The notes under the pieces were generated by a model. That model worked only from the letters and a program-made list of their open reading frames with translations. It had not been told where the DNA came from and did not search any database. Shown piece by piece: positions 1-64,000 of a DNA stretch of 64,000 nucleotides (positions within the stretch are counted from its first letter, which is position 1; each line of letters begins with the position of its first letter). The position numbers and the translations under genes are program-made. Where the stretch lies: positions 30,846 through 94,845 of the IMG/VR virus record IMGVR_UViG_3300030099_006908. One strand, 5' to 3'. Source of the DNA: a virus.

Positions 1-120
1 GGCGACGGAAACGCTTCCATACTTCTTTACAAAACAGATGATATACTAAAAATATTCGAGAGGATTGACGAATGTCAACAGAAACAGTTGCACAACAAGA
101 TACATACGCTACTGACATAG
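1..120 (+). CDS. C-terminal end of a gene cut by the left edge
   Basis: Frame 1 is open from the first base and stops with TAG at 118-120, giving the last 39 residues of a protein that starts outside the window. The residues look coding (for example SILLYKTDD and KIFERID); the other two plus frames stop by about base 50. The next gene starts inside it at 72, a 49-nt overlap, longer than most overlaps here, so the final part may be only tolerated read-on. No function can be assigned. Confidence 0.5.
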   Translation, partial: GDGNASILLYKTDDILKIFERIDECQQKQLHNKIHTLLT

Positions 121-527
121 TTGTTGTATTTTTATACTTTGATGAAGATAGCGACATGGAGATTGGCCTACTAACAGACGCATATTCAAATTATTCGCTT
201 CCAGAACATAGATTAAAACACGGAGAAAATTCTTACGAGATTGTCAACAAGATAATAGACCAACATCTACAACTCGACAGAGCTGGCAACAACATAAAGT
301 CAAATTTTTCAATTACTACAGAGGCTGTTGTTGACGGATTGAATAGATATGCAGGAAATTACCCTCCCAGCATATCCTTAGTTTTTGTAGTAAAAAGCAA
401 TCATGGAAAGCAAAAAGCGGGGGAATTAAATTGGGTCGGAGCTGAAAAGCTACACGATATAGTGCAATCAAGCAGTCTAATAAAAGACCACCAAGAGGTA
501 TTGAGTTTAATATTTCACGATGACTGA
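72..527 (+). CDS. Nudix-like fold protein, probably without the catalytic box
   Basis: A 151-residue protein. ATG at 72 follows a purine-rich GAGAGGA ribosome site. The layout recalls Nudix hydrolases: an early beta strand (VVVFLYF), a segment LPEHRLKHGENSYEIVNKII where a Nudix box would sit, and a late KAGELNWVGAEKL segment like the usual E-x-x-W-V-x-x-E-E-L. The metal-binding R-E-x-x-E-E residues of the true box are not visible, so it may bind rather than cleave a nucleotide, or the resemblance may be chance. It ends overlapping the next start by 8 nt, suggesting coupled translation with the following small gene. Confidence 0.6.
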   Translation: MSTETVAQQDTYATDIVVVFLYFDEDSDMEIGLLTDAYSNYSLPEHRLKHGENSYEIVNKIIDQHLQLDRAGNNIKSNFSITTEAVVDGLNRYAGNYPPSISLVFVVKSNHGKQKAGELNWVGAEKLHDIVQSSSLIKDHQEVLSLIFHDD

Positions 528-921
528 CGAAGAAAGAGAAAAAACCGAGATACAGAGAAATGCAGAAGCTATAAAAGAATACATGCAGCTTTTGGGATTT
601 GATGAACGAGGCGAAACTAACTCTCGTCCAAAATTTACGCTTTCATTTTCTGTAGACGAGCTAGGAACTGTTGATGTAGAAGTTATCTGGCCAGACGAAA
701 AGAACGAAAAACATCTGGAGCTAATAAAAACTAGCGCTAACCTTTTGTATTCTATAAACTCAGGTTCGTTAAAATCTTTAGTAGTGGAGGCCATACAAAA
801 CACAAAAAACCTGGACCCAGAATTGTTACAAGATGCGCAAAAACTTATAAAATACTGGTCGATTGTTGAAAAGAAATACTCCTCAGAACCATGCGTAAAG
901 CCTAGAGATACACTAACATAA
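520..921 (+). CDS. hypothetical phage protein
   Basis: A 133-residue acidic protein starting with ATG at 520, inside the end of the previous gene. It has a charged N-terminal helix (residues 3-22), a central beta-rich stretch (FTLSFSVDELGTVDVEVIW) and a helical C-terminal half. No signal peptide, membrane segment or catalytic motif is visible and I do not recognise a family. The overlap and common strand support a real gene translated with its neighbours. Confidence 0.7.
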   Translation: MTDEEREKTEIQRNAEAIKEYMQLLGFDERGETNSRPKFTLSFSVDELGTVDVEVIWPDEKNEKHLELIKTSANLLYSINSGSLKSLVVEAIQNTKNLDPELLQDAQKLIKYWSIVEKKYSSEPCVKPRDTLT

Positions 922-1021
922 TCTTAGAAATCTTTAATGCTTGTGGTGTAATAATATTAGAGCTATCCGCTTTTGTCTCATCCAATACAAGCGTATACAA
1001 AAAACTCTAGAAAGAGCTAAA

Positions 1022-1576
1022 ATGGTAAGAAAAAAAATAGTTTGGGAGAAATGGATTGACCCTCTAAATTCTAACATAGATGAGGTTGAATATCCTGGGC
1101 ATAACGCGCCATCATACGAACAAGACAGTCCAATTGAATTTTTATCTACCGACCCAAACTTTGACGATAAATATGAAGAAAATTTGGAGTACGCAGAAGA
1201 ACAGGAGCCTGGAAATCAAAAAAATATTACCTACAATCCAATAAGATTAGTCTCTACGCCTCACGGATTTGTTAGCTTAACAGAACACTCTTTCGCCTCA
1301 AAGCATTTTGATTTTTGGACCATGCACTATAACAGAGACATAACACCTCAAATTGTATCTGCTATAGAGAAATGCGAAGGAGTTGAGACATTAAACACAC
1401 TAACAAGATATAGAGTTAGGATTGGATTTAACAGGCCCCTGATACAGTCTGGGGCTTTTAAACTTAACACGATAAGAAAAAAAATTGAGGGGGCGGTATT
1501 CAAAATTTCTGAAAAGTCAATAAGGGAAAGCCCGCAAAGCATATTTAATAAACAACAGAAAAATGACAGCGCCTAA
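1022..1576 (+). CDS. hypothetical protein upstream of the ClpP-like protease
   Basis: A 184-residue protein from the ATG at 1022, preceded by AGAAAGAG. The frame is open back to 941, but the extra 27 codons have no ribosome site and an unconvincing composition, so the later start is preferred. The middle is acidic (residues 20-65 rich in D and E), followed by a folded-looking domain with F-W and R-Y-R-V-R-I-G segments. The family is unknown. It overlaps the ClpP-like gene by 14 nt, so the two are probably translated together. A GGTGTAATAATATTA stretch lies at 945-959 upstream. Confidence 0.72.
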   Translation: MVRKKIVWEKWIDPLNSNIDEVEYPGHNAPSYEQDSPIEFLSTDPNFDDKYEENLEYAEEQEPGNQKNITYNPIRLVSTPHGFVSLTEHSFASKHFDFWTMHYNRDITPQIVSAIEKCEGVETLNTLTRYRVRIGFNRPLIQSGAFKLNTIRKKIEGAVFKISEKSIRESPQSIFNKQQKNDSA

Positions 1577-2246
1577 AAAAACAACAAGTGAACTGATACA
1601 CGATGTTCACAATTTTAGCTTAAATATAGAAACAAGAGAAGTTTTTCTAAATAGTCATATTGCAGACTGTGAGGAAGAGGCTGGTGTAGATTGGCGTATG
1701 GCTACAAAGTTTAACAAAAACATTAGACTTTTAACATCTGGCTCACAAGCTACCCAACCAATACTCATCCATATGCATACAGTGGGAGGAAACTGGGAAG
1801 ACGGACTTGCTATATATGACATAATTAATTCTTGCACTGATACACATATAACTATAATTGCATACGCTCATGCTAGGTCGATGAGCAGCATTATCTTTCA
1901 GGCTGCTGATACTAGAATATTCATGCCAAACTCTATATGGCTAATGCACATGGGCGACATGGGGTTTGATGGTCAGGCTCAGTCATTTGAGGCAGAAGCA
2001 GAGTGGGCTAAAAAAGACCACGATAGAATGCTTGACATATACACTGAATCAGCGTATGGTAGTGTAGCCTACAAAGGGAAAAGCAGAAAGCAAATTAAAA
2101 ACTTTATAGATAGGGGGCTACGACTAAAGCAAGAGTGGTACATGTCTGCTAGGGATGCAATAGAACATGGCTATGCAGACGCTATTTTTGGAGACCCTGG
2201 ATATGAAAGTATGGACGCCATCAAAAAAATAGGAAAAGAAAGTTGA
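1563..2246 (+). CDS. ClpP-like serine protease (crotonase fold)
   Basis: A 227-residue member of the ClpP/crotonase fold. Visible landmarks in order: the H-T-V-G-G-N-W-E-D-G-L-A-I-Y-D segment (72-86), equivalent to the ClpP oxyanion-hole glycine region; the nucleophile Ser106 in HARSMSS; and catalytic His129 in LMHM. The third triad position, before S-A in EWYMSARDA, reads Glu191 where ClpP has Asp. In phages such proteins often serve as capsid-maturation proteases, but here the neighbours are a sigma-like factor and a virion protein, so processing of a structural protein or regulatory proteolysis are both possible. No ClpX/ClpA partner is in the window. The start at 1563 lies in the end of the preceding gene. 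Confidence 0.88.
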   Translation: MTAPKKTTSELIHDVHNFSLNIETREVFLNSHIADCEEEAGVDWRMATKFNKNIRLLTSGSQATQPILIHMHTVGGNWEDGLAIYDIINSCTDTHITIIAYAHARSMSSIIFQAADTRIFMPNSIWLMHMGDMGFDGQAQSFEAEAEWAKKDHDRMLDIYTESAYGSVAYKGKSRKQIKNFIDRGLRLKQEWYMSARDAIEHGYADAIFGDPGYESMDAIKKIGKES

Positions 2247-2740
2247 AGCACGTAACAGACGAAGAGTTTGAAAAGGCTTACAAAAATCCAGATAATAAAA
2301 ACATAATTAGAACAGTAACTAAAAAGTATTCTAATAAACTTTCCGAGGATTGCCAAAAATCTTGTGGAATGCATGGTCTCTGGAGATGCATACAAAAGCA
2401 CGATGATAAATATGGAAGAAAATTCACCACTAGTCTTTTTCTTCACGTTGACTGGGAGTGTAAAAGAGAGCTAGGAATATTAAATAGAAAATCCTTTTCT
2501 TCTTTCTTAGGCGAAAAAGATAATGAGGTGGCATCTCCCTCAGTAAGCGGTGACGCCATGGACATACTTGACACATTAACGGAAAATCAAAAAGAAATAA
2601 TGTATCAAAGATTTTACGAGAACAGAACTTTGCAGGAAATAGGAGAAAAACAGGGCTATAGCAAGGAGGCCGCTAGACAAAATATCAACAAGATTATATC
2701 TAGGTTAAGAGAAAATATCTCTAAAGATTTTGGTGTATAG
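2243..2740 (+). CDS. sigma-70-like RNA polymerase sigma factor
   Basis: A 165-residue protein with a short region-2-like helical block around residues 42-78 (GMHGLWRCIQKHDDKYG onward) and a clear region-4 helix-turn-helix at about 108-158 (LTENQKEIMYQRF, then LQEIGEKQGYSKEAARQ). It would guide host RNA polymerase to phage promoters, like the small late sigma factors of large phages. The start is TTG at 2243, behind AGGAAAAGAAAG and overlapping the protease stop (TTGA); the next in-frame ATG is 42 codons later and would delete much of region 2. A GGTGTATAGTA element, a candidate late promoter, sits over its own stop codon, just before the large virion gene. Confidence 0.85.
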   Translation: MKHVTDEEFEKAYKNPDNKNIIRTVTKKYSNKLSEDCQKSCGMHGLWRCIQKHDDKYGRKFTTSLFLHVDWECKRELGILNRKSFSSFLGEKDNEVASPSVSGDAMDILDTLTENQKEIMYQRFYENRTLQEIGEKQGYSKEAARQNINKIISRLRENISKDFGV

Positions 2741-2742
2741 TA
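2732..2742 (+). promoter_or_regulatory. candidate late-promoter element GGTGTATAGTA
   Basis: GGTGTATAGTA lies 46 nt before the start of the 942-residue propeller gene. The same GGTGTATA core occurs before the genes at about 6395 and 8455 and on the minus strand at 59915. The position, before virion genes and after a sigma-like factor, suggests a phage-specific promoter. Here it also encodes the last codons of the sigma gene, so it is the weakest of the four. Confidence 0.4.
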
Positions 2743-2787
2743 GTCTGTAGCTGCAGTCATACGCTAAAATTAACAGGAGCCTTCAAA

Positions 2788-5616
2788 ATGCCCAGAGAAT
2801 CATTCATAGTCGCAGTAAGTGGACAACCCACTAAAAATCTAGGTGCAACAGTAATAAACGCCGGAAATACGCCTATTTTTGGCGATTCTACAAATAATAA
2901 CGCTGGCTTTGGCGTTCTGACAGGCTCCAACACCGGAAAAAGTTCCGGTTCAAAAGTGGTCGAAAGGGAAGCTATCCCGAACACAAGTGGGAATATTCAG
3001 TCCACTCCTGGCGTTCAGTCAGCCGTATTTACAGACCCGTTTGCTGGTTCTCCTCTTGGGCAAGTTATTGGAAAATCATTTTCTTGGAGAGACCAGTATA
3101 CCGGAAGACTTCCTGTTCGATTTAACCACATATACTCAAGATACCCAGAGATAGGAAGAGAGTCTAATAGGTCAAATGGCTGCGTTAAAAATGCGAGGTC
3201 CAAACAGGGCGGAAAAGTCTGTAGAGATAATGATTCTCTATTTGGAACAAATGTCTCCTTGACTATGGGTTCGCAAGGTATGGCGATTGCGGTTGGCGCG
3301 CCCAGTGGACACAATGGCCTGAAGGGGCGCTTCGCAGGCGAAGCTGGGACTCATAACAGAAGAGAAGGCGATGTAACCGTAGACGAGTTTGGTTTGCATG
3401 GAATTATGAGCAAGCCTGGAGCGCCAAGCGTTGGGCATTTAGGCGAAGACGGCTTTGCTATCAGAGGAGAAGAAAAAGACTGGTACAGTTGTGGTAAAAG
3501 ACAAAACGCTCTGTGCGCTGAAGTAAGTCCTGGCTTTGATGACAAAGGACAAAAAGTAAGATACAGCGATTTAGGCTCTGACAGACTATCGGCCTATCCA
3601 AAACATGGAATTACAGCTTCTGGAACAGCTTTCGGTCACGCTGTAACATTTAACGCTGGCGGCACAAGAATGGCTGTTGGCGCTCCTTATGCAGATGGCG
3701 AAAGAGGAGAGGTTACAGTTTATGAATTTACAAGCGGCTCAGGCACAAAAGGCGAATGGATTAGAGTCGGCGCTCCAATCACAGGCAATGGTCTACCAAA
3801 CGATAGATTTGGTTGGGACGTTGCGCTTGATGGCCCTGGCGATATTGTATTTTGTGGCGCTCCTCGTCCCGGTGGAACTGGTTATGTTGCAATGTTTGAA
3901 TTACAAGGAACGTACCCTGGAGGCGCGACTTGGAAAAGAGATAATCATGGCGGCTCTGTTTCAGGCGTTGGACCGAGAGACAAATTTGGATATTCCATAA
4001 GCACTAACAAAGAAGCAACAATCCTGGCGGTTGGTGCGCCTAACGCATCTGGTACTCGCGGAACCGCAGAGTGTTTCATAAGAACAGGTGCTGGCGGAGT
4101 AATTAACTACCCATGGAAGGAATTGAAGAGAAAGATAGGCACTGGCTCGGAAAGGTCACACCAACGTGTTGTAGGAACCGCGTCTGGAGAAATGCTTGGC
4201 TGGTCAGTTTCATTGATGTATAACAGTGTTGCCTCACTTACCGCGGGCAGATTTAATCCTATGCTTGCAGTTGGTTCTCCGTTCTATAGCAAGAGTGTTG
4301 CTGAGTATGACTTTAGCAAGAGAACATTTGCGGAGAGAGCCGCTGGAGTACCCATCTTTGATGGCGACGCCCCAGCAGGTCCTCCCGACTCTGCCGGTTT
4401 ATACAGTGAATGGAGCATACGGAATGGTCTTACTTACAATTATGCAGGCCTAACCTGCGAAGGCCGAGTAACAATTTGGCAGTACAATATAGTTCCTGTT
4501 GGCAGAAAACACTATTACACTACTCTTGAGTGGTTACCCAAGGGTAAATATAGCGCAAGAAAAATGATGGTGGGACAGTATCCTCAAAGTGAAATGGGAT
4601 ACTCAGTTGCACTTAGCAAGACTGGCGACTACCTTGCTGTAGGTTGTCCTGGCACAGATGGAAGATTTGATGTTTCTGACTGTGAACAGTTGACGGCCAT
4701 GACTAAGGCTGAATTTGAAGGGACCGATTTCGGCGTATTCTTGGGAGAAGAAGTGCCAGAAGAACAATTTTACAAGTACAACTACATCTACAAGCCAGAC
4801 TCTCGCTCAGAAGATTGTTACACTAAAGATGGATTTTACCTTTCAAGTATTGGCCAAGGTGGTGGAGGTGGAGGCGAAGTCGCACCAGGATTATTCAAGA
4901 CCGCAAGCAAGCGAAGCAAATACGGTATCGGCTCTGTAAAAACTTTCCGATATGTGTGGGAAGGCAAAGATGGAGATGCGGCAAGAAGAGAGCATTACTT
5001 AGGCTCAGACAGACAGGATGTTTGGATTAAATATGGGCCAACAATTCCTGGTAAGGAAAGTCCCGTATACCCTTTAGATATGGACGGAAATGATTTTTTT
5101 GATGTATATGGAAGATTAAGATACGCTCGACCAAACTTCCAAGACCTTCAAGGCTTAGTGAAAATGCCCAAGCATTCTCATCACGAAAGATTTGGAACAG
5201 ACGTTTCTATCATAGACGTTGTATCTCCAGTTATAGCTGTCGGCGCACCTTACGCGCAAGACACTAGATACAACGGTGCCCCTGCAACTGACGGTGAGGG
5301 AAACATTATAGTTGGAATATATGAGCCAACAGGCAGAGTAGACATCTATTCCGCAACACCAACTAGATTTAGAGATAACGTAATGCCATTTGGAGGCGGA
5401 GCTTCAGCACCTGCTGGAGGCCCACTGTCAAGCAGAACGAAACCTAAACTTCAATATGACTCTGCTGGCTCGGTTGTAGCTTCTTCTGGAGGCGGTAGAG
5501 AAGCCTACTTCATAGCTCCTAAAGTTTCTGGCTCTGGACTGGCTGATGACAATGCTTTGAAGACAAACAGAAAGACATTTGGTACAGGTGGAATAAACTT
5601 CACATCGAGCGACTAA
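2788..5616 (+). CDS. virion-type protein with a seven-bladed FG-GAP beta-propeller
   Basis: A 942-residue protein with an AGGAG ribosome site. Seven repeats of the form F/L/M-G-x-x-V-S/A ... A-V-G-A-P begin near residues 152, 281, 341, 400, 470, 603 and 801; examples are MAIAVGAPSGHNG, MAVGAPYADG and VIAVGAPYAQD. These match FG-GAP blades of integrin-alpha-type propellers; blade 2-like loops D-x-D/N-x-D are weak. The N-terminal 50 residues contain a G-A-T-V-I-N-A-G-N-T-P segment shared with the next gene, perhaps a common attachment module. A glycine stretch GQGGGGGGEV sits near residue 690. I infer a surface-exposed structural or adhesion protein, such as a fibre or decoration protein; no signal peptide is seen. 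Confidence 0.85.
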   Translation: MPRESFIVAVSGQPTKNLGATVINAGNTPIFGDSTNNNAGFGVLTGSNTGKSSGSKVVEREAIPNTSGNIQSTPGVQSAVFTDPFAGSPLGQVIGKSFSWRDQYTGRLPVRFNHIYSRYPEIGRESNRSNGCVKNARSKQGGKVCRDNDSLFGTNVSLTMGSQGMAIAVGAPSGHNGLKGRFAGEAGTHNRREGDVTVDEFGLHGIMSKPGAPSVGHLGEDGFAIRGEEKDWYSCGKRQNALCAEVSPGFDDKGQKVRYSDLGSDRLSAYPKHGITASGTAFGHAVTFNAGGTRMAVGAPYADGERGEVTVYEFTSGSGTKGEWIRVGAPITGNGLPNDRFGWDVALDGPGDIVFCGAPRPGGTGYVAMFELQGTYPGGATWKRDNHGGSVSGVGPRDKFGYSISTNKEATILAVGAPNASGTRGTAECFIRTGAGGVINYPWKELKRKIGTGSERSHQRVVGTASGEMLGWSVSLMYNSVASLTAGRFNPMLAVGSPFYSKSVAEYDFSKRTFAERAAGVPIFDGDAPAGPPDSAGLYSEWSIRNGLTYNYAGLTCEGRVTIWQYNIVPVGRKHYYTTLEWLPKGKYSARKMMVGQYPQSEMGYSVALSKTGDYLAVGCPGTDGRFDVSDCEQLTAMTKAEFEGTDFGVFLGEEVPEEQFYKYNYIYKPDSRSEDCYTKDGFYLSSIGQGGGGGGEVAPGLFKTASKRSKYGIGSVKTFRYVWEGKDGDAARREHYLGSDRQDVWIKYGPTIPGKESPVYPLDMDGNDFFDVYGRLRYARPNFQDLQGLVKMPKHSHHERFGTDVSIIDVVSPVIAVGAPYAQDTRYNGAPATDGEGNIIVGIYEPTGRVDIYSATPTRFRDNVMPFGGGASAPAGGPLSSRTKPKLQYDSAGSVVASSGGGREAYFIAPKVSGSGLADDNALKTNRKTFGTGGINFTSSD

Positions 5617-5700
5617 GTTCGGTGTACACAATACTTAGGAACGGGATTTAAGATTTTAGGACTACAGGAAATTTTATCCATTTATATGGAGAAATAAATT

Positions 5701-6321
5701 ATGGCATCACAAGCTGTAACAAGCGGAGCCGCTAAAAATAATGGTTCCACGATTGTAAATGCTGGCAACGTGCCGGTAACCACAAAAACCATTAACGACG
5801 CTGGATTTGGGCAAGTTATTGGTGACGGAGAAGGTCGTTTTAAAGGAACGCCCGGAAACCGAAAACAGAGAACACCCTCTGCTGGAAACTTTAGCTCACC
5901 TAGCAATGGTGGCGTAATCACAGCCAAGGGTAGCGGAACGTTTGCTTATGAAGGCAAGGCTGGCAAATACATTGGCATTAGACTTACCGATGCAATTAAC
6001 AATGTTGATAATACCACGCTTTTGTCTGGCGGTCAAGGAAAAGGTCGTTTCACAGGCTCCATTCACGGCCTGGAAACTTACTTTACCCTTCCGAAATACA
6101 CAACAAACGCAGATGGTTCGCACGCATCTACCAGCTCTGCTGGAGGAACTGCAACCAACTACATTGATTCTGCTGGAAACGGCTCAACCGCATCTAATGA
6201 TTCGGCTGCTAATCCAACTAGAGCGATTCCTGGCGAATTGGTCTACACCGGCACATCTAAGGCTAGAACTGGCTCGTTAGCTGTCCCGACACAGGACGAC
6301 TACAAACCTAAAACTGGCTAA
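5701..6321 (+). CDS. small structural protein sharing its N-terminus with the propeller protein
   Basis: A 206-residue, glycine-, serine- and threonine-rich protein with GGAG upstream of the ATG. Residues 13-43 (NNGSTIVNAGNVPV, then DAGFGQVIGDG) align with residues 17-48 of the upstream propeller protein (NLGATVINAGNTPI, then NAGFGVLTGSN). The rest is low in charge and rich in small residues, typical of virion surface proteins. It is separated from the upstream gene by 84 nt that include a perfect GTGTACAC palindrome (5622-5629) and no terminator, so both are probably on one transcript that ends at the hairpin after this gene. Confidence 0.78.
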   Translation: MASQAVTSGAAKNNGSTIVNAGNVPVTTKTINDAGFGQVIGDGEGRFKGTPGNRKQRTPSAGNFSSPSNGGVITAKGSGTFAYEGKAGKYIGIRLTDAINNVDNTTLLSGGQGKGRFTGSIHGLETYFTLPKYTTNADGSHASTSSAGGTATNYIDSAGNGSTASNDSAANPTRAIPGELVYTGTSKARTGSLAVPTQDDYKPKTG

Positions 6322-6344
6322 TAAAAGTAGTTAAAGTGAATAGG

Positions 6345-6374
6345 GGCGGCAGGCAAAAGCTTGCCGCCTTTTTT
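6345..6374 (+). terminator. rho-independent terminator
   Basis: GGCGGCAGGC, an AAAA loop and GCTTGCCGCC form a 9-10 bp GC-rich hairpin followed by six T. It closes the transcript of the two virion genes upstream. The only longer gene-poor stretch of the window (6322-6594, 273 nt) begins here. Confidence 0.92.
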
Positions 6375-6376
6375 AG

Positions 6377-6404
6377 TTGACAATACTCACTTTAGGTGTA
6401 TAAT
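6377..6404 (+). promoter_or_regulatory. sigma-70-type promoter
   Basis: TTGACA (6377-6382), a 16-nt spacer and TATAAT (6399-6404), both perfect consensus hexamers, start just after the terminator. Transcription would begin near 6411 and cover a short structured leader or small RNA, then the following small genes. The -10 box is embedded in GGTGTATAATATA (6395-6407), so the site also matches the candidate late element. Confidence 0.85.
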
Positions 6405-6410
6405 ATATAC

Positions 6411-6570
6411 GTGTAAGGTATTTAAAATCGGCTTCATTTTAAAGGAACCGAAGATATGTTTAACAATCACGGTCAGGCGGCGGCGAAGCCTAAACAACGT
6501 TGTTACCTAAAGCGATAAGTTGAGATAATCAGCAAAACTTCGCAACACACCAAACTGCTGCCGCCTTTTT
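6411..6570 (+). ncRNA. possible small structured RNA or leader between promoter and terminator
   Basis: About 160 nt lie between a perfect promoter and a second terminator-like end. AGGCGGCGGCG (6475-6485) can pair over 11 bp, with two G-U pairs, with CTGCTGCCGCCT (6555-6566), followed by T at 6566-6570. Inside that stem is the 12-nt palindrome AACAACGTTGTT (6493-6504), and a bulged hairpin CGGCTTC/GAACCG lies at about 6429-6450. It could be a stand-alone RNA, an attenuated leader or the message of the 20-codon ORF it contains. No known RNA family was recognised. Confidence 0.4.
6456..6518 (+). CDS. 20-codon ORF (very small basic peptide)
   Basis: ATG at 6456 has AAGGA nine nt upstream, is the first good start after the promoter at 6377, and encodes MFNNHGQAAAKPKQRCYLKR before TAA. 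The peptide is basic, with seven K/R/H residues. Against it: the ORF is short enough to arise by chance and its bases also form the 5' arm of the terminator stem. It could be a peptide gene, a leader peptide for attenuation, or neither. Confidence 0.3.
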   Translation: MFNNHGQAAAKPKQRCYLKR

Positions 6571-6594
6571 ATTTATTAAAATTGGTTTATTGTC

Positions 6595-6933
6595 ATGAAG
6601 GTTCATGTAAAAAACACAATAAAAAATGTTAAAAGGATTGACGTTAGGGGTTCGTCCGTAGATGAATCAGAAATTGATTTGAATTCAGGTCAGACTTTAA
6701 GCGTTCTTTACATTAGCGACCTTGGAGAAGGGCTTGTAAATATACACGTTAATGAAGAAACCACACTCTCAGGTGTAAGCGACAAAAATCTTGATTATAA
6801 TAAAGATAAAAATCTTGAATCCATGAAATACTGGACAGAGCAACCAGAGCCAGACACTACCGTAAACGGAGTTAGAAAAATAAATAGTAGGGCGAATCAG
6901 TCTAGACGAAGCTGTTGCGGAAGAAGGAGATAA
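6595..6933 (+). CDS. hypothetical protein with an Arg/Cys-rich tail
   Basis: A 112-residue protein. The first 60 residues look like a small beta domain (repeated V/I alternation, LSVLYISDLGEGLVNIHV). The C-terminus is a basic RRSCCGRRR tail that could bind nucleic acid or metal. The ribosome site is weak; the ATG at 6595 follows the T-rich end of the preceding structured region, so translation may depend on read-through from the 6377 promoter. The family is unknown. Confidence 0.65.
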   Translation: MKVHVKNTIKNVKRIDVRGSSVDESEIDLNSGQTLSVLYISDLGEGLVNIHVNEETTLSGVSDKNLDYNKDKNLESMKYWTEQPEPDTTVNGVRKINSRANQSRRSCCGRRR

Positions 6934-6935
6934 TT

Positions 6936-7202
6936 ATGAGCAAATCATTAAAATGTAAAGGTCAAATATATGTAGAGGTTGGTGGAGACTTTACATTTCT
7001 TGACAACTCTGGAGGAACTTATGGGGAAAAATGGCAGGGCGGAAGATATATTCCAATACATAAAGTCATAAACTACAAAGATGGATATTCAGACATAGTT
7101 TTAGGAAACGGCCATGTAATGCCGCAAGTTCTGCTTGGTGAAATAGGGTATGTTATAGGAAAGCCCGAGATAGAAACAGTAGACTCGATAAAAGAAATGT
7201 AA
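6936..7202 (+). CDS. hypothetical small phage protein
   Basis: An 88-residue protein from the ATG at 6936, with AAGGAGA six nt upstream; the frame opens at 6915 but that part overlaps the previous gene and has no ribosome site. Aromatic and glycine-rich (GGDFTFLDNSGGTYGEKW), it looks like a small beta-structured protein. It starts two bases after the previous stop, so the pair is surely co-translated. The function is unknown. Confidence 0.68.
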   Translation: MSKSLKCKGQIYVEVGGDFTFLDNSGGTYGEKWQGGRYIPIHKVINYKDGYSDIVLGNGHVMPQVLLGEIGYVIGKPEIETVDSIKEM

Positions 7203-7221
7203 AAACTGCAAGAGTCTAACA

Positions 7222-7713
7222 ATGAATCAAGAGGACGAAAAACATCTTAGGTCTTTGCTAAGACATGTAGATAATGTGCGGCAATCTTCACTTCTTCTTG
7301 GTGAAAGAATTATAGAATCAGGAAATGAAAAGCTAGGTATTGACCTAATATCAAATGGCCAAATACATGACTACTCAAAGTTTAGAGGGTGTGAGTGGCT
7401 CTATCTTAGGCCAGAATTTATTGACTCCACGAAAAAAGAGCTTTTTGATTCTGCTAAAAAACAGCATGTAAACAGCAACCCACATCACCCAGAATACTGG
7501 GGCTCAATACACCAAATGCCCAAAGTATATATAGCTGAAATGGTGTGTGACTGGTCTGCACGCTCACATGAACAAGGCAACGACTTGAGAGAGTGGATAA
7601 GGGAAAAAGGCACAAAGATTTTTGACATGACAACTCAATCAAAGGTATACAGGGAAATAAAGTTTTTTGTAGACTTACTACTAGAGCCTTCGTTTAAAAA
7701 CAATGCAAAATAA
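7222..7713 (+). CDS. DUF5662-like protein, possible metal-binding hydrolase fold
   Basis: A 163-residue protein with a histidine-rich pattern: V-D-N-V-R near residue 14, H-D-Y-S-K-F near 50, and NSNPHHPEYWG near 90. This arrangement recalls the DUF5662 family found in phages and bacteria, which has spaced H and D residues like an HD-type metal site. No biochemical role is firmly known for the family. It ends overlapping the next start by 11 nt. Confidence 0.65.
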   Translation: MNQEDEKHLRSLLRHVDNVRQSSLLLGERIIESGNEKLGIDLISNGQIHDYSKFRGCEWLYLRPEFIDSTKKELFDSAKKQHVNSNPHHPEYWGSIHQMPKVYIAEMVCDWSARSHEQGNDLREWIREKGTKIFDMTTQSKVYREIKFFVDLLLEPSFKNNAK

Positions 7714-7906
7714 TAAAAATAGCCTTCAGTCAGTGATGAAAGCCGTAATGCAAGATGAAAATCTAATAAAGGGCTACGCTTCTAAAAAGTGCAAGCAATG
7801 CTTAGGAAGAGGGTATTTAGAAATAAAATTTGCAGAAGAACTCCATGCACAGAATTATCTATGTGACTGCGTTCAAAAAAACGTAAAGAAAGAATTTGAA
7901 AAATAA
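7703..7906 (+). CDS. small zinc-finger-like protein (CxxCxGxG)
   Basis: A 67-residue protein with CKQCLGRGYLEI and a later CDC. The C-x-x-C-x-G-x-G element is the half-site seen in DnaJ-type zinc fingers; with the second cysteine pair it could bind one zinc ion. Such mini-proteins are common in phages, and their targets are mostly unknown. It lies between the DUF5662-like gene and the dCMP deaminase with almost no spacing. Confidence 0.65.
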   Translation: MQNNKNSLQSVMKAVMQDENLIKGYASKKCKQCLGRGYLEIKFAEELHAQNYLCDCVQKNVKKEFEK

Positions 7907-7911
7907 GAGCT

Positions 7912-8451
7912 ATGTCTTTTTCTGAAAAATCTTTAGAATATTTAAAAAATGTAAAAAATAAAATAGAGCCCATTGACAAACCATCTTGGACTGAGTATTT
8001 TATTACAATGGCAAAGCTAGCTAGCACAAGGAGCGCTGACGCAGAAACAAAACACGGATGCGTTATAGCCGATAAAAAAAACAGAGTTATAGGAGTGGGT
8101 TATAATAGCTTTCCTGCTAATATGCCAGATAATATTCTTCCAAATAAGAGACCAGAAAAATATAAATGGATGGTCCACGCAGAAAGAAATGCACTGGCAA
8201 ATTGTGTAGTTAGGCCAGAGGGATGTACGGCTTATATAACAGGTCGCCCATGCCTTGATTGCGCAAAATCTTTGTACCAAGAGGGTATAGAGCATTTTGT
8301 GTGCTTTGATGGGCACGGAACATATCGAGAAGAAGCAGAAGACAAAAGTATATTTGAAATTTTAGTAAAAAGTGGTGATATAAAAATAGAGTGGGTAAAG
8401 CCAGATTTTGACAAAATAATAAATTATTTGGCCTCAACAATTTCTCAGTAA
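7912..8451 (+). CDS. deoxycytidylate (dCMP) deaminase
   Basis: A 179-residue zinc-dependent deaminase converting dCMP to dUMP, the precursor for dTMP. Zinc ligands and catalytic Glu are visible as HAERNA near residue 88 and GRPCLDCAK near 111-117. An upstream K-H-G-C-V-I-A strand and G-V-G-Y-N-S-F segment match the family core. Length is normal. With the class II ribonucleotide reductase and dNMP kinase it forms a phage-encoded nucleotide supply for replication. The start at 7912 is five nt after the previous stop. Confidence 0.93.
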   Translation: MSFSEKSLEYLKNVKNKIEPIDKPSWTEYFITMAKLASTRSADAETKHGCVIADKKNRVIGVGYNSFPANMPDNILPNKRPEKYKWMVHAERNALANCVVRPEGCTAYITGRPCLDCAKSLYQEGIEHFVCFDGHGTYREEAEDKSIFEILVKSGDIKIEWVKPDFDKIINYLASTISQ

Positions 8452-8454
8452 TTA

Positions 8455-8466
8455 GGTGTATATTTA
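8455..8466 (+). promoter_or_regulatory. candidate late-promoter element GGTGTATATTTA
   Basis: GGTGTATATTTA follows the deaminase stop and precedes the small basic gene and the virion gene at 8681. The TTAGGTGTATA string is shared with the site at 6393-6402. No convincing -35 hexamer stands at the usual distance, which fits recognition by an alternative sigma factor. Confidence 0.45.
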
Positions 8467-8470
8467 TTAC

Positions 8471-8680
8471 ATGACAAAAATTAATCTTAATAAAAAAAGT
8501 GAAGAGCAGTTTTTTGAAATAACCATACAGGTAAGAGATAAAAACGGCAACCCCACGGGCAAAACAAAAACTTTTGGCAGCGATAGCGCGACCAGTTTTT
8601 CTGGATGGTACAATAAAAATAACGCGCCTAAGTCCAAAAAAAACAAAAAGAATAGAAAAAAGAATAACCGGAATAGCTAA
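8471..8680 (+). CDS. small basic protein with a lysine-rich tail
   Basis: A 69-residue protein from the ATG at 8471; the frame opens at 8456 but that would place the start inside the GGTGTATA element. The N-terminal half could form a small beta domain (FFEITIQVRDKNGNPTG); the last 20 residues are almost all K, N and R, typical of a nucleic-acid-binding or capsid-interior tail. It ends exactly where the virion gene begins. The function is unknown. Confidence 0.6.
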   Translation: MTKINLNKKSEEQFFEITIQVRDKNGNPTGKTKTFGSDSATSFSGWYNKNNAPKSKKNKKNRKKNNRNS

Positions 8681-9811
8681 ATGCCAGTTACCCATAGAGT
8701 ATTTTACGCAGCAAAACGTGCAGGAATTGGTCCCGAGGGAGCAAAGGGCACAGCAAATTATACTCAAATGCATGGTCTTCAGTCCGTGGGTATGAGAACT
8801 ACTTTTAATCTATCTCAAACCTTTGAGCTTGGACAGTTATCTGTTTACGAATATATCGAGGGTCTTCCAGAGGTTTCTATAGATGTAGAAAAAGTTTTAG
8901 ACGGATATTGCCCAGTATATGTACTCGCAACAGGACAAGGCACTCAGGCTACAGACAGCACTCTCATTGGCAGGGCAGACGCCAAATGCGATTTTTTAAT
9001 TTCTGTTTTTACAGACAGCCAAACTGTTGCAGGCGGTGTTAGTGATGCCGAAGGTACGGGAGGCGCACTACAGCACGTTCTATGCTCAGGAGTTATGGTT
9101 GACTCTGTTTCGTATAGCATTGGAATAGATGGATATGCCACAGAAAATGTTACGTTAGTAGGACAACACAAAACATGGCACTCTGCAGGAAATGCAGGTT
9201 TTTCTGGAACAGGATTCAAGGCTGGCTTTATATCTTCTGCCGGTAACGATGCCCCTAAGTCTTTAAGCACTAATCTTAATATGGCTGGCGAAGACTACCA
9301 GAATGATGGCGGCGTACAGACAAGAGAGGATGTTTTGCTTGGACCCAACGGAACTACGCTACCATCAGACATAGTTGGCGTAAACAATGAAGGTAAAGTA
9401 GTTATGAATCCAGATGGAAACTTTCACGTTCACCTGCAAAGCCTTTCCTTCTCAGTAGATATGGGCAGAGAGCAGATTTTTGAATTGGGTAGAAGAGGTC
9501 TATATCACAGGTATGTTCCATTTCCAGTTCAGGTTAATGCTGAAATAGGAGTTCTCTCACAATCTGGAGACTTAATAGAGGCCCACTCAGACAGGGGAAT
9601 TGATAGAAGCGCATACCCAATACAGTTAATAATGAGAGAGGGCCTTGTAGTTGATTTAGGCAGTCAAAATAGGCTCTCTTCCGTTAATGTAACGGGAGGA
9701 GATGTAGGGGGCGGAAACGAACAAATAACATACAGTTATCAAAATTTTAATGACTTTACTGTATATCATCCAGAAGACCCAAGGTCATTCTCTAGGCCCT
9801 CAGTGCCTTAG
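8681..9811 (+). CDS. virion structural protein, probably tail-tube type
   Basis: A 376-residue soluble protein with no signal or membrane segment. It is rich in G, S and V, with beta-strand alternation throughout and an early TFNLSQTFELGQLSVYEY segment. An S-V-S-Y-S-I-G-I-D-G-Y-A-T-E-N-V-T-L-V-G stretch near residues 145-164 resembles the beta-sandwich cores of tail-tube proteins of large myophages. I infer a tail-tube or related ring-forming virion protein from composition and this pattern; no motif proves it. The candidate late promoter at 8455 and the neighbouring lysine-rich gene fit late expression. Confidence 0.65.
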   Translation: MPVTHRVFYAAKRAGIGPEGAKGTANYTQMHGLQSVGMRTTFNLSQTFELGQLSVYEYIEGLPEVSIDVEKVLDGYCPVYVLATGQGTQATDSTLIGRADAKCDFLISVFTDSQTVAGGVSDAEGTGGALQHVLCSGVMVDSVSYSIGIDGYATENVTLVGQHKTWHSAGNAGFSGTGFKAGFISSAGNDAPKSLSTNLNMAGEDYQNDGGVQTREDVLLGPNGTTLPSDIVGVNNEGKVVMNPDGNFHVHLQSLSFSVDMGREQIFELGRRGLYHRYVPFPVQVNAEIGVLSQSGDLIEAHSDRGIDRSAYPIQLIMREGLVVDLGSQNRLSSVNVTGGDVGGGNEQITYSYQNFNDFTVYHPEDPRSFSRPSVP

Positions 9812-9848
9812 TGCTATTATAAATTAAGGAAATAAAATAGGACAGAAT

Positions 9849-12329
9849 ATGTACTCTTACGAAGATGCTTTAAGTAGCTCCACAGAATATTTTAAAGGAG
9901 ACGAACTTGCCGCGAAAGTTTTTGTTGACAAGTATGCTCTTAGAGATAATAATAAAAATCTTTTAGAAAAAACGCCTGACGATATGCATCTTCGAATTGC
10001 GTCTGAGATAGCCAGAGTAGAGAAATCAAAATATAAAGAAACAAAAATAAAACCTCTATCTAAACAACTGGTCTATGAATATCTAAAAGGGTTTGAAAAA
10101 ATTGTGCCTCAAGGAAGCCCCATGTACGGCATAGGAAATACAAACCAGTGCGTTACTTTATCTAACTGCTATGTGCTTGATTCTCCAGAAGATAGCTATG
10201 GAGGCATTCACTGGACGGATGAGCAGATTACTCAAATTTCTAAAAGAAGAGGCGGTGTAGGAATAGATATTTCTAAACTTCGCCCATCCGGAGAGTCCAC
10301 TAAGAACTCTTCCCGAACTACCAGCGGCATTGCGAGCTGGATGGAAAGGTTTTCAAATAGCACAAGAGAAGTAGGTCAAGATGGTCGTCGTGGTGCACAG
10401 ATGCAATCTATTAGCGTTCATCATCCAGAAGTCCTTACTTTTGCCAACATTAAAAAAGACAGAACAAAGGTTACGGGCGCAAACATATCAATAAGACTTA
10501 CGGACGAATTTTTAAAAGCTGTGTATAGCGATAGCAAATACGAACAAAGATGGCCCGTTGATTCTAAAGAACCAAAGATAAAGAATAAGGTTTCAGCCAG
10601 AGAAGTATGGAGACAAATAATTGAAAACGCACATGACAATGCAGAGCCAGGGCTTTTGTTTTGGGACAACGTAATTGAGAATAGCCCAGCCGACTGCTAT
10701 CCAGAGGAAGGGTTTGAGACTATCTCTACCAACCCCTGTTCAGAACTTCCTCTCTCTGCCCTAGACTCATGCAGGCTTCTTCTACTGAACTTATTTGGCT
10801 ATGTAAAAGAGCCGTTCACAAGCAAGGCTTATTTTGACTATCAAGAATTCTTTGAGGACGCTAAGATTGCGCAAAGAATGATGGATGATATCATAGACCT
10901 CGAAATGGAGGCCATAGAGCGAATTATTAAAAAGATTGAGTCTGACCCAGAATCAAAAGATATTAAAGCCAGAGAGCTTGATATGTGGCATAGAATCTAT
11001 GATAATTGCAAAAACGGCAGGAGAACGGGTTTAGGGATTACGGCTCTTGGCGACACAATCGCCGCGCTTGGATTTAAGTATGCTAGCGAGCGTAGCATTC
11101 AAGAGACAGACCAAATTTTTAAAACTCTGAAATTTGCATCCTACATCTCGTCGGCAGAAATGGCAGAAGACCTTGGCCCATTTCCGGTATGGAACTACGA
11201 GAAAGAATCCGGAAACAAATTCCTAAAAAGAATGTACAGCGAGAAGCTGGATTTTGGCGGGTTAGATATCAAGGGTAAAGATGTTCTTGAGAAGGTGAAA
11301 CAAGTGGGTCGTAGAAACATATCTAATCTAACATGCGCTCCTGCGGGAAGCGTTAGCATTGAATGTCAAACAACCAGTGGTATTGAGCCCATGTTCATGC
11401 CCTCTTATACAAGAAAGAAAAAGGGCTATCCCTCTGATTCTGACTTCCGAACAGACGAAGTTGACCAGAACGGAGACCACTGGATGTACTTCAAGGTGTA
11501 TCACCCAAAGCTGCAAGACTGGATGAACGTCAATCCAGATAAAAAATTTGAAGATTCTCCTTGGTTTGGAGCGTGTGCAGAAGACTTAAACTGGAAGCAG
11601 CGAGTTAAACTTCAAGCTGCGGCACAACAGCACATCGACCACGCTATTAGTTCTACTTTAAATCTACCAGAAGATGTTTCAGTAGAACAAGTGGAAGAGA
11701 TTTATGAAGAAGCCTGGGAAAGAGGCTGTAAGGGAATCACTGTATACAGAAAGAATTGCAGGACAGGAGTTCTGGTAGAAGAGGCCAAGCAAAAGCAAGA
11801 AGAAGCTGCCGAGCAAACTGTAGAAGACGAGAAAAGGCCTAAAGAGCTACCCTGTGATGTGTACCACATTAGTGTACAGTCAAATAAGTATTTTGTTTTA
11901 GTTGGACTAAAAGATGGAAAACCATATGAAGTTTTCGCTGGCAAGAACGGGTTTCTCAACAAGGGTATCAAGAGCGGAAAAATAATCAGAAAAAGAAGAA
12001 AGGTATACAGAGCAGAGTTTGACGACGACCACCAAACTGAACTTTCACCAATTACCGCAGCCTGTACAGACCACGAAGAAACAATTACCAGGCTCATATC
12101 TGGCTATTTAAGACTTGGCGTTGATATGCATTTTATAGTGCAACAGCTAGAAAAAGTAGACGGAGAGATGCATTGTTTTGCTAGAAGCGTGTCAAGAGCG
12201 CTAAAGAAGTATATTCCTGATGGAACAGAGGAGAAGGGCGAGTCTTGCCCTGAATGTGGATATTCGTCTTTAGTTAGACAGGAGGGTTGCGTGACTTGTT
12301 TATCTTGTGGATGGAGTAAGTGCCTGTAA
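9849..12329 (+). CDS. nrdJ: class II (adenosylcobalamin-dependent) ribonucleotide reductase
   Basis: An 826-residue enzyme making deoxyribonucleotides from ribonucleotides with coenzyme B12. Landmarks: the first redox cysteine in NQCVTLSNC near residue 99, a GGVGIDISKLRPSG loop near 138, the radical and active-site segment NPCSELPLS near 294, and CAPAGSVSIE near 495. The C-terminus carries CPECG and a final EGCVTCLSCGWSKC, the cysteine tail usual in NrdJ that relays electrons. As a class II enzyme it needs no NrdB and works with or without oxygen, but depends on host cobalamin. It starts 37 nt after the tail protein, beginning the replication block. Confidence 0.95.
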   Translation: MYSYEDALSSSTEYFKGDELAAKVFVDKYALRDNNKNLLEKTPDDMHLRIASEIARVEKSKYKETKIKPLSKQLVYEYLKGFEKIVPQGSPMYGIGNTNQCVTLSNCYVLDSPEDSYGGIHWTDEQITQISKRRGGVGIDISKLRPSGESTKNSSRTTSGIASWMERFSNSTREVGQDGRRGAQMQSISVHHPEVLTFANIKKDRTKVTGANISIRLTDEFLKAVYSDSKYEQRWPVDSKEPKIKNKVSAREVWRQIIENAHDNAEPGLLFWDNVIENSPADCYPEEGFETISTNPCSELPLSALDSCRLLLLNLFGYVKEPFTSKAYFDYQEFFEDAKIAQRMMDDIIDLEMEAIERIIKKIESDPESKDIKARELDMWHRIYDNCKNGRRTGLGITALGDTIAALGFKYASERSIQETDQIFKTLKFASYISSAEMAEDLGPFPVWNYEKESGNKFLKRMYSEKLDFGGLDIKGKDVLEKVKQVGRRNISNLTCAPAGSVSIECQTTSGIEPMFMPSYTRKKKGYPSDSDFRTDEVDQNGDHWMYFKVYHPKLQDWMNVNPDKKFEDSPWFGACAEDLNWKQRVKLQAAAQQHIDHAISSTLNLPEDVSVEQVEEIYEEAWERGCKGITVYRKNCRTGVLVEEAKQKQEEAAEQTVEDEKRPKELPCDVYHISVQSNKYFVLVGLKDGKPYEVFAGKNGFLNKGIKSGKIIRKRRKVYRAEFDDDHQTELSPITAACTDHEETITRLISGYLRLGVDMHFIVQQLEKVDGEMHCFARSVSRALKKYIPDGTEEKGESCPECGYSSLVRQEGCVTCLSCGWSKCL

Positions 12330-12700
12330 TGCCTACATATGTATTTAAATGCGAAGAATGCGACTATGAACTTGAAGTTGAGCAAAGTATAAAGAAGCCC
12401 ACACCAAATAGAAAAAAGTGTCCAGAATGCGGAAAAAATAAATTAGAGAGACTTTTATTTGCCCCGCACGTTTACAATAAGCCTGGAGACGATAAAATAT
12501 CTATAGGTCTTCTCTCAGACAGAAATGCCGAGAGATTTTCACAAGACCAAAAAGAGGCTATAGATAAGAAAAATGGCGTTAAGAGAAAAAAGAAATCCTC
12601 AAAAAACAACTTCTGGGAAACCTCTAAGGAAAATATGAAAAAAATATCAGTAATGACGCCCGCGCAAAAAAAGAAGTATATAGAGACTGGTGAAAAATGA
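12329..12700 (+). CDS. FmdB-like zinc-ribbon protein
   Basis: A 123-residue protein. The N-terminus PTYVFKCEECDYELEVEQS followed by CPECGK forms the C-x-x-C...C-x-x-C zinc ribbon of the FmdB family. The remainder is lysine-rich and probably disordered. The ATG at 12329 shares a base with the reductase stop codon (TAATG); an in-frame GTG nine nt earlier has no better ribosome site. FmdB ribbons are small putative regulatory or adaptor proteins of uncertain role. Confidence 0.78.
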   Translation: MPTYVFKCEECDYELEVEQSIKKPTPNRKKCPECGKNKLERLLFAPHVYNKPGDDKISIGLLSDRNAERFSQDQKEAIDKKNGVKRKKKSSKNNFWETSKENMKKISVMTPAQKKKYIETGEK

Positions 12701-13050
12701 AATCGGAAAAAACAGAAGACGATAAAAAGAAAGAGATGTTGTCCAGGAAAAGAGAATATATTCCCGGCTCCACCGTTTCTGAAGTAGTGGTTGACGTTAT
12801 AACCTACAGAGCATACATAGACAAACAAACAAAGCAGAAAATATTTGAGACAGTAGATGTATCCTCAAAACAATTCTCAGCAAAAATTCCTTCTGACGAC
12901 GCTCTTGAAGCCGCTGAAATAGTGTCTGGTAATCTTGAAAAAAATCAGTCAGTCTGGGATGTCTTTGATAGTATAGAGTCCGAGAATGAAATGCTAAGAC
13001 AGATTTCAGAAGAACAACACAAACAGAAAAATATTAGCGATGACGAATAA
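12697..13050 (+). CDS. hypothetical acidic protein
   Basis: A 117-residue protein whose ATG overlaps the previous stop (ATGA). A central V-S-E-V-V-V-D-V-I-T-Y strand region is flanked by charged helices. The second half, from about residue 70, is strongly acidic. The family was not recognised; placement in an uninterrupted chain of overlapping genes supports it being real. Confidence 0.65.
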   Translation: MKSEKTEDDKKKEMLSRKREYIPGSTVSEVVVDVITYRAYIDKQTKQKIFETVDVSSKQFSAKIPSDDALEAAEIVSGNLEKNQSVWDVFDSIESENEMLRQISEEQHKQKNISDDE

Positions 13051-13336
13051 TCATAATGAAAACGGCGGAGTCATTGAATGCTCAAACTGTTCAGTCCCTT
13101 TAGTTGAGGTGTGGATTACCGAAGAAAATTCATCTCAAGAAACAAAAATAATTGCTGTTTGCGACCATTGCGACGACCAATCTTTTGAAAAAAAAATAAT
13201 TGGGAAATTTTACTTAGGAGGAACAGATTACAGCTCGATAGATTCGATAGATACAGACAATGTAAAAGAAGAGGAATCAGTCATTACATATCAAGAAATA
13301 ACTGTTAAAACTAGAAAGACAGAAGAATATGGATAG
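13040..13336 (+). CDS. small zinc-ribbon protein
   Basis: A 98-residue protein with CSNCSVP near residue 14 and CDHCDDQ near 45, two C-x-x-C knuckles about 28 residues apart, which should coordinate zinc. The rest is acidic, with strands at the end. It starts inside the previous gene and ends inside the next, so translation is coupled. It may be an adaptor in replication or transcription, given its neighbours, but no function can be assigned. Confidence 0.65.
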   Translation: MTNNHNENGGVIECSNCSVPLVEVWITEENSSQETKIIAVCDHCDDQSFEKKIIGKFYLGGTDYSSIDSIDTDNVKEEESVITYQEITVKTRKTEEYG

Positions 13337-13760
13337 AGATACGAGAACAAAAGAAATGGAAGATTTCAAACTTGGCGAAGATTCCGCAGGCTCAATGCAA
13401 AGCACTGTGGGTTATACGGCTAACGAATCTCCAGATAAAGACTCGAGTGGTCATTATGTGTTTTCTGAGCCTAAGCAAATAGAGCCGGAAAATGAGTATT
13501 GCTACGCTAAAAAAATTACAATTAAAAATAATAACGGCTCCATAAGGTACAAGTACTTTGTTAAGGTGGGGCCGGATGGAAGGATTTTTAATCCATGGGG
13601 CATGTTTTCAGAAGGAACTCAGGGTAAATATTCTAGAGGTAGAGGCAAGCTTGAGTGGAAATTCACAGACGTAAAGGAAAAGTGTTTTGATTATTATTCA
13701 AAATTTTTACAATCAAGAAATGCAGGTTGGTTAAACAACGCTGAAAGGGAACTAAGATAA
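13329..13760 (+). CDS. hypothetical protein
   Basis: A 143-residue protein. The first 45 residues look disordered, followed by a compact domain containing CYAKKITIKNNNGSIRYKYF and an aromatic FNPWGMFSEGTQGKYSRGRG segment, suggesting a small beta-barrel with a nucleic-acid-friendly loop. It shares its last base with the first of the next gene. The family is unknown. Confidence 0.65.
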   Translation: MDRDTRTKEMEDFKLGEDSAGSMQSTVGYTANESPDKDSSGHYVFSEPKQIEPENEYCYAKKITIKNNNGSIRYKYFVKVGPDGRIFNPWGMFSEGTQGKYSRGRGKLEWKFTDVKEKCFDYYSKFLQSRNAGWLNNAERELR

Positions 13761-14149
13761 TGCCTAAACCAAGAGAACTCACAGATATAGAAAAATTTTA
13801 TATACAAAATAACTTGCAAAAGAATGACTCCGAGCTTGCTTCTGGAATGTCTGGCGTAGGGCCAAAAACAGTCGCAAAATACAGACAAGAAGTAAATGAA
13901 AGCGCTGTCAACGATGCGTCTGAGAAGAGCAAAAGAGAGTCTGTTGAAGAGAGCCGAGAGGAAAGGATAGATAGACTGTCTAGGGCTCCCGATGCTGGAG
14001 AGCTTATGTCAAGAAGGGATGGCGTTTCTATAATGACACAGCAGGCGTCAGAGGTAACGGACGCAAGAAAAATAGTAAAAGGAAATAGCATCCCGGCTGA
14101 AGAATTTGAAGCAAAAAATAGAGACAAAATTCACAGACCAAAGAGTTGA
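13760..14149 (+). CDS. putative helix-turn-helix protein
   Basis: A 129-residue protein. Residues 6-43 (ELTDIEKFYIQNN, then SELASGMSGVGPKTVAKYRQE) have the spacing of a helix-turn-helix DNA-binding domain, with G-V-G-P-K-T-V as turn and recognition helix start. The rest is highly charged and likely helical or disordered. It may be a regulator or a replication accessory; it sits upstream of RecA. ATG at 13760 overlaps the preceding TAA. Confidence 0.62.
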   Translation: MPKPRELTDIEKFYIQNNLQKNDSELASGMSGVGPKTVAKYRQEVNESAVNDASEKSKRESVEESREERIDRLSRAPDAGELMSRRDGVSIMTQQASEVTDARKIVKGNSIPAEEFEAKNRDKIHRPKS

Positions 14150-14152
14150 ATT

Positions 14153-14641
14153 ATGAGCGTAGAAAAGGTTGCCGTAGAAAAATACGGTCTATGTATAGAA
14201 GATTGCAATTTCTTAGAAGATAAAACTATATGGGTTGCATCTCTCTCAAATGGGCTAGTTGTTAGACAAGACGACGACAGAGCAGGTAAAGAGCCTGTTG
14301 CTTGGAAAAGGCTGGCAAAATATTGCAGCTACGAGTCTATAGACATAGACAGTCTTTACTTAAAGTTTCGCTCCCATCAAGTCCACATGCAAGAAGGGCC
14401 AGATGTACAAGGATATTATTTTTGTTACGGGGCGCATAAGGAGTTTGACGAAAACATAACGAGGCAGCATTATGTGTGCGGCGTTTTGGTCAACGGCTTT
14501 TTGGAATACGAATGGTACGAAACACCTGCTTTGGTATCGACGAAAACAAATAACAGAAAAGCAAATTCAGAAGATGTTCAATCTAGTAAATTAATATTGA
14601 AAAAAGCTGTTTCCATTGAGTCGCCATGCTTTCTTCGTTAA
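14153..14641 (+). CDS. hypothetical protein
   Basis: A 162-residue protein with five cysteines and an aromatic centre (VQGYYFCYGAHKEF; YVCGVLVNGFLEYEWYE). No signal peptide or known motif is visible. It is the last gene before the promoter at 14647, so it ends one transcription unit, although no terminator hairpin follows. Confidence 0.65.
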   Translation: MSVEKVAVEKYGLCIEDCNFLEDKTIWVASLSNGLVVRQDDDRAGKEPVAWKRLAKYCSYESIDIDSLYLKFRSHQVHMQEGPDVQGYYFCYGAHKEFDENITRQHYVCGVLVNGFLEYEWYETPALVSTKTNNRKANSEDVQSSKLILKKAVSIESPCFLR

Positions 14642-14646
14642 TTTGA

Positions 14647-14674
14647 TTTACAACATGCTTTTTTATGCTATAAT
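14647..14674 (+). promoter_or_regulatory. sigma-70-type promoter before the recombination/replication genes
   Basis: TTTACA (14647-14652), a 16-nt spacer and a perfect TATAAT (14669-14674) fill the 42-nt gap before the gene at 14684. The start point would lie near 14681, giving a nearly leaderless message for that gene. It would drive the small protein, RecA and the helicase/primase chain. Confidence 0.75.
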
Positions 14675-14683
14675 AATATTATT

Positions 14684-15148
14684 ATGGCAAAAGAAAAATC
14701 ACAGAAAAACCCTTATCTATCATCTTACGGTGGAGGATATATTAGGGCTGACCAATGGGTTACAGAAAAACTGTGCGCTCTTATAGCAAAAAAACAAGGC
14801 TCTGAGCTTCCAGATAAGTTTTGGAATTTACCAAACTGGAAGTCTATATTCAGAAGACAAGTACAGATGGCATCTTCTCTTCTAATAATTTATGATGCTG
14901 ACGCTATTTCGTCCGCACTTAGAGATAAGCGACTTTATAATGTAAGGTCTTTTGGCGCATTTTCATACTCAGGATTTTCTAAAATTTTAGACGAACACCA
15001 GCAAAGAATAGACTCAAATGCAAAAGAAGCAGAGTTTGAATTACAAAGTAGAGATACTAAACAAATTCCAAAATTACATAAACGAGATAACAAGTTGTCG
15101 AGGTTAAAAAATATAGATGGCGAAACAAGACCCATTCAAAGTGGCTAA
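14684..15148 (+). CDS. hypothetical protein linked to RecA
   Basis: A 154-residue basic protein, largely helical, with an SFGAFSYSGFSKILDEHQQR segment near residue 90. No known motif was recognised. It overlaps the recA start by 32 nt and is the first gene after a promoter, so it is made together with RecA and may assist recombination. The ATG follows TAATATTATT with no clear ribosome site, consistent with a very short leader. Confidence 0.65.
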   Translation: MAKEKSQKNPYLSSYGGGYIRADQWVTEKLCALIAKKQGSELPDKFWNLPNWKSIFRRQVQMASSLLIIYDADAISSALRDKRLYNVRSFGAFSYSGFSKILDEHQQRIDSNAKEAEFELQSRDTKQIPKLHKRDNKLSRLKNIDGETRPIQSG

Positions 15149-16238
15149 AGATTTATTAGCCAAACATGGAGACAATATAGTAAGAAGTGGAGACGCAATG
15201 GTTTCCGATAAGCAGGAAATCGTTTCTGTGTCACCTCTAATTGATGTAAATATAGGAGGAGGAATACCGGAAGGCTCAGTCGTGCTTCTTGCTGGCGATG
15301 AAAAGTGCGGTAAGACTGTCACAGCATTGCAAATTTGTAAAAACGCACAAGACATGGGCAAAAATATATACTATCTAAACATCGAGGCTAGGCTAAAATC
15401 CAGAGACTTAGAAGGAATAGATGGTCTAGACCTAGAAAAAATAAACGTAGTTAGTTCATACAGAGAGGATGACAGTGAAGGAAACCTTGTTCAGAGCAAA
15501 ATTCTTAGCGGAGAAGAGTGGCTCAGTTTTGCTGAGAATTTTATACATAATGACCCTGGATGTGTTGTGGTTCTTGATTCTATTTCTCAGCTTGTAACTG
15601 AACGTCAGCTACAGGCAGACATTGGGGATGTCACTGGAGACGGTGGCTTCAGACTACTTTCTCAGTTTATTGGCAGAATAGCTCCAGTAGTGGTTGTTAA
15701 TAAATGCATTGTGATAGGCATACAACACTTAATTGCAAACACCAGAGCAAGGCCAGGACAAAAGACAAAGAGCAGAAGTGGTGGTCGTAAGATTAGATAT
15801 GCGGTTGACGTAGACCTTGAATGCACATACATACAGCCCTGGAAAGCTTCTTCGGCAGAGGACGCAGAGCAGATAGGGCAAAGAGTTAATTGGATTACTC
15901 GCTCTACTGCTAGACCCATACCACCAGGAAGAAAGATTGAGTCTCTACTCAGGTATGGAGTCGGGCTTGACAAGATTGCAGAACTAATTAGTCTAGGTAA
16001 AAGCCTTGGTTTTATTAAGGTTTCCGGTTCTTGGTATGTCCTAGAGTACATGCAAAATCATTTGGATGTTCTGGGTGTGGATGAATGGTCAGTAGATAAG
16101 AAAGGCAAATTAACGCCAGAGATGTCAAAGCTAGTACAAGCTCAGGGTGAACATAAAGCTCATGACCTACTCAAAGCTAATCCACTTTATCTTGATTGCT
16201 TACAAAAAGACATATATGAAATGCTTGGGATGACTTAA
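15117..16238 (+). CDS. recA: RecA/UvsX-type recombinase
   Basis: A 373-residue recombinase that forms filaments on single-stranded DNA and catalyses strand exchange with ATP. The nucleotide-binding loop reads GDEKCGKT (residues about 60-67) in place of GPESSGKT of RecA. A Walker B-like strand CVVVLDSIS lies near 145-153, and DNA-loop and mobile regions follow (ARPGQKTKSRSGGRKIRYAV). The C-terminal extension is phage-specific. A GAGG site precedes the ATG. Next come a nuclease-fold gene, a coiled-coil gene and the helicase, a typical phage recombination-replication arrangement. Confidence 0.93.
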   Translation: MAKQDPFKVAKDLLAKHGDNIVRSGDAMVSDKQEIVSVSPLIDVNIGGGIPEGSVVLLAGDEKCGKTVTALQICKNAQDMGKNIYYLNIEARLKSRDLEGIDGLDLEKINVVSSYREDDSEGNLVQSKILSGEEWLSFAENFIHNDPGCVVVLDSISQLVTERQLQADIGDVTGDGGFRLLSQFIGRIAPVVVVNKCIVIGIQHLIANTRARPGQKTKSRSGGRKIRYAVDVDLECTYIQPWKASSAEDAEQIGQRVNWITRSTARPIPPGRKIESLLRYGVGLDKIAELISLGKSLGFIKVSGSWYVLEYMQNHLDVLGVDEWSVDKKGKLTPEMSKLVQAQGEHKAHDLLKANPLYLDCLQKDIYEMLGMT

Positions 16239-16636
16239 TGAAGGTAATAGATTTTAACGGAAAAGAACACAACTTCCCACCAACGGGTCATCAGCCTGAT
16301 TTGGATGATGGCCGAAAAAGAAGTGAAATACACCTACACGCCAGAAGATTGCTCAGAGAGCTTTATCCAACACAAAGAATACTAGAAGAAGTGCCTCTGC
16401 CTGGAACTAAACAATACGCAGACTTTTACCTCCCTCACAGAAAAGCGGTTATTGAAGTTCACGGCAGACAGCACTATGAGTTTGTTGCGCACTTTCATGA
16501 AGATAGATGGGGTTTTGCAAAGTCAAAGCAAAATGACTCCAAAAAAGAAAGCTGGTGTGATATGAATAATATTAAGTATATAGTTTTACCATACAATAAG
16601 GTTAATGATTGGGATGACATCATATCAGAGTCTTGA
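16238..16636 (+). CDS. PD-(D/E)xK / Vsr-fold nuclease-like protein
   Basis: A 132-residue protein. Around residues 62-84, YADFYLPHRKAVIEVHGRQH gives a D-(12)-E-x-H pattern close to the Vsr/DUF559 endonuclease core (D, E-x-D/H, H), and C-terminal strand IKYIVLPYNKV fits the fold. It could cut recombination intermediates or be a homing-type nuclease; lack of an associated DNA-binding domain and its place between recA and replication genes favour a repair role. The start overlaps the recA stop (TAATG). Confidence 0.75.
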   Translation: MKVIDFNGKEHNFPPTGHQPDLDDGRKRSEIHLHARRLLRELYPTQRILEEVPLPGTKQYADFYLPHRKAVIEVHGRQHYEFVAHFHEDRWGFAKSKQNDSKKESWCDMNNIKYIVLPYNKVNDWDDIISES

Positions 16637-17102
16637 TGAGAGGTGGGAACAAGTAGAGAAAGCCCTAAAGCAGTTTGAGGTTGCTGTAGGGCTTGGTTCT
16701 TTAGGCCCAACCGAAGTTAATAGATGGATAAATATAAAACCTCAACTACTGAACAAACTTTCGGAACAGGAGTGCGCAGAAGGCGCTTACCTGCTTGTGC
16801 AGGAGGCTACTTTCGTTCAATCTCAAATTAATGTTTTGCAATCAAAGATAGATTGGTGCAACAGAAAAATCAACTCAATCATAGCTCCAATAATAAAAAA
16901 TCAAATCACACGATATATGGAAAACGAATTAAAAAGAGCTTACGCAATAAAGCAGGACGATGTTGCTGAGAGGCTGCAACAAATAGCCGATGAGGCGTCT
17001 AGCTATCACTCACGACTAATTTACCTACCCAACTCTTTGAGAGCGCAGGCTGATAAGCTAACCAAATACCAAGAAATAAAGAGAGGTCAAAACTATGCCT
17101 GA
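16605..17102 (+). CDS. coiled-coil protein, possible recombination mediator
   Basis: A 165-residue, almost entirely helical protein (165 from ATG 16605; 162 if translation begins at 16614). AAGG lies 3 and 12 nt upstream of the two, so neither is clearly better. Central coiled-coil segments include QINVLQSKIDWCNRKINS. In T4-like phages the recombinase loader UvsY is a small helical protein; this gene has the right size class and sits after recA, but no sequence motif ties it to UvsY. That role is only a suggestion. Confidence 0.65.
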   Translation: MIGMTSYQSLDERWEQVEKALKQFEVAVGLGSLGPTEVNRWINIKPQLLNKLSEQECAEGAYLLVQEATFVQSQINVLQSKIDWCNRKINSIIAPIIKNQITRYMENELKRAYAIKQDDVAERLQQIADEASSYHSRLIYLPNSLRAQADKLTKYQEIKRGQNYA

Positions 17103-17748
17103 TTTTTCAGAGATATTGAAAATAGCTGTAGAACAACAAGATTGGCAGTTAATATGCGGTCTTTACACAAACATAACAGGAGAGCCCCTGTCAGTTCCGA
17201 CTGCCGAAGAGATAAAAAAAGAAGAGGAAGACATTCTTGCAAAAGAATATTCTGTAGAAGAGCTTAAATATCAGAATCAGCTTCCTCCGGAAGAGCAAGA
17301 CCTGAAATTAGTTGATAAAAACATTGACAATATGATAAGTACCAGATATAATGACTTTACTGCTCCACCAAGAAATACCGAAAATACAGACACCTCTGGA
17401 AGAAGAATGCGGTCAGAGTCGGTTGGTAAAGCCCCGCTTAAAAATGTTATTGGAGTTAGCGAACAGGGCTTTGTTGATGACATGACCGAATCTCTTGTTG
17501 ACCCAGAAACAGGAGAGCGTTTGGTTGGAAACAATAAAGATGTCAAAATAACACCGAGAAATAAAAGGGCAAGTTTAGGGATGAACGACACATCTCTCAT
17601 AGATGTAAAATGCTCCGTTTGCAAAGAAATATCTAAGGCTTCACCCTCGATAATTTTTGGTTATTCAGAAAACGAATCTGAGAATACATGGAAATGTAAT
17701 GACTGCAGCACAAGAAGGGGTCGTCGTGAGCGAAGCAGAGGGGTGTAA
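17095..17748 (+). CDS. acidic protein with a C-terminal zinc ribbon
   Basis: A 217-residue protein with an acidic, mostly disordered N-terminal two thirds and a C-terminal CSVCKE ... CNDCSTRRGRR ribbon (C-x-x-C, about 30 residues, C-x-x-C) ending in arginines. The basic ribbon tail suggests nucleic-acid contact. It sits between the coiled-coil gene and DnaB, where phages often keep a helicase loader or mediator, but no homology can be claimed. The end overlaps the helicase start. Confidence 0.65.
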   Translation: MPDFSEILKIAVEQQDWQLICGLYTNITGEPLSVPTAEEIKKEEEDILAKEYSVEELKYQNQLPPEEQDLKLVDKNIDNMISTRYNDFTAPPRNTENTDTSGRRMRSESVGKAPLKNVIGVSEQGFVDDMTESLVDPETGERLVGNNKDVKITPRNKRASLGMNDTSLIDVKCSVCKEISKASPSIIFGYSENESENTWKCNDCSTRRGRRERSRGV

Positions 17749-19219
17749 TAAAAATGTTGCGGCAGAAAGGGCGGTGCTAGCTGGCCTATACCTATATGGC
17801 ATTGATGCATATCTTGACATCGCTCCAATGCTATCCCCAATGTCTTTCACGGACAGGTCTAATCAAGCGATATATAAATGTTTCTCTTATCTTTTTGAAG
17901 AGAAGGAGCTAAAAAAGCTTGATGAGTCTTCTGTTTTTTCCGCCGCAAAAGATATTGGATATTCTTGGCTGGTAGAAAAGAAAGACGAGATAAATCACTT
18001 AAACAGTATTTTTAATACTCACATACTTCTTGAAAATGTGAGGTCTTTTAGCGCAAAAATTAGCAGATTAGAAGTAGCCAGAATGCTTCGCCAACAAATG
18101 AGAGAGGCAGACGCGTCACTCAATGATATTGGCGGAGACGAGCCTATAGAACATATACTGGGCGTTGCTGAAAAATGTATATTTGACTTTACAAGCAAAT
18201 TAACAAATGCTAGCGGCACTGACCCTCAAAGACTCAGCAGTGGTATGAGAGAGCATATCATGGACAGGCTAGACAATCCAACCGAAGTAATTGGACTGCC
18301 AACGCCTTGGCCAAACTATAATGCTGCAATAGGCGGCGGTTGCAGGAGAAAGGCTGTAAGCATGATAGGCGCTAGAAGCGGCGTTGGTAAAAGCATGCTG
18401 TCTGATAACCTTGCGAAGCACCTAGCAGAGCTTGATGTTCCCGTTCTATATCTTGACACGGAAATGTCAGATGAAGACCACTGGTATCGACTTGGAGCTA
18501 ATTATGCAGATGTAACAATAAATGACTTAGAAAGCGGTAAGTGCGGAGAAAACTTTTCTGAGAGAAAAAGAGTAGAAGAGGCGCTTGATAAAATTGAGAA
18601 CCTGCCGATTGACTATATTAATATTTCTGGCATACCGTTTGAAGAGAGCTTGGCGATTATAAGAAGATGGATTCACAAAAACGTTGGCTTTGAGGATGAC
18701 GGTCGAACTAAAGACTGCATGATTATATATGACTATGTTAAGTTGATGAATGGAGAGGACTTAAAAATTGGAGTGCAAGAATATCAAGTTCTTGGATTCA
18801 TGATGACCTCGCTGCACAATTTAGCGGTAAGAAATGATGTTCCTATATTCACAATGATTCAACTTAATCGTGACGGTATTGACAAAGAGACTGCGGATGT
18901 GGTTGCTGGGTCGGATAGAGTCATGTGGCTAACTACAAACTTTTCCATATTCAAGCCCAAAAGCGATGAAGAGCTACAAGCTTCTGACCCCGACGAAGGC
19001 ACACATAAACTAGTAATAATTAAACACCGACATGGGCCAGGGATGTCAAGGGGAGATTATATAAATATGAAAATGGAAGGAGCTAAAGCTAGAATATTAG
19101 AAGGTAAAACAAAACTAAAAATAAAGAGGGAGCGAGAGCAAGGAATTAATCCTCAGCCAGAAAACGTTGCAGATGAAGTAGAAGATATACCTTTTGGTGA
19201 AAATTATGAGACAAGCTAA
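17726..19219 (+). CDS. dnaB: replicative DNA helicase, DnaB family
   Basis: About 497 residues from the GTG at 17726, chosen because AAGAAGGGG lies at 17711-17720; the open frame extends to 17657, but this would overlap the zinc-ribbon gene by 92 nt with no ribosome site. The N-terminal helical domain includes AAERAVLAGLYLYGIDAYL. The RecA-like motor has Walker A GARSGVGKS, E-M/D-T-E-M-S-D, Walker B CMIIYDYVKL, and an I-Q-L-N-R-D-G motif near the end of the core (the family's Q-L-N-R). It unwinds DNA ahead of the polymerase and pairs with the primase encoded next. Confidence 0.93.
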   Translation: MSEAEGCNKNVAAERAVLAGLYLYGIDAYLDIAPMLSPMSFTDRSNQAIYKCFSYLFEEKELKKLDESSVFSAAKDIGYSWLVEKKDEINHLNSIFNTHILLENVRSFSAKISRLEVARMLRQQMREADASLNDIGGDEPIEHILGVAEKCIFDFTSKLTNASGTDPQRLSSGMREHIMDRLDNPTEVIGLPTPWPNYNAAIGGGCRRKAVSMIGARSGVGKSMLSDNLAKHLAELDVPVLYLDTEMSDEDHWYRLGANYADVTINDLESGKCGENFSERKRVEEALDKIENLPIDYINISGIPFEESLAIIRRWIHKNVGFEDDGRTKDCMIIYDYVKLMNGEDLKIGVQEYQVLGFMMTSLHNLAVRNDVPIFTMIQLNRDGIDKETADVVAGSDRVMWLTTNFSIFKPKSDEELQASDPDEGTHKLVIIKHRHGPGMSRGDYINMKMEGAKARILEGKTKLKIKREREQGINPQPENVADEVEDIPFGENYETS

Positions 19220-20348
19220 AAATCACTATTTTGATTATGACCTTATAGAAGAAATCAAAGATATGTGCTGCGCAAATATAGAAGAGCTTCTTTCAGAACT
19301 AGGGGTAGACTTTAGGTGTAATGGAAAAATGATGGTGGGTTCGTGCCCTGTTCACGGAGGAGACAACCCCACTGCATGGAATCTTTATCCAGAGGGTGAA
19401 GAGGTAAGGGGTTACTGGGTATGCAGAACGCATCACTGCGAAAAACAAAAAGGTAAAAACGACCGACTGCTTTACGGCTCAACAATAATAGGTTTTGTTA
19501 GAGGGGTGCTATCTAGGCAAAGGTCAAAGCATGTTAGGTACGATGAAACCATTAATTTTTTAGTAAAATTTTTGGGCTATAATCATATAAATGAAATAAA
19601 TAAGCCTGATGCAGAGACCCTAGAAAGACGTAAGTATATTTCGTCCATGCGAAGACTTAGCGTTCGACCAAAACAAGAAGAAAGCGGATGGACAAGAGAG
19701 AAGCTAAGGTCATCCATCGAAATTCCATCAAAGTATTATATTGACAGGGGTTACTCTAGTCAGGTGCTTGACAAGTACGATGTTGGATTGTATAATAAAC
19801 GTAATAGGGTTGTAGTGCCCGTATATGATGATAGTTATAAGTATGTGGCTGGATTCCTTGGAAGGTCTATATGGCCCCAGTGTGATAAATGTAAAAAATG
19901 GCATGAGCCAGAGAAGTCTTGTCCGTCTTCAATTTACGAAATTAAAGACTGTGAAAAATGGCTAAACGGAAAATTTAAATCTACAAACTATCTGTATAAC
20001 TATTGGTTTGCATCTGAACACATAAGAAAAACAGGCGTTGCAATTTTAGTTGAAGGGGCTGGAGACGTTTGGAGATTAGAGGAAAACGGAATACACATAA
20101 GCCTTGGTTTATTTGGCACAGACCTGACTGACTCTCAAAGAGTATTACTTGACAGGTCAGGCGCTCTGTCAATAATTGTCATGCTGGACTCAGACCAAGC
20201 TGGCAGAGAGGGCGTTAAAAAATTAAAGGAGCAGCTTGGAAGACAATACAGAATGTATTTTCCAAAAATAAGAGAAGATGCTGGAGAATTAAATCAAGAC
20301 GAAATAACGTCAGATATAAAACCCATAATAGATAAGGCGATTATATGA
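19206..20348 (+). CDS. DnaG-type DNA primase
   Basis: A 380-residue primase making RNA primers. An N-terminal zinc finger is seen as CPVHGGDNPTAWN followed by WVCRTHHC. An extra cysteine cluster, CDKCKKWHEPEKSC, lies near residues 224-237. The TOPRIM domain shows LVEGAGDVW and the acidic M-L-D-S-D-Q-A-G motif. At 380 residues it is shorter than bacterial DnaG and lacks the C-terminal helicase-binding domain. ATG at 19206 overlaps the end of dnaB by 14 nt; in-frame TTG and GTG codons just upstream are possible alternatives. Confidence 0.92.
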   Translation: MRQAKNHYFDYDLIEEIKDMCCANIEELLSELGVDFRCNGKMMVGSCPVHGGDNPTAWNLYPEGEEVRGYWVCRTHHCEKQKGKNDRLLYGSTIIGFVRGVLSRQRSKHVRYDETINFLVKFLGYNHINEINKPDAETLERRKYISSMRRLSVRPKQEESGWTREKLRSSIEIPSKYYIDRGYSSQVLDKYDVGLYNKRNRVVVPVYDDSYKYVAGFLGRSIWPQCDKCKKWHEPEKSCPSSIYEIKDCEKWLNGKFKSTNYLYNYWFASEHIRKTGVAILVEGAGDVWRLEENGIHISLGLFGTDLTDSQRVLLDRSGALSIIVMLDSDQAGREGVKKLKEQLGRQYRMYFPKIREDAGELNQDEITSDIKPIIDKAII

Positions 20349-21118
20349 CTAAAATAGTTGGAATTTCAGGTAAAAAGCAATCTGGAAAAACAACGGCGGG
20401 CAATTTTCTTTTTGGCTGCGCGATGTTATCTCTAGACTTAGTGGAATACGCATATATAGATGACTACGGAAGGCTTATTGTTCCTTACGAAGATTCAGAC
20501 GGACAAAATAAACCATGCGTATTTCCCGTAGACAGCCTGCACCCAAATATGATTAGCTACATGAGTTCAAATATATGGCATAAAATTAAAATATATAACT
20601 TTGCTGACAACTTAAAGCATATGTGCATAAATATATTAGGCCTAAAAGAAGAGCAATGCTATGGAACAGAAGACGATAAAAACTCTCTCACTAATATAAA
20701 GTGGTCCGATTGCTACACACAAAAAGACAAGACTGGGTTCATGACCGCTAGGGAGGCGATGCAATATGTAGGAACAGACGTTTTCAGAAAAATGTACCCA
20801 AATGTTTGGGTAGACTCAACGATTAAGAGGATAAAAAAAGACAGTCCTGAATTAGCCGTTGTCGTTGATTGCAGGTTTCCAAATGAGGTTAGCGGCATAA
20901 AGGGGGCTGGAGGATGTGTAATTAGACTTAACAGAAACATATTCGGAGGAAAAGACCAACACGCAAGCGAAACGGCGCTAGATAATTTTAAGGGCTTTGA
21001 TGCGTATATAGATAACACAGACATGTCTGTGTCTCAGCAGAGCGAGGAATTATACAACGTCTTGTCTGAATGGCAGATGATAAACTATAGCGCGGTAGCA
21101 AAATTTGGAAATCCATGA
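20345..21118 (+). CDS. deoxynucleoside monophosphate kinase
   Basis: A 257-residue P-loop kinase (ISGKKQSGKTTAG, K15) resembling T4 gene 1 dNMP kinase, which phosphorylates dNMPs to dNDPs. The characteristic VVDCRFPNEVSGIK segment near residue 177 and the M-Q-Y-V-G-T-D-V-F-R segment near 139 support this. The ATG overlaps the primase stop (ATGA). With dCMP deaminase and class II reductase it completes a phage nucleotide route. Confidence 0.88.
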   Translation: MTKIVGISGKKQSGKTTAGNFLFGCAMLSLDLVEYAYIDDYGRLIVPYEDSDGQNKPCVFPVDSLHPNMISYMSSNIWHKIKIYNFADNLKHMCINILGLKEEQCYGTEDDKNSLTNIKWSDCYTQKDKTGFMTAREAMQYVGTDVFRKMYPNVWVDSTIKRIKKDSPELAVVVDCRFPNEVSGIKGAGGCVIRLNRNIFGGKDQHASETALDNFKGFDAYIDNTDMSVSQQSEELYNVLSEWQMINYSAVAKFGNP

Positions 21119-22143
21119 TAATTACATACTTCAGAAGCAGCTCATTCAATGCTTATGGAATGTGCCCGCAGCAATATTTTTTGTCTTATGTTTTGGGCAT
21201 ACCATCTCCTGGAGGCAAAAAAGCAGAGAAGGGCACTGTTGTCCACAAGGTTCTTGAGTGCTTGGCCCATGGAAAGAAAGCGGAGCAGGACGGTTCTTCT
21301 ACGTTTAACGATGATGCCCTGGGGGAACAGCCGACAAACAGAATCTATGAGGATGATTTTGTAAATGAACTCAGCAGGCTTTCTTTTGATTATTACACAC
21401 AGAAATCTATACATGACTTTAGCGCAAGAGATTACAAAGATTGTGAGAAGTGGGCATGGAAAGCTATTGAATATTCTGATGGGGCGTATGACCCTAGAAA
21501 GAGAAGGATTATTGATGCTGAACCACACTTCGATATAACAATTGATGAGCCTTGGGCTGAATACGATTACATCATGCCAGACGGCTCAAGGCTTCATGGC
21601 AATCTTTCTATAAAGGGGACTGTAGACCTTATTACTGATTCTGGCAATGGTGTGTATGAGGCGACCGACTGGAAAACAGGAATGAGGAAGGATTGGGCGA
21701 CAGGAGAAATCAAAGACTTCTGGAAGCTATGCGGCGACCCACAACTAAGAATATATCACTACGCCCTTACACACCTATATCCAGAAGCAAAACAAATAGT
21801 TCCTAGTATATACTTCATCAATGATGGGGGTCCGTTCACAATGGCCTATGATGATTCAGACATAGAGGCCACAAAGAAGATGCTAAAGCAAAGGTTTGCA
21901 AAAATCAAGGAGGTGGTAAGACCTCAACTTCTAACAGGATACGACAGATGGAAGTGCAACTCATTCTGCCACTACGGGAAAACACAGCATTCTTCTGGAA
22001 AGATTAATCCCAGGACAGGCGAGCCCTATACTATCTGCCAGTATATGGCGGACAAAACAAAGAAGTGTGGAATAGATGCCGTGATTGCGGAAGACACGCG
22101 CAAGGGACATACGATAGATTATTATCAAGACCCAGGAGCATAA
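21115..22143 (+). CDS. RecB/Cas4-like PD-(D/E)xK exonuclease, possibly with Fe-S cluster
   Basis: A 342-residue nuclease. Motifs in order: an N-terminal Cys in YGMCPQQYF, G-T-V-V-H-K-V-L-E (residue 40), and the E-A-T-D-W-K-T-G core near 181 with the D...D-x-K catalytic set. C-terminal cysteines CNSFC near 281, TICQYM and KKC near 306-316 together with the first could hold a 4Fe-4S cluster as in AddB/Cas4. It is likely to process DNA ends in replication or recombination. The ATG overlaps the upstream stop. No CRISPR array or cas gene is present. Confidence 0.87.
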   Translation: MIITYFRSSSFNAYGMCPQQYFLSYVLGIPSPGGKKAEKGTVVHKVLECLAHGKKAEQDGSSTFNDDALGEQPTNRIYEDDFVNELSRLSFDYYTQKSIHDFSARDYKDCEKWAWKAIEYSDGAYDPRKRRIIDAEPHFDITIDEPWAEYDYIMPDGSRLHGNLSIKGTVDLITDSGNGVYEATDWKTGMRKDWATGEIKDFWKLCGDPQLRIYHYALTHLYPEAKQIVPSIYFINDGGPFTMAYDDSDIEATKKMLKQRFAKIKEVVRPQLLTGYDRWKCNSFCHYGKTQHSSGKINPRTGEPYTICQYMADKTKKCGIDAVIAEDTRKGHTIDYYQDPGA

Positions 22144-22144
22144 A

Positions 22145-22252
22145 ATGAAAAATAGAATACTTGACAACTATCAAAACTCTGATATATTTTATATACAAAT
22201 TACATTTTACGCTAATTACACCGAAGAGGATGTTTGGACTTATTATGCCTAA
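22145..22252 (+). CDS. possible 35-codon ORF coupling to the next gene
   Basis: ATG at 22145 is one base after the nuclease stop, and the frame ends with TAA at 22250-22252, overlapping the next gene's ATG at 22245. Such an overlap would explain how that gene is translated without a well-placed ribosome site. Against it: a strong promoter lies inside the ORF at 22161-22188, and the sequence (many N, Y, I) is not distinctive. Confidence 0.35.
   Translation: MKNRILDNYQNSDIFYIQITFYANYTEEDVWTYYA
22161..22188 (+). promoter_or_regulatory. sigma-70-type promoter before the dehydrogenase/polymerase genes
   Basis: TTGACA (22161-22166), a 16-nt spacer and TATATT (22183-22188). The start point would lie near 22195, giving a leader of about 50 nt before the ATG at 22245. 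This would allow the dehydrogenase and the polymerase genes to be expressed apart from the upstream chain. Confidence 0.75.
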
Positions 22253-23381
22253 TATACTAATACTTGGAGCGGGAGGCATCGGCCTCCCAATCGCATCAGC
22301 GTTAAAGCACGAAGAATATAATCTTGTTCTGTCTGATTATTCTGAGGATGCCATTGGTAAAGCTAAGGACTATTTCGGTAGAACTAAGTTTGACAGTGAA
22401 TGCTCCCTTGACTTTCATGTTGGCGATGCCAAGGATTATGTTCTAGAGAATAAGCATGACTTTGACATAGTGGTATCAGCTTTGCCATACTACATGAACA
22501 AAGAAATAGCGTTCGCGTGTGTTTCCTCTTGTATAGCTTACGTTGACCTTGGCGGGCATGTAGACACAACCAATTATATTCGCAAGATTACTGAGGAAAT
22601 TGGATGCGCTCCAGTGGCTAGTGACCAAGGACTAGCTCCAGGCTTAGTTAATATCTGTGCGGAAGAGGCTTTTGAAGCCGTTAAGGAAAACAAATACCGT
22701 AGTGCAAAAATAAAGATGGCCGTAGGCGGGCTTCCAGAAAAGGTGGGATTAAATCCTCTAGACTACATTGTTACTTGGTCTATTGATGGTTTGATTAACG
22801 AGTACAGGGGAGAGGCAGAGATTCTGTTGGGGGCAGAAAAGAAGAACGTACCCACACTCACTGGCCTAGAAACGATGACTGTTGACGGAGATGAGCTTGA
22901 GGCGTTTTACACAGCCGGTGGAAGCTCTCACACAATACAATCTATGCTTAACCAAACCTCCCGTCCAATACCTGACGTTACATACAAGACGTTGCGATAC
23001 CCAGGACACTTGGAGATGATAAAGTGGCTCATGGAAGAAATTGAGATGGACACACAAGAGTTGGCACATCTATTTAAGTATGGTTGCGCGGCTTTGAATG
23101 AAAAGGATATTGTGAAGTTCTATGTCGAGGCTACTAATGGGAGCTTGTCTTACAAAAGAGAGCATACCTTCTATGCAAGCGAAGAGTTCTCTGCTATGCA
23201 GCGGTCTACCGCATACAGCGCAGCAGCGGCGATTCAGACAATGTATATAAATAGGCCGATACCAAACGACTCTTTTGCCCTCGATTATTCATACTTCTGT
23301 AGAGATTTGTTTCATGAGCGTTTTAGAGATGCTTTAAATAGAGACCGGCCAGAGAAAGAGAAAGAGTGGTTGGTCTCATGA
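22245..23381 (+). CDS. saccharopine-dehydrogenase-family oxidoreductase
   Basis: A 378-residue NAD(P)-dependent enzyme. The N-terminal Rossmann fold shows ILGAGGIGLPIASAL. The second-domain pattern ASDQGLAPGLVN, then V-G-G-L-P and Y-I-V-T-W-S-I-D-G-L, matches saccharopine dehydrogenase and related reductases (lysine metabolism, carboxynorspermidine dehydrogenase). The substrate cannot be deduced. It is an odd gene for a replication block and may be an auxiliary metabolic gene. The start at 22245 is preferred; an ATG 15 nt earlier abuts the GAGG and has no room for initiation. It ends overlapping the polymerase start (ATGA). Confidence 0.88.
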   Translation: MPNILILGAGGIGLPIASALKHEEYNLVLSDYSEDAIGKAKDYFGRTKFDSECSLDFHVGDAKDYVLENKHDFDIVVSALPYYMNKEIAFACVSSCIAYVDLGGHVDTTNYIRKITEEIGCAPVASDQGLAPGLVNICAEEAFEAVKENKYRSAKIKMAVGGLPEKVGLNPLDYIVTWSIDGLINEYRGEAEILLGAEKKNVPTLTGLETMTVDGDELEAFYTAGGSSHTIQSMLNQTSRPIPDVTYKTLRYPGHLEMIKWLMEEIEMDTQELAHLFKYGCAALNEKDIVKFYVEATNGSLSYKREHTFYASEEFSAMQRSTAYSAAAAIQTMYINRPIPNDSFALDYSYFCRDLFHERFRDALNRDRPEKEKEWLVS

Positions 23382-25339
23382 CATTTTTCCCACTTCATGT
23401 TCACAGTCACGACAGCCTTCTTGATGGTCTTAGTAAGCCTAAAGATATTGCTAAGAGATGTACAGAGCTTGGTCTAAAAGGATGCGCTTTAACAGACCAC
23501 GGCGTTCTCTCTGGTGCAGTCAGCTTCGTAGAAGCCATGAAGTCTGCCGGACTAAAACCTATACTTGGATGCGAGTTCTATATTTGTGAGGGCGACCCTA
23601 CTGACAAGGAGAATAGGACTCGCTCCAACACACACCTCGTCGTGCTTGCCAAGAACAATCAAGGCTGGCAAGACCTAATCGCTGCAACATCCCAGTCCAA
23701 TCACCCAGACTATTTCTACTATGCTCCAAGACTAGACTTGGCTACACTCAAGAAGTTTTGCACAGGAAACTGGATTGCGTTTAGTGGACACATGGGTTCG
23801 CATCTAGCTAACGATATGTTCATAGACCACAAAGAAGCCTACTCTGCCCAAAGCTACGACGAAGCAACCAAGATGGTTGATAAAGATTGGGTAAATAAGG
23901 TTTCTGGTAAAGCTAAGGAACTTGAGGATGTCTTTGGCAAAGGAAACTTCTTCCTAGAAATACAGCTAATAGACGTAGACAATCTTCCTGCTTCTGGCGT
24001 AGTCGCAAAAGGGCTTAGATACCTAAGTAAGAAAATCGACATTCCATGTGTCGCAACACCAGACGCTCACTATGCTTGTCCAGAGGATGCAGATGACCAG
24101 AGAGTTCTTCTGTCTAATCACCCAAGCATAGATACTCCTCTCAAGGACATCTACAAGAAGATGGTTTCAGGAGACGATATAAGCCTGGGAGCTTTCTTTA
24201 AGTCCAGAAATTATTACATTCCTGGACATGACGAAATGATGAAACTCCACACAGAGGAAGAGGTTGCAAATACAGAGAAGATTGCCGATATGTGCGAAGA
24301 ATATACAATTACTGGAAAACCGATGCCGCCTAGATTTCCCCTGCCAGAAAAAGTAACAGCAATTGACAGGCTCAGAGAAAGATGCCGTGAGGGTTGGCAA
24401 AAAAGATGGCCCGCAATTAAAAGCGTTATAGACAGCACTGAACACACGAAAGAAGAGTATGCCGAACGATTTGAGATGGAAATATCCATTCTTGAGAACG
24501 CAAATCTAGCGGACTACTTCTTAATTGTTGACGACATCATCAACTGGGCTAGAAAAGACGGTCAGCTTACAGGAGCCGGTAGAGGCTCTGCTGACGGCTC
24601 TCTAATTCTATATCTTTTAGAAGTAGGTCATATAGACCCAATCAAACACGATTTAATGTTCGAGAGATTTTACAACGCCGGACGAAATACAGCAGACAGA
24701 GTGTCCCTTCCTGATGTGGATATGGACTTCGAGAAGCTTGGTCGTGAGCGTATAATTGGCTATATAAACGACAGGTTTGGTGAAGATAGAGTTTCTCAAA
24801 TGATTACGTTTAGCAAGATGCAAGGACGGGCTGTACTGCAAGATGTAATGAGAGCGCACAGCGCATGTAGTCCAGAAGAGAGAAACAGAATCACAAAGAA
24901 CATACCCGATGAAGCAGACATTTCTGACCAGCTTGAAGATATGCGTCAAGCAGACAAAGATTCTGGCGGCGACGGTAGCGCTAGCATAATTCAGTGGGCT
25001 TTGGAGAACAGAGAAGAGGACTTGAAACAGTGGTGCTACCTTGGCGAAAACGGAAACCTTCAGGGTCCAATGTCAAAGATATTTGAACAAGCTATACGCA
25101 TGGAGGGAACAAAGCGTTCTCGCAGTAAACACGCAGCGGGAATTGTGATTGCCAACGAACCTCTTGCTAAGATTTGTCCCATGGTCTACGACAAAAGCTC
25201 TGGCGAAAGCATTGCTGGAATGGAAATGAATGACCTGGAGTCTATGGGACATATCAAGTTTGACATTCTTGGAATTGCAATTCTAGATAAGATTCACGGA
25301 GTTCAAGACCTATTGTCTACCGGAGAGTTTCGTGATTGA
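23378..25339 (+). CDS. dnaE: DNA polymerase III alpha subunit, N-terminal half (PHP, palm and thumb)
   Basis: A 653-residue protein holding the first part of the replicative polymerase. A PHP domain starts at once (PLHVHSHDSLLDG); the palm begins with L-T-G-A-G-R-G-S-A-D-G-S; the catalytic aspartates lie in LPDVDMDF near residue 445, and the third in HIKFDILGI near 625. The frame then stops after GVQDLLSTGEFRD. In a normal DnaE the finger domain would follow directly; here it lies 1.3 kb away in the gene at 26644. The ATG overlaps the dehydrogenase stop and the end overlaps the glycosylase start, so the break is not an isolated sequencing-type frameshift. Confidence 0.92.
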   Translation: MTFFPLHVHSHDSLLDGLSKPKDIAKRCTELGLKGCALTDHGVLSGAVSFVEAMKSAGLKPILGCEFYICEGDPTDKENRTRSNTHLVVLAKNNQGWQDLIAATSQSNHPDYFYYAPRLDLATLKKFCTGNWIAFSGHMGSHLANDMFIDHKEAYSAQSYDEATKMVDKDWVNKVSGKAKELEDVFGKGNFFLEIQLIDVDNLPASGVVAKGLRYLSKKIDIPCVATPDAHYACPEDADDQRVLLSNHPSIDTPLKDIYKKMVSGDDISLGAFFKSRNYYIPGHDEMMKLHTEEEVANTEKIADMCEEYTITGKPMPPRFPLPEKVTAIDRLRERCREGWQKRWPAIKSVIDSTEHTKEEYAERFEMEISILENANLADYFLIVDDIINWARKDGQLTGAGRGSADGSLILYLLEVGHIDPIKHDLMFERFYNAGRNTADRVSLPDVDMDFEKLGRERIIGYINDRFGEDRVSQMITFSKMQGRAVLQDVMRAHSACSPEERNRITKNIPDEADISDQLEDMRQADKDSGGDGSASIIQWALENREEDLKQWCYLGENGNLQGPMSKIFEQAIRMEGTKRSRSKHAAGIVIANEPLAKICPMVYDKSSGESIAGMEMNDLESMGHIKFDILGIAILDKIHGVQDLLSTGEFRD

Positions 25340-25922
25340 GTTAGAGAAACTAAAAACTGAATACTCATCATGTGAAATATGCTCTCTGTGCCCTAAGAAG
25401 AGCGGCATAAATGGTGTGGTAAAGTCTAGCGGCCCCGTTTCTTCTTTAGCGATAATTGGAGAAGCTCCGGGAGCAGACGAAGACTCTGCCGGAGAACCTT
25501 TTGTCGGAAGGGCGGGCAAGATGCTTGACAAGCTGCTTGAGGGAGCTAAAATAAAAAGGCATCAGGTTTTTATTACAAACGCTGTGAAGTGCAGGCCCAC
25601 ACAAAACAACGGAAAGAAAAATAGAACTCCCACTGCTGATGAATGCGAGTCTTGTAGCCCATGGCTATACAAAGAAATAGATTTAGTTAAACCAAAGGTT
25701 ATTGTAACTCTTGGTAAAACATCGGCTGAAGCTGTTTTGCCTTTACCTAAAAATTTTACACTTGGTAATTATATAAATAAGTCTCATGAATCTAGCATTG
25801 GAAACGGTGCGTACACAGTTGTTCCGTGTTGGCACCCGTCTTACCTTATGCAGCATGGCAGAAAGAAGTTTGATGAGGCTGTAGACTGTTTTAAGTTGGC
25901 AAAGAAATTGGTATTGAAATGA
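25332..25922 (+). CDS. family-4-type uracil-DNA glycosylase
   Basis: A 196-residue DNA repair enzyme removing uracil from DNA. Motif 1 is seen as GEAPGADED with G-E-P-F-V-G-R-A-G following; the late motif is W-H-P-S-Y. Cysteines in CEICSLC and CRPT ... CESC fit the 4Fe-4S cluster of this family. The start is GTG at 25332, behind GGAGAG, overlapping the end of the first polymerase half by 8 nt. Placed between the two halves of the polymerase, it may work at the fork. Confidence 0.93.
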   Translation: MIELEKLKTEYSSCEICSLCPKKSGINGVVKSSGPVSSLAIIGEAPGADEDSAGEPFVGRAGKMLDKLLEGAKIKRHQVFITNAVKCRPTQNNGKKNRTPTADECESCSPWLYKEIDLVKPKVIVTLGKTSAEAVLPLPKNFTLGNYINKSHESSIGNGAYTVVPCWHPSYLMQHGRKKFDEAVDCFKLAKKLVLK

Positions 25923-26647
25923 ATTATAACTCTATATGCTGTTACGATTATGAGACTGGTTCTCCCGACTCATCTACGTGTTCTATCATACAAATAGCCG
26001 CAGAGATGATACACGGAAGGAATTTAAATGTAGTTGACAAATTTTCTGCCTATGTCCGCCCGGACTTTGACGACAAAGAATCCACGACAGACGAAACAAT
26101 AGATTGGCATTGCAGGAACAAAGGCATGTCAAAAAAGAAGTTTGTAGATATGCTAAACGAGTGCCCTCCAATAAATGTTGTATGGAAAAACTTTTCCTCT
26201 TGGATTGACAAATACAACTGGGGTAAGACTAATAAGAGTGGCTATCATGCTCCGGTGTCTGCTGGATACAATATACTTGGATTTGACAATCCTATTACTG
26301 ATAGGCACTGCAAAATATTTGGACCGACTGAAAAAGACAGGCGCAGCGGCGAAGAGAGGCCAAGGATGTTTAATCAAATATACAGCTTTGATTTAATGCA
26401 GCATGTCTGGTATTGGTTTGAGAATAACAGCGAGCTTAAAAACCAAAAGCTAACAACCGTCTTAGAGTACATGGGTGTGCCGGAGGAGGTGACTGCAAAC
26501 GCTCATGACGCAGAGTTTGATGTTGAGTGGACATCTAAGGTCATCATAAAGCTGTTGAAAACATCTAGATGGATGACTGGATGGAATGAACAAAAGCAGA
26601 AAAGAAGACTTGAATTTGCTAACGCATTTGCACAGGAGTTTAAATGA
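25919..26647 (+). CDS. DnaQ-like DEDDh 3'-5' exonuclease
   Basis: A 242-residue exonuclease. Catalytic residues: D10 and E12 in YDYETGS, D near 122 in GYNILGFDNP, and H..D in AHDAEFDVEW (about 194-199), the DEDDh set of the polymerase III epsilon subunit. It is the likely proofreader for the split alpha subunit, encoded between its halves with stop/start overlaps on both sides (ATGA at 25919 and 26644). It lacks the clamp-binding extension of bacterial DnaQ, as far as can be seen. Confidence 0.9.
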   Translation: MNYNSICCYDYETGSPDSSTCSIIQIAAEMIHGRNLNVVDKFSAYVRPDFDDKESTTDETIDWHCRNKGMSKKKFVDMLNECPPINVVWKNFSSWIDKYNWGKTNKSGYHAPVSAGYNILGFDNPITDRHCKIFGPTEKDRRSGEERPRMFNQIYSFDLMQHVWYWFENNSELKNQKLTTVLEYMGVPEEVTANAHDAEFDVEWTSKVIIKLLKTSRWMTGWNEQKQKRRLEFANAFAQEFK

Positions 26648-28344
26648 GTAAGGTTAGATGGCCGTGTGGATGTGAGCTTCCAGTAAAGAGTTGTTCTGAC
26701 ACACCAATGGTGATTAACGTAGAGTTCGGAGATACGCTTCCTAAAGGTATAGAGCTAGATGTCTACAGCATGAATCTTAATTGTGAAGCAACTTGGGACA
26801 TGATATGCAGCGGCAGGACGAAAGGCGTTTTTCAGCTAGAGAGCGCACTTGGTCGTCAATGGGCCAAGAAACTAGAACCAAGAAGCATTGAAGAGCTTGG
26901 AGCGCTAGGCGCTTTACTTCGTCCAGGGTGCCTTAGAGCCATGTCTGGAAATCCACCAAAGAGCATGACGCAAAGATATTGCGATAGAAAGCATGGTGTT
27001 GAACAAGTCGTTTATCCTCACGAATCATTGGAACCGATTCTTAAAAAGACGCAAGGCGTACTAACTTTTCAAGAGCAAGCCATGAAGATAGCTGTAGTTC
27101 TTGCTGGTTTCAATGAGCAGCAAGCGGACATCCTCCGCAAGGCTATCGGTAAAAAGAAAGCCGATGTTATGCATGAGGTTAAGAAGTCCTTTCTTGAGGG
27201 CGCTAAAAAAACAGGTATAGTATCAGAAGAACTGGCTGAGGAAATTTTTGGCTGGATTCAGGAGTCCCAGAGATACTCTTTTAACAAAAGCCACGCAGAC
27301 GCATATGCGCTCAATGGATATTGGAGCGCGTTTTGCAAAACACATATGCCGCTTGAGTTTTATTGCTCTTGGCTTAGGGGTGCAGCGTGGAAAGGCGCAA
27401 AGCAATACGAGGAAATTTACGACCTAGTAAATGACGCAAAGGTAAACAACATAGACGTTCTTCCCCCAACGCTTGCAGACAAAAGAAACACTTTCTACAT
27501 CAAAGACAAGAAGGTTTATTTCGGTCTTTCTAGCATCAGAGGCATAGGCTCTGCTGTAATCGAGAAGATAGTAGAAAAGCTAACTGATGTAGAAAAAAAG
27601 CTGGGCAGAGGTATTGGCGCATGGATGTGGCTTGAATATTTAAAGTATGGAACAGAATGTGTATCATCCAACGTAACCGAGGGGATGATAAAGGCTGGGG
27701 CTTTAGACTTCTTTGAGCGTTCAAGAAACGAGATGCTTTATGAGTATTCTATATGGTCGCAACTTAGCCCAACAGAAAAAAAGTGGATTGTAAATGAATA
27801 CAGCGGATACAAACTGATTGAAGCATTAAAGCGGTGTCAGCCAAAAAGAGTGATGAAAAATAAAGTCCAGGTTGCTGGTGGAGGATGTGTAAATGATAAG
27901 CGCTCTAATTTTGTAGGAGATTTAATCACATCCTTAAAAAATCCACCTCACAAGTTGCAAGATAGCATGGATTGGATTGCTTGGAATGAACAAAAAACAC
28001 TGGGCGCTCCAATAACCTGTAGCAGAGTGGATGCGCTGGAAAGGGGAATAGAGGCTAATTGTACCTGCAAGGAATTCATTACGACAAAAAGAAAAGACTA
28101 TATGAAGTTTGCTGTAGAAGTCACCAAGGTGAAAGTAGTAAAAACAAAAAATGGAAAAAACCCTGGTAAAGAAATGGCTTTTCTTACCCTAGAAGATAAC
28201 AGTTGCTCTTTAGATGACGTAGTTTGTTTTCCAGATATTTTTCAAGAGTGTCGAGACGCCATATATGAAGGAAACACAATATTGGTTCAGGGAGATAGAG
28301 GACGAAATGACTCTCTTGTTGTCGGTCAAATATGGCAAATTTAA
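26644..28344 (+). CDS. dnaE: DNA polymerase III alpha subunit, C-terminal half (fingers, HhH, OB)
   Basis: A 566-residue protein that continues the alpha subunit. After about 35 residues with cysteines at 8, 10 and 17 (RWPCGCELPVKSC) comes the usual start of the fingers: TKGVFQLES near residue 62, GVLTFQEQAM near 140, and YSFNKSHADAYA near 213. A helix-hairpin-helix (LSSIRGIGSAVIEKI, about 298) and a C-terminal OB fold (about 480-566) follow. With the first half it totals 1,219 residues, close to a normal DnaE. The intein fragments that join split cyanobacterial DnaE are not visible. The two halves probably assemble without splicing. Confidence 0.92.
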   Translation: MSKVRWPCGCELPVKSCSDTPMVINVEFGDTLPKGIELDVYSMNLNCEATWDMICSGRTKGVFQLESALGRQWAKKLEPRSIEELGALGALLRPGCLRAMSGNPPKSMTQRYCDRKHGVEQVVYPHESLEPILKKTQGVLTFQEQAMKIAVVLAGFNEQQADILRKAIGKKKADVMHEVKKSFLEGAKKTGIVSEELAEEIFGWIQESQRYSFNKSHADAYALNGYWSAFCKTHMPLEFYCSWLRGAAWKGAKQYEEIYDLVNDAKVNNIDVLPPTLADKRNTFYIKDKKVYFGLSSIRGIGSAVIEKIVEKLTDVEKKLGRGIGAWMWLEYLKYGTECVSSNVTEGMIKAGALDFFERSRNEMLYEYSIWSQLSPTEKKWIVNEYSGYKLIEALKRCQPKRVMKNKVQVAGGGCVNDKRSNFVGDLITSLKNPPHKLQDSMDWIAWNEQKTLGAPITCSRVDALERGIEANCTCKEFITTKRKDYMKFAVEVTKVKVVKTKNGKNPGKEMAFLTLEDNSCSLDDVVCFPDIFQECRDAIYEGNTILVQGDRGRNDSLVVGQIWQI

Positions 28345-28345
28345 C

Positions 28346-28375
28346 TTGACATTGCTTGTTTTGCGCTGTTATCAT
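28346..28375 (+). promoter_or_regulatory. candidate promoter for the glycan gene block
   Basis: TTGACA (28346-28351) is perfect; the -10 is TATCAT (28370-28375) after 18 nt, or overlapping ATAATAT a few nt later. The gap of 69 nt before the first glycosyltransferase is long for this genome, where most genes overlap, so a transcription start here is likely. Confidence 0.6.
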
Positions 28376-28413
28376 AATATATAAGTCAAGTTATACAAAT
28401 TGGGCATTTTTGA

Positions 28414-30150
28414 ATGAGTGAAAAGTTTAGAAAATTAAGGATTCTGTGGTGCGGAGAAGCTAGCTTCCTGCATACCGGCTATGCAGTTTACGCAAAAGAG
28501 GTTCTTACCAGACTGTATAATACAGGCAAATACAAGATAGCAGAGATGGCTTGCTATGCTAGCCATGACAACCCCAATATTAATCAAGCCCCTTGGCGTG
28601 TATATCCTACAATGCCAACAAGCCAATCTGAAGCCGATGCTTATGCTTCAAATCAAACCTATCAATTTGGAGAGTGGAGGTTTGATGACATTTGCTTAGA
28701 CTTTAGACCAGATGTTGTGATAGATATAAGAGACTGGTGGATGATTGAGTACCAGCAAAGAGCCGCGTTTAGAAAATTTTACAAGTGGGCAATAATGCCA
28801 ACCGTAGACTCTCATCCACAGCAAGAACAATATCTAGCGACTTATATGGATGCAGATGCCGTGTTTACATACTCTGAATATGGCAGAGACGTTCTAGAAA
28901 ACGAAACGAACGGCCACATAAAAGTTGAGGGAGTTCCTTCTCCTGGAGCAAATTTTGATGCGCTGAAGCCACACCCAAATAAAAAACAACATAGAGAGCT
29001 TTTTGGGTTTGTCGATGATGTCAACATAATAGGAACGGTTATGAGAAATCAGCGTAGAAAACTTTATCCTAATTTAATAAGTTCCTTTAGGAATATGCTG
29101 GACAATAATCCAGACTTGCAATCAAACACATATTTATATCTTCATACTTCATATCCAGACCTGGGATGGGACCTGCCCTACTTTATAAAAAAGTACAACA
29201 TGGGCAGTCATACGATATTGACCTACAAATGTTTAAGCTGTGGAAGTTTCTTCCCGTCGTTTTTTCAGGGCGCCAAGACTTCTTGTCAAAAATGCGGAAA
29301 GATAAACGCTGTTTTACCAAACACAAGTCAAGGCCTAACAACTGAAGAGCTTGGGGCCGTTATGAATTGGTTTGATATTTATGTGCAATACTCTGTTTGC
29401 GAAGGATTTGGCATGCCACAAGTCGAAGCCGCCGCATGTGGTGTTCCATTAATTACAGTAAAATACTCTGCCATGGAAAGCGTTGGGGAAAAACTTAAAG
29501 CGGAATTCATAGAGCCAAAAAGCTTTTTCTGGGATTCTCCAACTCACTCAGAGAGAGCGATTCCTGATGATGAACAGCTATCAAAAAAAATCGCGGAGTT
29601 TGTTAGGTTGCCCAGAAGCATGAAAAGCAAGAAGGGCATGGATTGCTACATAGGAGCAAAAAGAAATTATACATGGGATAGGGCAGCAGCAATATGGGAA
29701 GACTATTTAGACAAAATTGAGCCAGAATCACACGAAGAAACATGGGAGTCTAAGCCAGAAATACACAGATATACAAATCAAATTCCAGATAACATACAAA
29801 ACAATAATGACTTTATTTCATGGGCAATTCAAAACGTTTGGGGTCAATCGGACAAAACAAATAGCTATGTGGCAATGAGACTTCTTAGAGATTTAAACGA
29901 CGGTAAGGCTCCTCAAGGCTTAGGAAGCATTCACTACGATGACAATAGCTTTGCAGACAATCAGATGTCGAGACAAGACTTTAGCGTAGAAGACGCTATG
30001 AACACTCTTGCTAATATGTGCGACTACAACAATTCTTGGGAAGAAAAAAGAGCGCAGTTATCTCAATCAAACGATTGGTCATCTATTCCCAGGCCATATT
30101 TTCTTTCTTTAGTAAAACCAGATATAAATACAACTAACCTAGCAGATTAA
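28414..30150 (+). CDS. GT4-like glycosyltransferase with an inserted zinc ribbon
   Basis: A 578-residue GT-B-fold transferase. The donor-binding loop is EGFGMPQVEAAACG (residues 330-343), the E-x7-E type of retaining family-4 enzymes. Between the two Rossmann-like halves lies CLSCGSFFPSFFQ then SCQKCGK (about 272-297), a C-x-x-C...C-x-x-C ribbon not normal for the family. The 150-residue C-terminal extension is unrecognised. It is the first gene of the glycan block, after a promoter. The donor and acceptor are unknown. Confidence 0.88.
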   Translation: MSEKFRKLRILWCGEASFLHTGYAVYAKEVLTRLYNTGKYKIAEMACYASHDNPNINQAPWRVYPTMPTSQSEADAYASNQTYQFGEWRFDDICLDFRPDVVIDIRDWWMIEYQQRAAFRKFYKWAIMPTVDSHPQQEQYLATYMDADAVFTYSEYGRDVLENETNGHIKVEGVPSPGANFDALKPHPNKKQHRELFGFVDDVNIIGTVMRNQRRKLYPNLISSFRNMLDNNPDLQSNTYLYLHTSYPDLGWDLPYFIKKYNMGSHTILTYKCLSCGSFFPSFFQGAKTSCQKCGKINAVLPNTSQGLTTEELGAVMNWFDIYVQYSVCEGFGMPQVEAAACGVPLITVKYSAMESVGEKLKAEFIEPKSFFWDSPTHSERAIPDDEQLSKKIAEFVRLPRSMKSKKGMDCYIGAKRNYTWDRAAAIWEDYLDKIEPESHEETWESKPEIHRYTNQIPDNIQNNNDFISWAIQNVWGQSDKTNSYVAMRLLRDLNDGKAPQGLGSIHYDDNSFADNQMSRQDFSVEDAMNTLANMCDYNNSWEEKRAQLSQSNDWSSIPRPYFLSLVKPDINTTNLAD

Positions 30151-30154
30151 AAAA

Positions 30155-31339
30155 ATGAAAGTTCTTTACATAGGTTGCTACAGGGACGGAACTGGATGGG
30201 GTCACGCAGCCCAGGATTACATACTATCCCTGGACTCTGTTGGCGTAGACGTTGTTCCTAGATATATAAAGCTTAATAACAATGTTGTAGACATACCAGA
30301 AAAAATAAGTAAGCTTGAGCTAAAAAGCGACAAAGATTGCAATATTGTGATACAGCATGTTTTGCCACATATGATGGACTATAATGGAAATTTTGATAAA
30401 AATATAGCACTATATGTTACGGAAACAGACCACTGCAAAAATACAACGTGGCCAGAAAGAATAAGCTTAATGGATGAAGCTTGGGTTCCAAATAAATTTA
30501 TGGCAGAAACCGCTTGTGTAAATAGTAAAATTTCTTGCCCGCATTATGTAATTCCACACGCTGCAGACATGACAAAGTACCAAAAAGAGTATGAGCCATT
30601 AATTATACCGGAAATAGAGGGTAAATTTGTATTTTACTTTATAGGAGAAATTAACAGAAGAAAAAATCTAGGCGCAATGCTAAAGGCTTTTCACTTAGAA
30701 TTTAGACCCGAAGAGGACGTATCAATACTAATAAAAGCACATCTACCAGGACAAACAGAAGAAGAGTCGCATAGCTCGCTGTCCTCTATGTGTTCAAAAG
30801 TAAAGGAAGGGCTCAAGCTTTATGAAAAAGATTTTTATCATAAAGAGATTTTACTTTGCCAGTATTTACGCGAAGAAGAGATAATGAGACTACACAAAAC
30901 CTGCGATTGTTTTGTATCAACTGCATTTGGAGAGGCCTGGGGAATACCTATATTTGACGCAATGTCCATGGGGAAAACGCCTATATGCACAGAGACGGGC
31001 GGACCACAAGACTTTCTTGGAGACGGAGGCTATTTGGTGAAATCTAACAAAGAGTCTTGCTTTGGAGTTCTGGACTCTTTTTCTGAGCTTTATGTTGGAA
31101 ATGAATCTTGGGACGCTCCAAATATAAGTGAAATTAGAAGATGTATGAGGTCAGCGTTTGAAAATAAAAAAGAAAGAGAAAATAAAGCTCGAGCGGGTAT
31201 AGAGCAATCCTATAAATATTCGTACTCTAATATAGGGTTACTGATGAAAAGAACCATTGAGGGAGAAAATAAAAACCTTGCCTTTAATGTAAACAACGAA
31301 ATAATTAAGAAACACTGTATAGAAAATATCCTAAAATGA
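30155..31339 (+). CDS. GT4-like glycosyltransferase
   Basis: A 394-residue GT-B glycosyltransferase. An early RDGTGWGHAAQDYILSLDS segment lies in the N-terminal domain; the C-terminal nucleotide-sugar site reads FGEAWGIPIFDAMSMG near residues 258-273. An I-G-E-I-N-R-R-K-N-L segment, typical of the inter-domain strand in this family, precedes it. It starts 5 nt after the previous gene and overlaps the next (ATGA). Specificity is unknown. Confidence 0.88.
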   Translation: MKVLYIGCYRDGTGWGHAAQDYILSLDSVGVDVVPRYIKLNNNVVDIPEKISKLELKSDKDCNIVIQHVLPHMMDYNGNFDKNIALYVTETDHCKNTTWPERISLMDEAWVPNKFMAETACVNSKISCPHYVIPHAADMTKYQKEYEPLIIPEIEGKFVFYFIGEINRRKNLGAMLKAFHLEFRPEEDVSILIKAHLPGQTEEESHSSLSSMCSKVKEGLKLYEKDFYHKEILLCQYLREEEIMRLHKTCDCFVSTAFGEAWGIPIFDAMSMGKTPICTETGGPQDFLGDGGYLVKSNKESCFGVLDSFSELYVGNESWDAPNISEIRRCMRSAFENKKERENKARAGIEQSYKYSYSNIGLLMKRTIEGENKNLAFNVNNEIIKKHCIENILK

Positions 31340-32346
31340 GCAGAAGCGTAGTACAAAGTATACTAAATAATTCTACGAGAAAAAATCGTCCGTTGAACAT
31401 ATTAAGTTTTCCGACACATGAAAGGTATCAAGAAAACCTTTCTAAGACCGGCCACAATTTCTTCTTGTGGCAGGGCGAAGGAATAAAACCTTGGGTAGAA
31501 AATTACGCCGATGTTCCAAAGGGAACGGTTTTGCTAAACCCAGAAAAAGCCTCTGAACAGATACCGCTCAACATAGACATAGATTTAGTTTTGAGTCAAA
31601 ATAAGTTTGGTCAATTTAATATCGCTAAACAGATATCAGAGCAATTGATGGTGCCTTTAATAAGCCTAGAACACACGCTTCCAATGGAGACTTGGGGAAA
31701 TTATGAGATTCACCATCTTCGACAGATGCAAGGAGATGTGAATGTATTTATATCTGATTACAGCTTGAAAAAATGGGGTTGGTCAGAAGAGGATGCTCTT
31801 GTTATTCATCATGGGGTTGACACAGACTTGTTTTCTCCGCAAGATAAAATAAAAAGAGAACCAAAAGTTTTATCTGTTGTAAACGATTGGATTAATAGAG
31901 ACTGGTGTTGTGGATTCAATTTATGGTGTGAAACCACAGGATACCCAAACAGCGAATTACCCATTGATGTGGTAGGAGACACTCCTGGTTTATCTGAGGC
32001 GTCAAAATCAACACAAGACCTTATAAACAAATATAGCTCATCTAGAGTGTTTTTAAACACTTCTCTAATTTCTCCTGTACCGACATCTTTGTTAGAGGCG
32101 ATGTCATGCGGATGCGCAGTAGTGAGCACGAATAATTGCATGATTCCAGAGATAATAGAGAATGGTAAAAATGGATACATGTCAAATAATCCAAACGAGC
32201 TTAGAAGCTATGTGCAAAAACTTCTAGACAACGAAGAGCTTGCTGAACAAATTGGTAAAAATGCACGGGAAACTGTAATTTCAAATTTTGGATTAAAAAG
32301 TTTTGTATCAAGGTGGGAAAATTTATTTTTAGCCTGCACGGAGTAA
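31336..32346 (+). CDS. GT4-like glycosyltransferase
   Basis: A 336-residue transferase of the same fold as its two upstream neighbours: VPTSLLEAMSCGCAVVS near residue 250, N-G-Y-M as the sugar-contact region, and a C-terminal helix. The N-terminal half is shorter than in the others. Three consecutive GT4 genes suggest sequential sugar additions to one chain. Confidence 0.87.
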   Translation: MSRSVVQSILNNSTRKNRPLNILSFPTHERYQENLSKTGHNFFLWQGEGIKPWVENYADVPKGTVLLNPEKASEQIPLNIDIDLVLSQNKFGQFNIAKQISEQLMVPLISLEHTLPMETWGNYEIHHLRQMQGDVNVFISDYSLKKWGWSEEDALVIHHGVDTDLFSPQDKIKREPKVLSVVNDWINRDWCCGFNLWCETTGYPNSELPIDVVGDTPGLSEASKSTQDLINKYSSSRVFLNTSLISPVPTSLLEAMSCGCAVVSTNNCMIPEIIENGKNGYMSNNPNELRSYVQKLLDNEELAEQIGKNARETVISNFGLKSFVSRWENLFLACTE

Positions 32347-32350
32347 TTAT

Positions 32351-32836
32351 ATGAGTAAAGTAAATTTAATTTATGGGACAGGCGATGTGTTGCATACACA
32401 CATAAACATAAACCCCTTTGCCGAAAATCCCGACAATAAAAAAATAATAAGAGATGATATAATAAATATAGATAAGCATGTTGACGATGCAGAGCTTTCT
32501 GAGTTGGTTGCATATGATGTTTTAGATTATATTCCTCTGACTAAAGCCGAAGACGCGATTCATAATTGGGTTAAGAAAATTAGAATGGGAGGAAAGATTG
32601 TTCTTGGTGGAACAGACCTTATTGAGGTGTGTAAATCTCTTGCGGACTATAGGATAGACCTTGGAGAGGCAAACGTGTTAATACATGGGGAACAATCTAA
32701 ACCATATTTAATAAAAAGAGTGGGTTTTACATGCTTAGGATTATGTGATTACCTTCAGAATAAATATGCTTTTAAGATAATAAAAAAGAGGGTAAACAAT
32801 TATAAAATGGTTGTGGAGGCAGAGAGATGTCAGTAA
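32351..32836 (+). CDS. SAM-methyltransferase-like protein, truncated
   Basis: A 161-residue protein. The section DVLDYIPLTKAEDAIHNWVK and GGKIVLGGTDLIEV resembles the second half of a class I methyltransferase core (after the SAM loop), but the N-terminal glycine-rich SAM motif is missing or degenerate. It could be inactive, or act with another subunit. It starts 5 nt after a glycosyltransferase and overlaps the next gene by 10 nt. Confidence 0.6.
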   Translation: MSKVNLIYGTGDVLHTHININPFAENPDNKKIIRDDIINIDKHVDDAELSELVAYDVLDYIPLTKAEDAIHNWVKKIRMGGKIVLGGTDLIEVCKSLADYRIDLGEANVLIHGEQSKPYLIKRVGFTCLGLCDYLQNKYAFKIIKKRVNNYKMVVEAERCQ

Positions 32837-33777
32837 AGAAAATATACAGTAAAGAAGAAGTAATGCGTGCTGTTGAGGACAACAAGGCGTTAGTAACTAG
32901 TTGTGACGGGTGCGTTTTTGCTTCAGAGAATGATATTACGAATGAAAATTTAGATGATTATTGCTCCGCTGGAAGGTTGTCTAAATTCAACGAAGTCGGG
33001 GCGGAAATAATTAGCATTGAGAGTAGGCAAAAAAATAAAAACTTTAAGCTTATAAAAGATAATATATGCAATATGCTTAGGGGAAAACCATGGGACGATA
33101 TAAAATTACAAAAAGGATATACACAGGAGGAGCTTGTAGGTGTCGCTAGAAAAGAGGTAAGCATCAAATGCACTTACTTAATATACTTCGATAATGACGA
33201 AGCAATAAAAAATGAAAATGATGAAAGCTTGAAAAGAAAAATCATAAAAGACAAGCTGCTCTGCATAGCGAAAACAATAAAAAGCGCTGAAAAAGGTATT
33301 TTAAAACCAGAAAACGTTGTTGTTATAAACAACTCTGTAATTGGCCCCTATGATTTCATCAATTATCTAAGAAGATTTATTTCTGAATTAAAAATAAATT
33401 TAAAGTGGTCCATGGAGCATATTAGCGACGATAGTATAAGGGCTTTAGATGACAAAGAAGAAGCTATGCATAGATGTGTTGATTTAGCCTCTAAGTCTAT
33501 AAAATCCATACATTGCTCAATCTTTGTTGCCGGAGACGATATTCCTACAAATTACTTAAGTGATATTGACTCTGCAATAAACGATGATTTGGAAAAGTTT
33601 TTAATATTAAAGCCAGAGGATGGAAAGAAGAGTGGAATGTTTGTTCAAAAGCTAGCCTATAAACAGTTTGGCGGAAATAAACAAAAAGAATTTATATCAA
33701 AAATTGAAGAAGAAGCGGAGTTTCAAAAGTGCCCACACTTAATACAGAGCTTGAGCAAAGTTGTCAAAAGCCAATAG
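32827..33777 (+). CDS. unknown protein with an N-terminal cysteine cluster
   Basis: A 316-residue protein with no recognised family. N-terminal CDGCVFASENDITNENLDDY then C (residues 26-46) looks like a metal-binding site, with C-x-x-C and a third Cys near 46; a fourth ligand is uncertain. The rest has mixed helices and strands, rich in I, K and D, with N-V-V-V-I-N-N-S-V-I-G-P-Y-D near residue 164. It sits between glycosyltransferases, overlapping the next by 49 nt. It may be a glycan accessory protein; a glycosyltransferase-type D-x-D is not apparent. Confidence 0.6.
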   Translation: MSVKKIYSKEEVMRAVEDNKALVTSCDGCVFASENDITNENLDDYCSAGRLSKFNEVGAEIISIESRQKNKNFKLIKDNICNMLRGKPWDDIKLQKGYTQEELVGVARKEVSIKCTYLIYFDNDEAIKNENDESLKRKIIKDKLLCIAKTIKSAEKGILKPENVVVINNSVIGPYDFINYLRRFISELKINLKWSMEHISDDSIRALDDKEEAMHRCVDLASKSIKSIHCSIFVAGDDIPTNYLSDIDSAINDDLEKFLILKPEDGKKSGMFVQKLAYKQFGGNKQKEFISKIEEEAEFQKCPHLIQSLSKVVKSQ

Positions 33778-34475
33778 TAACCGTTGTTATACCCTGTCAC
33801 AATCACTCTGATATGGTATGCAACGCCATTGACAGCGTTATAATGCAGGACTATAGACCGATACAGATTATTGTAGTTGACGACGGCTCTACAGACAATC
33901 CCCAAGAAACGATTGAAAGCAAAGGCTATCCTGAAGAGGTTCCAATTAGCTTGATAAGAAATGAGCATGCTAAGGGCCCTTCTGCGGCAAGAAACGCCGC
34001 CATACAAGTTTCTTGGGATAGCACTGATGTGTTTATGATGCTTGATGCCGACGATTTGTATCTTCAGAATAAAGTATCGATGTCTGTAGAAAAATTTTTA
34101 AAAAACCCAGAGCTAATAGGGATTGTATACACAGACGCCATAATAAAAAACATTAATACTAAAACAGAAATACACGAATTTAGACAGCCATACAACAGGC
34201 AGTCCTTGGAAATGGAGTGCATAATTTCCAACACTCCCTTAATAAGTAAAAAAGCTTTGAGCATCGCTGGTGGCTACGATGAGGAAATGAGAACCTGCGA
34301 AGATTGGGACTTATGGCTTAGAATAACTGAAAACATGGTCGCCATACATATACCGGAGACTTTGCATGTATATCATGTAACTGGTAAAAATTCATCTGAT
34401 GTGGTTCCTCAAGAAGTATGGCAACAAAACTGGCAAAAAATAAGTCAAAGAATTATTCAAAGACAAAATGGCTAA
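33729..34475 (+). CDS. GT2 glycosyltransferase
   Basis: A 248-residue GT-A transferase. The nucleotide-binding N-terminus VTVVIPCHNHSDMVCNAIDS, VVDDGSTD near 55-62 and the metal-binding D-A-D-D near residue 104 are classic family-2 features, followed by GGYDEEMRTCEDWDLWLR (a common acceptor-side element). The start overlaps the previous gene by 49 nt in another frame; an internal start is not obviously better since the first strand begins near residue 15. Confidence 0.9.
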   Translation: MPTLNTELEQSCQKPIVTVVIPCHNHSDMVCNAIDSVIMQDYRPIQIIVVDDGSTDNPQETIESKGYPEEVPISLIRNEHAKGPSAARNAAIQVSWDSTDVFMMLDADDLYLQNKVSMSVEKFLKNPELIGIVYTDAIIKNINTKTEIHEFRQPYNRQSLEMECIISNTPLISKKALSIAGGYDEEMRTCEDWDLWLRITENMVAIHIPETLHVYHVTGKNSSDVVPQEVWQQNWQKISQRIIQRQNG

Positions 34476-35211
34476 CTCAGCAAGAAGAAATATAACAAAC
34501 ACAAAAATTAAATTAAGTGTAAATTCTAGCGATTTGAGTATAATCATACCGGCCGCTGGCATGGGCCATAGGATGAAATCTTATGGTCCGAAAGCTCTAA
34601 TTAATTTATATAATGACACCAGCCTAATAGAGAGGCAGCTAGATATATTGTGGTCTGTATATCCAAAAGCAGAGATATTTATTGTGGTTGGCTTTGAGTC
34701 TGAAAAGATAAAGAAAAAACTAGTAAACTATCCCGTCAGATTTATACTCAACCCGATACATGAAACAACTAACGTATTATACAGTATTGGGCTCGGCATT
34801 CAGGCGACAATCTCAAAAGAGGTTATGATAGTATATGGAGATTTAATTTTCAACGACCCGGTAATAAGAAACATAAGAGGCTGTTCAAAAGCCGTCATAG
34901 AAAATTTTGGCTTTTTGAAAAAAACTGAGGTTGGCATAATAGAGCAAAACAACAATATAACAAATTTTTCTTTCGGTTTAGATACAAAATGGGCACAAAT
35001 AACATATTTGACAGACAAAGAGCTTGAACTTTTTAAACATATATCTTGCAGAAAAGATACGTCTCAGTGGTTTGGATACGAAGCGTTAAACTATGTTTTG
35101 GAGAATGGCGGAGAGATACAGCCTTTTATGCCAAAAAACATGAAAATTTTTGAAATAGACATGGCAAAAGATTTAGAAAAAATACCAAAAAGAAAATTGA
35201 CATTTGGATAG
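34468..35211 (+). CDS. sugar-phosphate nucleotidyltransferase
   Basis: A 247-residue enzyme with PAAGMGHRM (residues 28-36) and P-K-A-L (41-44), the pyrophosphorylase signature, and VYGDLIFND near 129 for metal binding. It would activate a sugar-1-phosphate or phospho-alcohol with an NTP. It is not clearly RmlA; similarity is nearest to the LicC/short type. It could supply an activated donor to the glycosyltransferases around it. Confidence 0.82.
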   Translation: MANSARRNITNTKIKLSVNSSDLSIIIPAAGMGHRMKSYGPKALINLYNDTSLIERQLDILWSVYPKAEIFIVVGFESEKIKKKLVNYPVRFILNPIHETTNVLYSIGLGIQATISKEVMIVYGDLIFNDPVIRNIRGCSKAVIENFGFLKKTEVGIIEQNNNITNFSFGLDTKWAQITYLTDKELELFKHISCRKDTSQWFGYEALNYVLENGGEIQPFMPKNMKIFEIDMAKDLEKIPKRKLTFG

Positions 35212-35230
35212 CTTGGGATATACAATAAAT

Positions 35231-35542
35231 ATGAGCGAATGCATAGACATATCTAAGTTAAAGAGAAATACAAAAATTATAGTAGAGACTGAGTCTACTG
35301 TTCTGGAAATAACTGTTGTAGGACCTAAAAGCCTAGCTGTTTCTGTTCATGGTGGCTTAAAGTTTATAAGGCCAACGAAATGCAAAATTTCTAAAGAAAT
35401 AAAGAGGGGAAAGTCAATTGCGTTCGTTTACCAAGATAAGGGTAAAACTGAAAAAATATCAACTACAAAAGTTGTTAGCGCAAGTGTTTTTAGCCCAGAT
35501 AACTCTTGGAGTTACGAAGCAATAGAAAAAAAAGAACAATGA
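35231..35542 (+). CDS. hypothetical small protein
   Basis: A 103-residue protein from the ATG at 35231; the frame opens at 35204 inside the preceding gene. A compact beta-rich composition (TKIIVETESTVLEITVVG) suggests a small barrel. No motif is seen. It fits between the nucleotidyltransferase and a glycosyltransferase, and its end overlaps the next start (ATGA). Confidence 0.58.
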   Translation: MSECIDISKLKRNTKIIVETESTVLEITVVGPKSLAVSVHGGLKFIRPTKCKISKEIKRGKSIAFVYQDKGKTEKISTTKVVSASVFSPDNSWSYEAIEKKEQ

Positions 35543-36519
35543 AAATACTTTTTAGACACGAAACAAACGCTTCTAACTATATATATACAGGTTTATCAAA
35601 CGCTTTGGCTGCAAAAGGCCACGACTGCGTGTTTTGGAATCAAGAATCTGTACCCGCATTTGATATGTTTGACTCTTTTGAGCCGGAAATATTTATAGGG
35701 CAGGGATACAATCTTGATAGGGCTACGATTAAGTGCTTAAAGTCTAGGCCCGACATAAAAGTTTTACTGAAAGTTGGCTGCTGGGGCCAAGTGTGCAGCG
35801 ATGTTGACATAGAAAAGTACCCTATACTTAATGCGACGGATGAAGAAATTAGAAACGTAGAAAGCATAGATTCTAAAAATCTTGTATTATTTAATTATGT
35901 CCATCCGAATAAAAAAGATTATCTCATGGGCTCATGGGAAAACTCGGTTTCAAAAACAATAGGCCTTCTTCCGGCAGCAGACCCGTCTGTTTATTTTCCT
36001 GATATTGCAGACGAGTCCTTAAAGTGCGACCTTTCTTTTGTTGGTGGTTATTGGCCGTACAAAGGTCAAAATCTAGACAAGTATATAATACCTCTTTGCT
36101 ACCCCATAGGAAAATACAATGTAAAAATATTTGGGAATCAAGCTTGGCCTGTATCTCAGTATATGGGTGTTATTGACGACAAAACTGTTAGAAAGCTTTT
36201 TTCTTCCTCATTGATATGCCCAAATGTTAGCGAACCACACGCAAATGTTTTTGGGTTTGAGGTAAACGAGAGAGTTTTCAAACTAGCGTCCTCTAAGGCT
36301 TTCTTTATATCAGACCCGATATCTTCTCTCACGGAAGATATATTTACCAAAGGGGAAGCTGTTGTAGCTACTGACCCAGATAATTTTCATTGTCTAGTTA
36401 AAGAGTTTATAAATAATCCAGAGCAAAGAGAAAAACACGCTGCCGCATGTTATCAAACAGTAATGAAAGAGCATACATACGCCCATAGAGCGCAACAAAT
36501 AATGGAGAGTTTTTCTTGA
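35539..36519 (+). CDS. CgeB-like GT-B glycosyltransferase
   Basis: A 326-residue protein starting with ATG at 35539, overlapping the previous TGA. The N-terminus KILFRHETNASNYIYTGLSN and a C-terminal domain with N-E-R-V-F-K-L-A-S-S-K-A-F-F-I-S-D (about residues 244-260) fit CgeB-type/group-1 transferases, in which the nucleotide site is shorter than in ordinary GT4 enzymes. A further sugar transferase of the block, with unknown specificity. Confidence 0.75.
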   Translation: MKILFRHETNASNYIYTGLSNALAAKGHDCVFWNQESVPAFDMFDSFEPEIFIGQGYNLDRATIKCLKSRPDIKVLLKVGCWGQVCSDVDIEKYPILNATDEEIRNVESIDSKNLVLFNYVHPNKKDYLMGSWENSVSKTIGLLPAADPSVYFPDIADESLKCDLSFVGGYWPYKGQNLDKYIIPLCYPIGKYNVKIFGNQAWPVSQYMGVIDDKTVRKLFSSSLICPNVSEPHANVFGFEVNERVFKLASSKAFFISDPISSLTEDIFTKGEAVVATDPDNFHCLVKEFINNPEQREKHAAACYQTVMKEHTYAHRAQQIMESFS

Positions 36520-37253
36520 GTATATTTACGTGCGACAATAAAGATGAATTTATTTACGACATTTTTCCTAATTCAAATCAAAGTTATTTTGTGGATGTTG
36601 GGGCTAGTGACGGTATCTATGGGAGCAACACCTTTTCGTTAGAAAAAAGAGGCTGGGGAGGAATCTGCATAGAGCCACACGAAGATATATTCGAAGAGCT
36701 TGAAAAAAATCGCTCCTGCAAAGTAAATAGTGGGCTCGTGTCTTTAGACAGAAGGCTTGTAGATTTCTCAAAACAAAAATACGAGCCACATATAAAAGGA
36801 AATCTTGGCAAAAAAATATACGGAGGCTTTTCTCATGCGTGGCGAGGCGGTAGCGGAATATCTGAAAATTTAAAAAGCCCGGTCGAAGCAAAGTCTTTTG
36901 AAAAAGTCAAAATAAAAACAAAAACTTTAACAGATATATTAGATGAAGAAAAAGCCCCTAGATACATAGAGCTTTTAGATATAGACACAGAAGGAAATGA
37001 CCTTAATGTTATTTTAGGTATTGATTGGGATAAGTATAGATTCGGCTGCATATTGGTTGAGTCAAATAATAAAGAGATAGAAGAAAATTTAAGAGACGTT
37101 GGGTATACAATGCAACAAGAATTTTCACAAGAATATCTATATGTAGATTTAAAAAAAGAAGGTTTAATCGAAAATGTTAAAAACGTCCAAAATATTGGTT
37201 ACTGGAGCGATAGGATTTTTGGGGAGACATGTTTGCCAGGAGCTTCTCCTTAG
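36516..37253 (+). CDS. FkbM-type SAM methyltransferase
   Basis: A 245-residue methyltransferase. The SAM loop is VDVGASDGIYGSNTF with the following G-W-G-G-I-C-I-E-P acidic strand, and LLDIDTEGND (about 153-162) is typical of FkbM. Members methylate hydroxyls of sugars or polyketides. The start is TTG at 36516, overlapping the previous TGA. The last 80 nt run into the GDP-fucose-synthase-like gene in another frame, so its true functional C-terminus may be earlier than the stop. Confidence 0.84.
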   Translation: MSIFTCDNKDEFIYDIFPNSNQSYFVDVGASDGIYGSNTFSLEKRGWGGICIEPHEDIFEELEKNRSCKVNSGLVSLDRRLVDFSKQKYEPHIKGNLGKKIYGGFSHAWRGGSGISENLKSPVEAKSFEKVKIKTKTLTDILDEEKAPRYIELLDIDTEGNDLNVILGIDWDKYRFGCILVESNNKEIEENLRDVGYTMQQEFSQEYLYVDLKKEGLIENVKNVQNIGYWSDRIFGETCLPGASP

Positions 37254-38151
37254 AGGCTATTCAAACGTTATTGAGTGTGCAAACAGCCACACAACAACCC
37301 GTTATTATATTGACGGAAAAACAGGAATTCATCATTGTGACCTAAGAGAGAAGGACTCATGCAGGGCCTTAATCCAACACAACTCTCCGGATGTAGTTAT
37401 CCACCTTGCTGCTAGAGTCGGTGGGATTGGGGCAAACCAAGAACATCCAGGCACTTTCATACATGATAATTTAACAATGGGTATAAATCTTATTAACGCC
37501 TGCAAGCACTATGTTCAAAAGTTTGTTTTAGCAGGGACCGTCTGCTCGTACCCAAAATACGCAAGGGTTCCGTTTGAAGAATACGCTCTATGGGAGGGAT
37601 ACCCAGAAGAAACCAACGCCCCATATGGTATAGCAAAAAAAACACTAAGCGTTATGCTTGACGCTTATAGACAGCAATATGGGCTAAACGGAATAACTGT
37701 CATACCGGTCAACATGTACGGACCACATGATAACTTTAAGCCCGAAAGCTCTCACGTTATACCCGCCCTTATTAAAAAAATAGAGGAGGCCGGTACTGAT
37801 GGAGACTTAGAGATATGGGGAACAGGCAATGCAAGCAGAGAGTTTTTGCATGTAAGAGATTCTGCGAGGGGCATAGTTATGGCTGCGGAATCTTACAATG
37901 ACCCGTCTCCTGTAAATCTTGGCACGTATGCTGAAATTAAGATACGTGATTTAGTTAAGATATTGAGAGAAATAATGGGTCACAAAGGAGAGGTTAGATA
38001 TAATAAAGATAAGCCAGACGGACAACCAAGAAGGTGTCTTAATGTCGCTAAGGCTAAAAGGTCTTTTGGTTTTAAGGCGGAGATAGGTCTCGAGGAAGGA
38101 TTAAAAGAAACTGTTGATTGGTATATGTCAAATAAAAAGGTTGCAGTATGA
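37174..38151 (+). CDS. GDP-L-fucose-synthase-like SDR epimerase/reductase
   Basis: A 325-residue NAD(P)-dependent enzyme with GAIGFLGRHV (Rossmann G-x-x-G-x-x-G), HLAARVGGIGAN near residue 77-88, SYPKYARVPFEE near 123-134, and the Y-x-x-x-K pair in PYGIAKK. The V-G-G-I and S-Y-P elements are hallmarks of GDP-fucose synthase, which turns GDP-4-keto-6-deoxymannose into GDP-fucose. A GDP-mannose 4,6-dehydratase is not in the window and would come from the host or elsewhere in the phage genome. Confidence 0.88.
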   Translation: MLKTSKILVTGAIGFLGRHVCQELLLRGYSNVIECANSHTTTRYYIDGKTGIHHCDLREKDSCRALIQHNSPDVVIHLAARVGGIGANQEHPGTFIHDNLTMGINLINACKHYVQKFVLAGTVCSYPKYARVPFEEYALWEGYPEETNAPYGIAKKTLSVMLDAYRQQYGLNGITVIPVNMYGPHDNFKPESSHVIPALIKKIEEAGTDGDLEIWGTGNASREFLHVRDSARGIVMAAESYNDPSPVNLGTYAEIKIRDLVKILREIMGHKGEVRYNKDKPDGQPRRCLNVAKAKRSFGFKAEIGLEEGLKETVDWYMSNKKVAV

Positions 38152-39065
38152 TAGAATCAGCCTACGCAGTTAAGCCTCACCCACTAAGTATAGTTATATT
38201 CTCAAAAGACAGGGCCGCTCAGTTAGACCTGTGCCTAAAGTCTATACACGAAAATCTTTCTAATCTTTCTGAATATTGGAATATATACATAATATATACC
38301 TCTAGCTCTAAAGAATTTGAAGATGGTTACAGGCAATTGATTAAAGAATGGTACTCAAAACCTAATGCTATATATTTTTTACCAGAAAACAAATTCAAGG
38401 GATTTAGAAAAACCCTAGAGTATTGTATGAAGCATTGGGAAGAGATGGTGTTGTTTTTTACCGATGATGATATAGTCTATAGAAAATTTGAATACAACTA
38501 TAACATTTTTACTTGGGCGTCAAAAGCACAGTGGCACCAGCACGATTCGTTTTGTACATCTCTGCGACTAGGAACAAACACTTTTGTTCAAGACCAATAT
38601 ACAAATAGCAACTGCTTGATTCCTGATGATGTTATACTGGGTGAGGGTCCAACGAGGTTTTGGAACTGGAAGGAACAGCAAAAAGACACAAATTTTGCCT
38701 ATCCATTCTCTGTAGACGGGCACGTATTTCCATTTCACATAGCGAAAAGAATGGTGAACAACACGCCTAAATACAATAACCCAAATAGCCTTGAAGGAAA
38801 AGCTCAAAACTATATACAAGACAAAATAAAAACTTTTCCAGATGAAATGTGTTGTTTTGAAAAGAGCTATGTAATAAACACGCCGCTCAACAGGGTCCAG
38901 GAAACGTGTCACAATGGAGCTGGTAAATTCTTTGGAAGCACTGCAGAAGAGCTTAATAAAAGGTTCCTTAACGGAGAAAGACTGACGCTTGAAAACATGG
39001 ATTTTAGCACCATAATTGGTGTTCATCAGGAACTTAAATTATGTTGGGAAAATAAATGCTCTTAG
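38148..39065 (+). CDS. GT2-like glycosyltransferase
   Basis: A 305-residue GT-A-like transferase. LSIVIFSKDRAAQLDLCLKS is the nucleotide-binding first strand and F-F-T-D-D-D-I near residue 103 the metal-binding triad. Conserved aromatic patches (FWNWKEQQ) suggest a specialised acceptor site. It overlaps the flanking genes at both ends. Donor unknown. Confidence 0.8.
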   Translation: MIESAYAVKPHPLSIVIFSKDRAAQLDLCLKSIHENLSNLSEYWNIYIIYTSSSKEFEDGYRQLIKEWYSKPNAIYFLPENKFKGFRKTLEYCMKHWEEMVLFFTDDDIVYRKFEYNYNIFTWASKAQWHQHDSFCTSLRLGTNTFVQDQYTNSNCLIPDDVILGEGPTRFWNWKEQQKDTNFAYPFSVDGHVFPFHIAKRMVNNTPKYNNPNSLEGKAQNYIQDKIKTFPDEMCCFEKSYVINTPLNRVQETCHNGAGKFFGSTAEELNKRFLNGERLTLENMDFSTIIGVHQELKLCWENKCS

Positions 39066-39676
39066 ACTTTAAAAAACTACTTAAAGAATATGACATGAGA
39101 ATCAGCGGAGTTCTTCATGTTGGCGCACACTTTGGCGAAGAATATTTGAGCTATGTAGATAACGGCATAAGCAAAGTGGTTTTCATAGAGCCTTTAAAAG
39201 AAAACTTCCAAGTTTTGGAAAATATATACGGTGCCGTCCCAGACGTTACTCTTATAAACAAGGGAGCGGGAAGCGAAAAAAAACAATTAAATATATATAA
39301 ATCTTCAAATAATTTAGTATCAAGCTCTGTGCTAAAACCCAAAACACATTTGGAACAACATCCAGAAGTTTTATTTGATGATGGACAAACAGTTATTGAT
39401 ATAGACAGAATTGATAATATGCTGGAAGATATTGTTCCGTACAACTTTATGAATGTTGATGTTCAGGGGTATGAACTAGAGGTTTTTAAGGGTGCGGGAA
39501 TATTTTTGGATAAAATAGACTTCATAATGACAGAGGTTAACAGAGAAGAAGTCTACGAAAATTGCTGTCAAGTTGAAGAAATAGATGAATATCTAGCAAA
39601 ATACAAATTCAAGAGAGTCGAATCTAAATGGCATGGATGCTGGGGAGACGCTTTATATATAAAGGACAAAAACTAA
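39056..39676 (+). CDS. FkbM-type SAM methyltransferase
   Basis: A 206-residue enzyme with GVLHVGAHFGEE (residues 18-29), V-F-I-E-P for ribose binding, and MNVDVQGYELEVFKG near 131-145, the FkbM signature. It is the second FkbM in the block, separated from the first by the fucose-synthase-like and GT2 genes. Likely O-methylation of a sugar in the same glycan. The C-terminal G-C-W-G-D-A-L-Y is a common ending in the family. Confidence 0.87.
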   Translation: MLLDFKKLLKEYDMRISGVLHVGAHFGEEYLSYVDNGISKVVFIEPLKENFQVLENIYGAVPDVTLINKGAGSEKKQLNIYKSSNNLVSSSVLKPKTHLEQHPEVLFDDGQTVIDIDRIDNMLEDIVPYNFMNVDVQGYELEVFKGAGIFLDKIDFIMTEVNREEVYENCCQVEEIDEYLAKYKFKRVESKWHGCWGDALYIKDKN

Positions 39677-40617
39677 TGTATCACTTATCTGCTATTAGTG
39701 ACTTTAACTATCTAATATACGGCCTTGCCTTACGAGATTCAATAGACAATCACACAGAGTCAGACTTTCTGATACACTATCTGGCTTTAGACAAAGAAAC
39801 TAGCCAAGCATTAAAAGGCGTCCCAAACATAAAGGTTTATGAAATGGACGTAGTGGAAAAAGACGAAATGTTTGAATTGCTAAAACAGAACAATCCATCT
39901 AAACCAGGAGACCTGTCTCCCTTTCATTGGGCCTTGGCATCTTTCTTTACTCACTATCTTATGAACGAAGAGGGGTTAGACCATTGCCTCTATTCTGATA
40001 CAGATATATGTTTTTATAACGATATAAAGTCAATATTTGACTGCCTTGAAAATGAAGACATAGGACTGGTAACACATAAACATTTACCTCTTGATTACAT
40101 GCAGAGCGTAGGGTATTATAATGTTGGTGTTGTGTATTTCAGCGGCTCAGAAGAATCTAGGCAATGCTTGAAATTTTGGAGGGATTGCGTTGTAGACAAA
40201 AACAATCCATACGCTGAAAAGTTTGGAACCTGCGGCGACCAAAAGTATTTAGAGCTATTTGATTTTATTTGCGATGGAGTAAAAATAAAAGTTTTAGACC
40301 ACGAAATAGGTCACGCTGCCCCATGGAATTTCAGTCTGTCAGCGATTGAAAATAAAAAACTGACCTGGGACATGGGGCCAGCATTTTATGACTGCATGAT
40401 TAATGGAGAAAATGAAATTACACAAGATTTGGTGTTTGTTCATTTTTCTCATTTTACACCTAACTACGAAAAAAACACATACGAAATAGATTTCAATTTT
40501 GAGCCTGATGGTAAGCCATGCTGGGGCAACGTACTTCCACAGCCAGGAGTAGAAGAAATATACGACGAATATTTTGAACTATGCAAAAATACAAGAAGAA
40601 AGTATAACATATTATGA
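39676..40617 (+). CDS. GT8-like glycosyltransferase
   Basis: A 313-residue protein from the ATG at 39676, one base overlapping the preceding stop; the frame opens at 39628 inside that gene. CLYSDTDICFY near 103-113 gives the D-x-D metal site, and N-V-G-V-V-Y-F-S-G follows at the usual distance as in nucleotide-diphospho-sugar transferases. C-D-H-E-I-G-H-A-A-P-W-N near residue 230 resembles the late histidine region of the GT8 fold. Specificity is unknown. Confidence 0.82.
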   Translation: MYHLSAISDFNYLIYGLALRDSIDNHTESDFLIHYLALDKETSQALKGVPNIKVYEMDVVEKDEMFELLKQNNPSKPGDLSPFHWALASFFTHYLMNEEGLDHCLYSDTDICFYNDIKSIFDCLENEDIGLVTHKHLPLDYMQSVGYYNVGVVYFSGSEESRQCLKFWRDCVVDKNNPYAEKFGTCGDQKYLELFDFICDGVKIKVLDHEIGHAAPWNFSLSAIENKKLTWDMGPAFYDCMINGENEITQDLVFVHFSHFTPNYEKNTYEIDFNFEPDGKPCWGNVLPQPGVEEIYDEYFELCKNTRRKYNIL

Positions 40618-41501
40618 ATATAGCTTTTGGAATGATAGTATTCAATGGAAATTATGTTCTGAAGGAATGCCTTGAGTCTGTTTATCCTTTCGCAAGTCAA
40701 ATTTTGATTTCTGAGGGGCCAGTAAAGTATTGGCAAGAGCAGGGAAATGAAACGTCAACTGACGGCACAAACGATATTTTACATGAGTTCTATGACCCAG
40801 ATAACAAGATTATTATTGAGCATGGCCAGTTTGAAGAAAAAAATGAGCAATGCAACGTGTACATGAAACATATGCGCGACGACACCGACTATATATGGAA
40901 CTTAGACTCGGACGAAATATTTAAACCAGAAGATATACAGCTAGTAATTCAAGCTTTAAAAGATTATCACTTTACCTCCGTTGGATTCAAAAGCTTTTCT
41001 TTTTACGGAGGTTTTGACGATTATTTGACGGGCTTTGAGGAAGATGCTGAATTTCATAGAATAAGAAAGGTATATCCAGGTTCATACTGGTCAACTCATA
41101 GACCGCCGACTATAGCCCATAAAGTTCAGCCTACTTTACAAGAGCTTCACTTGTCGTATAATATGTTAGCTGGCTACGGAGTTCGAATGTACCATTATTC
41201 ATACGTTTTTCCGTGGCAAGTAAAACAGAAGGTTCAATACTACAAGTCTGCTGTAAGTCGAGACAATTGCATAGATAATTATTATGAAAAGATATATGAG
41301 CCTTGGGTTAATAATCCTGAGCTTAGAGAAGAAATAGAAAAAGAGTGGGAGGGCGTACACGAATTCAAACCACGGTACAGAGGACCGTGCTATACAAAAA
41401 GGTTTGAAGGGCAGCATCCGCCAAAGATATTGCAAAATATTGACGCACTTAAAGATAAATTTAACAACCAGCTGAAAGAAGTTTGGTATGAAAATCTCTA
41501 A
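40614..41501 (+). CDS. GT2-like glycosyltransferase
   Basis: A 295-residue protein. The first strand AFGMIVFNGNYVLKECLES, an S-T-D-G-T-N loop, and the metal-binding L-D-S-D-E near 97-101 place it in the GT-A group. Tyrosine- and tryptophan-rich C-terminus. The ATG overlaps the previous stop (ATGA) and its end overlaps the methyltransferase by 14 nt. Confidence 0.83.
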   Translation: MNIAFGMIVFNGNYVLKECLESVYPFASQILISEGPVKYWQEQGNETSTDGTNDILHEFYDPDNKIIIEHGQFEEKNEQCNVYMKHMRDDTDYIWNLDSDEIFKPEDIQLVIQALKDYHFTSVGFKSFSFYGGFDDYLTGFEEDAEFHRIRKVYPGSYWSTHRPPTIAHKVQPTLQELHLSYNMLAGYGVRMYHYSYVFPWQVKQKVQYYKSAVSRDNCIDNYYEKIYEPWVNNPELREEIEKEWEGVHEFKPRYRGPCYTKRFEGQHPPKILQNIDALKDKFNNQLKEVWYENL

Positions 41502-42108
41502 TGACTCTGGTTGGAAAGAAGCTAGTGCAAAGGCTTTTGAGCAACAGTTTGCTCTTAATTTAAGAGAATTAAGCGACCCACCGACTCATTGGAGGTTTTT
41601 TTTAGAGGAACTGTCTAGAATAAAAAATTCAAAAAGGGTCGTAGATATAGGGTGTGGAGTAGGCTCTTTTTCCAAGCTGATTCGCATGTGGCATGGCGAT
41701 TTAAATTATGTGGGATATGATTATTCGGAAGCCGCCATAGAAACAGCCAAAAATATGTGGGGTGAATTTGGCGCGTTTGAACAAAGAGACTATCATGACA
41801 TTTCCACTAAAGACATACAGGACGGGGATGTCGTAGTTGCCAATGCTTTATGTGATGTTCTTCCAGATGGAGACGAGTGCTTTGAGCATATTCTATCGCT
41901 GGGCGCGAAGAATGTAATTTTTTTAAGAGTTCGAACTACAGAAAAAGAAAGCTTTTATGAAGAATATGAAGCATACGGTGAAATTCAAACTTATGCGTTT
42001 TATCACAATGAGTCAGGTTTGAATGAAATAATTAAAAAGAATGGGTATAATCCACCTAGATTTAATCACTATTCTGAAAATATAATGAACATTCATCTAG
42101 AAAAATGA
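41488..42108 (+). CDS. class I SAM-dependent methyltransferase
   Basis: A 206-residue methyltransferase with motif I VVDIGCGVGSFSKL (about 51-64), the acidic D in Y-V-G-Y-D-Y-S, and motif IV near V-V-V-A-N-A-L-C-D-V-L-P. It is not FkbM type. A sugar or sugar-nucleotide is the likely substrate given position, directly before the sialyltransferase-like gene. Confidence 0.87.
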   Translation: MKISNDSGWKEASAKAFEQQFALNLRELSDPPTHWRFFLEELSRIKNSKRVVDIGCGVGSFSKLIRMWHGDLNYVGYDYSEAAIETAKNMWGEFGAFEQRDYHDISTKDIQDGDVVVANALCDVLPDGDECFEHILSLGAKNVIFLRVRTTEKESFYEEYEAYGEIQTYAFYHNESGLNEIIKKNGYNPPRFNHYSENIMNIHLEK

Positions 42109-42737
42109 AGCAAATTAAAGCTGTAACTCCGACACTTTTTGTAAAATCAAACATGGCTATAGTTGGCTCATCATCGTCTTTATTAGACGCAGAGCGGGGT
42201 CAAGATATAGACGATTTTGATGAAGTCGTAAGGTTTAACAGGGCTCCAACAGAGGGGTGGGAAAATTATGTAGGCTCAAAAACAACCCTTAGAGTCGCTA
42301 ATAATCATGTGTTTGCAAACGTAAAACATAATGTGGGTGGAGATGAGGAGTGCGACGATTGGAAGCCGCAGGGTCAACCTCAAAACTTTATAAGAGATTT
42401 AAAAGACCAAAAAATACTATTGCTTAACAAAGACTTTTCGGCATGGGAAGAGAAAGAAAAGCACATAGACTCAAGCTCAACAGCATTTTTAGGTAATTAT
42501 TTGTGCGTTGAGTCTTTTGGGGGAACTCTTTCGCCAAGTGTTGGTTACGCCTTTATAGCCTTGTGTATAATGAACGGAATCAAACCAACGTTATTTGGTT
42601 TTGGTCTTGCAGAAGAGGATAATAAAGCTAGCCATTATTGGGAGAATAAGGACAGGATTATTTCCAGCCACGGATATAAGTTGGAAAGACAAAATATTAA
42701 AAACTGGAACAAGGCAGGGAAATTGCTCATAAAATGA
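42105..42737 (+). CDS. GT29-like sialyltransferase
   Basis: A 210-residue protein with the sialylmotifs of GT29. Motif L (residues 18-61): AIVGSSSSLL, Q-D-I-D, DEVVRFNRAPTEGW and YVGSKTT, close to the V-G-N-S ... G-x-x-I-D ... R-x-N-x-A-P-T ... V-G-S-R-T-T pattern. Motif S (143-167): S-P-S-V-G-Y, then TLFGFGL. Motif VS: HYWE (177-180). It would transfer a CMP-activated sialic-acid-like sugar. The motif L cysteine that forms a disulfide in animal enzymes is absent. It overlaps the NeuB gene (ATGA). No membrane anchor is present, so it is cytosolic. Confidence 0.88.
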   Translation: MKQIKAVTPTLFVKSNMAIVGSSSSLLDAERGQDIDDFDEVVRFNRAPTEGWENYVGSKTTLRVANNHVFANVKHNVGGDEECDDWKPQGQPQNFIRDLKDQKILLLNKDFSAWEEKEKHIDSSSTAFLGNYLCVESFGGTLSPSVGYAFIALCIMNGIKPTLFGFGLAEEDNKASHYWENKDRIISSHGYKLERQNIKNWNKAGKLLIK

Positions 42738-44587
42738 AAAACCATACAACTATCATTGCTGAGGTTGGCCTAAATCACAATGGAAGCGTAGAGATTGGAA
42801 AACGATTAGTTGATGCGGCAAAAATATCTGGAGCAGATTATGTCAAATTTCAAATGAGAGATTTGAAATCATTATATAGAAATCCAGATAATTACTACAA
42901 CGAAAGCCTAGCTACGCAATACACATTAGACCTGTTGCATAAATACGATTTGAGCTTTGATGAACTTATTGAGCTTTTTAATTATGCTAAAAAAGAAGGG
43001 ATAGAGCCATTATGCACTCCATGGGACACTCACAGCGTTTCCGTATTAGAAGCATATGGAATATCAGCTTATAAAACAGCGTCGGCTGACCTAACAAACA
43101 TTGAATTACTGGAGTGTATCGCCCAAACAAACAAGCTGATGTTTTGCTCTACCGGAATGTCAACAGAGGGAGAGATTATAAAGGCCTGTCGATTACTAGA
43201 TAAAATGAATGCTAACTACAAACTTATGCATTGCAATTCTACATATCCAGCCCCATACAAGGATATTCAACTTAAATATATTGAAAGATTAAGAGTCATA
43301 TCCAATAAGGACGTTGGATATTCTGGGCATGAAGATGGAATAGATGTGCCGATGGCTGCTGTTGCTTTGGGGGCGAACATTATAGAAAAGCATATTACCC
43401 TTGACAGGAATCAAGAAGGAAATGACCATAAGGTTAGCTTGCTTCCAGAAGAGTTTTCCGAAATGGTCAAGGGCATTCGAAATATTGAAGACGCTCTTGG
43501 CGAAGGCAAAAAAAGAAGGGTCACTCAAGGAGAGCTAATTAACAAAGACAGCTTGGCTAAAAGCATGGTAGCAAAAAAAGATATAAAATATGGCGAGGTT
43601 ATTAATAGAGATTGTATTGACATCAAAAGCCCTGGAGGGGGCTTACAGCCGATTGACCTTAATGAGATTATTGGCAAAACAGCCAAAAGACATATTAAGG
43701 CTGGAGATTTTTTCCATAAATGCGATTCAAATGAACTAGAGCTTCCGCAATATTTCGACATAGACAGAACATGGGGTCTTCCTGTACGCTTTCATGATTA
43801 TGATTTTTATCTAAAAAACAGCAATCCAAAACTTCTAGAGTTTCATCTTAGCTATAAAGACCTAGAGATGAACCCTTCAGAAATTTTCAATCAAAAATAT
43901 GACAAGGAAATAACTGTTCACGCGCCAGACCTTTTTGAAAACGACCACCTAATTGACCTAGCCTCTAAAGACGAAAACTACAGGGCAGAGTCGGTTAGAC
44001 ACATGGAAAAAGTTATATCAATATCGAAACAAATTAAACCGTTTTTCAATTGCGATAAAATTAGAATTGTTGCTAGCATCGGAGGAACCACTAGAACAGA
44101 ATGGATGAGTGATTCAGAAAAAGAAGAAGGGTACGAACTTTTGGCAAAATCTTTGGAAGAGCTAAAAGATAAGGACGTTGAGTTCTTATTGCAAACCCTA
44201 CCACCCTTTCCTTGGTATTTCGGCGGACAGCTACACTTAAACCTACTTGTTCTTCCAGACGAGATTGACTGGTTCTGCTCAAAATATAATTATAAATTAT
44301 GCCTAGACACCTCACACTCACAGTTAGCTTCAAATTACTACAAAATAAACTACATAGATTTTATTAACAAAATCAAAGACCATGTTGGACATATGCACTT
44401 ATCTGATGCGTTTGGCCTAGATGATGAAGGTATTCAGATTGGAAAAGGGCAGATAGATTTTGCCAGACTCTTGAAAAAAATCAACAATAGCGTGTCCTTT
44501 ATTCCAGAAATTTGGCAAGGACATAGAAACTTAGGCTACGATTTTTGGATAGCCTTGAGAAAGATAGAGGAAATACTAAATGATTAA
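42734..44587 (+). CDS. neuB: NeuB-type sialate synthase fused to SAF and TIM-barrel domains
   Basis: A 617-residue three-part protein. Residues 1-270 form the NeuB barrel condensing phosphoenolpyruvate with an N-acyl-mannosamine-type sugar: IAEVGLNHNGS, VKFQMRD, G-Y-S-G-H-E and the metal histidine in EKHITLDR. Residues about 280-335 are a SAF domain (KSMVAKKDIKYGEVI), where the usual R-S start reads K-S. Residues about 350-617 are a sugar-isomerase/AP-endonuclease-2-like TIM barrel with H-A-P-D, L-C-L-D-T-S-H-S, H-M-H-L-S-D-A and a late P-E-I-W-Q-G-H. The exact nonulosonic acid cannot be deduced. The aldolase-like gene follows with an 8-nt overlap. Confidence 0.9.
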   Translation: MKNHTTIIAEVGLNHNGSVEIGKRLVDAAKISGADYVKFQMRDLKSLYRNPDNYYNESLATQYTLDLLHKYDLSFDELIELFNYAKKEGIEPLCTPWDTHSVSVLEAYGISAYKTASADLTNIELLECIAQTNKLMFCSTGMSTEGEIIKACRLLDKMNANYKLMHCNSTYPAPYKDIQLKYIERLRVISNKDVGYSGHEDGIDVPMAAVALGANIIEKHITLDRNQEGNDHKVSLLPEEFSEMVKGIRNIEDALGEGKKRRVTQGELINKDSLAKSMVAKKDIKYGEVINRDCIDIKSPGGGLQPIDLNEIIGKTAKRHIKAGDFFHKCDSNELELPQYFDIDRTWGLPVRFHDYDFYLKNSNPKLLEFHLSYKDLEMNPSEIFNQKYDKEITVHAPDLFENDHLIDLASKDENYRAESVRHMEKVISISKQIKPFFNCDKIRIVASIGGTTRTEWMSDSEKEEGYELLAKSLEELKDKDVEFLLQTLPPFPWYFGGQLHLNLLVLPDEIDWFCSKYNYKLCLDTSHSQLASNYYKINYIDFINKIKDHVGHMHLSDAFGLDDEGIQIGKGQIDFARLLKKINNSVSFIPEIWQGHRNLGYDFWIALRKIEEILND

Positions 44588-45503
44588 AGGTCCAGTTTAC
44601 CCAATTATTTTACCATTTAATAACAAAAAAGATATTGACATTCCGTCTCTTCAGAGATATATATCATATATAGTCGATGGAGGTGGAAAATATATAATGG
44701 TCGCTTCGGCAACCAGTAGGTTTTCTCAGCTATCTACCGAAGAGATTAAAACAGTAAACAAGGTAACAATAGAGTCAACCATAGAAAGCGGAGGCGTTCC
44801 AATCGCTTCTACGCCTATAAGTGGAAGCACTAAAACACACATAGAGGTTGCCCAACAAGCAGAAAGAGATGGGGCTGAAATTGTTATCTGTGAATATCCT
44901 TGGAGGTATCAAGGCTCAGGTCCTTTAATAGATTATTTTAAAGAGATAGTGAACAACACAAACCTTGACGTAATGCTTCACGTTACACCAACCAGAAGCG
45001 AAGTAGAAACCAGCTTTGGAAAAACACATAGATATGAAATTGACGATTTGGTAGAAATATGCTCTTTACCAAGGGTCATAGGATTTAAGGAAGCTGCCGG
45101 AGACCCAGAACATTCAGAAAAAATATGGCGTGTTTTAGGTAAATCTACGAGTATTATAGTGGCGGTCGCGGCAAGCGAGACATTCTTGAAGGCTCGTCCA
45201 TACGGTGCTACTGGATTTTTCACTGGAATTGAAAGCATATTTCCAAGATTTGGAAAAGAAGTTTACGATTTAATTTTGAATGACGACAAAGAAAAGTCTT
45301 CTGAAATAGTTTCACAAATGTCTGACTTATTGCACTCATGCAAAAATTTTGGATGGCATGCTGCTTCAAAATACTGTCTTTTTAAATTAGGCATTATGGG
45401 AATAGACGAAAGAGAGCCTATGAACCCAATAAGCGAAGAAGCTCAAAAAATATTAGACCCTAAAATTGAAACTCTAATTGATATATATGGACAATATAGT
45501 TAG
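44580..45503 (+). CDS. DapA/NanA-family aldolase-like protein
   Basis: A 307-residue TIM-barrel of the dihydrodipicolinate synthase/N-acetylneuraminate lyase family. The Schiff-base lysine is K170 in VIGFKEAAGD. Two usual features are altered: the G-T-T-G-E loop reads S-A-T-S-R (about 43-47), and the catalytic tyrosine of Y-N-x-P is H134 in LHVTP. It may therefore use a different substrate from sialate or act on a related ulosonate. Position between NeuB and a kinase suggests a role in making or recycling the acid sugar. Confidence 0.85.
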   Translation: MIKGPVYPIILPFNNKKDIDIPSLQRYISYIVDGGGKYIMVASATSRFSQLSTEEIKTVNKVTIESTIESGGVPIASTPISGSTKTHIEVAQQAERDGAEIVICEYPWRYQGSGPLIDYFKEIVNNTNLDVMLHVTPTRSEVETSFGKTHRYEIDDLVEICSLPRVIGFKEAAGDPEHSEKIWRVLGKSTSIIVAVAASETFLKARPYGATGFFTGIESIFPRFGKEVYDLILNDDKEKSSEIVSQMSDLLHSCKNFGWHAASKYCLFKLGIMGIDEREPMNPISEEAQKILDPKIETLIDIYGQYS

Positions 45504-46326
45504 AAGCAAATGGGGGATACATAATCGAAGCATTGAGAAGATAAATGCTTTGTATGGAGATGTATATAATCTAGACAATAAATATATATTAAAAATAACA
45601 AATATAAATTCAAATGAAAAGCAAGGCTTAATTAATTCGTTCATGAATAAAGCTCATGAAAAAGGATTTCCGGTTCCGAGAACAACACAAACAAAAGAAG
45701 GCGGTTTATTTTTTTCAGAATCTAGAAAAACATACTCTTTGTATGATTATATTTCAGGAAATCACTATGATTTTAAAGAAGGTTCTCTAATACAGGCCGC
45801 AACAACACTTGCCCGTTTTCATGATGAGTTTGAAAAAGAATTAGAGCTTGAACAAGAGGTTGAAAAGGTTTGCGGAGACGTTTACCCCTATGACTTATCG
45901 GGTATTAAATACTATACCAGCGAGGTCAGGGAGGCGGTTAAGCTAATAGATAGGTCAGAAAGGTTTTGCGTTAGTCTTCCTAGACAGATTGGACATTTTG
46001 ATTACATACCTAGCAACTTGATATTTAAAAACGGAAAAATGATAGGTTTAATAGATTTCGATATCATGCGTGTTTCTGAGAAAGCGAGGGATTTGGCCAT
46101 CTCACTGCACAGGCTAACAAAAAATGAATTACAAAAAAAGCTGTTCTTAGATTCTTACGGGTCTATAAATAATTTAACAGATGCAGAATTGCAGTCTATG
46201 AATGATTTATATTTTGATGAGATGAAAAGAAAATTAATTTATACTATCAGGAGATATAATATATCGCCTAAGCCATTTAAAGTTTTATTTGACAGGATAA
46301 AAAATGAAAAACTTGAACGAGTTTAG
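45487..46326 (+). CDS. APH-fold small-molecule kinase
   Basis: A 279-residue kinase of the aminoglycoside-phosphotransferase/choline-kinase fold. Start ATG at 45487, overlapping the previous gene by 17 nt. The Brenner motif is IGHFDYIPSNLIF (about 166-178), followed by the metal-binding L-I-D-F-D. Next to NeuB and the aldolase, it could phosphorylate a hexosamine or an alcohol used in the glycan. The substrate is not known; a homoserine kinase-like role is possible. Confidence 0.85.
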   Translation: MDNIVRSKWGIHNRSIEKINALYGDVYNLDNKYILKITNINSNEKQGLINSFMNKAHEKGFPVPRTTQTKEGGLFFSESRKTYSLYDYISGNHYDFKEGSLIQAATTLARFHDEFEKELELEQEVEKVCGDVYPYDLSGIKYYTSEVREAVKLIDRSERFCVSLPRQIGHFDYIPSNLIFKNGKMIGLIDFDIMRVSEKARDLAISLHRLTKNELQKKLFLDSYGSINNLTDAELQSMNDLYFDEMKRKLIYTIRRYNISPKPFKVLFDRIKNEKLERV

Positions 46327-47011
46327 CTCAGAATTAAAAAAAGATGCGCAAGGTATGCACGATGACTGTAAGCTTCAGGATGATGCGTTTAGTGTATTGG
46401 TCAGGGCTGACAGACATAGGTGGATACACCAAACAAACTTTGCTGGAATTCCCGCGTTGCAACTACCTCAAGACTTGTTTGCTATTCAGGAAATAGTTTT
46501 TAAAACTAAACCTCAAGTCATAGTAGAGCTTGGTGTTGCGTGGGGAGGAACTACAATGTTCCTTGAGTCTTTTCATCAGGGAGATATAATAGGGGTAGAC
46601 CTCCAAATACCAGACCACCTAAGAGACGCAACCGCATTTAAAGGAAATATTAGGTTCCTTATAGGAGACAGCGTTTTGAGCGCAGAGGTAATTAAAAGGT
46701 TTGTTGGAGATAGAAGTTGTATGGTTGTAGTAGACTCTATGCACACACATAAACACGTTCTTGAAGAACTCAACGCTTTTTCAGACATTGTTACCCCTGG
46801 CTGCTACATGGTTGTTTGCGACACTCTAGTTGACGACCCAAGATACCACGAAGACGGAGCGGCAAGAAATCGTCCTTGGGGACCAGGAAACAGCCCAAGA
46901 AGCGCTTTGAATCAGTTTCTTGAAGAAAATCCAGAGTTTGAAAGAGACGAGAACATAAGAAATAAACTATTGTTTTCATGCCAACCAGACGGATACATAT
47001 ACAAGAAATGA
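46304..47011 (+). CDS. CmcI-like cephalosporin-hydroxylase-family protein
   Basis: A 235-residue SAM-binding Rossmann protein. VIVELGVAWGGTTMFLES (about 72-89) is the SAM loop; V-V-V-D-S-M-H-T-H-K-H-V-L and C-D-T follow, giving the Asp/His metal cluster of the CmcI/RhmI group. Family members methylate or hydroxylate sugars and lipids; sugar O-methylation is likely in this context. It overlaps both neighbours. Confidence 0.83.
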   Translation: MKNLNEFSSELKKDAQGMHDDCKLQDDAFSVLVRADRHRWIHQTNFAGIPALQLPQDLFAIQEIVFKTKPQVIVELGVAWGGTTMFLESFHQGDIIGVDLQIPDHLRDATAFKGNIRFLIGDSVLSAEVIKRFVGDRSCMVVVDSMHTHKHVLEELNAFSDIVTPGCYMVVCDTLVDDPRYHEDGAARNRPWGPGNSPRSALNQFLEENPEFERDENIRNKLLFSCQPDGYIYKK

Positions 47012-48006
47012 AAGAAACCCTTACGTTAATAGTCCCTCTTCTAGACAGGCACGAGCTTACAGACCGGTCATTGAAGTGGTTAGAGCAGCAAGAATGCGAG
47101 TGTAAAGTTATACTTGCGGACGGAAGCAAGGTTCCGTTTTCTGGCTCCTATAAGAGCCTGGATATACAGTATTTCTATAACGGCTTTGATGAAAACATAG
47201 CTCGATACATGAACAAAATGCATCGGGCTACTCAAATGGTTGAAACTCCGAGTTGCATGATATTTGATAACGACGATGTTATTAATTTAAGCGGCATACT
47301 GAATGGGGCTTATTTTTTGAGCGAAAACGATGATTACAGCACCTATCAAAATGACGTAAGGCCACTTGAGATATATCCAGAAATAAGCGTCAAGGATTCT
47401 TTGTACACAGGAAAATCAATAGAACAGGAACTTCCCGAAGACAGGCTGTTGAACGTTATAAGTAATTTTAACAGCTTTAACTACGCCGTTTTCAGAACCT
47501 CTATAATGAAATGCTTTTTCGAGATTATGGACGCTTTAAAAAACGATGATTTCCAATTATTTCAAAAATCTTGGGCATATACATCAGCGATTTTAGGCAA
47601 GTGCAAGAGGCTTCAAGACCAGTCTTATTACTATTTCATTCCTGGCAACAGCATATTACAAACAGGGGGCAAGGTACATAAGTTTAGCAACTGGGTTTCA
47701 ACGCAATACTGGAACGAGTCCTGCCCAAAAATGGTTTCTATTATATCATGTCTTTACCGAGGTGACATAAGAGAAATATTCTTAAGAGCCTTTTTAGATG
47801 AGATTTGCAAAAAAAACAATATTGAACCGGCTAGTGAAGAATATATTGATGGAGTCATCAAAGCTTCTCACGACTATGACGACACAGTACGAAAAGTTGT
47901 AGACAAATACTGTAAGTTATTTACGTTTGAATCGTGGCGTTTTAATGCCCAGGAATATTATCCAGTTGGACACGCTACCTTTGTGGAGGATATTATTGAT
48001 GGCTAA
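47008..48006 (+). CDS. GT2-like (TIGR00180-type) glycosyltransferase
   Basis: A 332-residue protein from the ATG at 47008, overlapping the previous TGA. LTLIVPLLDRHELTDRSLKW resembles the first strand and helix of the TIGR00180 group; the metal site is M-I-F-D-N-D-D-V near 87. The C-terminal half is unrecognised. It is the last recognisable transferase before the sulfotransferase pair. Confidence 0.78.
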   Translation: MKETLTLIVPLLDRHELTDRSLKWLEQQECECKVILADGSKVPFSGSYKSLDIQYFYNGFDENIARYMNKMHRATQMVETPSCMIFDNDDVINLSGILNGAYFLSENDDYSTYQNDVRPLEIYPEISVKDSLYTGKSIEQELPEDRLLNVISNFNSFNYAVFRTSIMKCFFEIMDALKNDDFQLFQKSWAYTSAILGKCKRLQDQSYYYFIPGNSILQTGGKVHKFSNWVSTQYWNESCPKMVSIISCLYRGDIREIFLRAFLDEICKKNNIEPASEEYIDGVIKASHDYDDTVRKVVDKYCKLFTFESWRFNAQEYYPVGHATFVEDIIDG

Positions 48007-48865
48007 ACATGTAGTTCTTGATGCTATTGCTCGTTCTGGCACAACTCTAATGAGCGCGCTTCTTAGAAGCCAAGAAAAAACAATTGCTTTCTGTCCTGGA
48101 TTTAATGAGCCTCTTTCTTGTAAAAACATGGGGGAGTGGCCTCATGGAATGTGTAGAAAAGAGTTTGTTAATCGGCCTGAGTTAAGTTTAGACTTGTTTA
48201 AAAAAGAGAGTCTTTCCTATATCAACGATTACGCTCAGTATTATGGTCTTAGCAAAGATTCGTGGAGGTCTATAATTTATGATGCGTCTAGCACAAAAGA
48301 TATAAGAAAAAATATGGAAGAGGCTTTTCCTGATGTTGAAGTTTTTTGTTATAGATGGAATCAGGCTTTATGTTATTTTTACGAATGGATAGAAAAAGGC
48401 GAAGATTATCTTTGGGTTTCAATGATAAGAAACCCCCTGGATAGAGCGGTTTCTTCTATGCAAAAACATGGATGGTCCTTTGAAGACAGCTTAAACAGCA
48501 CCTTATCTTTTTGCGAAAAGTTAAAGTCGGTAAAAAATAATGAAAAATTTTATTTAATTCGATACGAGAGTCTAGCAAATTTGCCAGAGAAAGAGATGCA
48601 AGATATATACTCTTTTTTTTCGGTAAACCTCAGCTCAATAAATCTAAATGATATAAAGGGTTCCAATGGAGAGCATTTTATACCTCAAAGCTCTACAATA
48701 AAAGATACTACCACAAAAAAAGACGGGTATCTAACTGAAGCAGAAAAATTTAACGGGGTTTACACAAATCAAATAAATAGACATCCGTTCCATGAAGACG
48801 ATGATGTGTATCGGTGTTTTATGGACAGCTTGTCTGAATATGAAGAATATAAGGTATATTTTTAA
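47999..48865 (+). CDS. sulfotransferase
   Basis: A 288-residue enzyme from the ATG at 47999, overlapping the previous gene by 8 nt. The PAPS 5'-phosphosulfate loop is DAIARSGTTLMSAL (RSGTT at 12-16) and the 3'-phosphate motif is MIRNPLDRAVSSM, with the expected R and S. It should transfer sulfate from PAPS to a sugar hydroxyl. The next gene is a second member with different sequence, which suggests sulfation at two positions. Confidence 0.82.
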   Translation: MAKHVVLDAIARSGTTLMSALLRSQEKTIAFCPGFNEPLSCKNMGEWPHGMCRKEFVNRPELSLDLFKKESLSYINDYAQYYGLSKDSWRSIIYDASSTKDIRKNMEEAFPDVEVFCYRWNQALCYFYEWIEKGEDYLWVSMIRNPLDRAVSSMQKHGWSFEDSLNSTLSFCEKLKSVKNNEKFYLIRYESLANLPEKEMQDIYSFFSVNLSSINLNDIKGSNGEHFIPQSSTIKDTTTKKDGYLTEAEKFNGVYTNQINRHPFHEDDDVYRCFMDSLSEYEEYKVYF

Positions 48866-49740
48866 TGAAAGAAAACTTTTTACACATAGGCTATCACAAG
48901 ACAGCTACCACATGGATGCAGCAGTTCATGTTCCCGATAATATTTGAATCAAAGTATTTTGGAAAGTCTATTGAGCAAAAAAGAGACAACACCCTTTATT
49001 TAAGGGAAATGGATAACTTAAAAAACTTATTCTACAAAAATTCAAACGCTTGCTTCTCTGACGAGTTTTTCATGAAGCCTATGCCTAGAGGAAAGTTTGA
49101 CTTTGAAAAGAATATCGCTATAACAGATAGAAACAATATGCCAACGCCATCAAAAGAATTTTATATCTGCTCAGACAATCATGTAAAATCAATTTGTAAT
49201 AAAATTTGCTCTAACCTTGTAGATGAGAATATTAACACCAAGGTTATTTTATCCATTAGAAATCAAACAGACATGTTCTTTTCTATGTACTTGCACCAAG
49301 AAAGAGCGCCTCACCAAAAATGGAACAGTCCAGATATATGGGTTAAAGACTTAAACGGATTCATTTCAAAGTTTGATAGAAAATTTCTTACAAAAAAGCT
49401 TAAAAATTATTATGATTTTAATAATACATACACGCAATTAGTAAAAACTTTTGGACAAAAAAATGTGCATGTTATAATATATGAAAACCTTTTCAAAAAC
49501 ACTGAAAATGAAATAAATAGGCTTTATTGTTTTATGGCAAAAGAAATGGACTTAAAAGCGTTAGAGCAAATAAAAAGCCGTGTTAGCACAAAAAAGAACG
49601 ACAGTCGGAACGATTCCTATAAAAGACAAAAAAACGGAGAAGATATAAGAAAATTGTTGATGCAAGAATACAAAGATTCTAATAAAGAACTCTCTAAGCT
49701 AATAAAATTTGATTTAAGCAAATACGGATATCACCAATGA
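48865..49740 (+). CDS. sulfotransferase-like protein
   Basis: A 291-residue protein with HIGYHKTATTWMQ (K12-T-A-T-T16) as the 5'-phosphosulfate loop and V-I-L-S-I-R-N-Q-T-D-M-F-F-S-M as the 3'-phosphate segment (R and S spaced by eight). The C-terminal half is lysine-rich. Its start shares a base with the stop of the first sulfotransferase. The acceptor is probably a sugar of the same glycan. Confidence 0.82.
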   Translation: MKENFLHIGYHKTATTWMQQFMFPIIFESKYFGKSIEQKRDNTLYLREMDNLKNLFYKNSNACFSDEFFMKPMPRGKFDFEKNIAITDRNNMPTPSKEFYICSDNHVKSICNKICSNLVDENINTKVILSIRNQTDMFFSMYLHQERAPHQKWNSPDIWVKDLNGFISKFDRKFLTKKLKNYYDFNNTYTQLVKTFGQKNVHVIIYENLFKNTENEINRLYCFMAKEMDLKALEQIKSRVSTKKNDSRNDSYKRQKNGEDIRKLLMQEYKDSNKELSKLIKFDLSKYGYHQ

Positions 49741-50432
49741 AAAGAAGATTAGCTGTAATTCCAGCAAGAAGCGGAAGTAAAAGGTTTCCAGGAAAAAATT
49801 GGGCAAAACTAGGAGAATACCCTCTGTGGCAGTGGAGCGTTGATGTTGCCTCTGTTGCTTTTGAAACCACTGTCTTCACAACAGACTCAGAAAATCTTCT
49901 GTACGATGTTGTAAATAAAGAAGGAAGTTTTGTAGCAGGCCTACTAAGACCCAAAGAGCTGTCCTCAGACACCTCAAAGGTAATAGATACAGTAAATTGG
50001 ATTTATGATATATACGACAAAAGTCCAAGTAAGCCCGACGAAATTTGGCTGCTTCTTCCAACGTGCCCATTAAGGAGTCTTAAAGACGCAGTTGATGCTC
50101 AAGACAAATTAAGCGCCAACAATGACTGCGATGGAATAATTAGCATTACGGACTATGAGTTTCCACCTCAACTTGGATTGACGCATGAGGGTGAACAGAT
50201 AAGGGACTGGCATGAAAGTAAGCCTTGGCAGTCTGGAAACACTAGAAGCCAGGACCATGAAAAAATATACAGACCAAACGGAGCGCTTTACGGAATGAAG
50301 TGGGAGGCATTTAGACAAAACAGAAATTTCTATAAAGGAAAAATATGCAGTTACTATATGCCCAGAGAGCGTTCAGTTGATATAGATAATGAAATTGACC
50401 TTAAATTAGCAGAGGCGTTAATCAATGAATAA
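49737..50432 (+). CDS. neuA: CMP-sialate synthetase (NeuA-type cytidylyltransferase)
   Basis: A 231-residue cytidylyltransferase. The CTP loop IPARSGSKRFPGKN (8-21), L-L-P-T-C-P-L-R near 103-110, the R-P-N-G-A-L-Y segment near 181-187 and R-S-V-D-I-D-N-E-I-D near 212-221 match CMP-N-acylneuraminate synthetase. It activates a sialate-type acid with CTP to the donor used by a sialyltransferase such as that at 42105. It overlaps the preceding and following genes. Confidence 0.92.
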   Translation: MKRRLAVIPARSGSKRFPGKNWAKLGEYPLWQWSVDVASVAFETTVFTTDSENLLYDVVNKEGSFVAGLLRPKELSSDTSKVIDTVNWIYDIYDKSPSKPDEIWLLLPTCPLRSLKDAVDAQDKLSANNDCDGIISITDYEFPPQLGLTHEGEQIRDWHESKPWQSGNTRSQDHEKIYRPNGALYGMKWEAFRQNRNFYKGKICSYYMPRERSVDIDNEIDLKLAEALINE

Positions 50433-51081
50433 CACAGCAGTTGACAGCGATGTTATAAAGACAATAAAAGATGTCGGCCTTTACATATATCCTGAGCTTA
50501 TTGATGCAGATATTGTTAAAAGGCTGAAATCTCAAACCCTGTCTCTTCTCGATGAGCGAGGAGACAAAAACTATAAGTTTGGAACAGCAATAAATATGGG
50601 CGGTCTAAACGAACAGGACGGGGATATTAGAAAGTTTTTTGATACTGATTACTTCAACAGTGTGGCGCGACAATACGGCAAGAGAGAAGCTAGGGCGGTT
50701 ATGGCCACGCACGACTATCAAAACGATAATGGCACAGACAGAAACGGCTTTCTTCATTTTGATAGAACGCATACATTCAAATTCTTTTTATATTTGACTG
50801 ATTGCGATGAATATAGCGGGGCGTTTAGATATGTTCCTGGTTCTAGGAAACTAGGTGAAACTTTAAGAACACAGGCAACCGTTGATGCTGGGGGAGACTA
50901 TAAAACAATAGCTAACAGATTAGAGTTAGATTATTTAGATTTAAACTATACCGCAGAGGATGCAGAGCCTCTTGAGGGTAAAGCTGGAACTTTATTTGCT
51001 TTTGACACAGACACCTTTCATATGGGTGGTGTGGTACAAGATGGAAAAGAAAGGATTGTAATTAGGTCGCATTATGTCTAA
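50425..51081 (+). CDS. PhyH-type 2-oxoglutarate/Fe(II) oxygenase
   Basis: A 218-residue oxygenase. The iron ligands are H111 and D113 (FLHFDRTH) and H199 (DTFHMGG), and R210 or R214 would bind 2-oxoglutarate. The fold and spacing match phytanoyl-CoA dioxygenase-like enzymes, which hydroxylate small molecules or sugars. Placed just after NeuA, it may hydroxylate the acid sugar or another residue. It overlaps the next gene by 8 nt. Confidence 0.86.
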   Translation: MNNTAVDSDVIKTIKDVGLYIYPELIDADIVKRLKSQTLSLLDERGDKNYKFGTAINMGGLNEQDGDIRKFFDTDYFNSVARQYGKREARAVMATHDYQNDNGTDRNGFLHFDRTHTFKFFLYLTDCDEYSGAFRYVPGSRKLGETLRTQATVDAGGDYKTIANRLELDYLDLNYTAEDAEPLEGKAGTLFAFDTDTFHMGGVVQDGKERIVIRSHYV

Positions 51082-52249
51082 GATAAAATTTTTAGATTTG
51101 GGCACACAGCCCATTGCAAACGGGTTTTTAAAAGAATCAGACCTGGGTAAAGATGAGTATACATTCAATTTATCTGTTGGTATATGTAGTGAGACGTTTT
51201 TAGTTTCTCTTATGGATTTTGTAGACCCGCCAAAGATGTTTAATGAAAGCTATCCATTCCACACATCCGCTTCTCCAGTGATGGAGTCTCATTTTAAAAG
51301 AACCTCTAATTTGCTGTCAAAATTAAATCCAAGCAAGGTTATGGAGATAGGAAGTAATGACGGCGCGTTCTTAAAAAACTTTCATCCATCTAAGGCTATA
51401 TCAGTAGAACCATGCTCTAATTTTGCTAGACATACACAAGAACTTGGGTATACAACCTATGATGAGTTTTGGACCCAAGAACTTGCAGACCGCGTATGTT
51501 CATCTAATGGAAAGCAAGACTTAATATTCTCTGCGAATTGCATGTGCCATATACCTGACATAGAAGGTGCGTTTAAAGCCGTAGCCTCCTGCCTAGACAA
51601 AGACGGGGTTTTTGTTTTTGAAGACCCGTCACTGGTGTTTATGCTTATGAGAAACTCGTATGACCAAATATACGATGAACACGCACACATATTCTCCCTA
51701 CATTCTTTGTCTATAATGCTTAAAAGGGCCGGTCTAAAGATATGGAAGGTCGATGTTCTTGAGAATGTGCATGGAGGCTCTTGCAGGGTTTATGCCGTTC
51801 ATGAAAACAACCCCGTAAAAAAGGTTGATTCCACCCTAATGAAATTTGAGAGAATTTGCGGAATAAACAAGAGTGGTTTTGAAATATACTACTCATTCGC
51901 TAGGAACGTACAGAAAAGCAAAGAGGCTCTTGTTGACGCTCTATCTGCTTTAAAAGACAGAGGCAAGAAGGTCATTAGCTTTGGCGCAACTTCCAAGTCT
52001 ACCACAGTATTTAATTATTGCGGAATTGGAAATGAGTTAATAGACTATATAACTGATAGGACAGACGATAAAATTGGAAAATTCTCTCCTGGAAAGCATA
52101 TACCGATTATAGAAGAAGGAGTAGGGTTTGATGATTCTGTTGACGCTGCATTTCTTGGCGCGTGGAATTATAAAGACGCGATACTTACGAAGTATTCAGA
52201 TTTTAAAGGCTCTTGGATTACTCACGTTCCAGAGGTTTCTGTAATATGA
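51074..52249 (+). CDS. NDP-hexose C-methyltransferase-like enzyme
   Basis: A 391-residue protein with the three-part layout of sugar C-methyltransferases: an N-terminal strand-rich domain beginning FLDLGTQPIANGFL, a SAM domain with VMEIGSNDGAFLKN near 92-105, and a C-terminal domain with V-I-S-F-G-A-T-S-K-S-T-T near 298-309. The zinc-binding cysteines normal in the N-terminal domain are not evident. It would add a branch methyl group to a keto sugar nucleotide, which fits the dTDP-sugar genes that follow. Confidence 0.88.
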   Translation: MSKIKFLDLGTQPIANGFLKESDLGKDEYTFNLSVGICSETFLVSLMDFVDPPKMFNESYPFHTSASPVMESHFKRTSNLLSKLNPSKVMEIGSNDGAFLKNFHPSKAISVEPCSNFARHTQELGYTTYDEFWTQELADRVCSSNGKQDLIFSANCMCHIPDIEGAFKAVASCLDKDGVFVFEDPSLVFMLMRNSYDQIYDEHAHIFSLHSLSIMLKRAGLKIWKVDVLENVHGGSCRVYAVHENNPVKKVDSTLMKFERICGINKSGFEIYYSFARNVQKSKEALVDALSALKDRGKKVISFGATSKSTTVFNYCGIGNELIDYITDRTDDKIGKFSPGKHIPIIEEGVGFDDSVDAAFLGAWNYKDAILTKYSDFKGSWITHVPEVSVI

Positions 52250-53148
52250 AAATTTTAGTTACGGGCGGTCTTGGGCACATAGGCTCTTATATTATAAGAA
52301 CTTCGTTTGCAGAGAATGGAATTTCTGTTGTGGATGACTTATCTACCAACAGGTATTGTTCTTTGATGAATCTTCCATACCCTATTGATTTTATAAATGA
52401 CGGCTTTGAGAATCTAAGCGAAGAGTTTTTAAAAAAGTTTGACGTTGTTCTTCATCTTGCTGCCGTGACAGACGCGGCCAGAGGTGACTCTGAAAGCATT
52501 GAAAAAATCAATGTTGGACACACAAGAGACTTTATAAAAAAATTAGCTTCTATAGACAGTTCGCCTTTGTTTATATTTCCCTCATCAACAAGCGTTTATG
52601 GTACAGCTTCCGATATTGTTAAGGAAGATGACGAGAGCGTTTTAAAGCCACAAAGCTACTACGCTTCGTCTAAACTGGTTATAGAAAACTTTCTTAGAGA
52701 AAATTACCCTAGACACTTGATTCTCAGATTTGGAACAATATTTGGGGCAACTCCAGGCATGAGATTTCATACAGCGATTAATCACTTCTGCTGGGCCGCT
52801 TCGATGAAACAGCCCCTAGAAGTTTGGGAGCAAAACTATCACTACCACAGGCCATATCTTGACGTAAGAGACGCAGAAAGGTCAATTTCTCATCTTCTTT
52901 ACAAAGGCGTGGAAAGTCAAACATATAATGTACTTAGCGACAACTACAAATGTAGTGATATTATAAAAATAATAAAAGCTTACGTTCCCGACCTTGAAGT
53001 AAATATGGTCAAGACACCCCTTCTTAACCAGTTCTCCTACCTTGTAGACGACAGCAAGCTCAGTGCAACCGGGATAAATTTAAACGGAAGCATAAAACGA
53101 GGAATAAAAGAAACATTGGGATTACTTAAATGCGTAAAAAGATTTTAA
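52246..53148 (+). CDS. NAD-dependent sugar epimerase/dehydratase
   Basis: A 300-residue extended SDR enzyme from the ATG at 52246. VTGGLGHIGSYIIR is the NAD loop; H-L-A-A-V-T-D-A-A-R and the catalytic Y-x-x-x-K in YYASSK follow, with an S-S-T-S-V-Y-G strand in between. It acts on a sugar nucleotide; GalE- or dehydratase-type chemistry cannot be separated by sight. It overlaps the next gene by 19 nt. Confidence 0.87.
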   Translation: MKILVTGGLGHIGSYIIRTSFAENGISVVDDLSTNRYCSLMNLPYPIDFINDGFENLSEEFLKKFDVVLHLAAVTDAARGDSESIEKINVGHTRDFIKKLASIDSSPLFIFPSSTSVYGTASDIVKEDDESVLKPQSYYASSKLVIENFLRENYPRHLILRFGTIFGATPGMRFHTAINHFCWAASMKQPLEVWEQNYHYHRPYLDVRDAERSISHLLYKGVESQTYNVLSDNYKCSDIIKIIKAYVPDLEVNMVKTPLLNQFSYLVDDSKLSATGINLNGSIKRGIKETLGLLKCVKRF

Positions 53149-53843
53149 TTTCTGGCGGCTTAGGAAAGTTTGCAAAGCAATTATTAATTCAGGGTTCTGA
53201 GAACTTTGAAATATTCGCTCCTCCTAGAAAGGAAATGGATGTAAAAAATCCTCGTCAGATTTATTCTAAAATAATATCATGCAATCCAGACTATTTTGTT
53301 CATGCTGCGGCGATGACAAGACCGATGAAAAACCATGAGCTTGCACCAATGAAAAGCATGAAAATAAATATTGAAGGAACTTGTAATGTTGTTGATGCTT
53401 GCCACACAACAGGTATAAAGCTAATATATATATCAACAGATTATGTATACCCTGGAAAAGATGGCGACTATTCAGAGAAGGACGGCGTGCTTCCTTTCAC
53501 TAAATATGGATGGTCAAAACTTGGTGGGGAATGTGCCGTAAGAATGTACGATAATTCTCTTATACTAAGAATAGCTATGTGTGAAAAACCTTTCCCGCAT
53601 CCAGGAGCAATGATTGATGTGAAAAAAAGTTCTATTTTTAGTGATGAAGCTGCAAAAATTACTTTACAATTGCTAGGCGAGTTTGGTATAATAAATATTG
53701 GAGGACCGAATCAATCCATATACGATTTTGTAAGTTTGCATCAAAAGGTGAGCCCTATGACGAGGAATAGCGCGGACTCTACAATGATGCCTGACGTAAG
53801 TATGAACACGGATAAGCTAAATGAGATTTCACGAAGACGATAG
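53130..53843 (+). CDS. RmlD-like dTDP-4-keto sugar reductase
   Basis: A 237-residue SDR enzyme. I-S-G-G-L-G-K-F-A-K at the N-terminus, H-A-A-A-M-T-R-P near 61-68, Y-I-S-T-D-Y-V-Y-P-G near 94-103 and the Y-x-x-x-K pair in YGWSKLGGE match RmlD (dTDP-4-dehydrorhamnose reductase). It is shorter than typical RmlD (about 290), missing part of the C-terminal substrate domain, so substrate preference may differ. It overlaps the epimerase-like gene by 23 nt. Confidence 0.84.
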   Translation: MRKKILISGGLGKFAKQLLIQGSENFEIFAPPRKEMDVKNPRQIYSKIISCNPDYFVHAAAMTRPMKNHELAPMKSMKINIEGTCNVVDACHTTGIKLIYISTDYVYPGKDGDYSEKDGVLPFTKYGWSKLGGECAVRMYDNSLILRIAMCEKPFPHPGAMIDVKKSSIFSDEAAKITLQLLGEFGIINIGGPNQSIYDFVSLHQKVSPMTRNSADSTMMPDVSMNTDKLNEISRRR

Positions 53844-54204
53844 AGCGCAAAGATTTTGCGACATATTTCCAGAAGCCGGTGGACAAACAATGGTGTCTAG
53901 GATAAGAACCCCTGGTCATGTTGTGGCTTGGCACAGGCACAAAATACAGCACGACTATTGGTGTTGCTTGCAAGGTTCTTTTAAGGTTGGTCTCGCAAAA
54001 GAAAACGGAGACTTTGAATTCGTATATCTCTCTGACAAGCAGCCGAGAACCATACATATACCTCCGGGGATATATCATGGATATATGGCGCTAGAACCAA
54101 ATTCTATTTTATTGTATTACATGGACCAAGCATACGACCCATCAGACGAATATAGGGCTGAGGTAGGTTATTTCGGTGATGATTGGGGAATACCAAATAA
54201 ATGA
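53821..54204 (+). CDS. RmlC-like cupin (sugar epimerase-type)
   Basis: A 127-residue cupin. TPGHVVAWHRHKIQHDYW gives the cupin histidines, and I-H-I-P-P-G-I-Y-H-G-Y is a family-like second motif. It resembles dTDP-4-dehydrorhamnose 3,5-epimerase, although shorter (usual length about 180). Together with RmlB, RmlD and the aminotransferase genes it belongs to the dTDP-sugar module. Confidence 0.75.
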   Translation: MRFHEDDRAQRFCDIFPEAGGQTMVSRIRTPGHVVAWHRHKIQHDYWCCLQGSFKVGLAKENGDFEFVYLSDKQPRTIHIPPGIYHGYMALEPNSILLYYMDQAYDPSDEYRAEVGYFGDDWGIPNK

Positions 54205-55226
54205 GATTATTTAAAAAAAATAAAAAATTAAAACTATTCAACATAAATGACTATGTAATAGATACATCTAAATTTAATCACCTCTTACATGGCAGTGTTG
54301 AGGAAGAGCTTGAAGATAGATTCGCTGAATATGTGGGAGCTAAATACGCATGTGTTGCAAGCAGCGCAAGCAATCTGATTTATCTTTCAATGATAAGCAT
54401 TCTAGGGATACCTGAAGAAATACTAAAGAAAAATCCAGTAAAAATACCCAGCATGATACCGATTGTGGTTCCAAATATCATACACAACATCGGAGTTCCG
54501 TGCTGCTGGACAAATGATTGTGATTGGGTTGGCTCTGCTTACACTCTTTATGATACCGAAAAAGCGTTTGAAGAAATGAGTCTCGAAAGCGACCAAGAAT
54601 ATAACGCTTTTAAAATAATAGACTCTGCACAAGAAGTTACAAAAAATCAATTCTCTGAACAGGCTGAGGACGGAGACTTGATGATATTTAGCCTGTATCC
54701 TACAAAGCCTGTGGGAGGGATGGACGGAGGAATAATTGTTTCAAATAGCAAAGCAAAAATAGATTGGTTCCGCACAGCGAGCCACCTCGGAATATCCAAC
54801 GTAGAAATGAGTGCGGGAAGCTGGCAAAGAACCCTTGCCTTTCCAGGGTGGAAAATGCACCCAAATTCATCACAGTGCTATGTGGCTCTTGAGAATCTAA
54901 AAAAACTAGATGCTAAAAATAAGAGGCTGTCGCATATACGAGAAAAATATAATGAAGCCTTTTCTCTTAAAAATAATAGCTGTCACCTTTATCGCATAGA
55001 GGTAGAAGATAGGGATAGATTCTCAAAAAAGATGAGAGAATCAAATATAGAAACGGGAATACATTATTTACCGGCACACATGTACTCTTTTTATGATATA
55101 AAAATTGTAGAAGATATGTCAGAGACAGAACTAAAGTCGATGTCCACTGTAAGTATACCGTTCAATGAGTCTCTTACAGAAAGAAATGTTGATTTTATAA
55201 TAAGAAAGATTAAAGAAGTATTATGA
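54201..55226 (+). CDS. DegT/DnrJ/EryC1-family sugar aminotransferase
   Basis: A 341-residue PLP enzyme. A-S-S-A-S-N-L sits near 53-59, the pyridine-N aspartate is D141 in IIDSAQEV, and the PLP lysine is K169 in FSLYPTKPVGGMDGG. It should transaminate a keto sugar nucleotide. Beside RmlB and FdtA the expected product is a dTDP-3-amino-3,6-dideoxyhexose, although the position of amination cannot be proved. It is shorter than usual (about 370). Confidence 0.88.
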   Translation: MRLFKKNKKLKLFNINDYVIDTSKFNHLLHGSVEEELEDRFAEYVGAKYACVASSASNLIYLSMISILGIPEEILKKNPVKIPSMIPIVVPNIIHNIGVPCCWTNDCDWVGSAYTLYDTEKAFEEMSLESDQEYNAFKIIDSAQEVTKNQFSEQAEDGDLMIFSLYPTKPVGGMDGGIIVSNSKAKIDWFRTASHLGISNVEMSAGSWQRTLAFPGWKMHPNSSQCYVALENLKKLDAKNKRLSHIREKYNEAFSLKNNSCHLYRIEVEDRDRFSKKMRESNIETGIHYLPAHMYSFYDIKIVEDMSETELKSMSTVSIPFNESLTERNVDFIIRKIKEVL

Positions 55227-56137
55227 AAATAATGACAACGGGAGGCAGGGGTTTTATTGGGAGCCACTTTGTTGAAAAGATTCTTGGGATGAACAATGTT
55301 TCTTCGGTAATAGACTATGACTGCATGACTTATGCGGCAAGCAAGTCCCTTCCATTTGACAGCAATCCTAAGTATGAACACGTAAATGAAAATATACAAG
55401 ACATACAAAGGCTTCCTCCGAATATAGATTATATCGTTAATTTTGCTGCAGAAAGTCATGTAGATAATTCTATAGCCTCTCCATCAATTTTTATAGAGAG
55501 TAATGTTTTAGGTGTTTATAATTTGCTGGAGCTTATACGAGGAAAAGTTTATTCAAGGCCTCAGCTTATACATATTAGCACAGATGAGGTTTATGGAGAC
55601 GCAGACGACGGAGACAATCATTTTGACGAAAACCACAAGCTAACTCCCAGCAACCCATATGCTGGCTCAAAGGCTGCGGCAGAAATGATGATTATGTCCT
55701 ATGGCAGAACTTTTGGGATAGACTATAAGATAACAAGAAGCACAAATAATTATGGGCCAAGGCAGTATCCAGAAAAGCTAATACCAAAGTGTATAGATTC
55801 AATCAGCTCCGGTAAAAAAATACCTTTGCATGGAGATGGCAGCTATGTTAGAGACTGGATTCATGTTAGGGATAACGTAGACGGAATATGGTATGTTATC
55901 GAATACGGAGAAAACAGAAACGTATACAATATAAGTGGCGACAACCCTTTGTCTAATATCGAGGTTGTTAAGAAAGTTTGTTCTTGGTTTGGAATAGAGG
56001 ACTACGAAAGCCATGTTGAATTTGTGGAGAATAGGCTAGGTCAAGATGCAAGATATTCAATCAATAGCGTAAAAGCAGAGAACTTGGGATGGTCAAGAAA
56101 GTTTGGAAAGGGATTAACTAACTATGTTAAACATTAA
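55223..56137 (+). CDS. rmlB: dTDP-glucose 4,6-dehydratase
   Basis: A 304-residue SDR dehydratase. TTGGRGFIGSHFVEK is the NAD loop, A-A-E-S-H-V-D-N-S-I the active-site loop, ISTDEVYGD contributes T120, D121 and E122, and Y146/K150 lie in PYAGSK. These are diagnostic for RmlB, converting dTDP-glucose to dTDP-4-keto-6-deoxyglucose. The dTDP-glucose itself would come from host RmlA or from the nucleotidyltransferase at 34468. Confidence 0.93.
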   Translation: MKIMTTGGRGFIGSHFVEKILGMNNVSSVIDYDCMTYAASKSLPFDSNPKYEHVNENIQDIQRLPPNIDYIVNFAAESHVDNSIASPSIFIESNVLGVYNLLELIRGKVYSRPQLIHISTDEVYGDADDGDNHFDENHKLTPSNPYAGSKAAAEMMIMSYGRTFGIDYKITRSTNNYGPRQYPEKLIPKCIDSISSGKKIPLHGDGSYVRDWIHVRDNVDGIWYVIEYGENRNVYNISGDNPLSNIEVVKKVCSWFGIEDYESHVEFVENRLGQDARYSINSVKAENLGWSRKFGKGLTNYVKH

Positions 56138-56507
56138 TAAAGACGAAAGAGGAAATCTAATATCAATTAACGACTTAATTACAAGCGTCCCCTTTACTGT
56201 AAAGAGATTTATGGATATAAGCAATGTGCCAAATGGTCAGACTAGGGGTTATCACGCACACAAAACCAATAAACAATTTCTTTTGTGCTTTAGTGGCCGG
56301 GTTGTGGTTAGAACCGTAGCTAAAGATGAACAGGGTGTTCTTGTAGATGAGTCTCATGAATTAAATGAGGGTGATTTTTTATACATGCCAGAAATGACAT
56401 GGGGGGAACAAACATATTACGATAATGCCGTCTTGCATGTTCTGTGTTCAAAAAAATATGACGAGGAAGATTATGTTAGAGACTACAACGAATTTAAAAA
56501 GCTTTAG
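56124..56507 (+). CDS. fdtA: FdtA/WxcM-type dTDP-4-keto sugar 3,4-ketoisomerase
   Basis: A 127-residue cupin with the family hallmark R-G-Y-H-A-H-K (41-47) and Q51, and an end of Y-D-E-E-D-Y-V-R-D-Y (about 114-123). It shifts the keto group of dTDP-4-keto-6-deoxyglucose from C4 to C3, ahead of the DegT aminotransferase. It overlaps rmlB by 14 nt, so the pair is translated together. Confidence 0.9.
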   Translation: MLNINKDERGNLISINDLITSVPFTVKRFMDISNVPNGQTRGYHAHKTNKQFLLCFSGRVVVRTVAKDEQGVLVDESHELNEGDFLYMPEMTWGEQTYYDNAVLHVLCSKKYDEEDYVRDYNEFKKL

Positions 56508-56958
56508 TGTGCTTGTTTCTGACACTGGGGCTAGTCAGCTTTCCTTTTGTGTAATAAGCGAAATAAACAATCTGCCAGCTATTTGCCCAAACATAGACGG
56601 AATAGTGTTTTATGAAAACAAACATAAAAACTGTTTACCGGCAAATTTTTCTGTCATGCACATATCGTCTGCATGGGGAATGTCTGGTCCGGTGATTGCC
56701 ACCTCTTTTTCTACGGCCTATAAGCTTTTAAATTTTCCTTCAAGCAAAAAATTCTTCTATGTGTGGAATTTAGAGTGGATTACTGGAAATGATATAAAGC
56801 AGTACGAGAGATATAAAAAGGTATATCAAGACACATCCTTGAGTCTTATTGCCAGAAGCGAACCTCATAAAAAAATAATAGAAAATGCATTTAACAGAGA
56901 TGTTGAGCATGTCGTTTCAGACTTTAATATGTCAGAAATTTTGGAGATTATAAAATGA
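56473..56958 (+). CDS. unknown protein at the end of the glycan block
   Basis: A 161-residue protein from the ATG at 56473 behind GAGGAAGA; it overlaps fdtA by 35 nt. A central V-W-N-L-E-W-I and SLIARSEPHKKIIENAFN pattern recalls the C-terminal domain of some glycosyltransferases, but the nucleotide-sugar loop is not present. It could be a small GT-like domain or an accessory. It overlaps the next gene (ATGA). Confidence 0.6.
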   Translation: MLETTTNLKSFSVLVSDTGASQLSFCVISEINNLPAICPNIDGIVFYENKHKNCLPANFSVMHISSAWGMSGPVIATSFSTAYKLLNFPSSKKFFYVWNLEWITGNDIKQYERYKKVYQDTSLSLIARSEPHKKIIENAFNRDVEHVVSDFNMSEILEIIK

Positions 56959-57734
56959 AAAAGCTCGAAGACAAGAACTGGTGCCATACCCAATACTGGG
57001 ATAAAGAAAGAAGCATTGGTGATATAGCAAAAGAACTTGATACATATCCAAATAAGGTTAGAAGGGCGCTAAAATCGCATGGGATTAAACTTAGGGATAA
57101 GGGGTCTGCGCAGGCGGTGGCTTTAAAAAAGGGCCGCAGCAGCCATCCTACGAAAGATAAGGGGCATTCTGAGGAGTCTAAGCTAAAGATATCTGAGTCT
57201 GTGGCTCAAAACTGGGAAAACTTGTCATATGAGGAGCTTGAGGCAAGGAGGGAGACGGCTAGAGAACAGTGGCGAAATATGTCGGAAGAAGATAAAATTA
57301 AGCTTAGAGAATCTGCTGTTCCAGGGATAAAAAGGGCTTCCACTGAGGGTTCTAAGCTTGAAAAATACATACAAAATCAATTGACAAAATCTGGTTATGT
57401 GATAGAATATCATAAGAAGGGGATTGTACCGAACGCCAATCTAGAGGTGGATATATATCTCCCAGAGCTTGGCACGGCGATAGAAATCGATGGTCCTTCG
57501 CACTTTTTACCAATTTGGGGACAAGAGGCCTTAAATAAAACGATAAAGTCAGACAATGAAAAAAATGGACTTTTAAGATATCATGGAATTATGGTGATAA
57601 GAGTTTCTCAGAAGAGAAAAACTTTGTCTCAAAAATCCATGAGAGATACATGGTCCGCAATAGAAAAAGAAATTAAAGATATATCTATAAAAATGCCAGC
57701 TAAAAATAAAAGATTTAAAGAAATAGAGGTTTGA
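56955..57734 (+). CDS. Vsr/EDxHD-like endonuclease with N-terminal DNA-binding segments
   Basis: A 259-residue protein. Residues 15-50 form a helix-turn-helix (SIGDIAKELDTYPNKVRRAL), followed by a NUMOD3-like repeat (HSEESKLKISESV near 71) and a C-terminal nuclease core near 165-200: L-E-V-D-I-Y-L-P-E-L and A-I-E-I-D-G-P-S-H-F. The E...D-x-H-D-like set and the NUMOD element are typical of homing endonucleases of the Vsr-related type. It is inserted between the glycan block and the recombination genes, with no intron detected. It may be a free-standing mobile gene. Confidence 0.8.
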   Translation: MKKLEDKNWCHTQYWDKERSIGDIAKELDTYPNKVRRALKSHGIKLRDKGSAQAVALKKGRSSHPTKDKGHSEESKLKISESVAQNWENLSYEELEARRETAREQWRNMSEEDKIKLRESAVPGIKRASTEGSKLEKYIQNQLTKSGYVIEYHKKGIVPNANLEVDIYLPELGTAIEIDGPSHFLPIWGQEALNKTIKSDNEKNGLLRYHGIMVIRVSQKRKTLSQKSMRDTWSAIEKEIKDISIKMPAKNKRFKEIEV

Positions 57735-57738
57735 TTTT

Positions 57739-58683
57739 ATGATGACTAAACACGGATACGAAGACGTAAGCGTTAAAGATATTAGAGAAGAGCTTATTTC
57801 TCTGGGCGTGGAGGACCAAGAGATTTTATCTCAAAGCAAAAAGCCTCTTGTTCAGCTATTGATTGAAACTAAAGAGAAAAAAGCAAATGAATTGTTTGAA
57901 TTTGATAGCGAAGAGGAAGATATTTTATCTGCTGTAGACACTGACGCCCTATCTAGCTCTTTAGAGCTTGTTCAGCCTTCTTTTAATACTGAAAAATGGT
58001 CTGAGTGGGTTATGTCTCAGTTTGCGGACGATGAGCTAGAAAATGGGGCTCCGACTTGTGATGGTCTTCGTAGGGTTGCAGAAGATGTGATTGGGCCGAT
58101 AGCTAAAGTAGAGGTTATAAAAAATGATACTCCAACCGTGTCAAATAAAGGGAACGCGACAGTCGTTGTTGGAGTGACAATTGAGCCTGTGTTGCTGGAC
58201 AGTCACCCAAGGCATGGGTCTTATATATATGTTGAAGACTTGGCTGATGCAAATAGATTAAATACTCCGGAAGAAATATTTAAGCACCCTTCCGCAACTG
58301 CTGGAACTAGAGCAGAGTCAAGAGTTTACAGAAAGATGCTTAGACTAAGAAAGGTTCTGACAGCAGAGGAGTTGGCTTCTAATGAAAGCACGTTGGAGGA
58401 AGAATGGTCTCCGTCTACTCCTATTACAGAGCAGCAAATAACTGTCATAGAGATGTTATGCAAGAGAACAAATCTAAATGTTTTAGAATTTATAAATTGC
58501 GGAGATTTGAAATATGTTTGCATAGAGCAGGTTTCTGAACAGTCTGCGCAAAAGATGCTTCAGCATTTAAATAGAATACAAAGAAAAGATGCTCCTAGAC
58601 CAGATGGGGTTGGGGTGTATGATGAAAACTGGAAGGTTAAAAACGATGACACAAGAGAAGAAAATTTTAGCAAAAGAGTATAG
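57739..58683 (+). CDS. candidate ssDNA-annealing or recombination protein
   Basis: A 314-residue protein. The N-terminus (VSVKDIREELISLGV) is SAP-like. The core reads NGAPTCDGLRRVAED, ATVVVGVTIEP and HPSATAGTRAESRVYRKML then LRLRKVL, resembling the beta-beta-alpha core of Rad52/Erf-type annealing proteins and their A-x-T-R/K-A-E-x-R-A-x-R-x-x-L helix. The acidic loop near 45-75 and C-terminal helical domain are unassigned. The assignment is an inference from pattern and from the adjacent ssDNA-binding-like gene. Confidence 0.65.
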   Translation: MMTKHGYEDVSVKDIREELISLGVEDQEILSQSKKPLVQLLIETKEKKANELFEFDSEEEDILSAVDTDALSSSLELVQPSFNTEKWSEWVMSQFADDELENGAPTCDGLRRVAEDVIGPIAKVEVIKNDTPTVSNKGNATVVVGVTIEPVLLDSHPRHGSYIYVEDLADANRLNTPEEIFKHPSATAGTRAESRVYRKMLRLRKVLTAEELASNESTLEEEWSPSTPITEQQITVIEMLCKRTNLNVLEFINCGDLKYVCIEQVSEQSAQKMLQHLNRIQRKDAPRPDGVGVYDENWKVKNDDTREENFSKRV

Positions 58684-59194
58684 GATATATAAGCCTAACT
58701 CAAAAGGCACCGGCGCTGCATCTAAGTTTCAGTGCAGGACTAAATGGAAAACCATAGATAAATCAGATTACGCTGACCTCATATTATTTCTAGAGTCTGC
58801 TCAGCAGACTGGTTTTGACTCTAATAAAAACGCTTCATTCGGATGGTCGTCGACCAATGATAAGAATAAAGGAAAGTCAGTTACGATGAAGTTAGGTCTT
58901 CCTGATATAGGTGAGATTTTATTAGTTTTAAAGGGAAGGAAAACTTTTGTAGGACCAGAACCAAAACAGGGAAGAAAAATAGAGCCCGGATTATACCATC
59001 AAAACAATCATGGGAACACAAGTCTTAGGCTGAAATGGAGCGAAGGAAAGCTGTATTTAAATATATCATCTCAAGACAAAAATAAAAATGTAACAAAAAT
59101 TTCACACAGCATCACTACAGCAGAGGCGGCTGTGCTTGAGTCTCTTTTGGAGCATTTTATAGTTGAGTACCATGGTTGGAAAAATCAAATATAA
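58646..59194 (+). CDS. candidate ssDNA-binding protein (PC4/Whirly-like pattern)
   Basis: A 182-residue protein from the ATG at 58646 (AAGG about 10 nt upstream); the frame opens at 58589 inside the previous gene. The second half has a repeated strand layout, GLPDIGEILLVLKGRKTF then NTSLRLKWSEGKLYLNIS and a helix EAAVLESLLEHFIVEYHGW, which recalls PC4/Whirly-like ssDNA-binding folds. The first half is basic with K-F-Q-C-R-T-K-W. It lies next to the annealing-like gene and ends just before the bidirectional terminator. Confidence 0.6.
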   Translation: MTQEKKILAKEYRIYKPNSKGTGAASKFQCRTKWKTIDKSDYADLILFLESAQQTGFDSNKNASFGWSSTNDKNKGKSVTMKLGLPDIGEILLVLKGRKTFVGPEPKQGRKIEPGLYHQNNHGNTSLRLKWSEGKLYLNISSQDKNKNVTKISHSITTAEAAVLESLLEHFIVEYHGWKNQI

Positions 59195-59200
59195 TTAAAA

Positions 59201-59232
59201 AGCCCTAATATATAAATTAGGGCTAATTTTTT
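59201..59232. terminator. bidirectional rho-independent terminator
   Basis: AGCCCTAAT (59201-59209), a 6-nt loop and ATTAGGGCT (59216-59224) form a 9-bp stem, followed by T6 at 59227-59232 and preceded by A5. It works on both strands and separates the plus-strand genes from the convergent minus-strand virion genes. Confidence 0.9.
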
Positions 59233-59241
59233 GATTTATTA

Positions 59242-59883
59242 TTACAAATACTCAAGTGCAAAGAATAATCCGTATTGAGTTTTATTTCCAATAGAGTCTG
59301 GGCTAGCAGAAATTGCAGCGTACCAATCGTGTCTCTTGGACTGAACGGTCGATATAGTTGTGACTCCATCTCCGGCAAAAACTCCGCTAACTCCTGGCGA
59401 ATTTGCAAAACTCACAACAACCCCTGAACCAGCAGGAGTAATCCACTGGCTGTCTCCAGAGCCTGTCGCTGTTTGAGTAACTCTTGGGTGAATAATCTCG
59501 GCTACTTTTGTTGTTACACCCGAGGCTGCTTTTTTAATATTAAACCTATCATAAATTCTTAGCTCACAGTTCTGGGTTTTCACCTGTGAGTCGTGTGTAA
59601 ATCTAATATTAAGAGTAGCTTGATAATTTGGTATGGCTTGCAATCCTATGCCGCTAGTCGAAGCTCCAATTATACCACTCCCAGCATTGAGAAATTTTAT
59701 ATTTTGAGCCTGAGCGCCACGGCTGCTGCCGGTGCCGTCTGACACAAAAGTTGTCCCTTGATATTTACCAACCTCAACGCTTGCGCCAAAACCAGCGTCT
59801 CCAAAGAATGCTAGCCCTGAGCCGCCAAGCTTGAGGTCATAATCAAAGCCTGTTCTATTTATAAGAAAATCTATCGTTGCCAT
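59242..59883 (-). CDS. virion-type structural protein
   Basis: A 213-residue protein from the ATG at 59883 (minus), with AGGAG upstream; the frame extends further upstream to 59994 without a ribosome site. It is rich in G, S, T and A (GGSGLAFFGDAGFGASVEVG; GIIGASTSGIGLQ), with beta-sheet alternation and no charge clusters, like tail or decoration proteins. The ending YGLFFALEYL is hydrophobic. A GGTGTATATATA element precedes it. Confidence 0.72.
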   Translation of the reverse strand: MATIDFLINRTGFDYDLKLGGSGLAFFGDAGFGASVEVGKYQGTTFVSDGTGSSRGAQAQNIKFLNAGSGIIGASTSGIGLQAIPNYQATLNIRFTHDSQVKTQNCELRIYDRFNIKKAASGVTTKVAEIIHPRVTQTATGSGDSQWITPAGSGVVVSFANSPGVSGVFAGDGVTTISTVQSKRHDWYAAISASPDSIGNKTQYGLFFALEYL

Positions 59884-59900
59884 TTTAAAGTAATCTCCTT

Positions 59901-59915
59901 TTATATATATACACC
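59901..59915 (-). promoter_or_regulatory. candidate late-promoter element GGTGTATATATATAA
   Basis: On the minus strand GGTGTATATATATAA runs from 59915 to 59901, 18 nt before the ATG at 59883, overlapping the AGGAG region only on its downstream side. It carries the same GGTGTATA core as the plus-strand sites before virion genes. Confidence 0.45.
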
Positions 59916-59923
59916 ATTTATTT

Positions 59924-60148
59924 CTACTTTGGCCATTTGTCTTTTGGGCAATCTTCGCTTCTCCACCAAGCTTTTTTAGATAAAATACACCCACATTCTG
60001 TGCAAATGCCTTTATTATTTGACGAACAATTATTGCATATTTTCATTCTTTCAGCATACTCTTCCCCACAAACGTTAGAAAATCCATCTGCCGCATGCTT
60101 AACAACGGCTTTAGTAAAAGTTTTTATTTTCTTTATATTGTCTGACAT
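59924..60148 (-). CDS. small zinc-ribbon protein (DUF6171-like)
   Basis: A 74-residue protein from the ATG at 60148 (minus) behind GGAGG with eight-nt spacing; the frame opens at 60169. Cysteines in CNNCSSNNKGICTECGC followed by CPKDKW form the C-x-x-C...C-x-x-C-x-C...C-P pattern of small phage zinc-binding proteins of the DUF6171 type. The role of the family is unknown. It lies between two structural genes. Confidence 0.75.
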   Translation of the reverse strand: MSDNIKKIKTFTKAVVKHAADGFSNVCGEEYAERMKICNNCSSNNKGICTECGCILSKKAWWRSEDCPKDKWPK

Positions 60149-60168
60149 ATAAGCAGCCTCCAATAACA

Positions 60169-60222
60169 CTAAGGTAAATCCCCGATAAAGTCGATAAAGT
60201 CGTCGAGGTCGTCAATTCGCAT
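60169..60222 (-). CDS. possible 17-codon acidic ORF
   Basis: ATG at 60222 (minus) overlaps the end of the large virion gene and reads MRIDDLDDFIDFIGDLP before TAG. It is strongly acidic with alternating hydrophobic residues. It is short and has no separate ribosome site, so it may be chance; coupling to the large gene is the only support. Confidence 0.25.
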   Translation of the reverse strand: MRIDDLDDFIDFIGDLP

Positions 60223-63200
60223 CGTCTGCCTCTTCAGTAAAACAATCTTCAACATTTATCCATTTTATCTTTACATCGTCCGCGTTATCTGAACCGGTGT
60301 GACCAAGGACCTGTAATCTACTGGGGTCAAAGCCACAATCGGAGGTTTCTACTTCATCACAGTTCGGCCCAGTTTTTCTATACTTGATTGAGTCCCATCC
60401 CTTATAAGTCTCCCACAAGTGACAAGGGGCGGCATCTTGGTCGACAGCCGAGGCGTCGAAATTAATTCCGCAACCATACGCAGTTACCCACTGGAATATC
60501 GGCGCGCCACCAAAATTGTTTCTAGCAAAAACTATAGTCTCTAAATCGCAGGGTTCTTTCCTAAAACCAAAATCTTGATTTGGTTTAAGGCTATTTCCCT
60601 CATCGTCTTCATCCCAATGGTCATCCGGGAAGCCTTTAGGTCCCGCCAAAGTGTCCTCTATTTTAACAGGAAGGTCTCCTGCGTTATCTGGCTCGGCGTC
60701 AGAACCTACTCTTTTTTCCTCTTTAAATCTGAACATGACTCCATCACCAAACTCGTCTATATTTAGGAATTGTAATTGGTCTCCTTCATTATGTCCAACA
60801 AACTGAACGAAGTCTTCGTCGTAACCTCTGTCCTTAATATCAGGGTCCGCTGGCATGCCCGCAATTCCACCGTAGATTTTCCAAATGTCGCAGGGCCATT
60901 CTGCTTCCAACGCTTCATCATCAATTGGACAGGACCCTGGAGCCGTATCCCACTTCGGAACCTCATTTTTTTTATGAATAAGAATTTGGTCTTCGTCATC
61001 ATCCCAGCCCATACCTCCAGGTTCTCGGCTAGCTCCATCGGGGTCTTTGCCCCACTCTATGTCTTTGGCGCCTCCTAAAGTTTCCCAAAGAAAACACGGC
61101 CACTCATCTCGACCGATTCCCCCTCCAGGGCCAGCATTACTAAAGCCCTCATCCCCTTCTTCTGGCTGAGGTCGATTCAACCCCCATTTTCTAGACGCCT
61201 CATCACCCGACGTTGGGTCATCTGGGTCAATAATCTGTCGGTTCGCGTCGTCTCTTAAAATAGGGCAAGCGTCTGTTTGATTAATCCAATAAACACCAAC
61301 CTTAGCGGGGTCGCCTTCGTTTTCAGAGTGCCCCTCAGCGTAATGCCCCAGATATTGATGTTTTGTATTGTCATAGCCGAAATCATGGTCTAGGTCATCT
61401 GCCCAATCTACACCATCTGCCCCATGAAAAGTTTCATAAATATGACACGGCCAATAAGGTCTATCTTCATCTGGAACTGGGCATTCCTCTGTCTTTGGTG
61501 CTGGAAATCCAACTACTGGCAAATTGATTTCGGTAGTATCAAAACCACTGTAGTCTTCGCATTTTTCTTTAGAGCCGCTAAAAACTTTTTCAAAAGTGCT
61601 GTCTTTAATTCCAGTATTATCATCTTTTTTTTGGTCTAATTCTGTGTCCGTAGGTAAAGAATTGCTGAAATGAGTTTCATGCCAACCTCCAAGTCTATCG
61701 TCTCTTTCACTGCCCTCGGATGGGTTTTGGTTAAATCTAGGATGTTTCATTGTGTCGCTGTCCCACATCACAAGTACTGTATCCCCCTCCTTGTATGATT
61801 TAGCAACACCTTCCCAAAAACCTTCTTCTTCATCCTTATCAGAGGGCGGGCCTCCATCCTCAAAAGTCGCATCATCCGAGCCAGTGGGGTCATCTGGCTG
61901 AAGTGTCCCAGCGTCGTCTTCCCAATGATATGAAAACCCAGTCTCCTCCGGGAGGAAAAAGGTAGAGCTACCACCGCCGCCTCCGTCGCCACTTCCACTT
62001 CCGGCACCAGTATCTTCTTCATCTTGAGGAATACAGGCTTTAATTTTAACGGAGGCTTTAGAATAAATGTCACTAGCACCAGCTTTTCCAAATTGCCACC
62101 AAATCCAATCTGGAACATCTCTTGATTCAGTATCCTGATGATGACAGTTTGCAAACCATTTCATATCAACTTCTGCCTCTGCCTCCCAGTGAACTCCAGA
62201 TTTTGAAAATTCAGATTTTAGCTTTGCGGGAAATATTTTTAATCTAAAAGGATGAGCTGGACTATAAAAAGGCTGGTCTATGGGGTCATTGAAACATGTC
62301 CAGCTTTTTCTTGCTTCATCCCATCGTAAGTCTAATACGCCTGTTTTCCATTCTCTAGAATCAATAGACCAGTTTTTTACAAACGTCTCCTCTACTGTAT
62401 TAGATTCTTCTCCTGAGTTTGGTGCAGGAAGGCCATATCTATCGTAACCCCAACCAGAAACAACCATTGGGGTTCTTAGTGCTATAGACCTAGCTCCTTT
62501 AAATGGGGCTGTTGACGTTAATCTTGTACCTTCCTTCGGACACTTTTGATTCCTTAATACATGAGTGGTGTTTGTGTTATATTTCCAATCAGTGCTACTG
62601 GAAGATGAAGATTTTTCTAAGTCTGAATCCAATTTAATATACTGATATAAATCAAATGGATTACCAGCGTTAAAAGTGTTTTTGTCTGGTTTGTCTTCGT
62701 CGTCTATACCAACTGAGGGCAGCAAGCTAGTGCTGCTAGAACTTGAACCCTCTTTGATTGAAAAGGGTGTAAATATAGAATCTAACGAGCAACCGGCTGT
62801 ACTATCCCAAAATCCAGATTCGTTGGAATCAGCTTCTGAGACTATTACCTCTAAGGGGGCTATCATGATTCTTGAATAAACAGCATCAGATGGAAAATTT
62901 TGAGGCATGTTTTCGCTACCTTTAAAATTTTGACCAACTATGATAGCTGAGCTTCTTCCACTTAAAGAATTTCTAAGACCAGACGCTTTTGCTCCTGAAG
63001 AGGTGCTTAGAGTGCCTCCTGGAGTTCCAAATGTATTTGCGTTGTGGAATTGTTTAATTTGTTCATTTACTGCTCTTTGCGCTGATTTTAAATTGAACGC
63101 TCTTTGGAATTGATGTTGTTTTTCAGCCATCATTTCGAAAAATTCTAACCTTGACTGTGCAATCTCGCCAAAGTTTCTAACAAAGGTCCTGAATTGAATG

Positions 63201-64000
63201 TCTGTAGTTACACCTCCAGAACCCACGTTAACATTTATAGATGTGCAATTTGCCCCTGCATTAGCTAAACTTCTTCCAAGTCCAACAATGCCAATATCTG
63301 ACGGAAGGCCTGATATCTTGCCCTGACCAGACTCTAGTATACTAAATCTAGAACTAACAACTTTAGATTGAGCTGTTATTTGAGCTGCTCTAGTCATTGC
63401 GCTGAAGCTTCCGTATGTCCAGGGATTAAAGGTGCTGTCTACTGAAAATTCAGACTTGCCATATGATTGCGATGCTCCTCCCCCCGCAGACCAAGGTCCG
63501 TATCTTGTCGCATTACTTTTTAAAGGCACCACTGCTCCAGTGGGTGTCTCAACGGTTTTTGACAATCCAAGACCCCTAAACGAACTTCCTCCAAAGTTAG
63601 CATTAAGAAGCTCATCTATATTTTTTTTCTGCGCTTCAGTAAGTGCGTTTCCGCCATTTTCCCCCATCATTATTAGATACAGCAATCCGTCGGTAAAAGT
63701 AATGTCTCCTTGGCCGTCTCCGCCCTCAGCCTCATTATCTACTTTTACACCACCGCCAGCGCTCAAAATCGCCCATGGTGCATATTCAGGGTCGCATCGG
63801 CCTAAAGACGGGTCAGCGTTTACGTCAGCAACAATTTTTTCAAATCCTGGCTGAACGTAGATACTGTTTGATTTTTTAATCCAAGTTCCTTGCAGTTTAG
63901 ATAAGTCGGTGTCTTTTGCTGGAAATTTAAGAATTGGACCAACTTTACCGTCTTCTGTCTTGAATAACTCCATAGCAGCGGAGCGAAAACTAAGACCAAG
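60212..64000 (-). CDS. very large virion-type protein with cysteine modules, cut by the right edge
   Basis: At least 1,262 residues: the frame stays open beyond the ATG at 63973 to the window edge (LGLSFRSAAM upstream), and that ATG has no ribosome site, so the start is probably outside. N-terminal third: mixed, with a helical EIAQSRLEFFEMMAEKQ segment. Middle: serine-rich linkers (SSSSSTD). C-terminal third: five related modules with P-C-x-I/L-W/Y-E/K-T, near residues 839, 957, 1025, 1139 and 1181 (counted from 63973), each followed by acidic, tryptophan-rich loops, often G-H and C-P-I. A glycine/serine-rich linker lies near residue 650-665. It may be a tail or adhesion protein. No transmembrane segment is seen. 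Confidence 0.85.
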   Translation of the reverse strand, partial: LGLSFRSAAMELFKTEDGKVGPILKFPAKDTDLSKLQGTWIKKSNSIYVQPGFEKIVADVNADPSLGRCDPEYAPWAILSAGGGVKVDNEAEGGDGQGDITFTDGLLYLIMMGENGGNALTEAQKKNIDELLNANFGGSSFRGLGLSKTVETPTGAVVPLKSNATRYGPWSAGGGASQSYGKSEFSVDSTFNPWTYGSFSAMTRAAQITAQSKVVSSRFSILESGQGKISGLPSDIGIVGLGRSLANAGANCTSINVNVGSGGVTTDIQFRTFVRNFGEIAQSRLEFFEMMAEKQHQFQRAFNLKSAQRAVNEQIKQFHNANTFGTPGGTLSTSSGAKASGLRNSLSGRSSAIIVGQNFKGSENMPQNFPSDAVYSRIMIAPLEVIVSEADSNESGFWDSTAGCSLDSIFTPFSIKEGSSSSSTSLLPSVGIDDEDKPDKNTFNAGNPFDLYQYIKLDSDLEKSSSSSSTDWKYNTNTTHVLRNQKCPKEGTRLTSTAPFKGARSIALRTPMVVSGWGYDRYGLPAPNSGEESNTVEETFVKNWSIDSREWKTGVLDLRWDEARKSWTCFNDPIDQPFYSPAHPFRLKIFPAKLKSEFSKSGVHWEAEAEVDMKWFANCHHQDTESRDVPDWIWWQFGKAGASDIYSKASVKIKACIPQDEEDTGAGSGSGDGGGGGSSTFFLPEETGFSYHWEDDAGTLQPDDPTGSDDATFEDGGPPSDKDEEEGFWEGVAKSYKEGDTVLVMWDSDTMKHPRFNQNPSEGSERDDRLGGWHETHFSNSLPTDTELDQKKDDNTGIKDSTFEKVFSGSKEKCEDYSGFDTTEINLPVVGFPAPKTEECPVPDEDRPYWPCHIYETFHGADGVDWADDLDHDFGYDNTKHQYLGHYAEGHSENEGDPAKVGVYWINQTDACPILRDDANRQIIDPDDPTSGDEASRKWGLNRPQPEEGDEGFSNAGPGGGIGRDEWPCFLWETLGGAKDIEWGKDPDGASREPGGMGWDDDEDQILIHKKNEVPKWDTAPGSCPIDDEALEAEWPCDIWKIYGGIAGMPADPDIKDRGYDEDFVQFVGHNEGDQLQFLNIDEFGDGVMFRFKEEKRVGSDAEPDNAGDLPVKIEDTLAGPKGFPDDHWDEDDEGNSLKPNQDFGFRKEPCDLETIVFARNNFGGAPIFQWVTAYGCGINFDASAVDQDAAPCHLWETYKGWDSIKYRKTGPNCDEVETSDCGFDPSRLQVLGHTGSDNADDVKIKWINVEDCFTEEADDAN

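Follow-up and report, generated by a model that had tools for sequence, protein, structure and literature searches.

Introduction

The first-pass annotation of the DNA studied here called GT29 glycosyltransferases best known from animals, which holds as far as it goes, but members of this family also occur in bacteria and archaea, where a survey of 2018 described them and could not predict the function of the bacterial proteins (PMC5811610), and in coccolithoviruses, which carry a GT29 (PMC5371807). In plants, RCKT1/MGP2 has been assigned by genetics as the GT29 Kdo transferase of rhamnogalacturonan II (PMC11288761). Another plant GT29, GALT29A, is named as a galactosyltransferase, so that membership of the family cannot by itself fix the donor. 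To our knowledge, no prokaryotic GT29 has a known activity.

Among phages, Synechococcus phage S-SCSM2R (PQ898602) has KdsA annotated beside KdsB and gave no GT29 match. When 50,697 phage records were searched with three GT29 queries, the sole match was LR756508. This 484 kb record of an uncultured phage is unannotated; it encodes five or more GT29s and, close to them, a synthase and a CMP-transferase. A literature search, which covered mostly papers available without subscription, returned no report of a phage GT29 or of a module such as the one described below. We have analyzed a stretch of 64,000 nucleotides, hereafter the window, which corresponds to bases 30846-94845 of the 94.8 kb virus record IMGVR_UViG_3300030099_006908. 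We consider it likely that this region holds a module with which the phage synthesizes an ulosonic acid of the Kdo or nonulosonic acid type, activates it as a CMP ester and transfers it, and that the synthase of the module is exchangeable.

A glycan island in a phage contig

The features of the locus are listed below in window coordinates.

28414-56958, + strand: glycan island with glycosyltransferases, nucleotide-sugar enzymes, methyltransferases and two sulfotransferases, without membrane proteins
42105-42737, + strand: GT29 transferase of 210 residues, soluble, without membrane anchor (PF00777, fold search, hydropathy)
42153-42299, + strand: sialylmotif L, residues 17-65, MAIVGSSSSLLD...VVRFNRAPTEG...VGSKTTLRVA (aligns with ST3Gal1 and ST6Gal1; invariant residues)
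42534-42605, + strand: sialylmotif S region, residues 144-167 (second domain of the PDB alignment; Gly147 invariant)
42633-42644, + strand: sialylmotif III, HYWE, residues 177-180 (His177 and Tyr178 invariant in 23 GT29s)
42669-42686, + strand: sialylmotif VS, H-x4-E, residues 189-194 (invariant in 23 GT29s)
42734-44587, + strand: NeuB-family PEP-condensing synthase with SAF domain and xylose-isomerase-like TIM barrel (PF03102, PF08666, PF01261)
44580-45503, + strand: DHDPS-family Schiff-base enzyme (PF00701; Lys170 kept, catalytic Tyr replaced by His134)
45478-46326, + strand: APH-fold small-molecule kinase (PF01636), last gene of the exchanged cassette
49737-50432, + strand: CMP-ulosonate cytidylyltransferase of NeuA/PseF type (PF02348, PseF model, NeuA structures)

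The four genes that had been singled out at first sight, encoding the GT29 (42105), NeuB (42734), the DHDPS-family enzyme (44580) and the NeuA-type enzyme (49737), were all recovered on the + strand. The island is preceded on its 5' side by phage genes encoding RIIA, RIIB, ribonucleotide reductase, DnaB helicase, primase and polymerase. Bacterial contamination was ruled out for the window by RIIA, RIIB, the DnaB helicase, the primase and the phage-type polymerase; a host search with this polymerase gave distant relatives only.

Several other genes of the window were noticed. The DNA polymerase is encoded in two frames (23366-28344, covering positions 42-614 and 619-1059 of phrog_405), with uracil-DNA glycosylase and exonuclease-like genes lying between them, and a gene of the saccharopine-dehydrogenase family (22161-23381) stands amid the replication genes. 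Two adjacent sulfotransferase-family genes occupy 47927-49740, the second of which is swapped for an unrelated gene in L003, the locus of a close relative.

The transferase is a soluble GT29

The 210-residue protein matched the PF00777 profile (Glyco_transf_29) with E = 3.1e-19 and 69.9 bits, three times the curated cut-off of 23. Its sequence matches in the PDB were all GT29 sialyltransferases, the mammalian ST3Gal1 and ST6Gal1 being found at E of about 1e-9. Conservation was studied in an alignment of 23 prokaryotic GT29s (22 from phages and one from a bacterium). Arg43, Asn45, Gly57 and Thr60 of motif L, Gly147 of motif S, His177-Tyr178 of motif III and His189-x4-Glu194 of motif VS were invariant in all 23, and conservation thus extends well beyond chance. 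An AlphaFold2 model built from eight sequences was of moderate confidence (pLDDT 76, pTM 0.79). When used in a fold search, it retrieved 30 PDB chains at E < 0.001, all of them ST8SiaIII, ST3Gal1, ST6GalNAc2 or ST6Gal1, with TM-scores of 0.55-0.66 on the query, while the next match had an E of 0.05.

By profile, sialylmotifs and predicted fold, the protein is therefore a true GT29. The first-pass annotation had proposed this assignment, with motifs L, S and HYWE judged unlikely to agree by chance, and had named a profile search and a fold prediction as checks; neither of them spoke against membership. The fourth motif, VS, is kept as well, and a chance match is ruled out by the profile, the fold and the invariance over 23 sequences.

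Enzymes encoded beside the transferase

The product of 42734-44587 matched the NeuB profile PF03102 with E = 1.5e-79 and carries a C-terminal xylose-isomerase-like TIM barrel (PF01261) which had not been mentioned before. The cytidylyltransferase matched PF02348 (E = 9e-13), NeuA structures (E = 4.6e-19) and the PseF model (E = 1.4e-32), the latter with 113.2 bits and below the cut-off of 205.7. It is a putative CMP-transferase of NeuA/PseF type, in broad agreement with its earlier identification as NeuA.

The product of 44580-45503 belongs to the DHDPS family (PF00701, E = 3.9e-29). The Schiff-base Lys170 is invariant in five phage members, and the catalytic Tyr is replaced by His. This protein had been taken for a sialate-lyase-type aldolase, which is too specific: it scored 43.6 bits against the NanA equivalog, far under the cut-off of 382, and was matched better by the models for KdgD and DapA. 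We reject the sialate-lyase label on this ground. At another locus (L056), the DHDPS domain is fused to an N-terminal domain which, as read from the sequence, resembles a GT2 glycosyltransferase.

GT29 genes are linked to ulosonate synthesis in viral contigs

In a search of viral contigs anchored on GT29, NeuB or KdsA together with a CMP-transferase was found near the GT29 in all lineages whose loci were not truncated by the end of a contig; no synthase was seen at three GT29 loci (L018, L019 and L144), all of which end at contig ends. The phage GT29s were diverse in sequence, and most of the phages bearing them have NeuB, fewer having KdsA. Anchoring on KdsA gave a GT29, a DHDPS-family gene and a CMP-transferase in 7 of 8 loci, one of the seven GT29s being divergent and lacking HYWE.

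A control search was anchored on GDP-fucose synthase and returned 80 loci, 11 with and 69 without a GT29. A NeuB or KdsA synthase was present in 8 of the 11 GT29 loci versus 1 of the 69 others (P = 5e-8) and a CMP-transferase in 7 versus 3 (P = 1e-5), the values being 2e-6 and 2e-5, respectively, when the window's own relatives were left out; all these P values are optimistic because the loci are partly related. NeuB by itself is common in viral contigs, with at least 523 matches. The best 80 of these (L059-L138) are mostly without GT29: a CMP-transferase lay within 10 kb in 67 of the 80 but a GT29-like gene was found in 9 only, indicating that phage NeuB is combined with several transferases, of which GT29 is one. 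A DHDPS gene occurred in two of these 80 NeuB loci and in three of the 80 control loci, and all five have a GT29.

The genes are also tightly packed. In the window, the start of NeuB overlaps the stop of the GT29. In locus L149, the GT29 frame overlaps that of NeuB, and the latter that of the CMP-transferase, by 4 bases; locus L152 has overlapping frames in another order (GT29, CMP-transferase, NeuB). These data bear on the explanation that the genes lie together only because sugar islands are large and that the window GT29 uses some other nucleotide sugar. The many unrelated sugar genes of the island and the naming of one plant GT29, GALT29A, as a galactosyltransferase would fit it, but the synthase is present in just one of the 69 other phage sugar islands with the same anchor, DHDPS is confined to GT29 loci in the NeuB and control anchor sets, and the frames overlap tightly. 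We regard this explanation as very improbable.

Outside the viral contigs, a scan of genome contigs yielded one Opitutales MAG with a GT29. NeuB is encoded elsewhere in the same genome, and none of the module's seed genes was found within 10 kb of this GT29. The gene is rare in the phylum of the MAG, where 4 of 388 genomes were over the cut-off.

Additional features were seen at the loci surveyed. In the glycan island of LR756508.1 (about 308-327 kb, L005), five or more GT29 genes lie with a single NeuB beside fibre-like genes, and one further GT29-like frame appeared split in the scan. A HAD-like protein of about 100 residues, with a DIDETIC or DIDNTIF motif, is encoded near several modules (L016:13565-13894, L018:7986-8279, L053:11104-11442 and L054:18080-18424) and in 37 of the best 80 NeuB loci, and is possibly a sugar-acid phosphatase; the L016 copy gave no Pfam match. 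In the 370.8 kb record IMGVR_UViG_3300030385_002649 (L017:5560-8357), adjacent genes read from their sequence as isocitrate lyase-like and malate synthase-like would equip a very large, putatively viral contig with a glyoxylate shunt.

The synthase is exchanged between related phages

Locus L003 comes from a 148.8 kb virus record of a close relative, and most of its flanking genes are 74-97% identical to those of the window. The GT29s share 89% and the CMP-transferases 86.5% identity. The genes for the NeuB-barrel protein, the DHDPS-family enzyme and the kinase are replaced in L003 by another DHDPS-family gene (20% identical) and by KdsA. This KdsA matched the Aquifex Kdo-8-phosphate synthase 1fwn with E = 5e-51, contains the KANRSS-type and QIPAFLxRQTDL motifs (as KANRTS and QIPAFLCRQTDL), and keeps Cys10, His184, Glu220 and Asp231, which we take to be the Cys/His/Glu/Asp metal ligands of KdsA. 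A more distant locus, L054, has the same gene order, with KdsA. In the GT29 tree, the window groups with L003 and L052, both KdsA-bearing (support 100/99), and consequently the synthase type has changed while the transferase was retained, in either direction.

Three types of cassette were distinguished: KdsA with DHDPS; NeuB-barrel with DHDPS and kinase; and NeuB with or without a cupin. Related phages thus appear to swap the synthesis of the acidic sugar while keeping the same transferase. A broader proposal, which we put forward tentatively, is that a single GT29 and a single CMP-transferase are retained by phages while ulosonate cassettes are exchanged, which would generate glycan diversity, that the DHDPS cassettes would yield acids of unknown structure, and that CMP-ulosonates of eight as well as nine carbons would serve phage GT29s as donors. 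At L056:15407-17744, a SIS-domain isomerase and two apparent transketolase halves are encoded near KdsA, possibly for pentose phosphate supply.

Proposed route and nature of the acid

From these data we infer the following route. The PEP-condensing synthase, NeuB here and KdsA in close relatives, would form a 2-keto-3-deoxy sugar acid, which the cytidylyltransferase (49737) would convert into its CMP ester. The soluble GT29 (42105) would then transfer the acid, in the cytoplasm, onto a glycan assembled by the remaining glycosyltransferases encoded in the island and most likely borne by a virion protein. The DHDPS-family enzyme, which recurs in GT29 modules, may perform Schiff-base chemistry on the 2-keto acid or a precursor, and the fused TIM barrel and the kinase probably shape the acceptor sugar of NeuB in place of NeuC; all these roles are guesses.

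The region was first annotated as a sialic-acid-type route to a nonulosonic acid. The association of a GT29 with CMP-ulosonate genes agrees with this; sialic acid itself is one option only, given the KdsA-bearing relatives, the plant Kdo GT29 and the lack of NeuC and of Arg314. The earlier remark that no NeuC was visible was confirmed, since a PF02350 search found no such epimerase in the 94.8 kb record and 16 related virus records, which may be incomplete. In alignment, the window NeuB has Ser where the SAF domain of meningococcal NeuB has Arg314, a residue that presumably contacts the ManNAc acceptor, and several phage NeuBs are missing the SAF domain altogether. These features, and KdsA in the related phages, weigh against plain sialic acid.

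A true sialic or nonulosonic route would have NeuB condense PEP with host ManNAc or a diamino-hexose, a NeuA-like enzyme form the CMP sugar, and the GT29 act as a strict sialyltransferase. The best NCBIfam matches are indeed the NeuB and PseF models, the catalytic-core residues align with those of meningococcal NeuB and PseI, and NeuB outnumbers KdsA among GT29-bearing phages. However, every equivalog cut-off was missed (NeuB_NnaB, 312.9 bits versus 399.65; PseI, 238.3 versus 340.25), L003 pairs a near-identical GT29 and CMP-transferase with KdsA, and the absence of NeuC from the 17 records, the Arg314 to Ser change and the SAF-less NeuBs also weigh against it, so that we hold such a route to be plausible but short of probable.

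Conversely, the acid could be Kdo or another octulosonate here too, the NeuB-barrel-kinase cassette being an alternative path to a KdsA-like product; the two products being close, the retained CMP-transferase and GT29 would still work. This would suit the modest divergence of these two enzymes from those of L003 (only 11-13%), the nearest GT29s, which are from KdsA phages, and the missing Arg314. On the other hand, the products of functionally characterized NeuB enzymes are nine-carbon acids derived from amino sugars, and donor tolerance of the GT29 and CMP-transferase would explain the exchange equally well. We find a common octulosonate unlikely. The reading that we favour is that the type of ulosonic acid differs between phages; for the window, the candidates are a nonulosonate, an octulosonate and an acid of a new kind, to whose structure the barrel, the kinase and the DHDPS-family enzyme would contribute.

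Target of the glycan

A simple hydropathy scan detected no membrane-type hydrophobic stretch in the 34 genes of the island, which indicates that flippases, polymerases and lipid-linked initiating transferases are not encoded there. The glycan is therefore unlikely to be exported to the cell surface, and from the island's composition we favour a target within the cytoplasm, for example a virion protein. The glycan might instead be attached to the host envelope or to phage DNA. Bacterial envelopes commonly contain Kdo and nonulosonates, which would suit the first of these destinations. Phage glycosyltransferases able to change serotype or modify DNA are cited in PMC12619734, in line with either of them. 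The lack of membrane-type stretches in the island speaks against the envelope, while the analysis turned up no evidence for or against modification of DNA. An envelope or DNA target appears possible but rather doubtful, and we retain the virion as the favoured site.

Discussion

In these phages, GT29 genes adjoin probable donor-making enzymes of two alternative chemistries, an arrangement that opens the way to a direct test of the donor. It suggests that GT29s transfer ulosonic acids generally, sialic acid being the animal case and Kdo the plant case. Transfer of this kind would mean that phages, besides glycosylating their products in the known ways, also decorate them with acidic ulosonates.

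Compared with the animal GT29 sialyltransferases (ST3Gal, ST6Gal, ST6GalNAc and ST8Sia; PF00777), the phage enzyme agrees in profile, in all four sialylmotifs (L, S, III and VS) and in predicted fold, but it is only 210 residues long, is devoid of a Golgi membrane anchor and is about 20% identical to them when the folds are aligned. The GT29s of PMC5811610 are likewise prokaryotic and carry sialylmotifs; they come from cellular genomes, mostly of alphaproteobacteria, and the passages of that paper considered here contain no link to ulosonate synthesis or phages. Plant RCKT1/MGP2 resembles the phage GT29, as proposed here, in using a non-sialic CMP-ulosonate donor, deduced in the plant from mutants (PMC11288761), but it is a Golgi enzyme acting on pectin. 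With the KdsA-KdsB pathway to Kdo, relatives such as L003 share a KdsA beside a CMP-transferase, although the CMP-transferase of GT29 modules is NeuA/PseF-like, unlike that of this pathway. Finally, the module has a NeuB-family synthase and a CMP-transferase in common with the bacterial NeuB-NeuC-NeuA sialic acid pathway, from which it differs by the absence of NeuC, the fusion of NeuB to a TIM barrel, the additional DHDPS-family enzyme and kinase, and a GT29 as the transferase.
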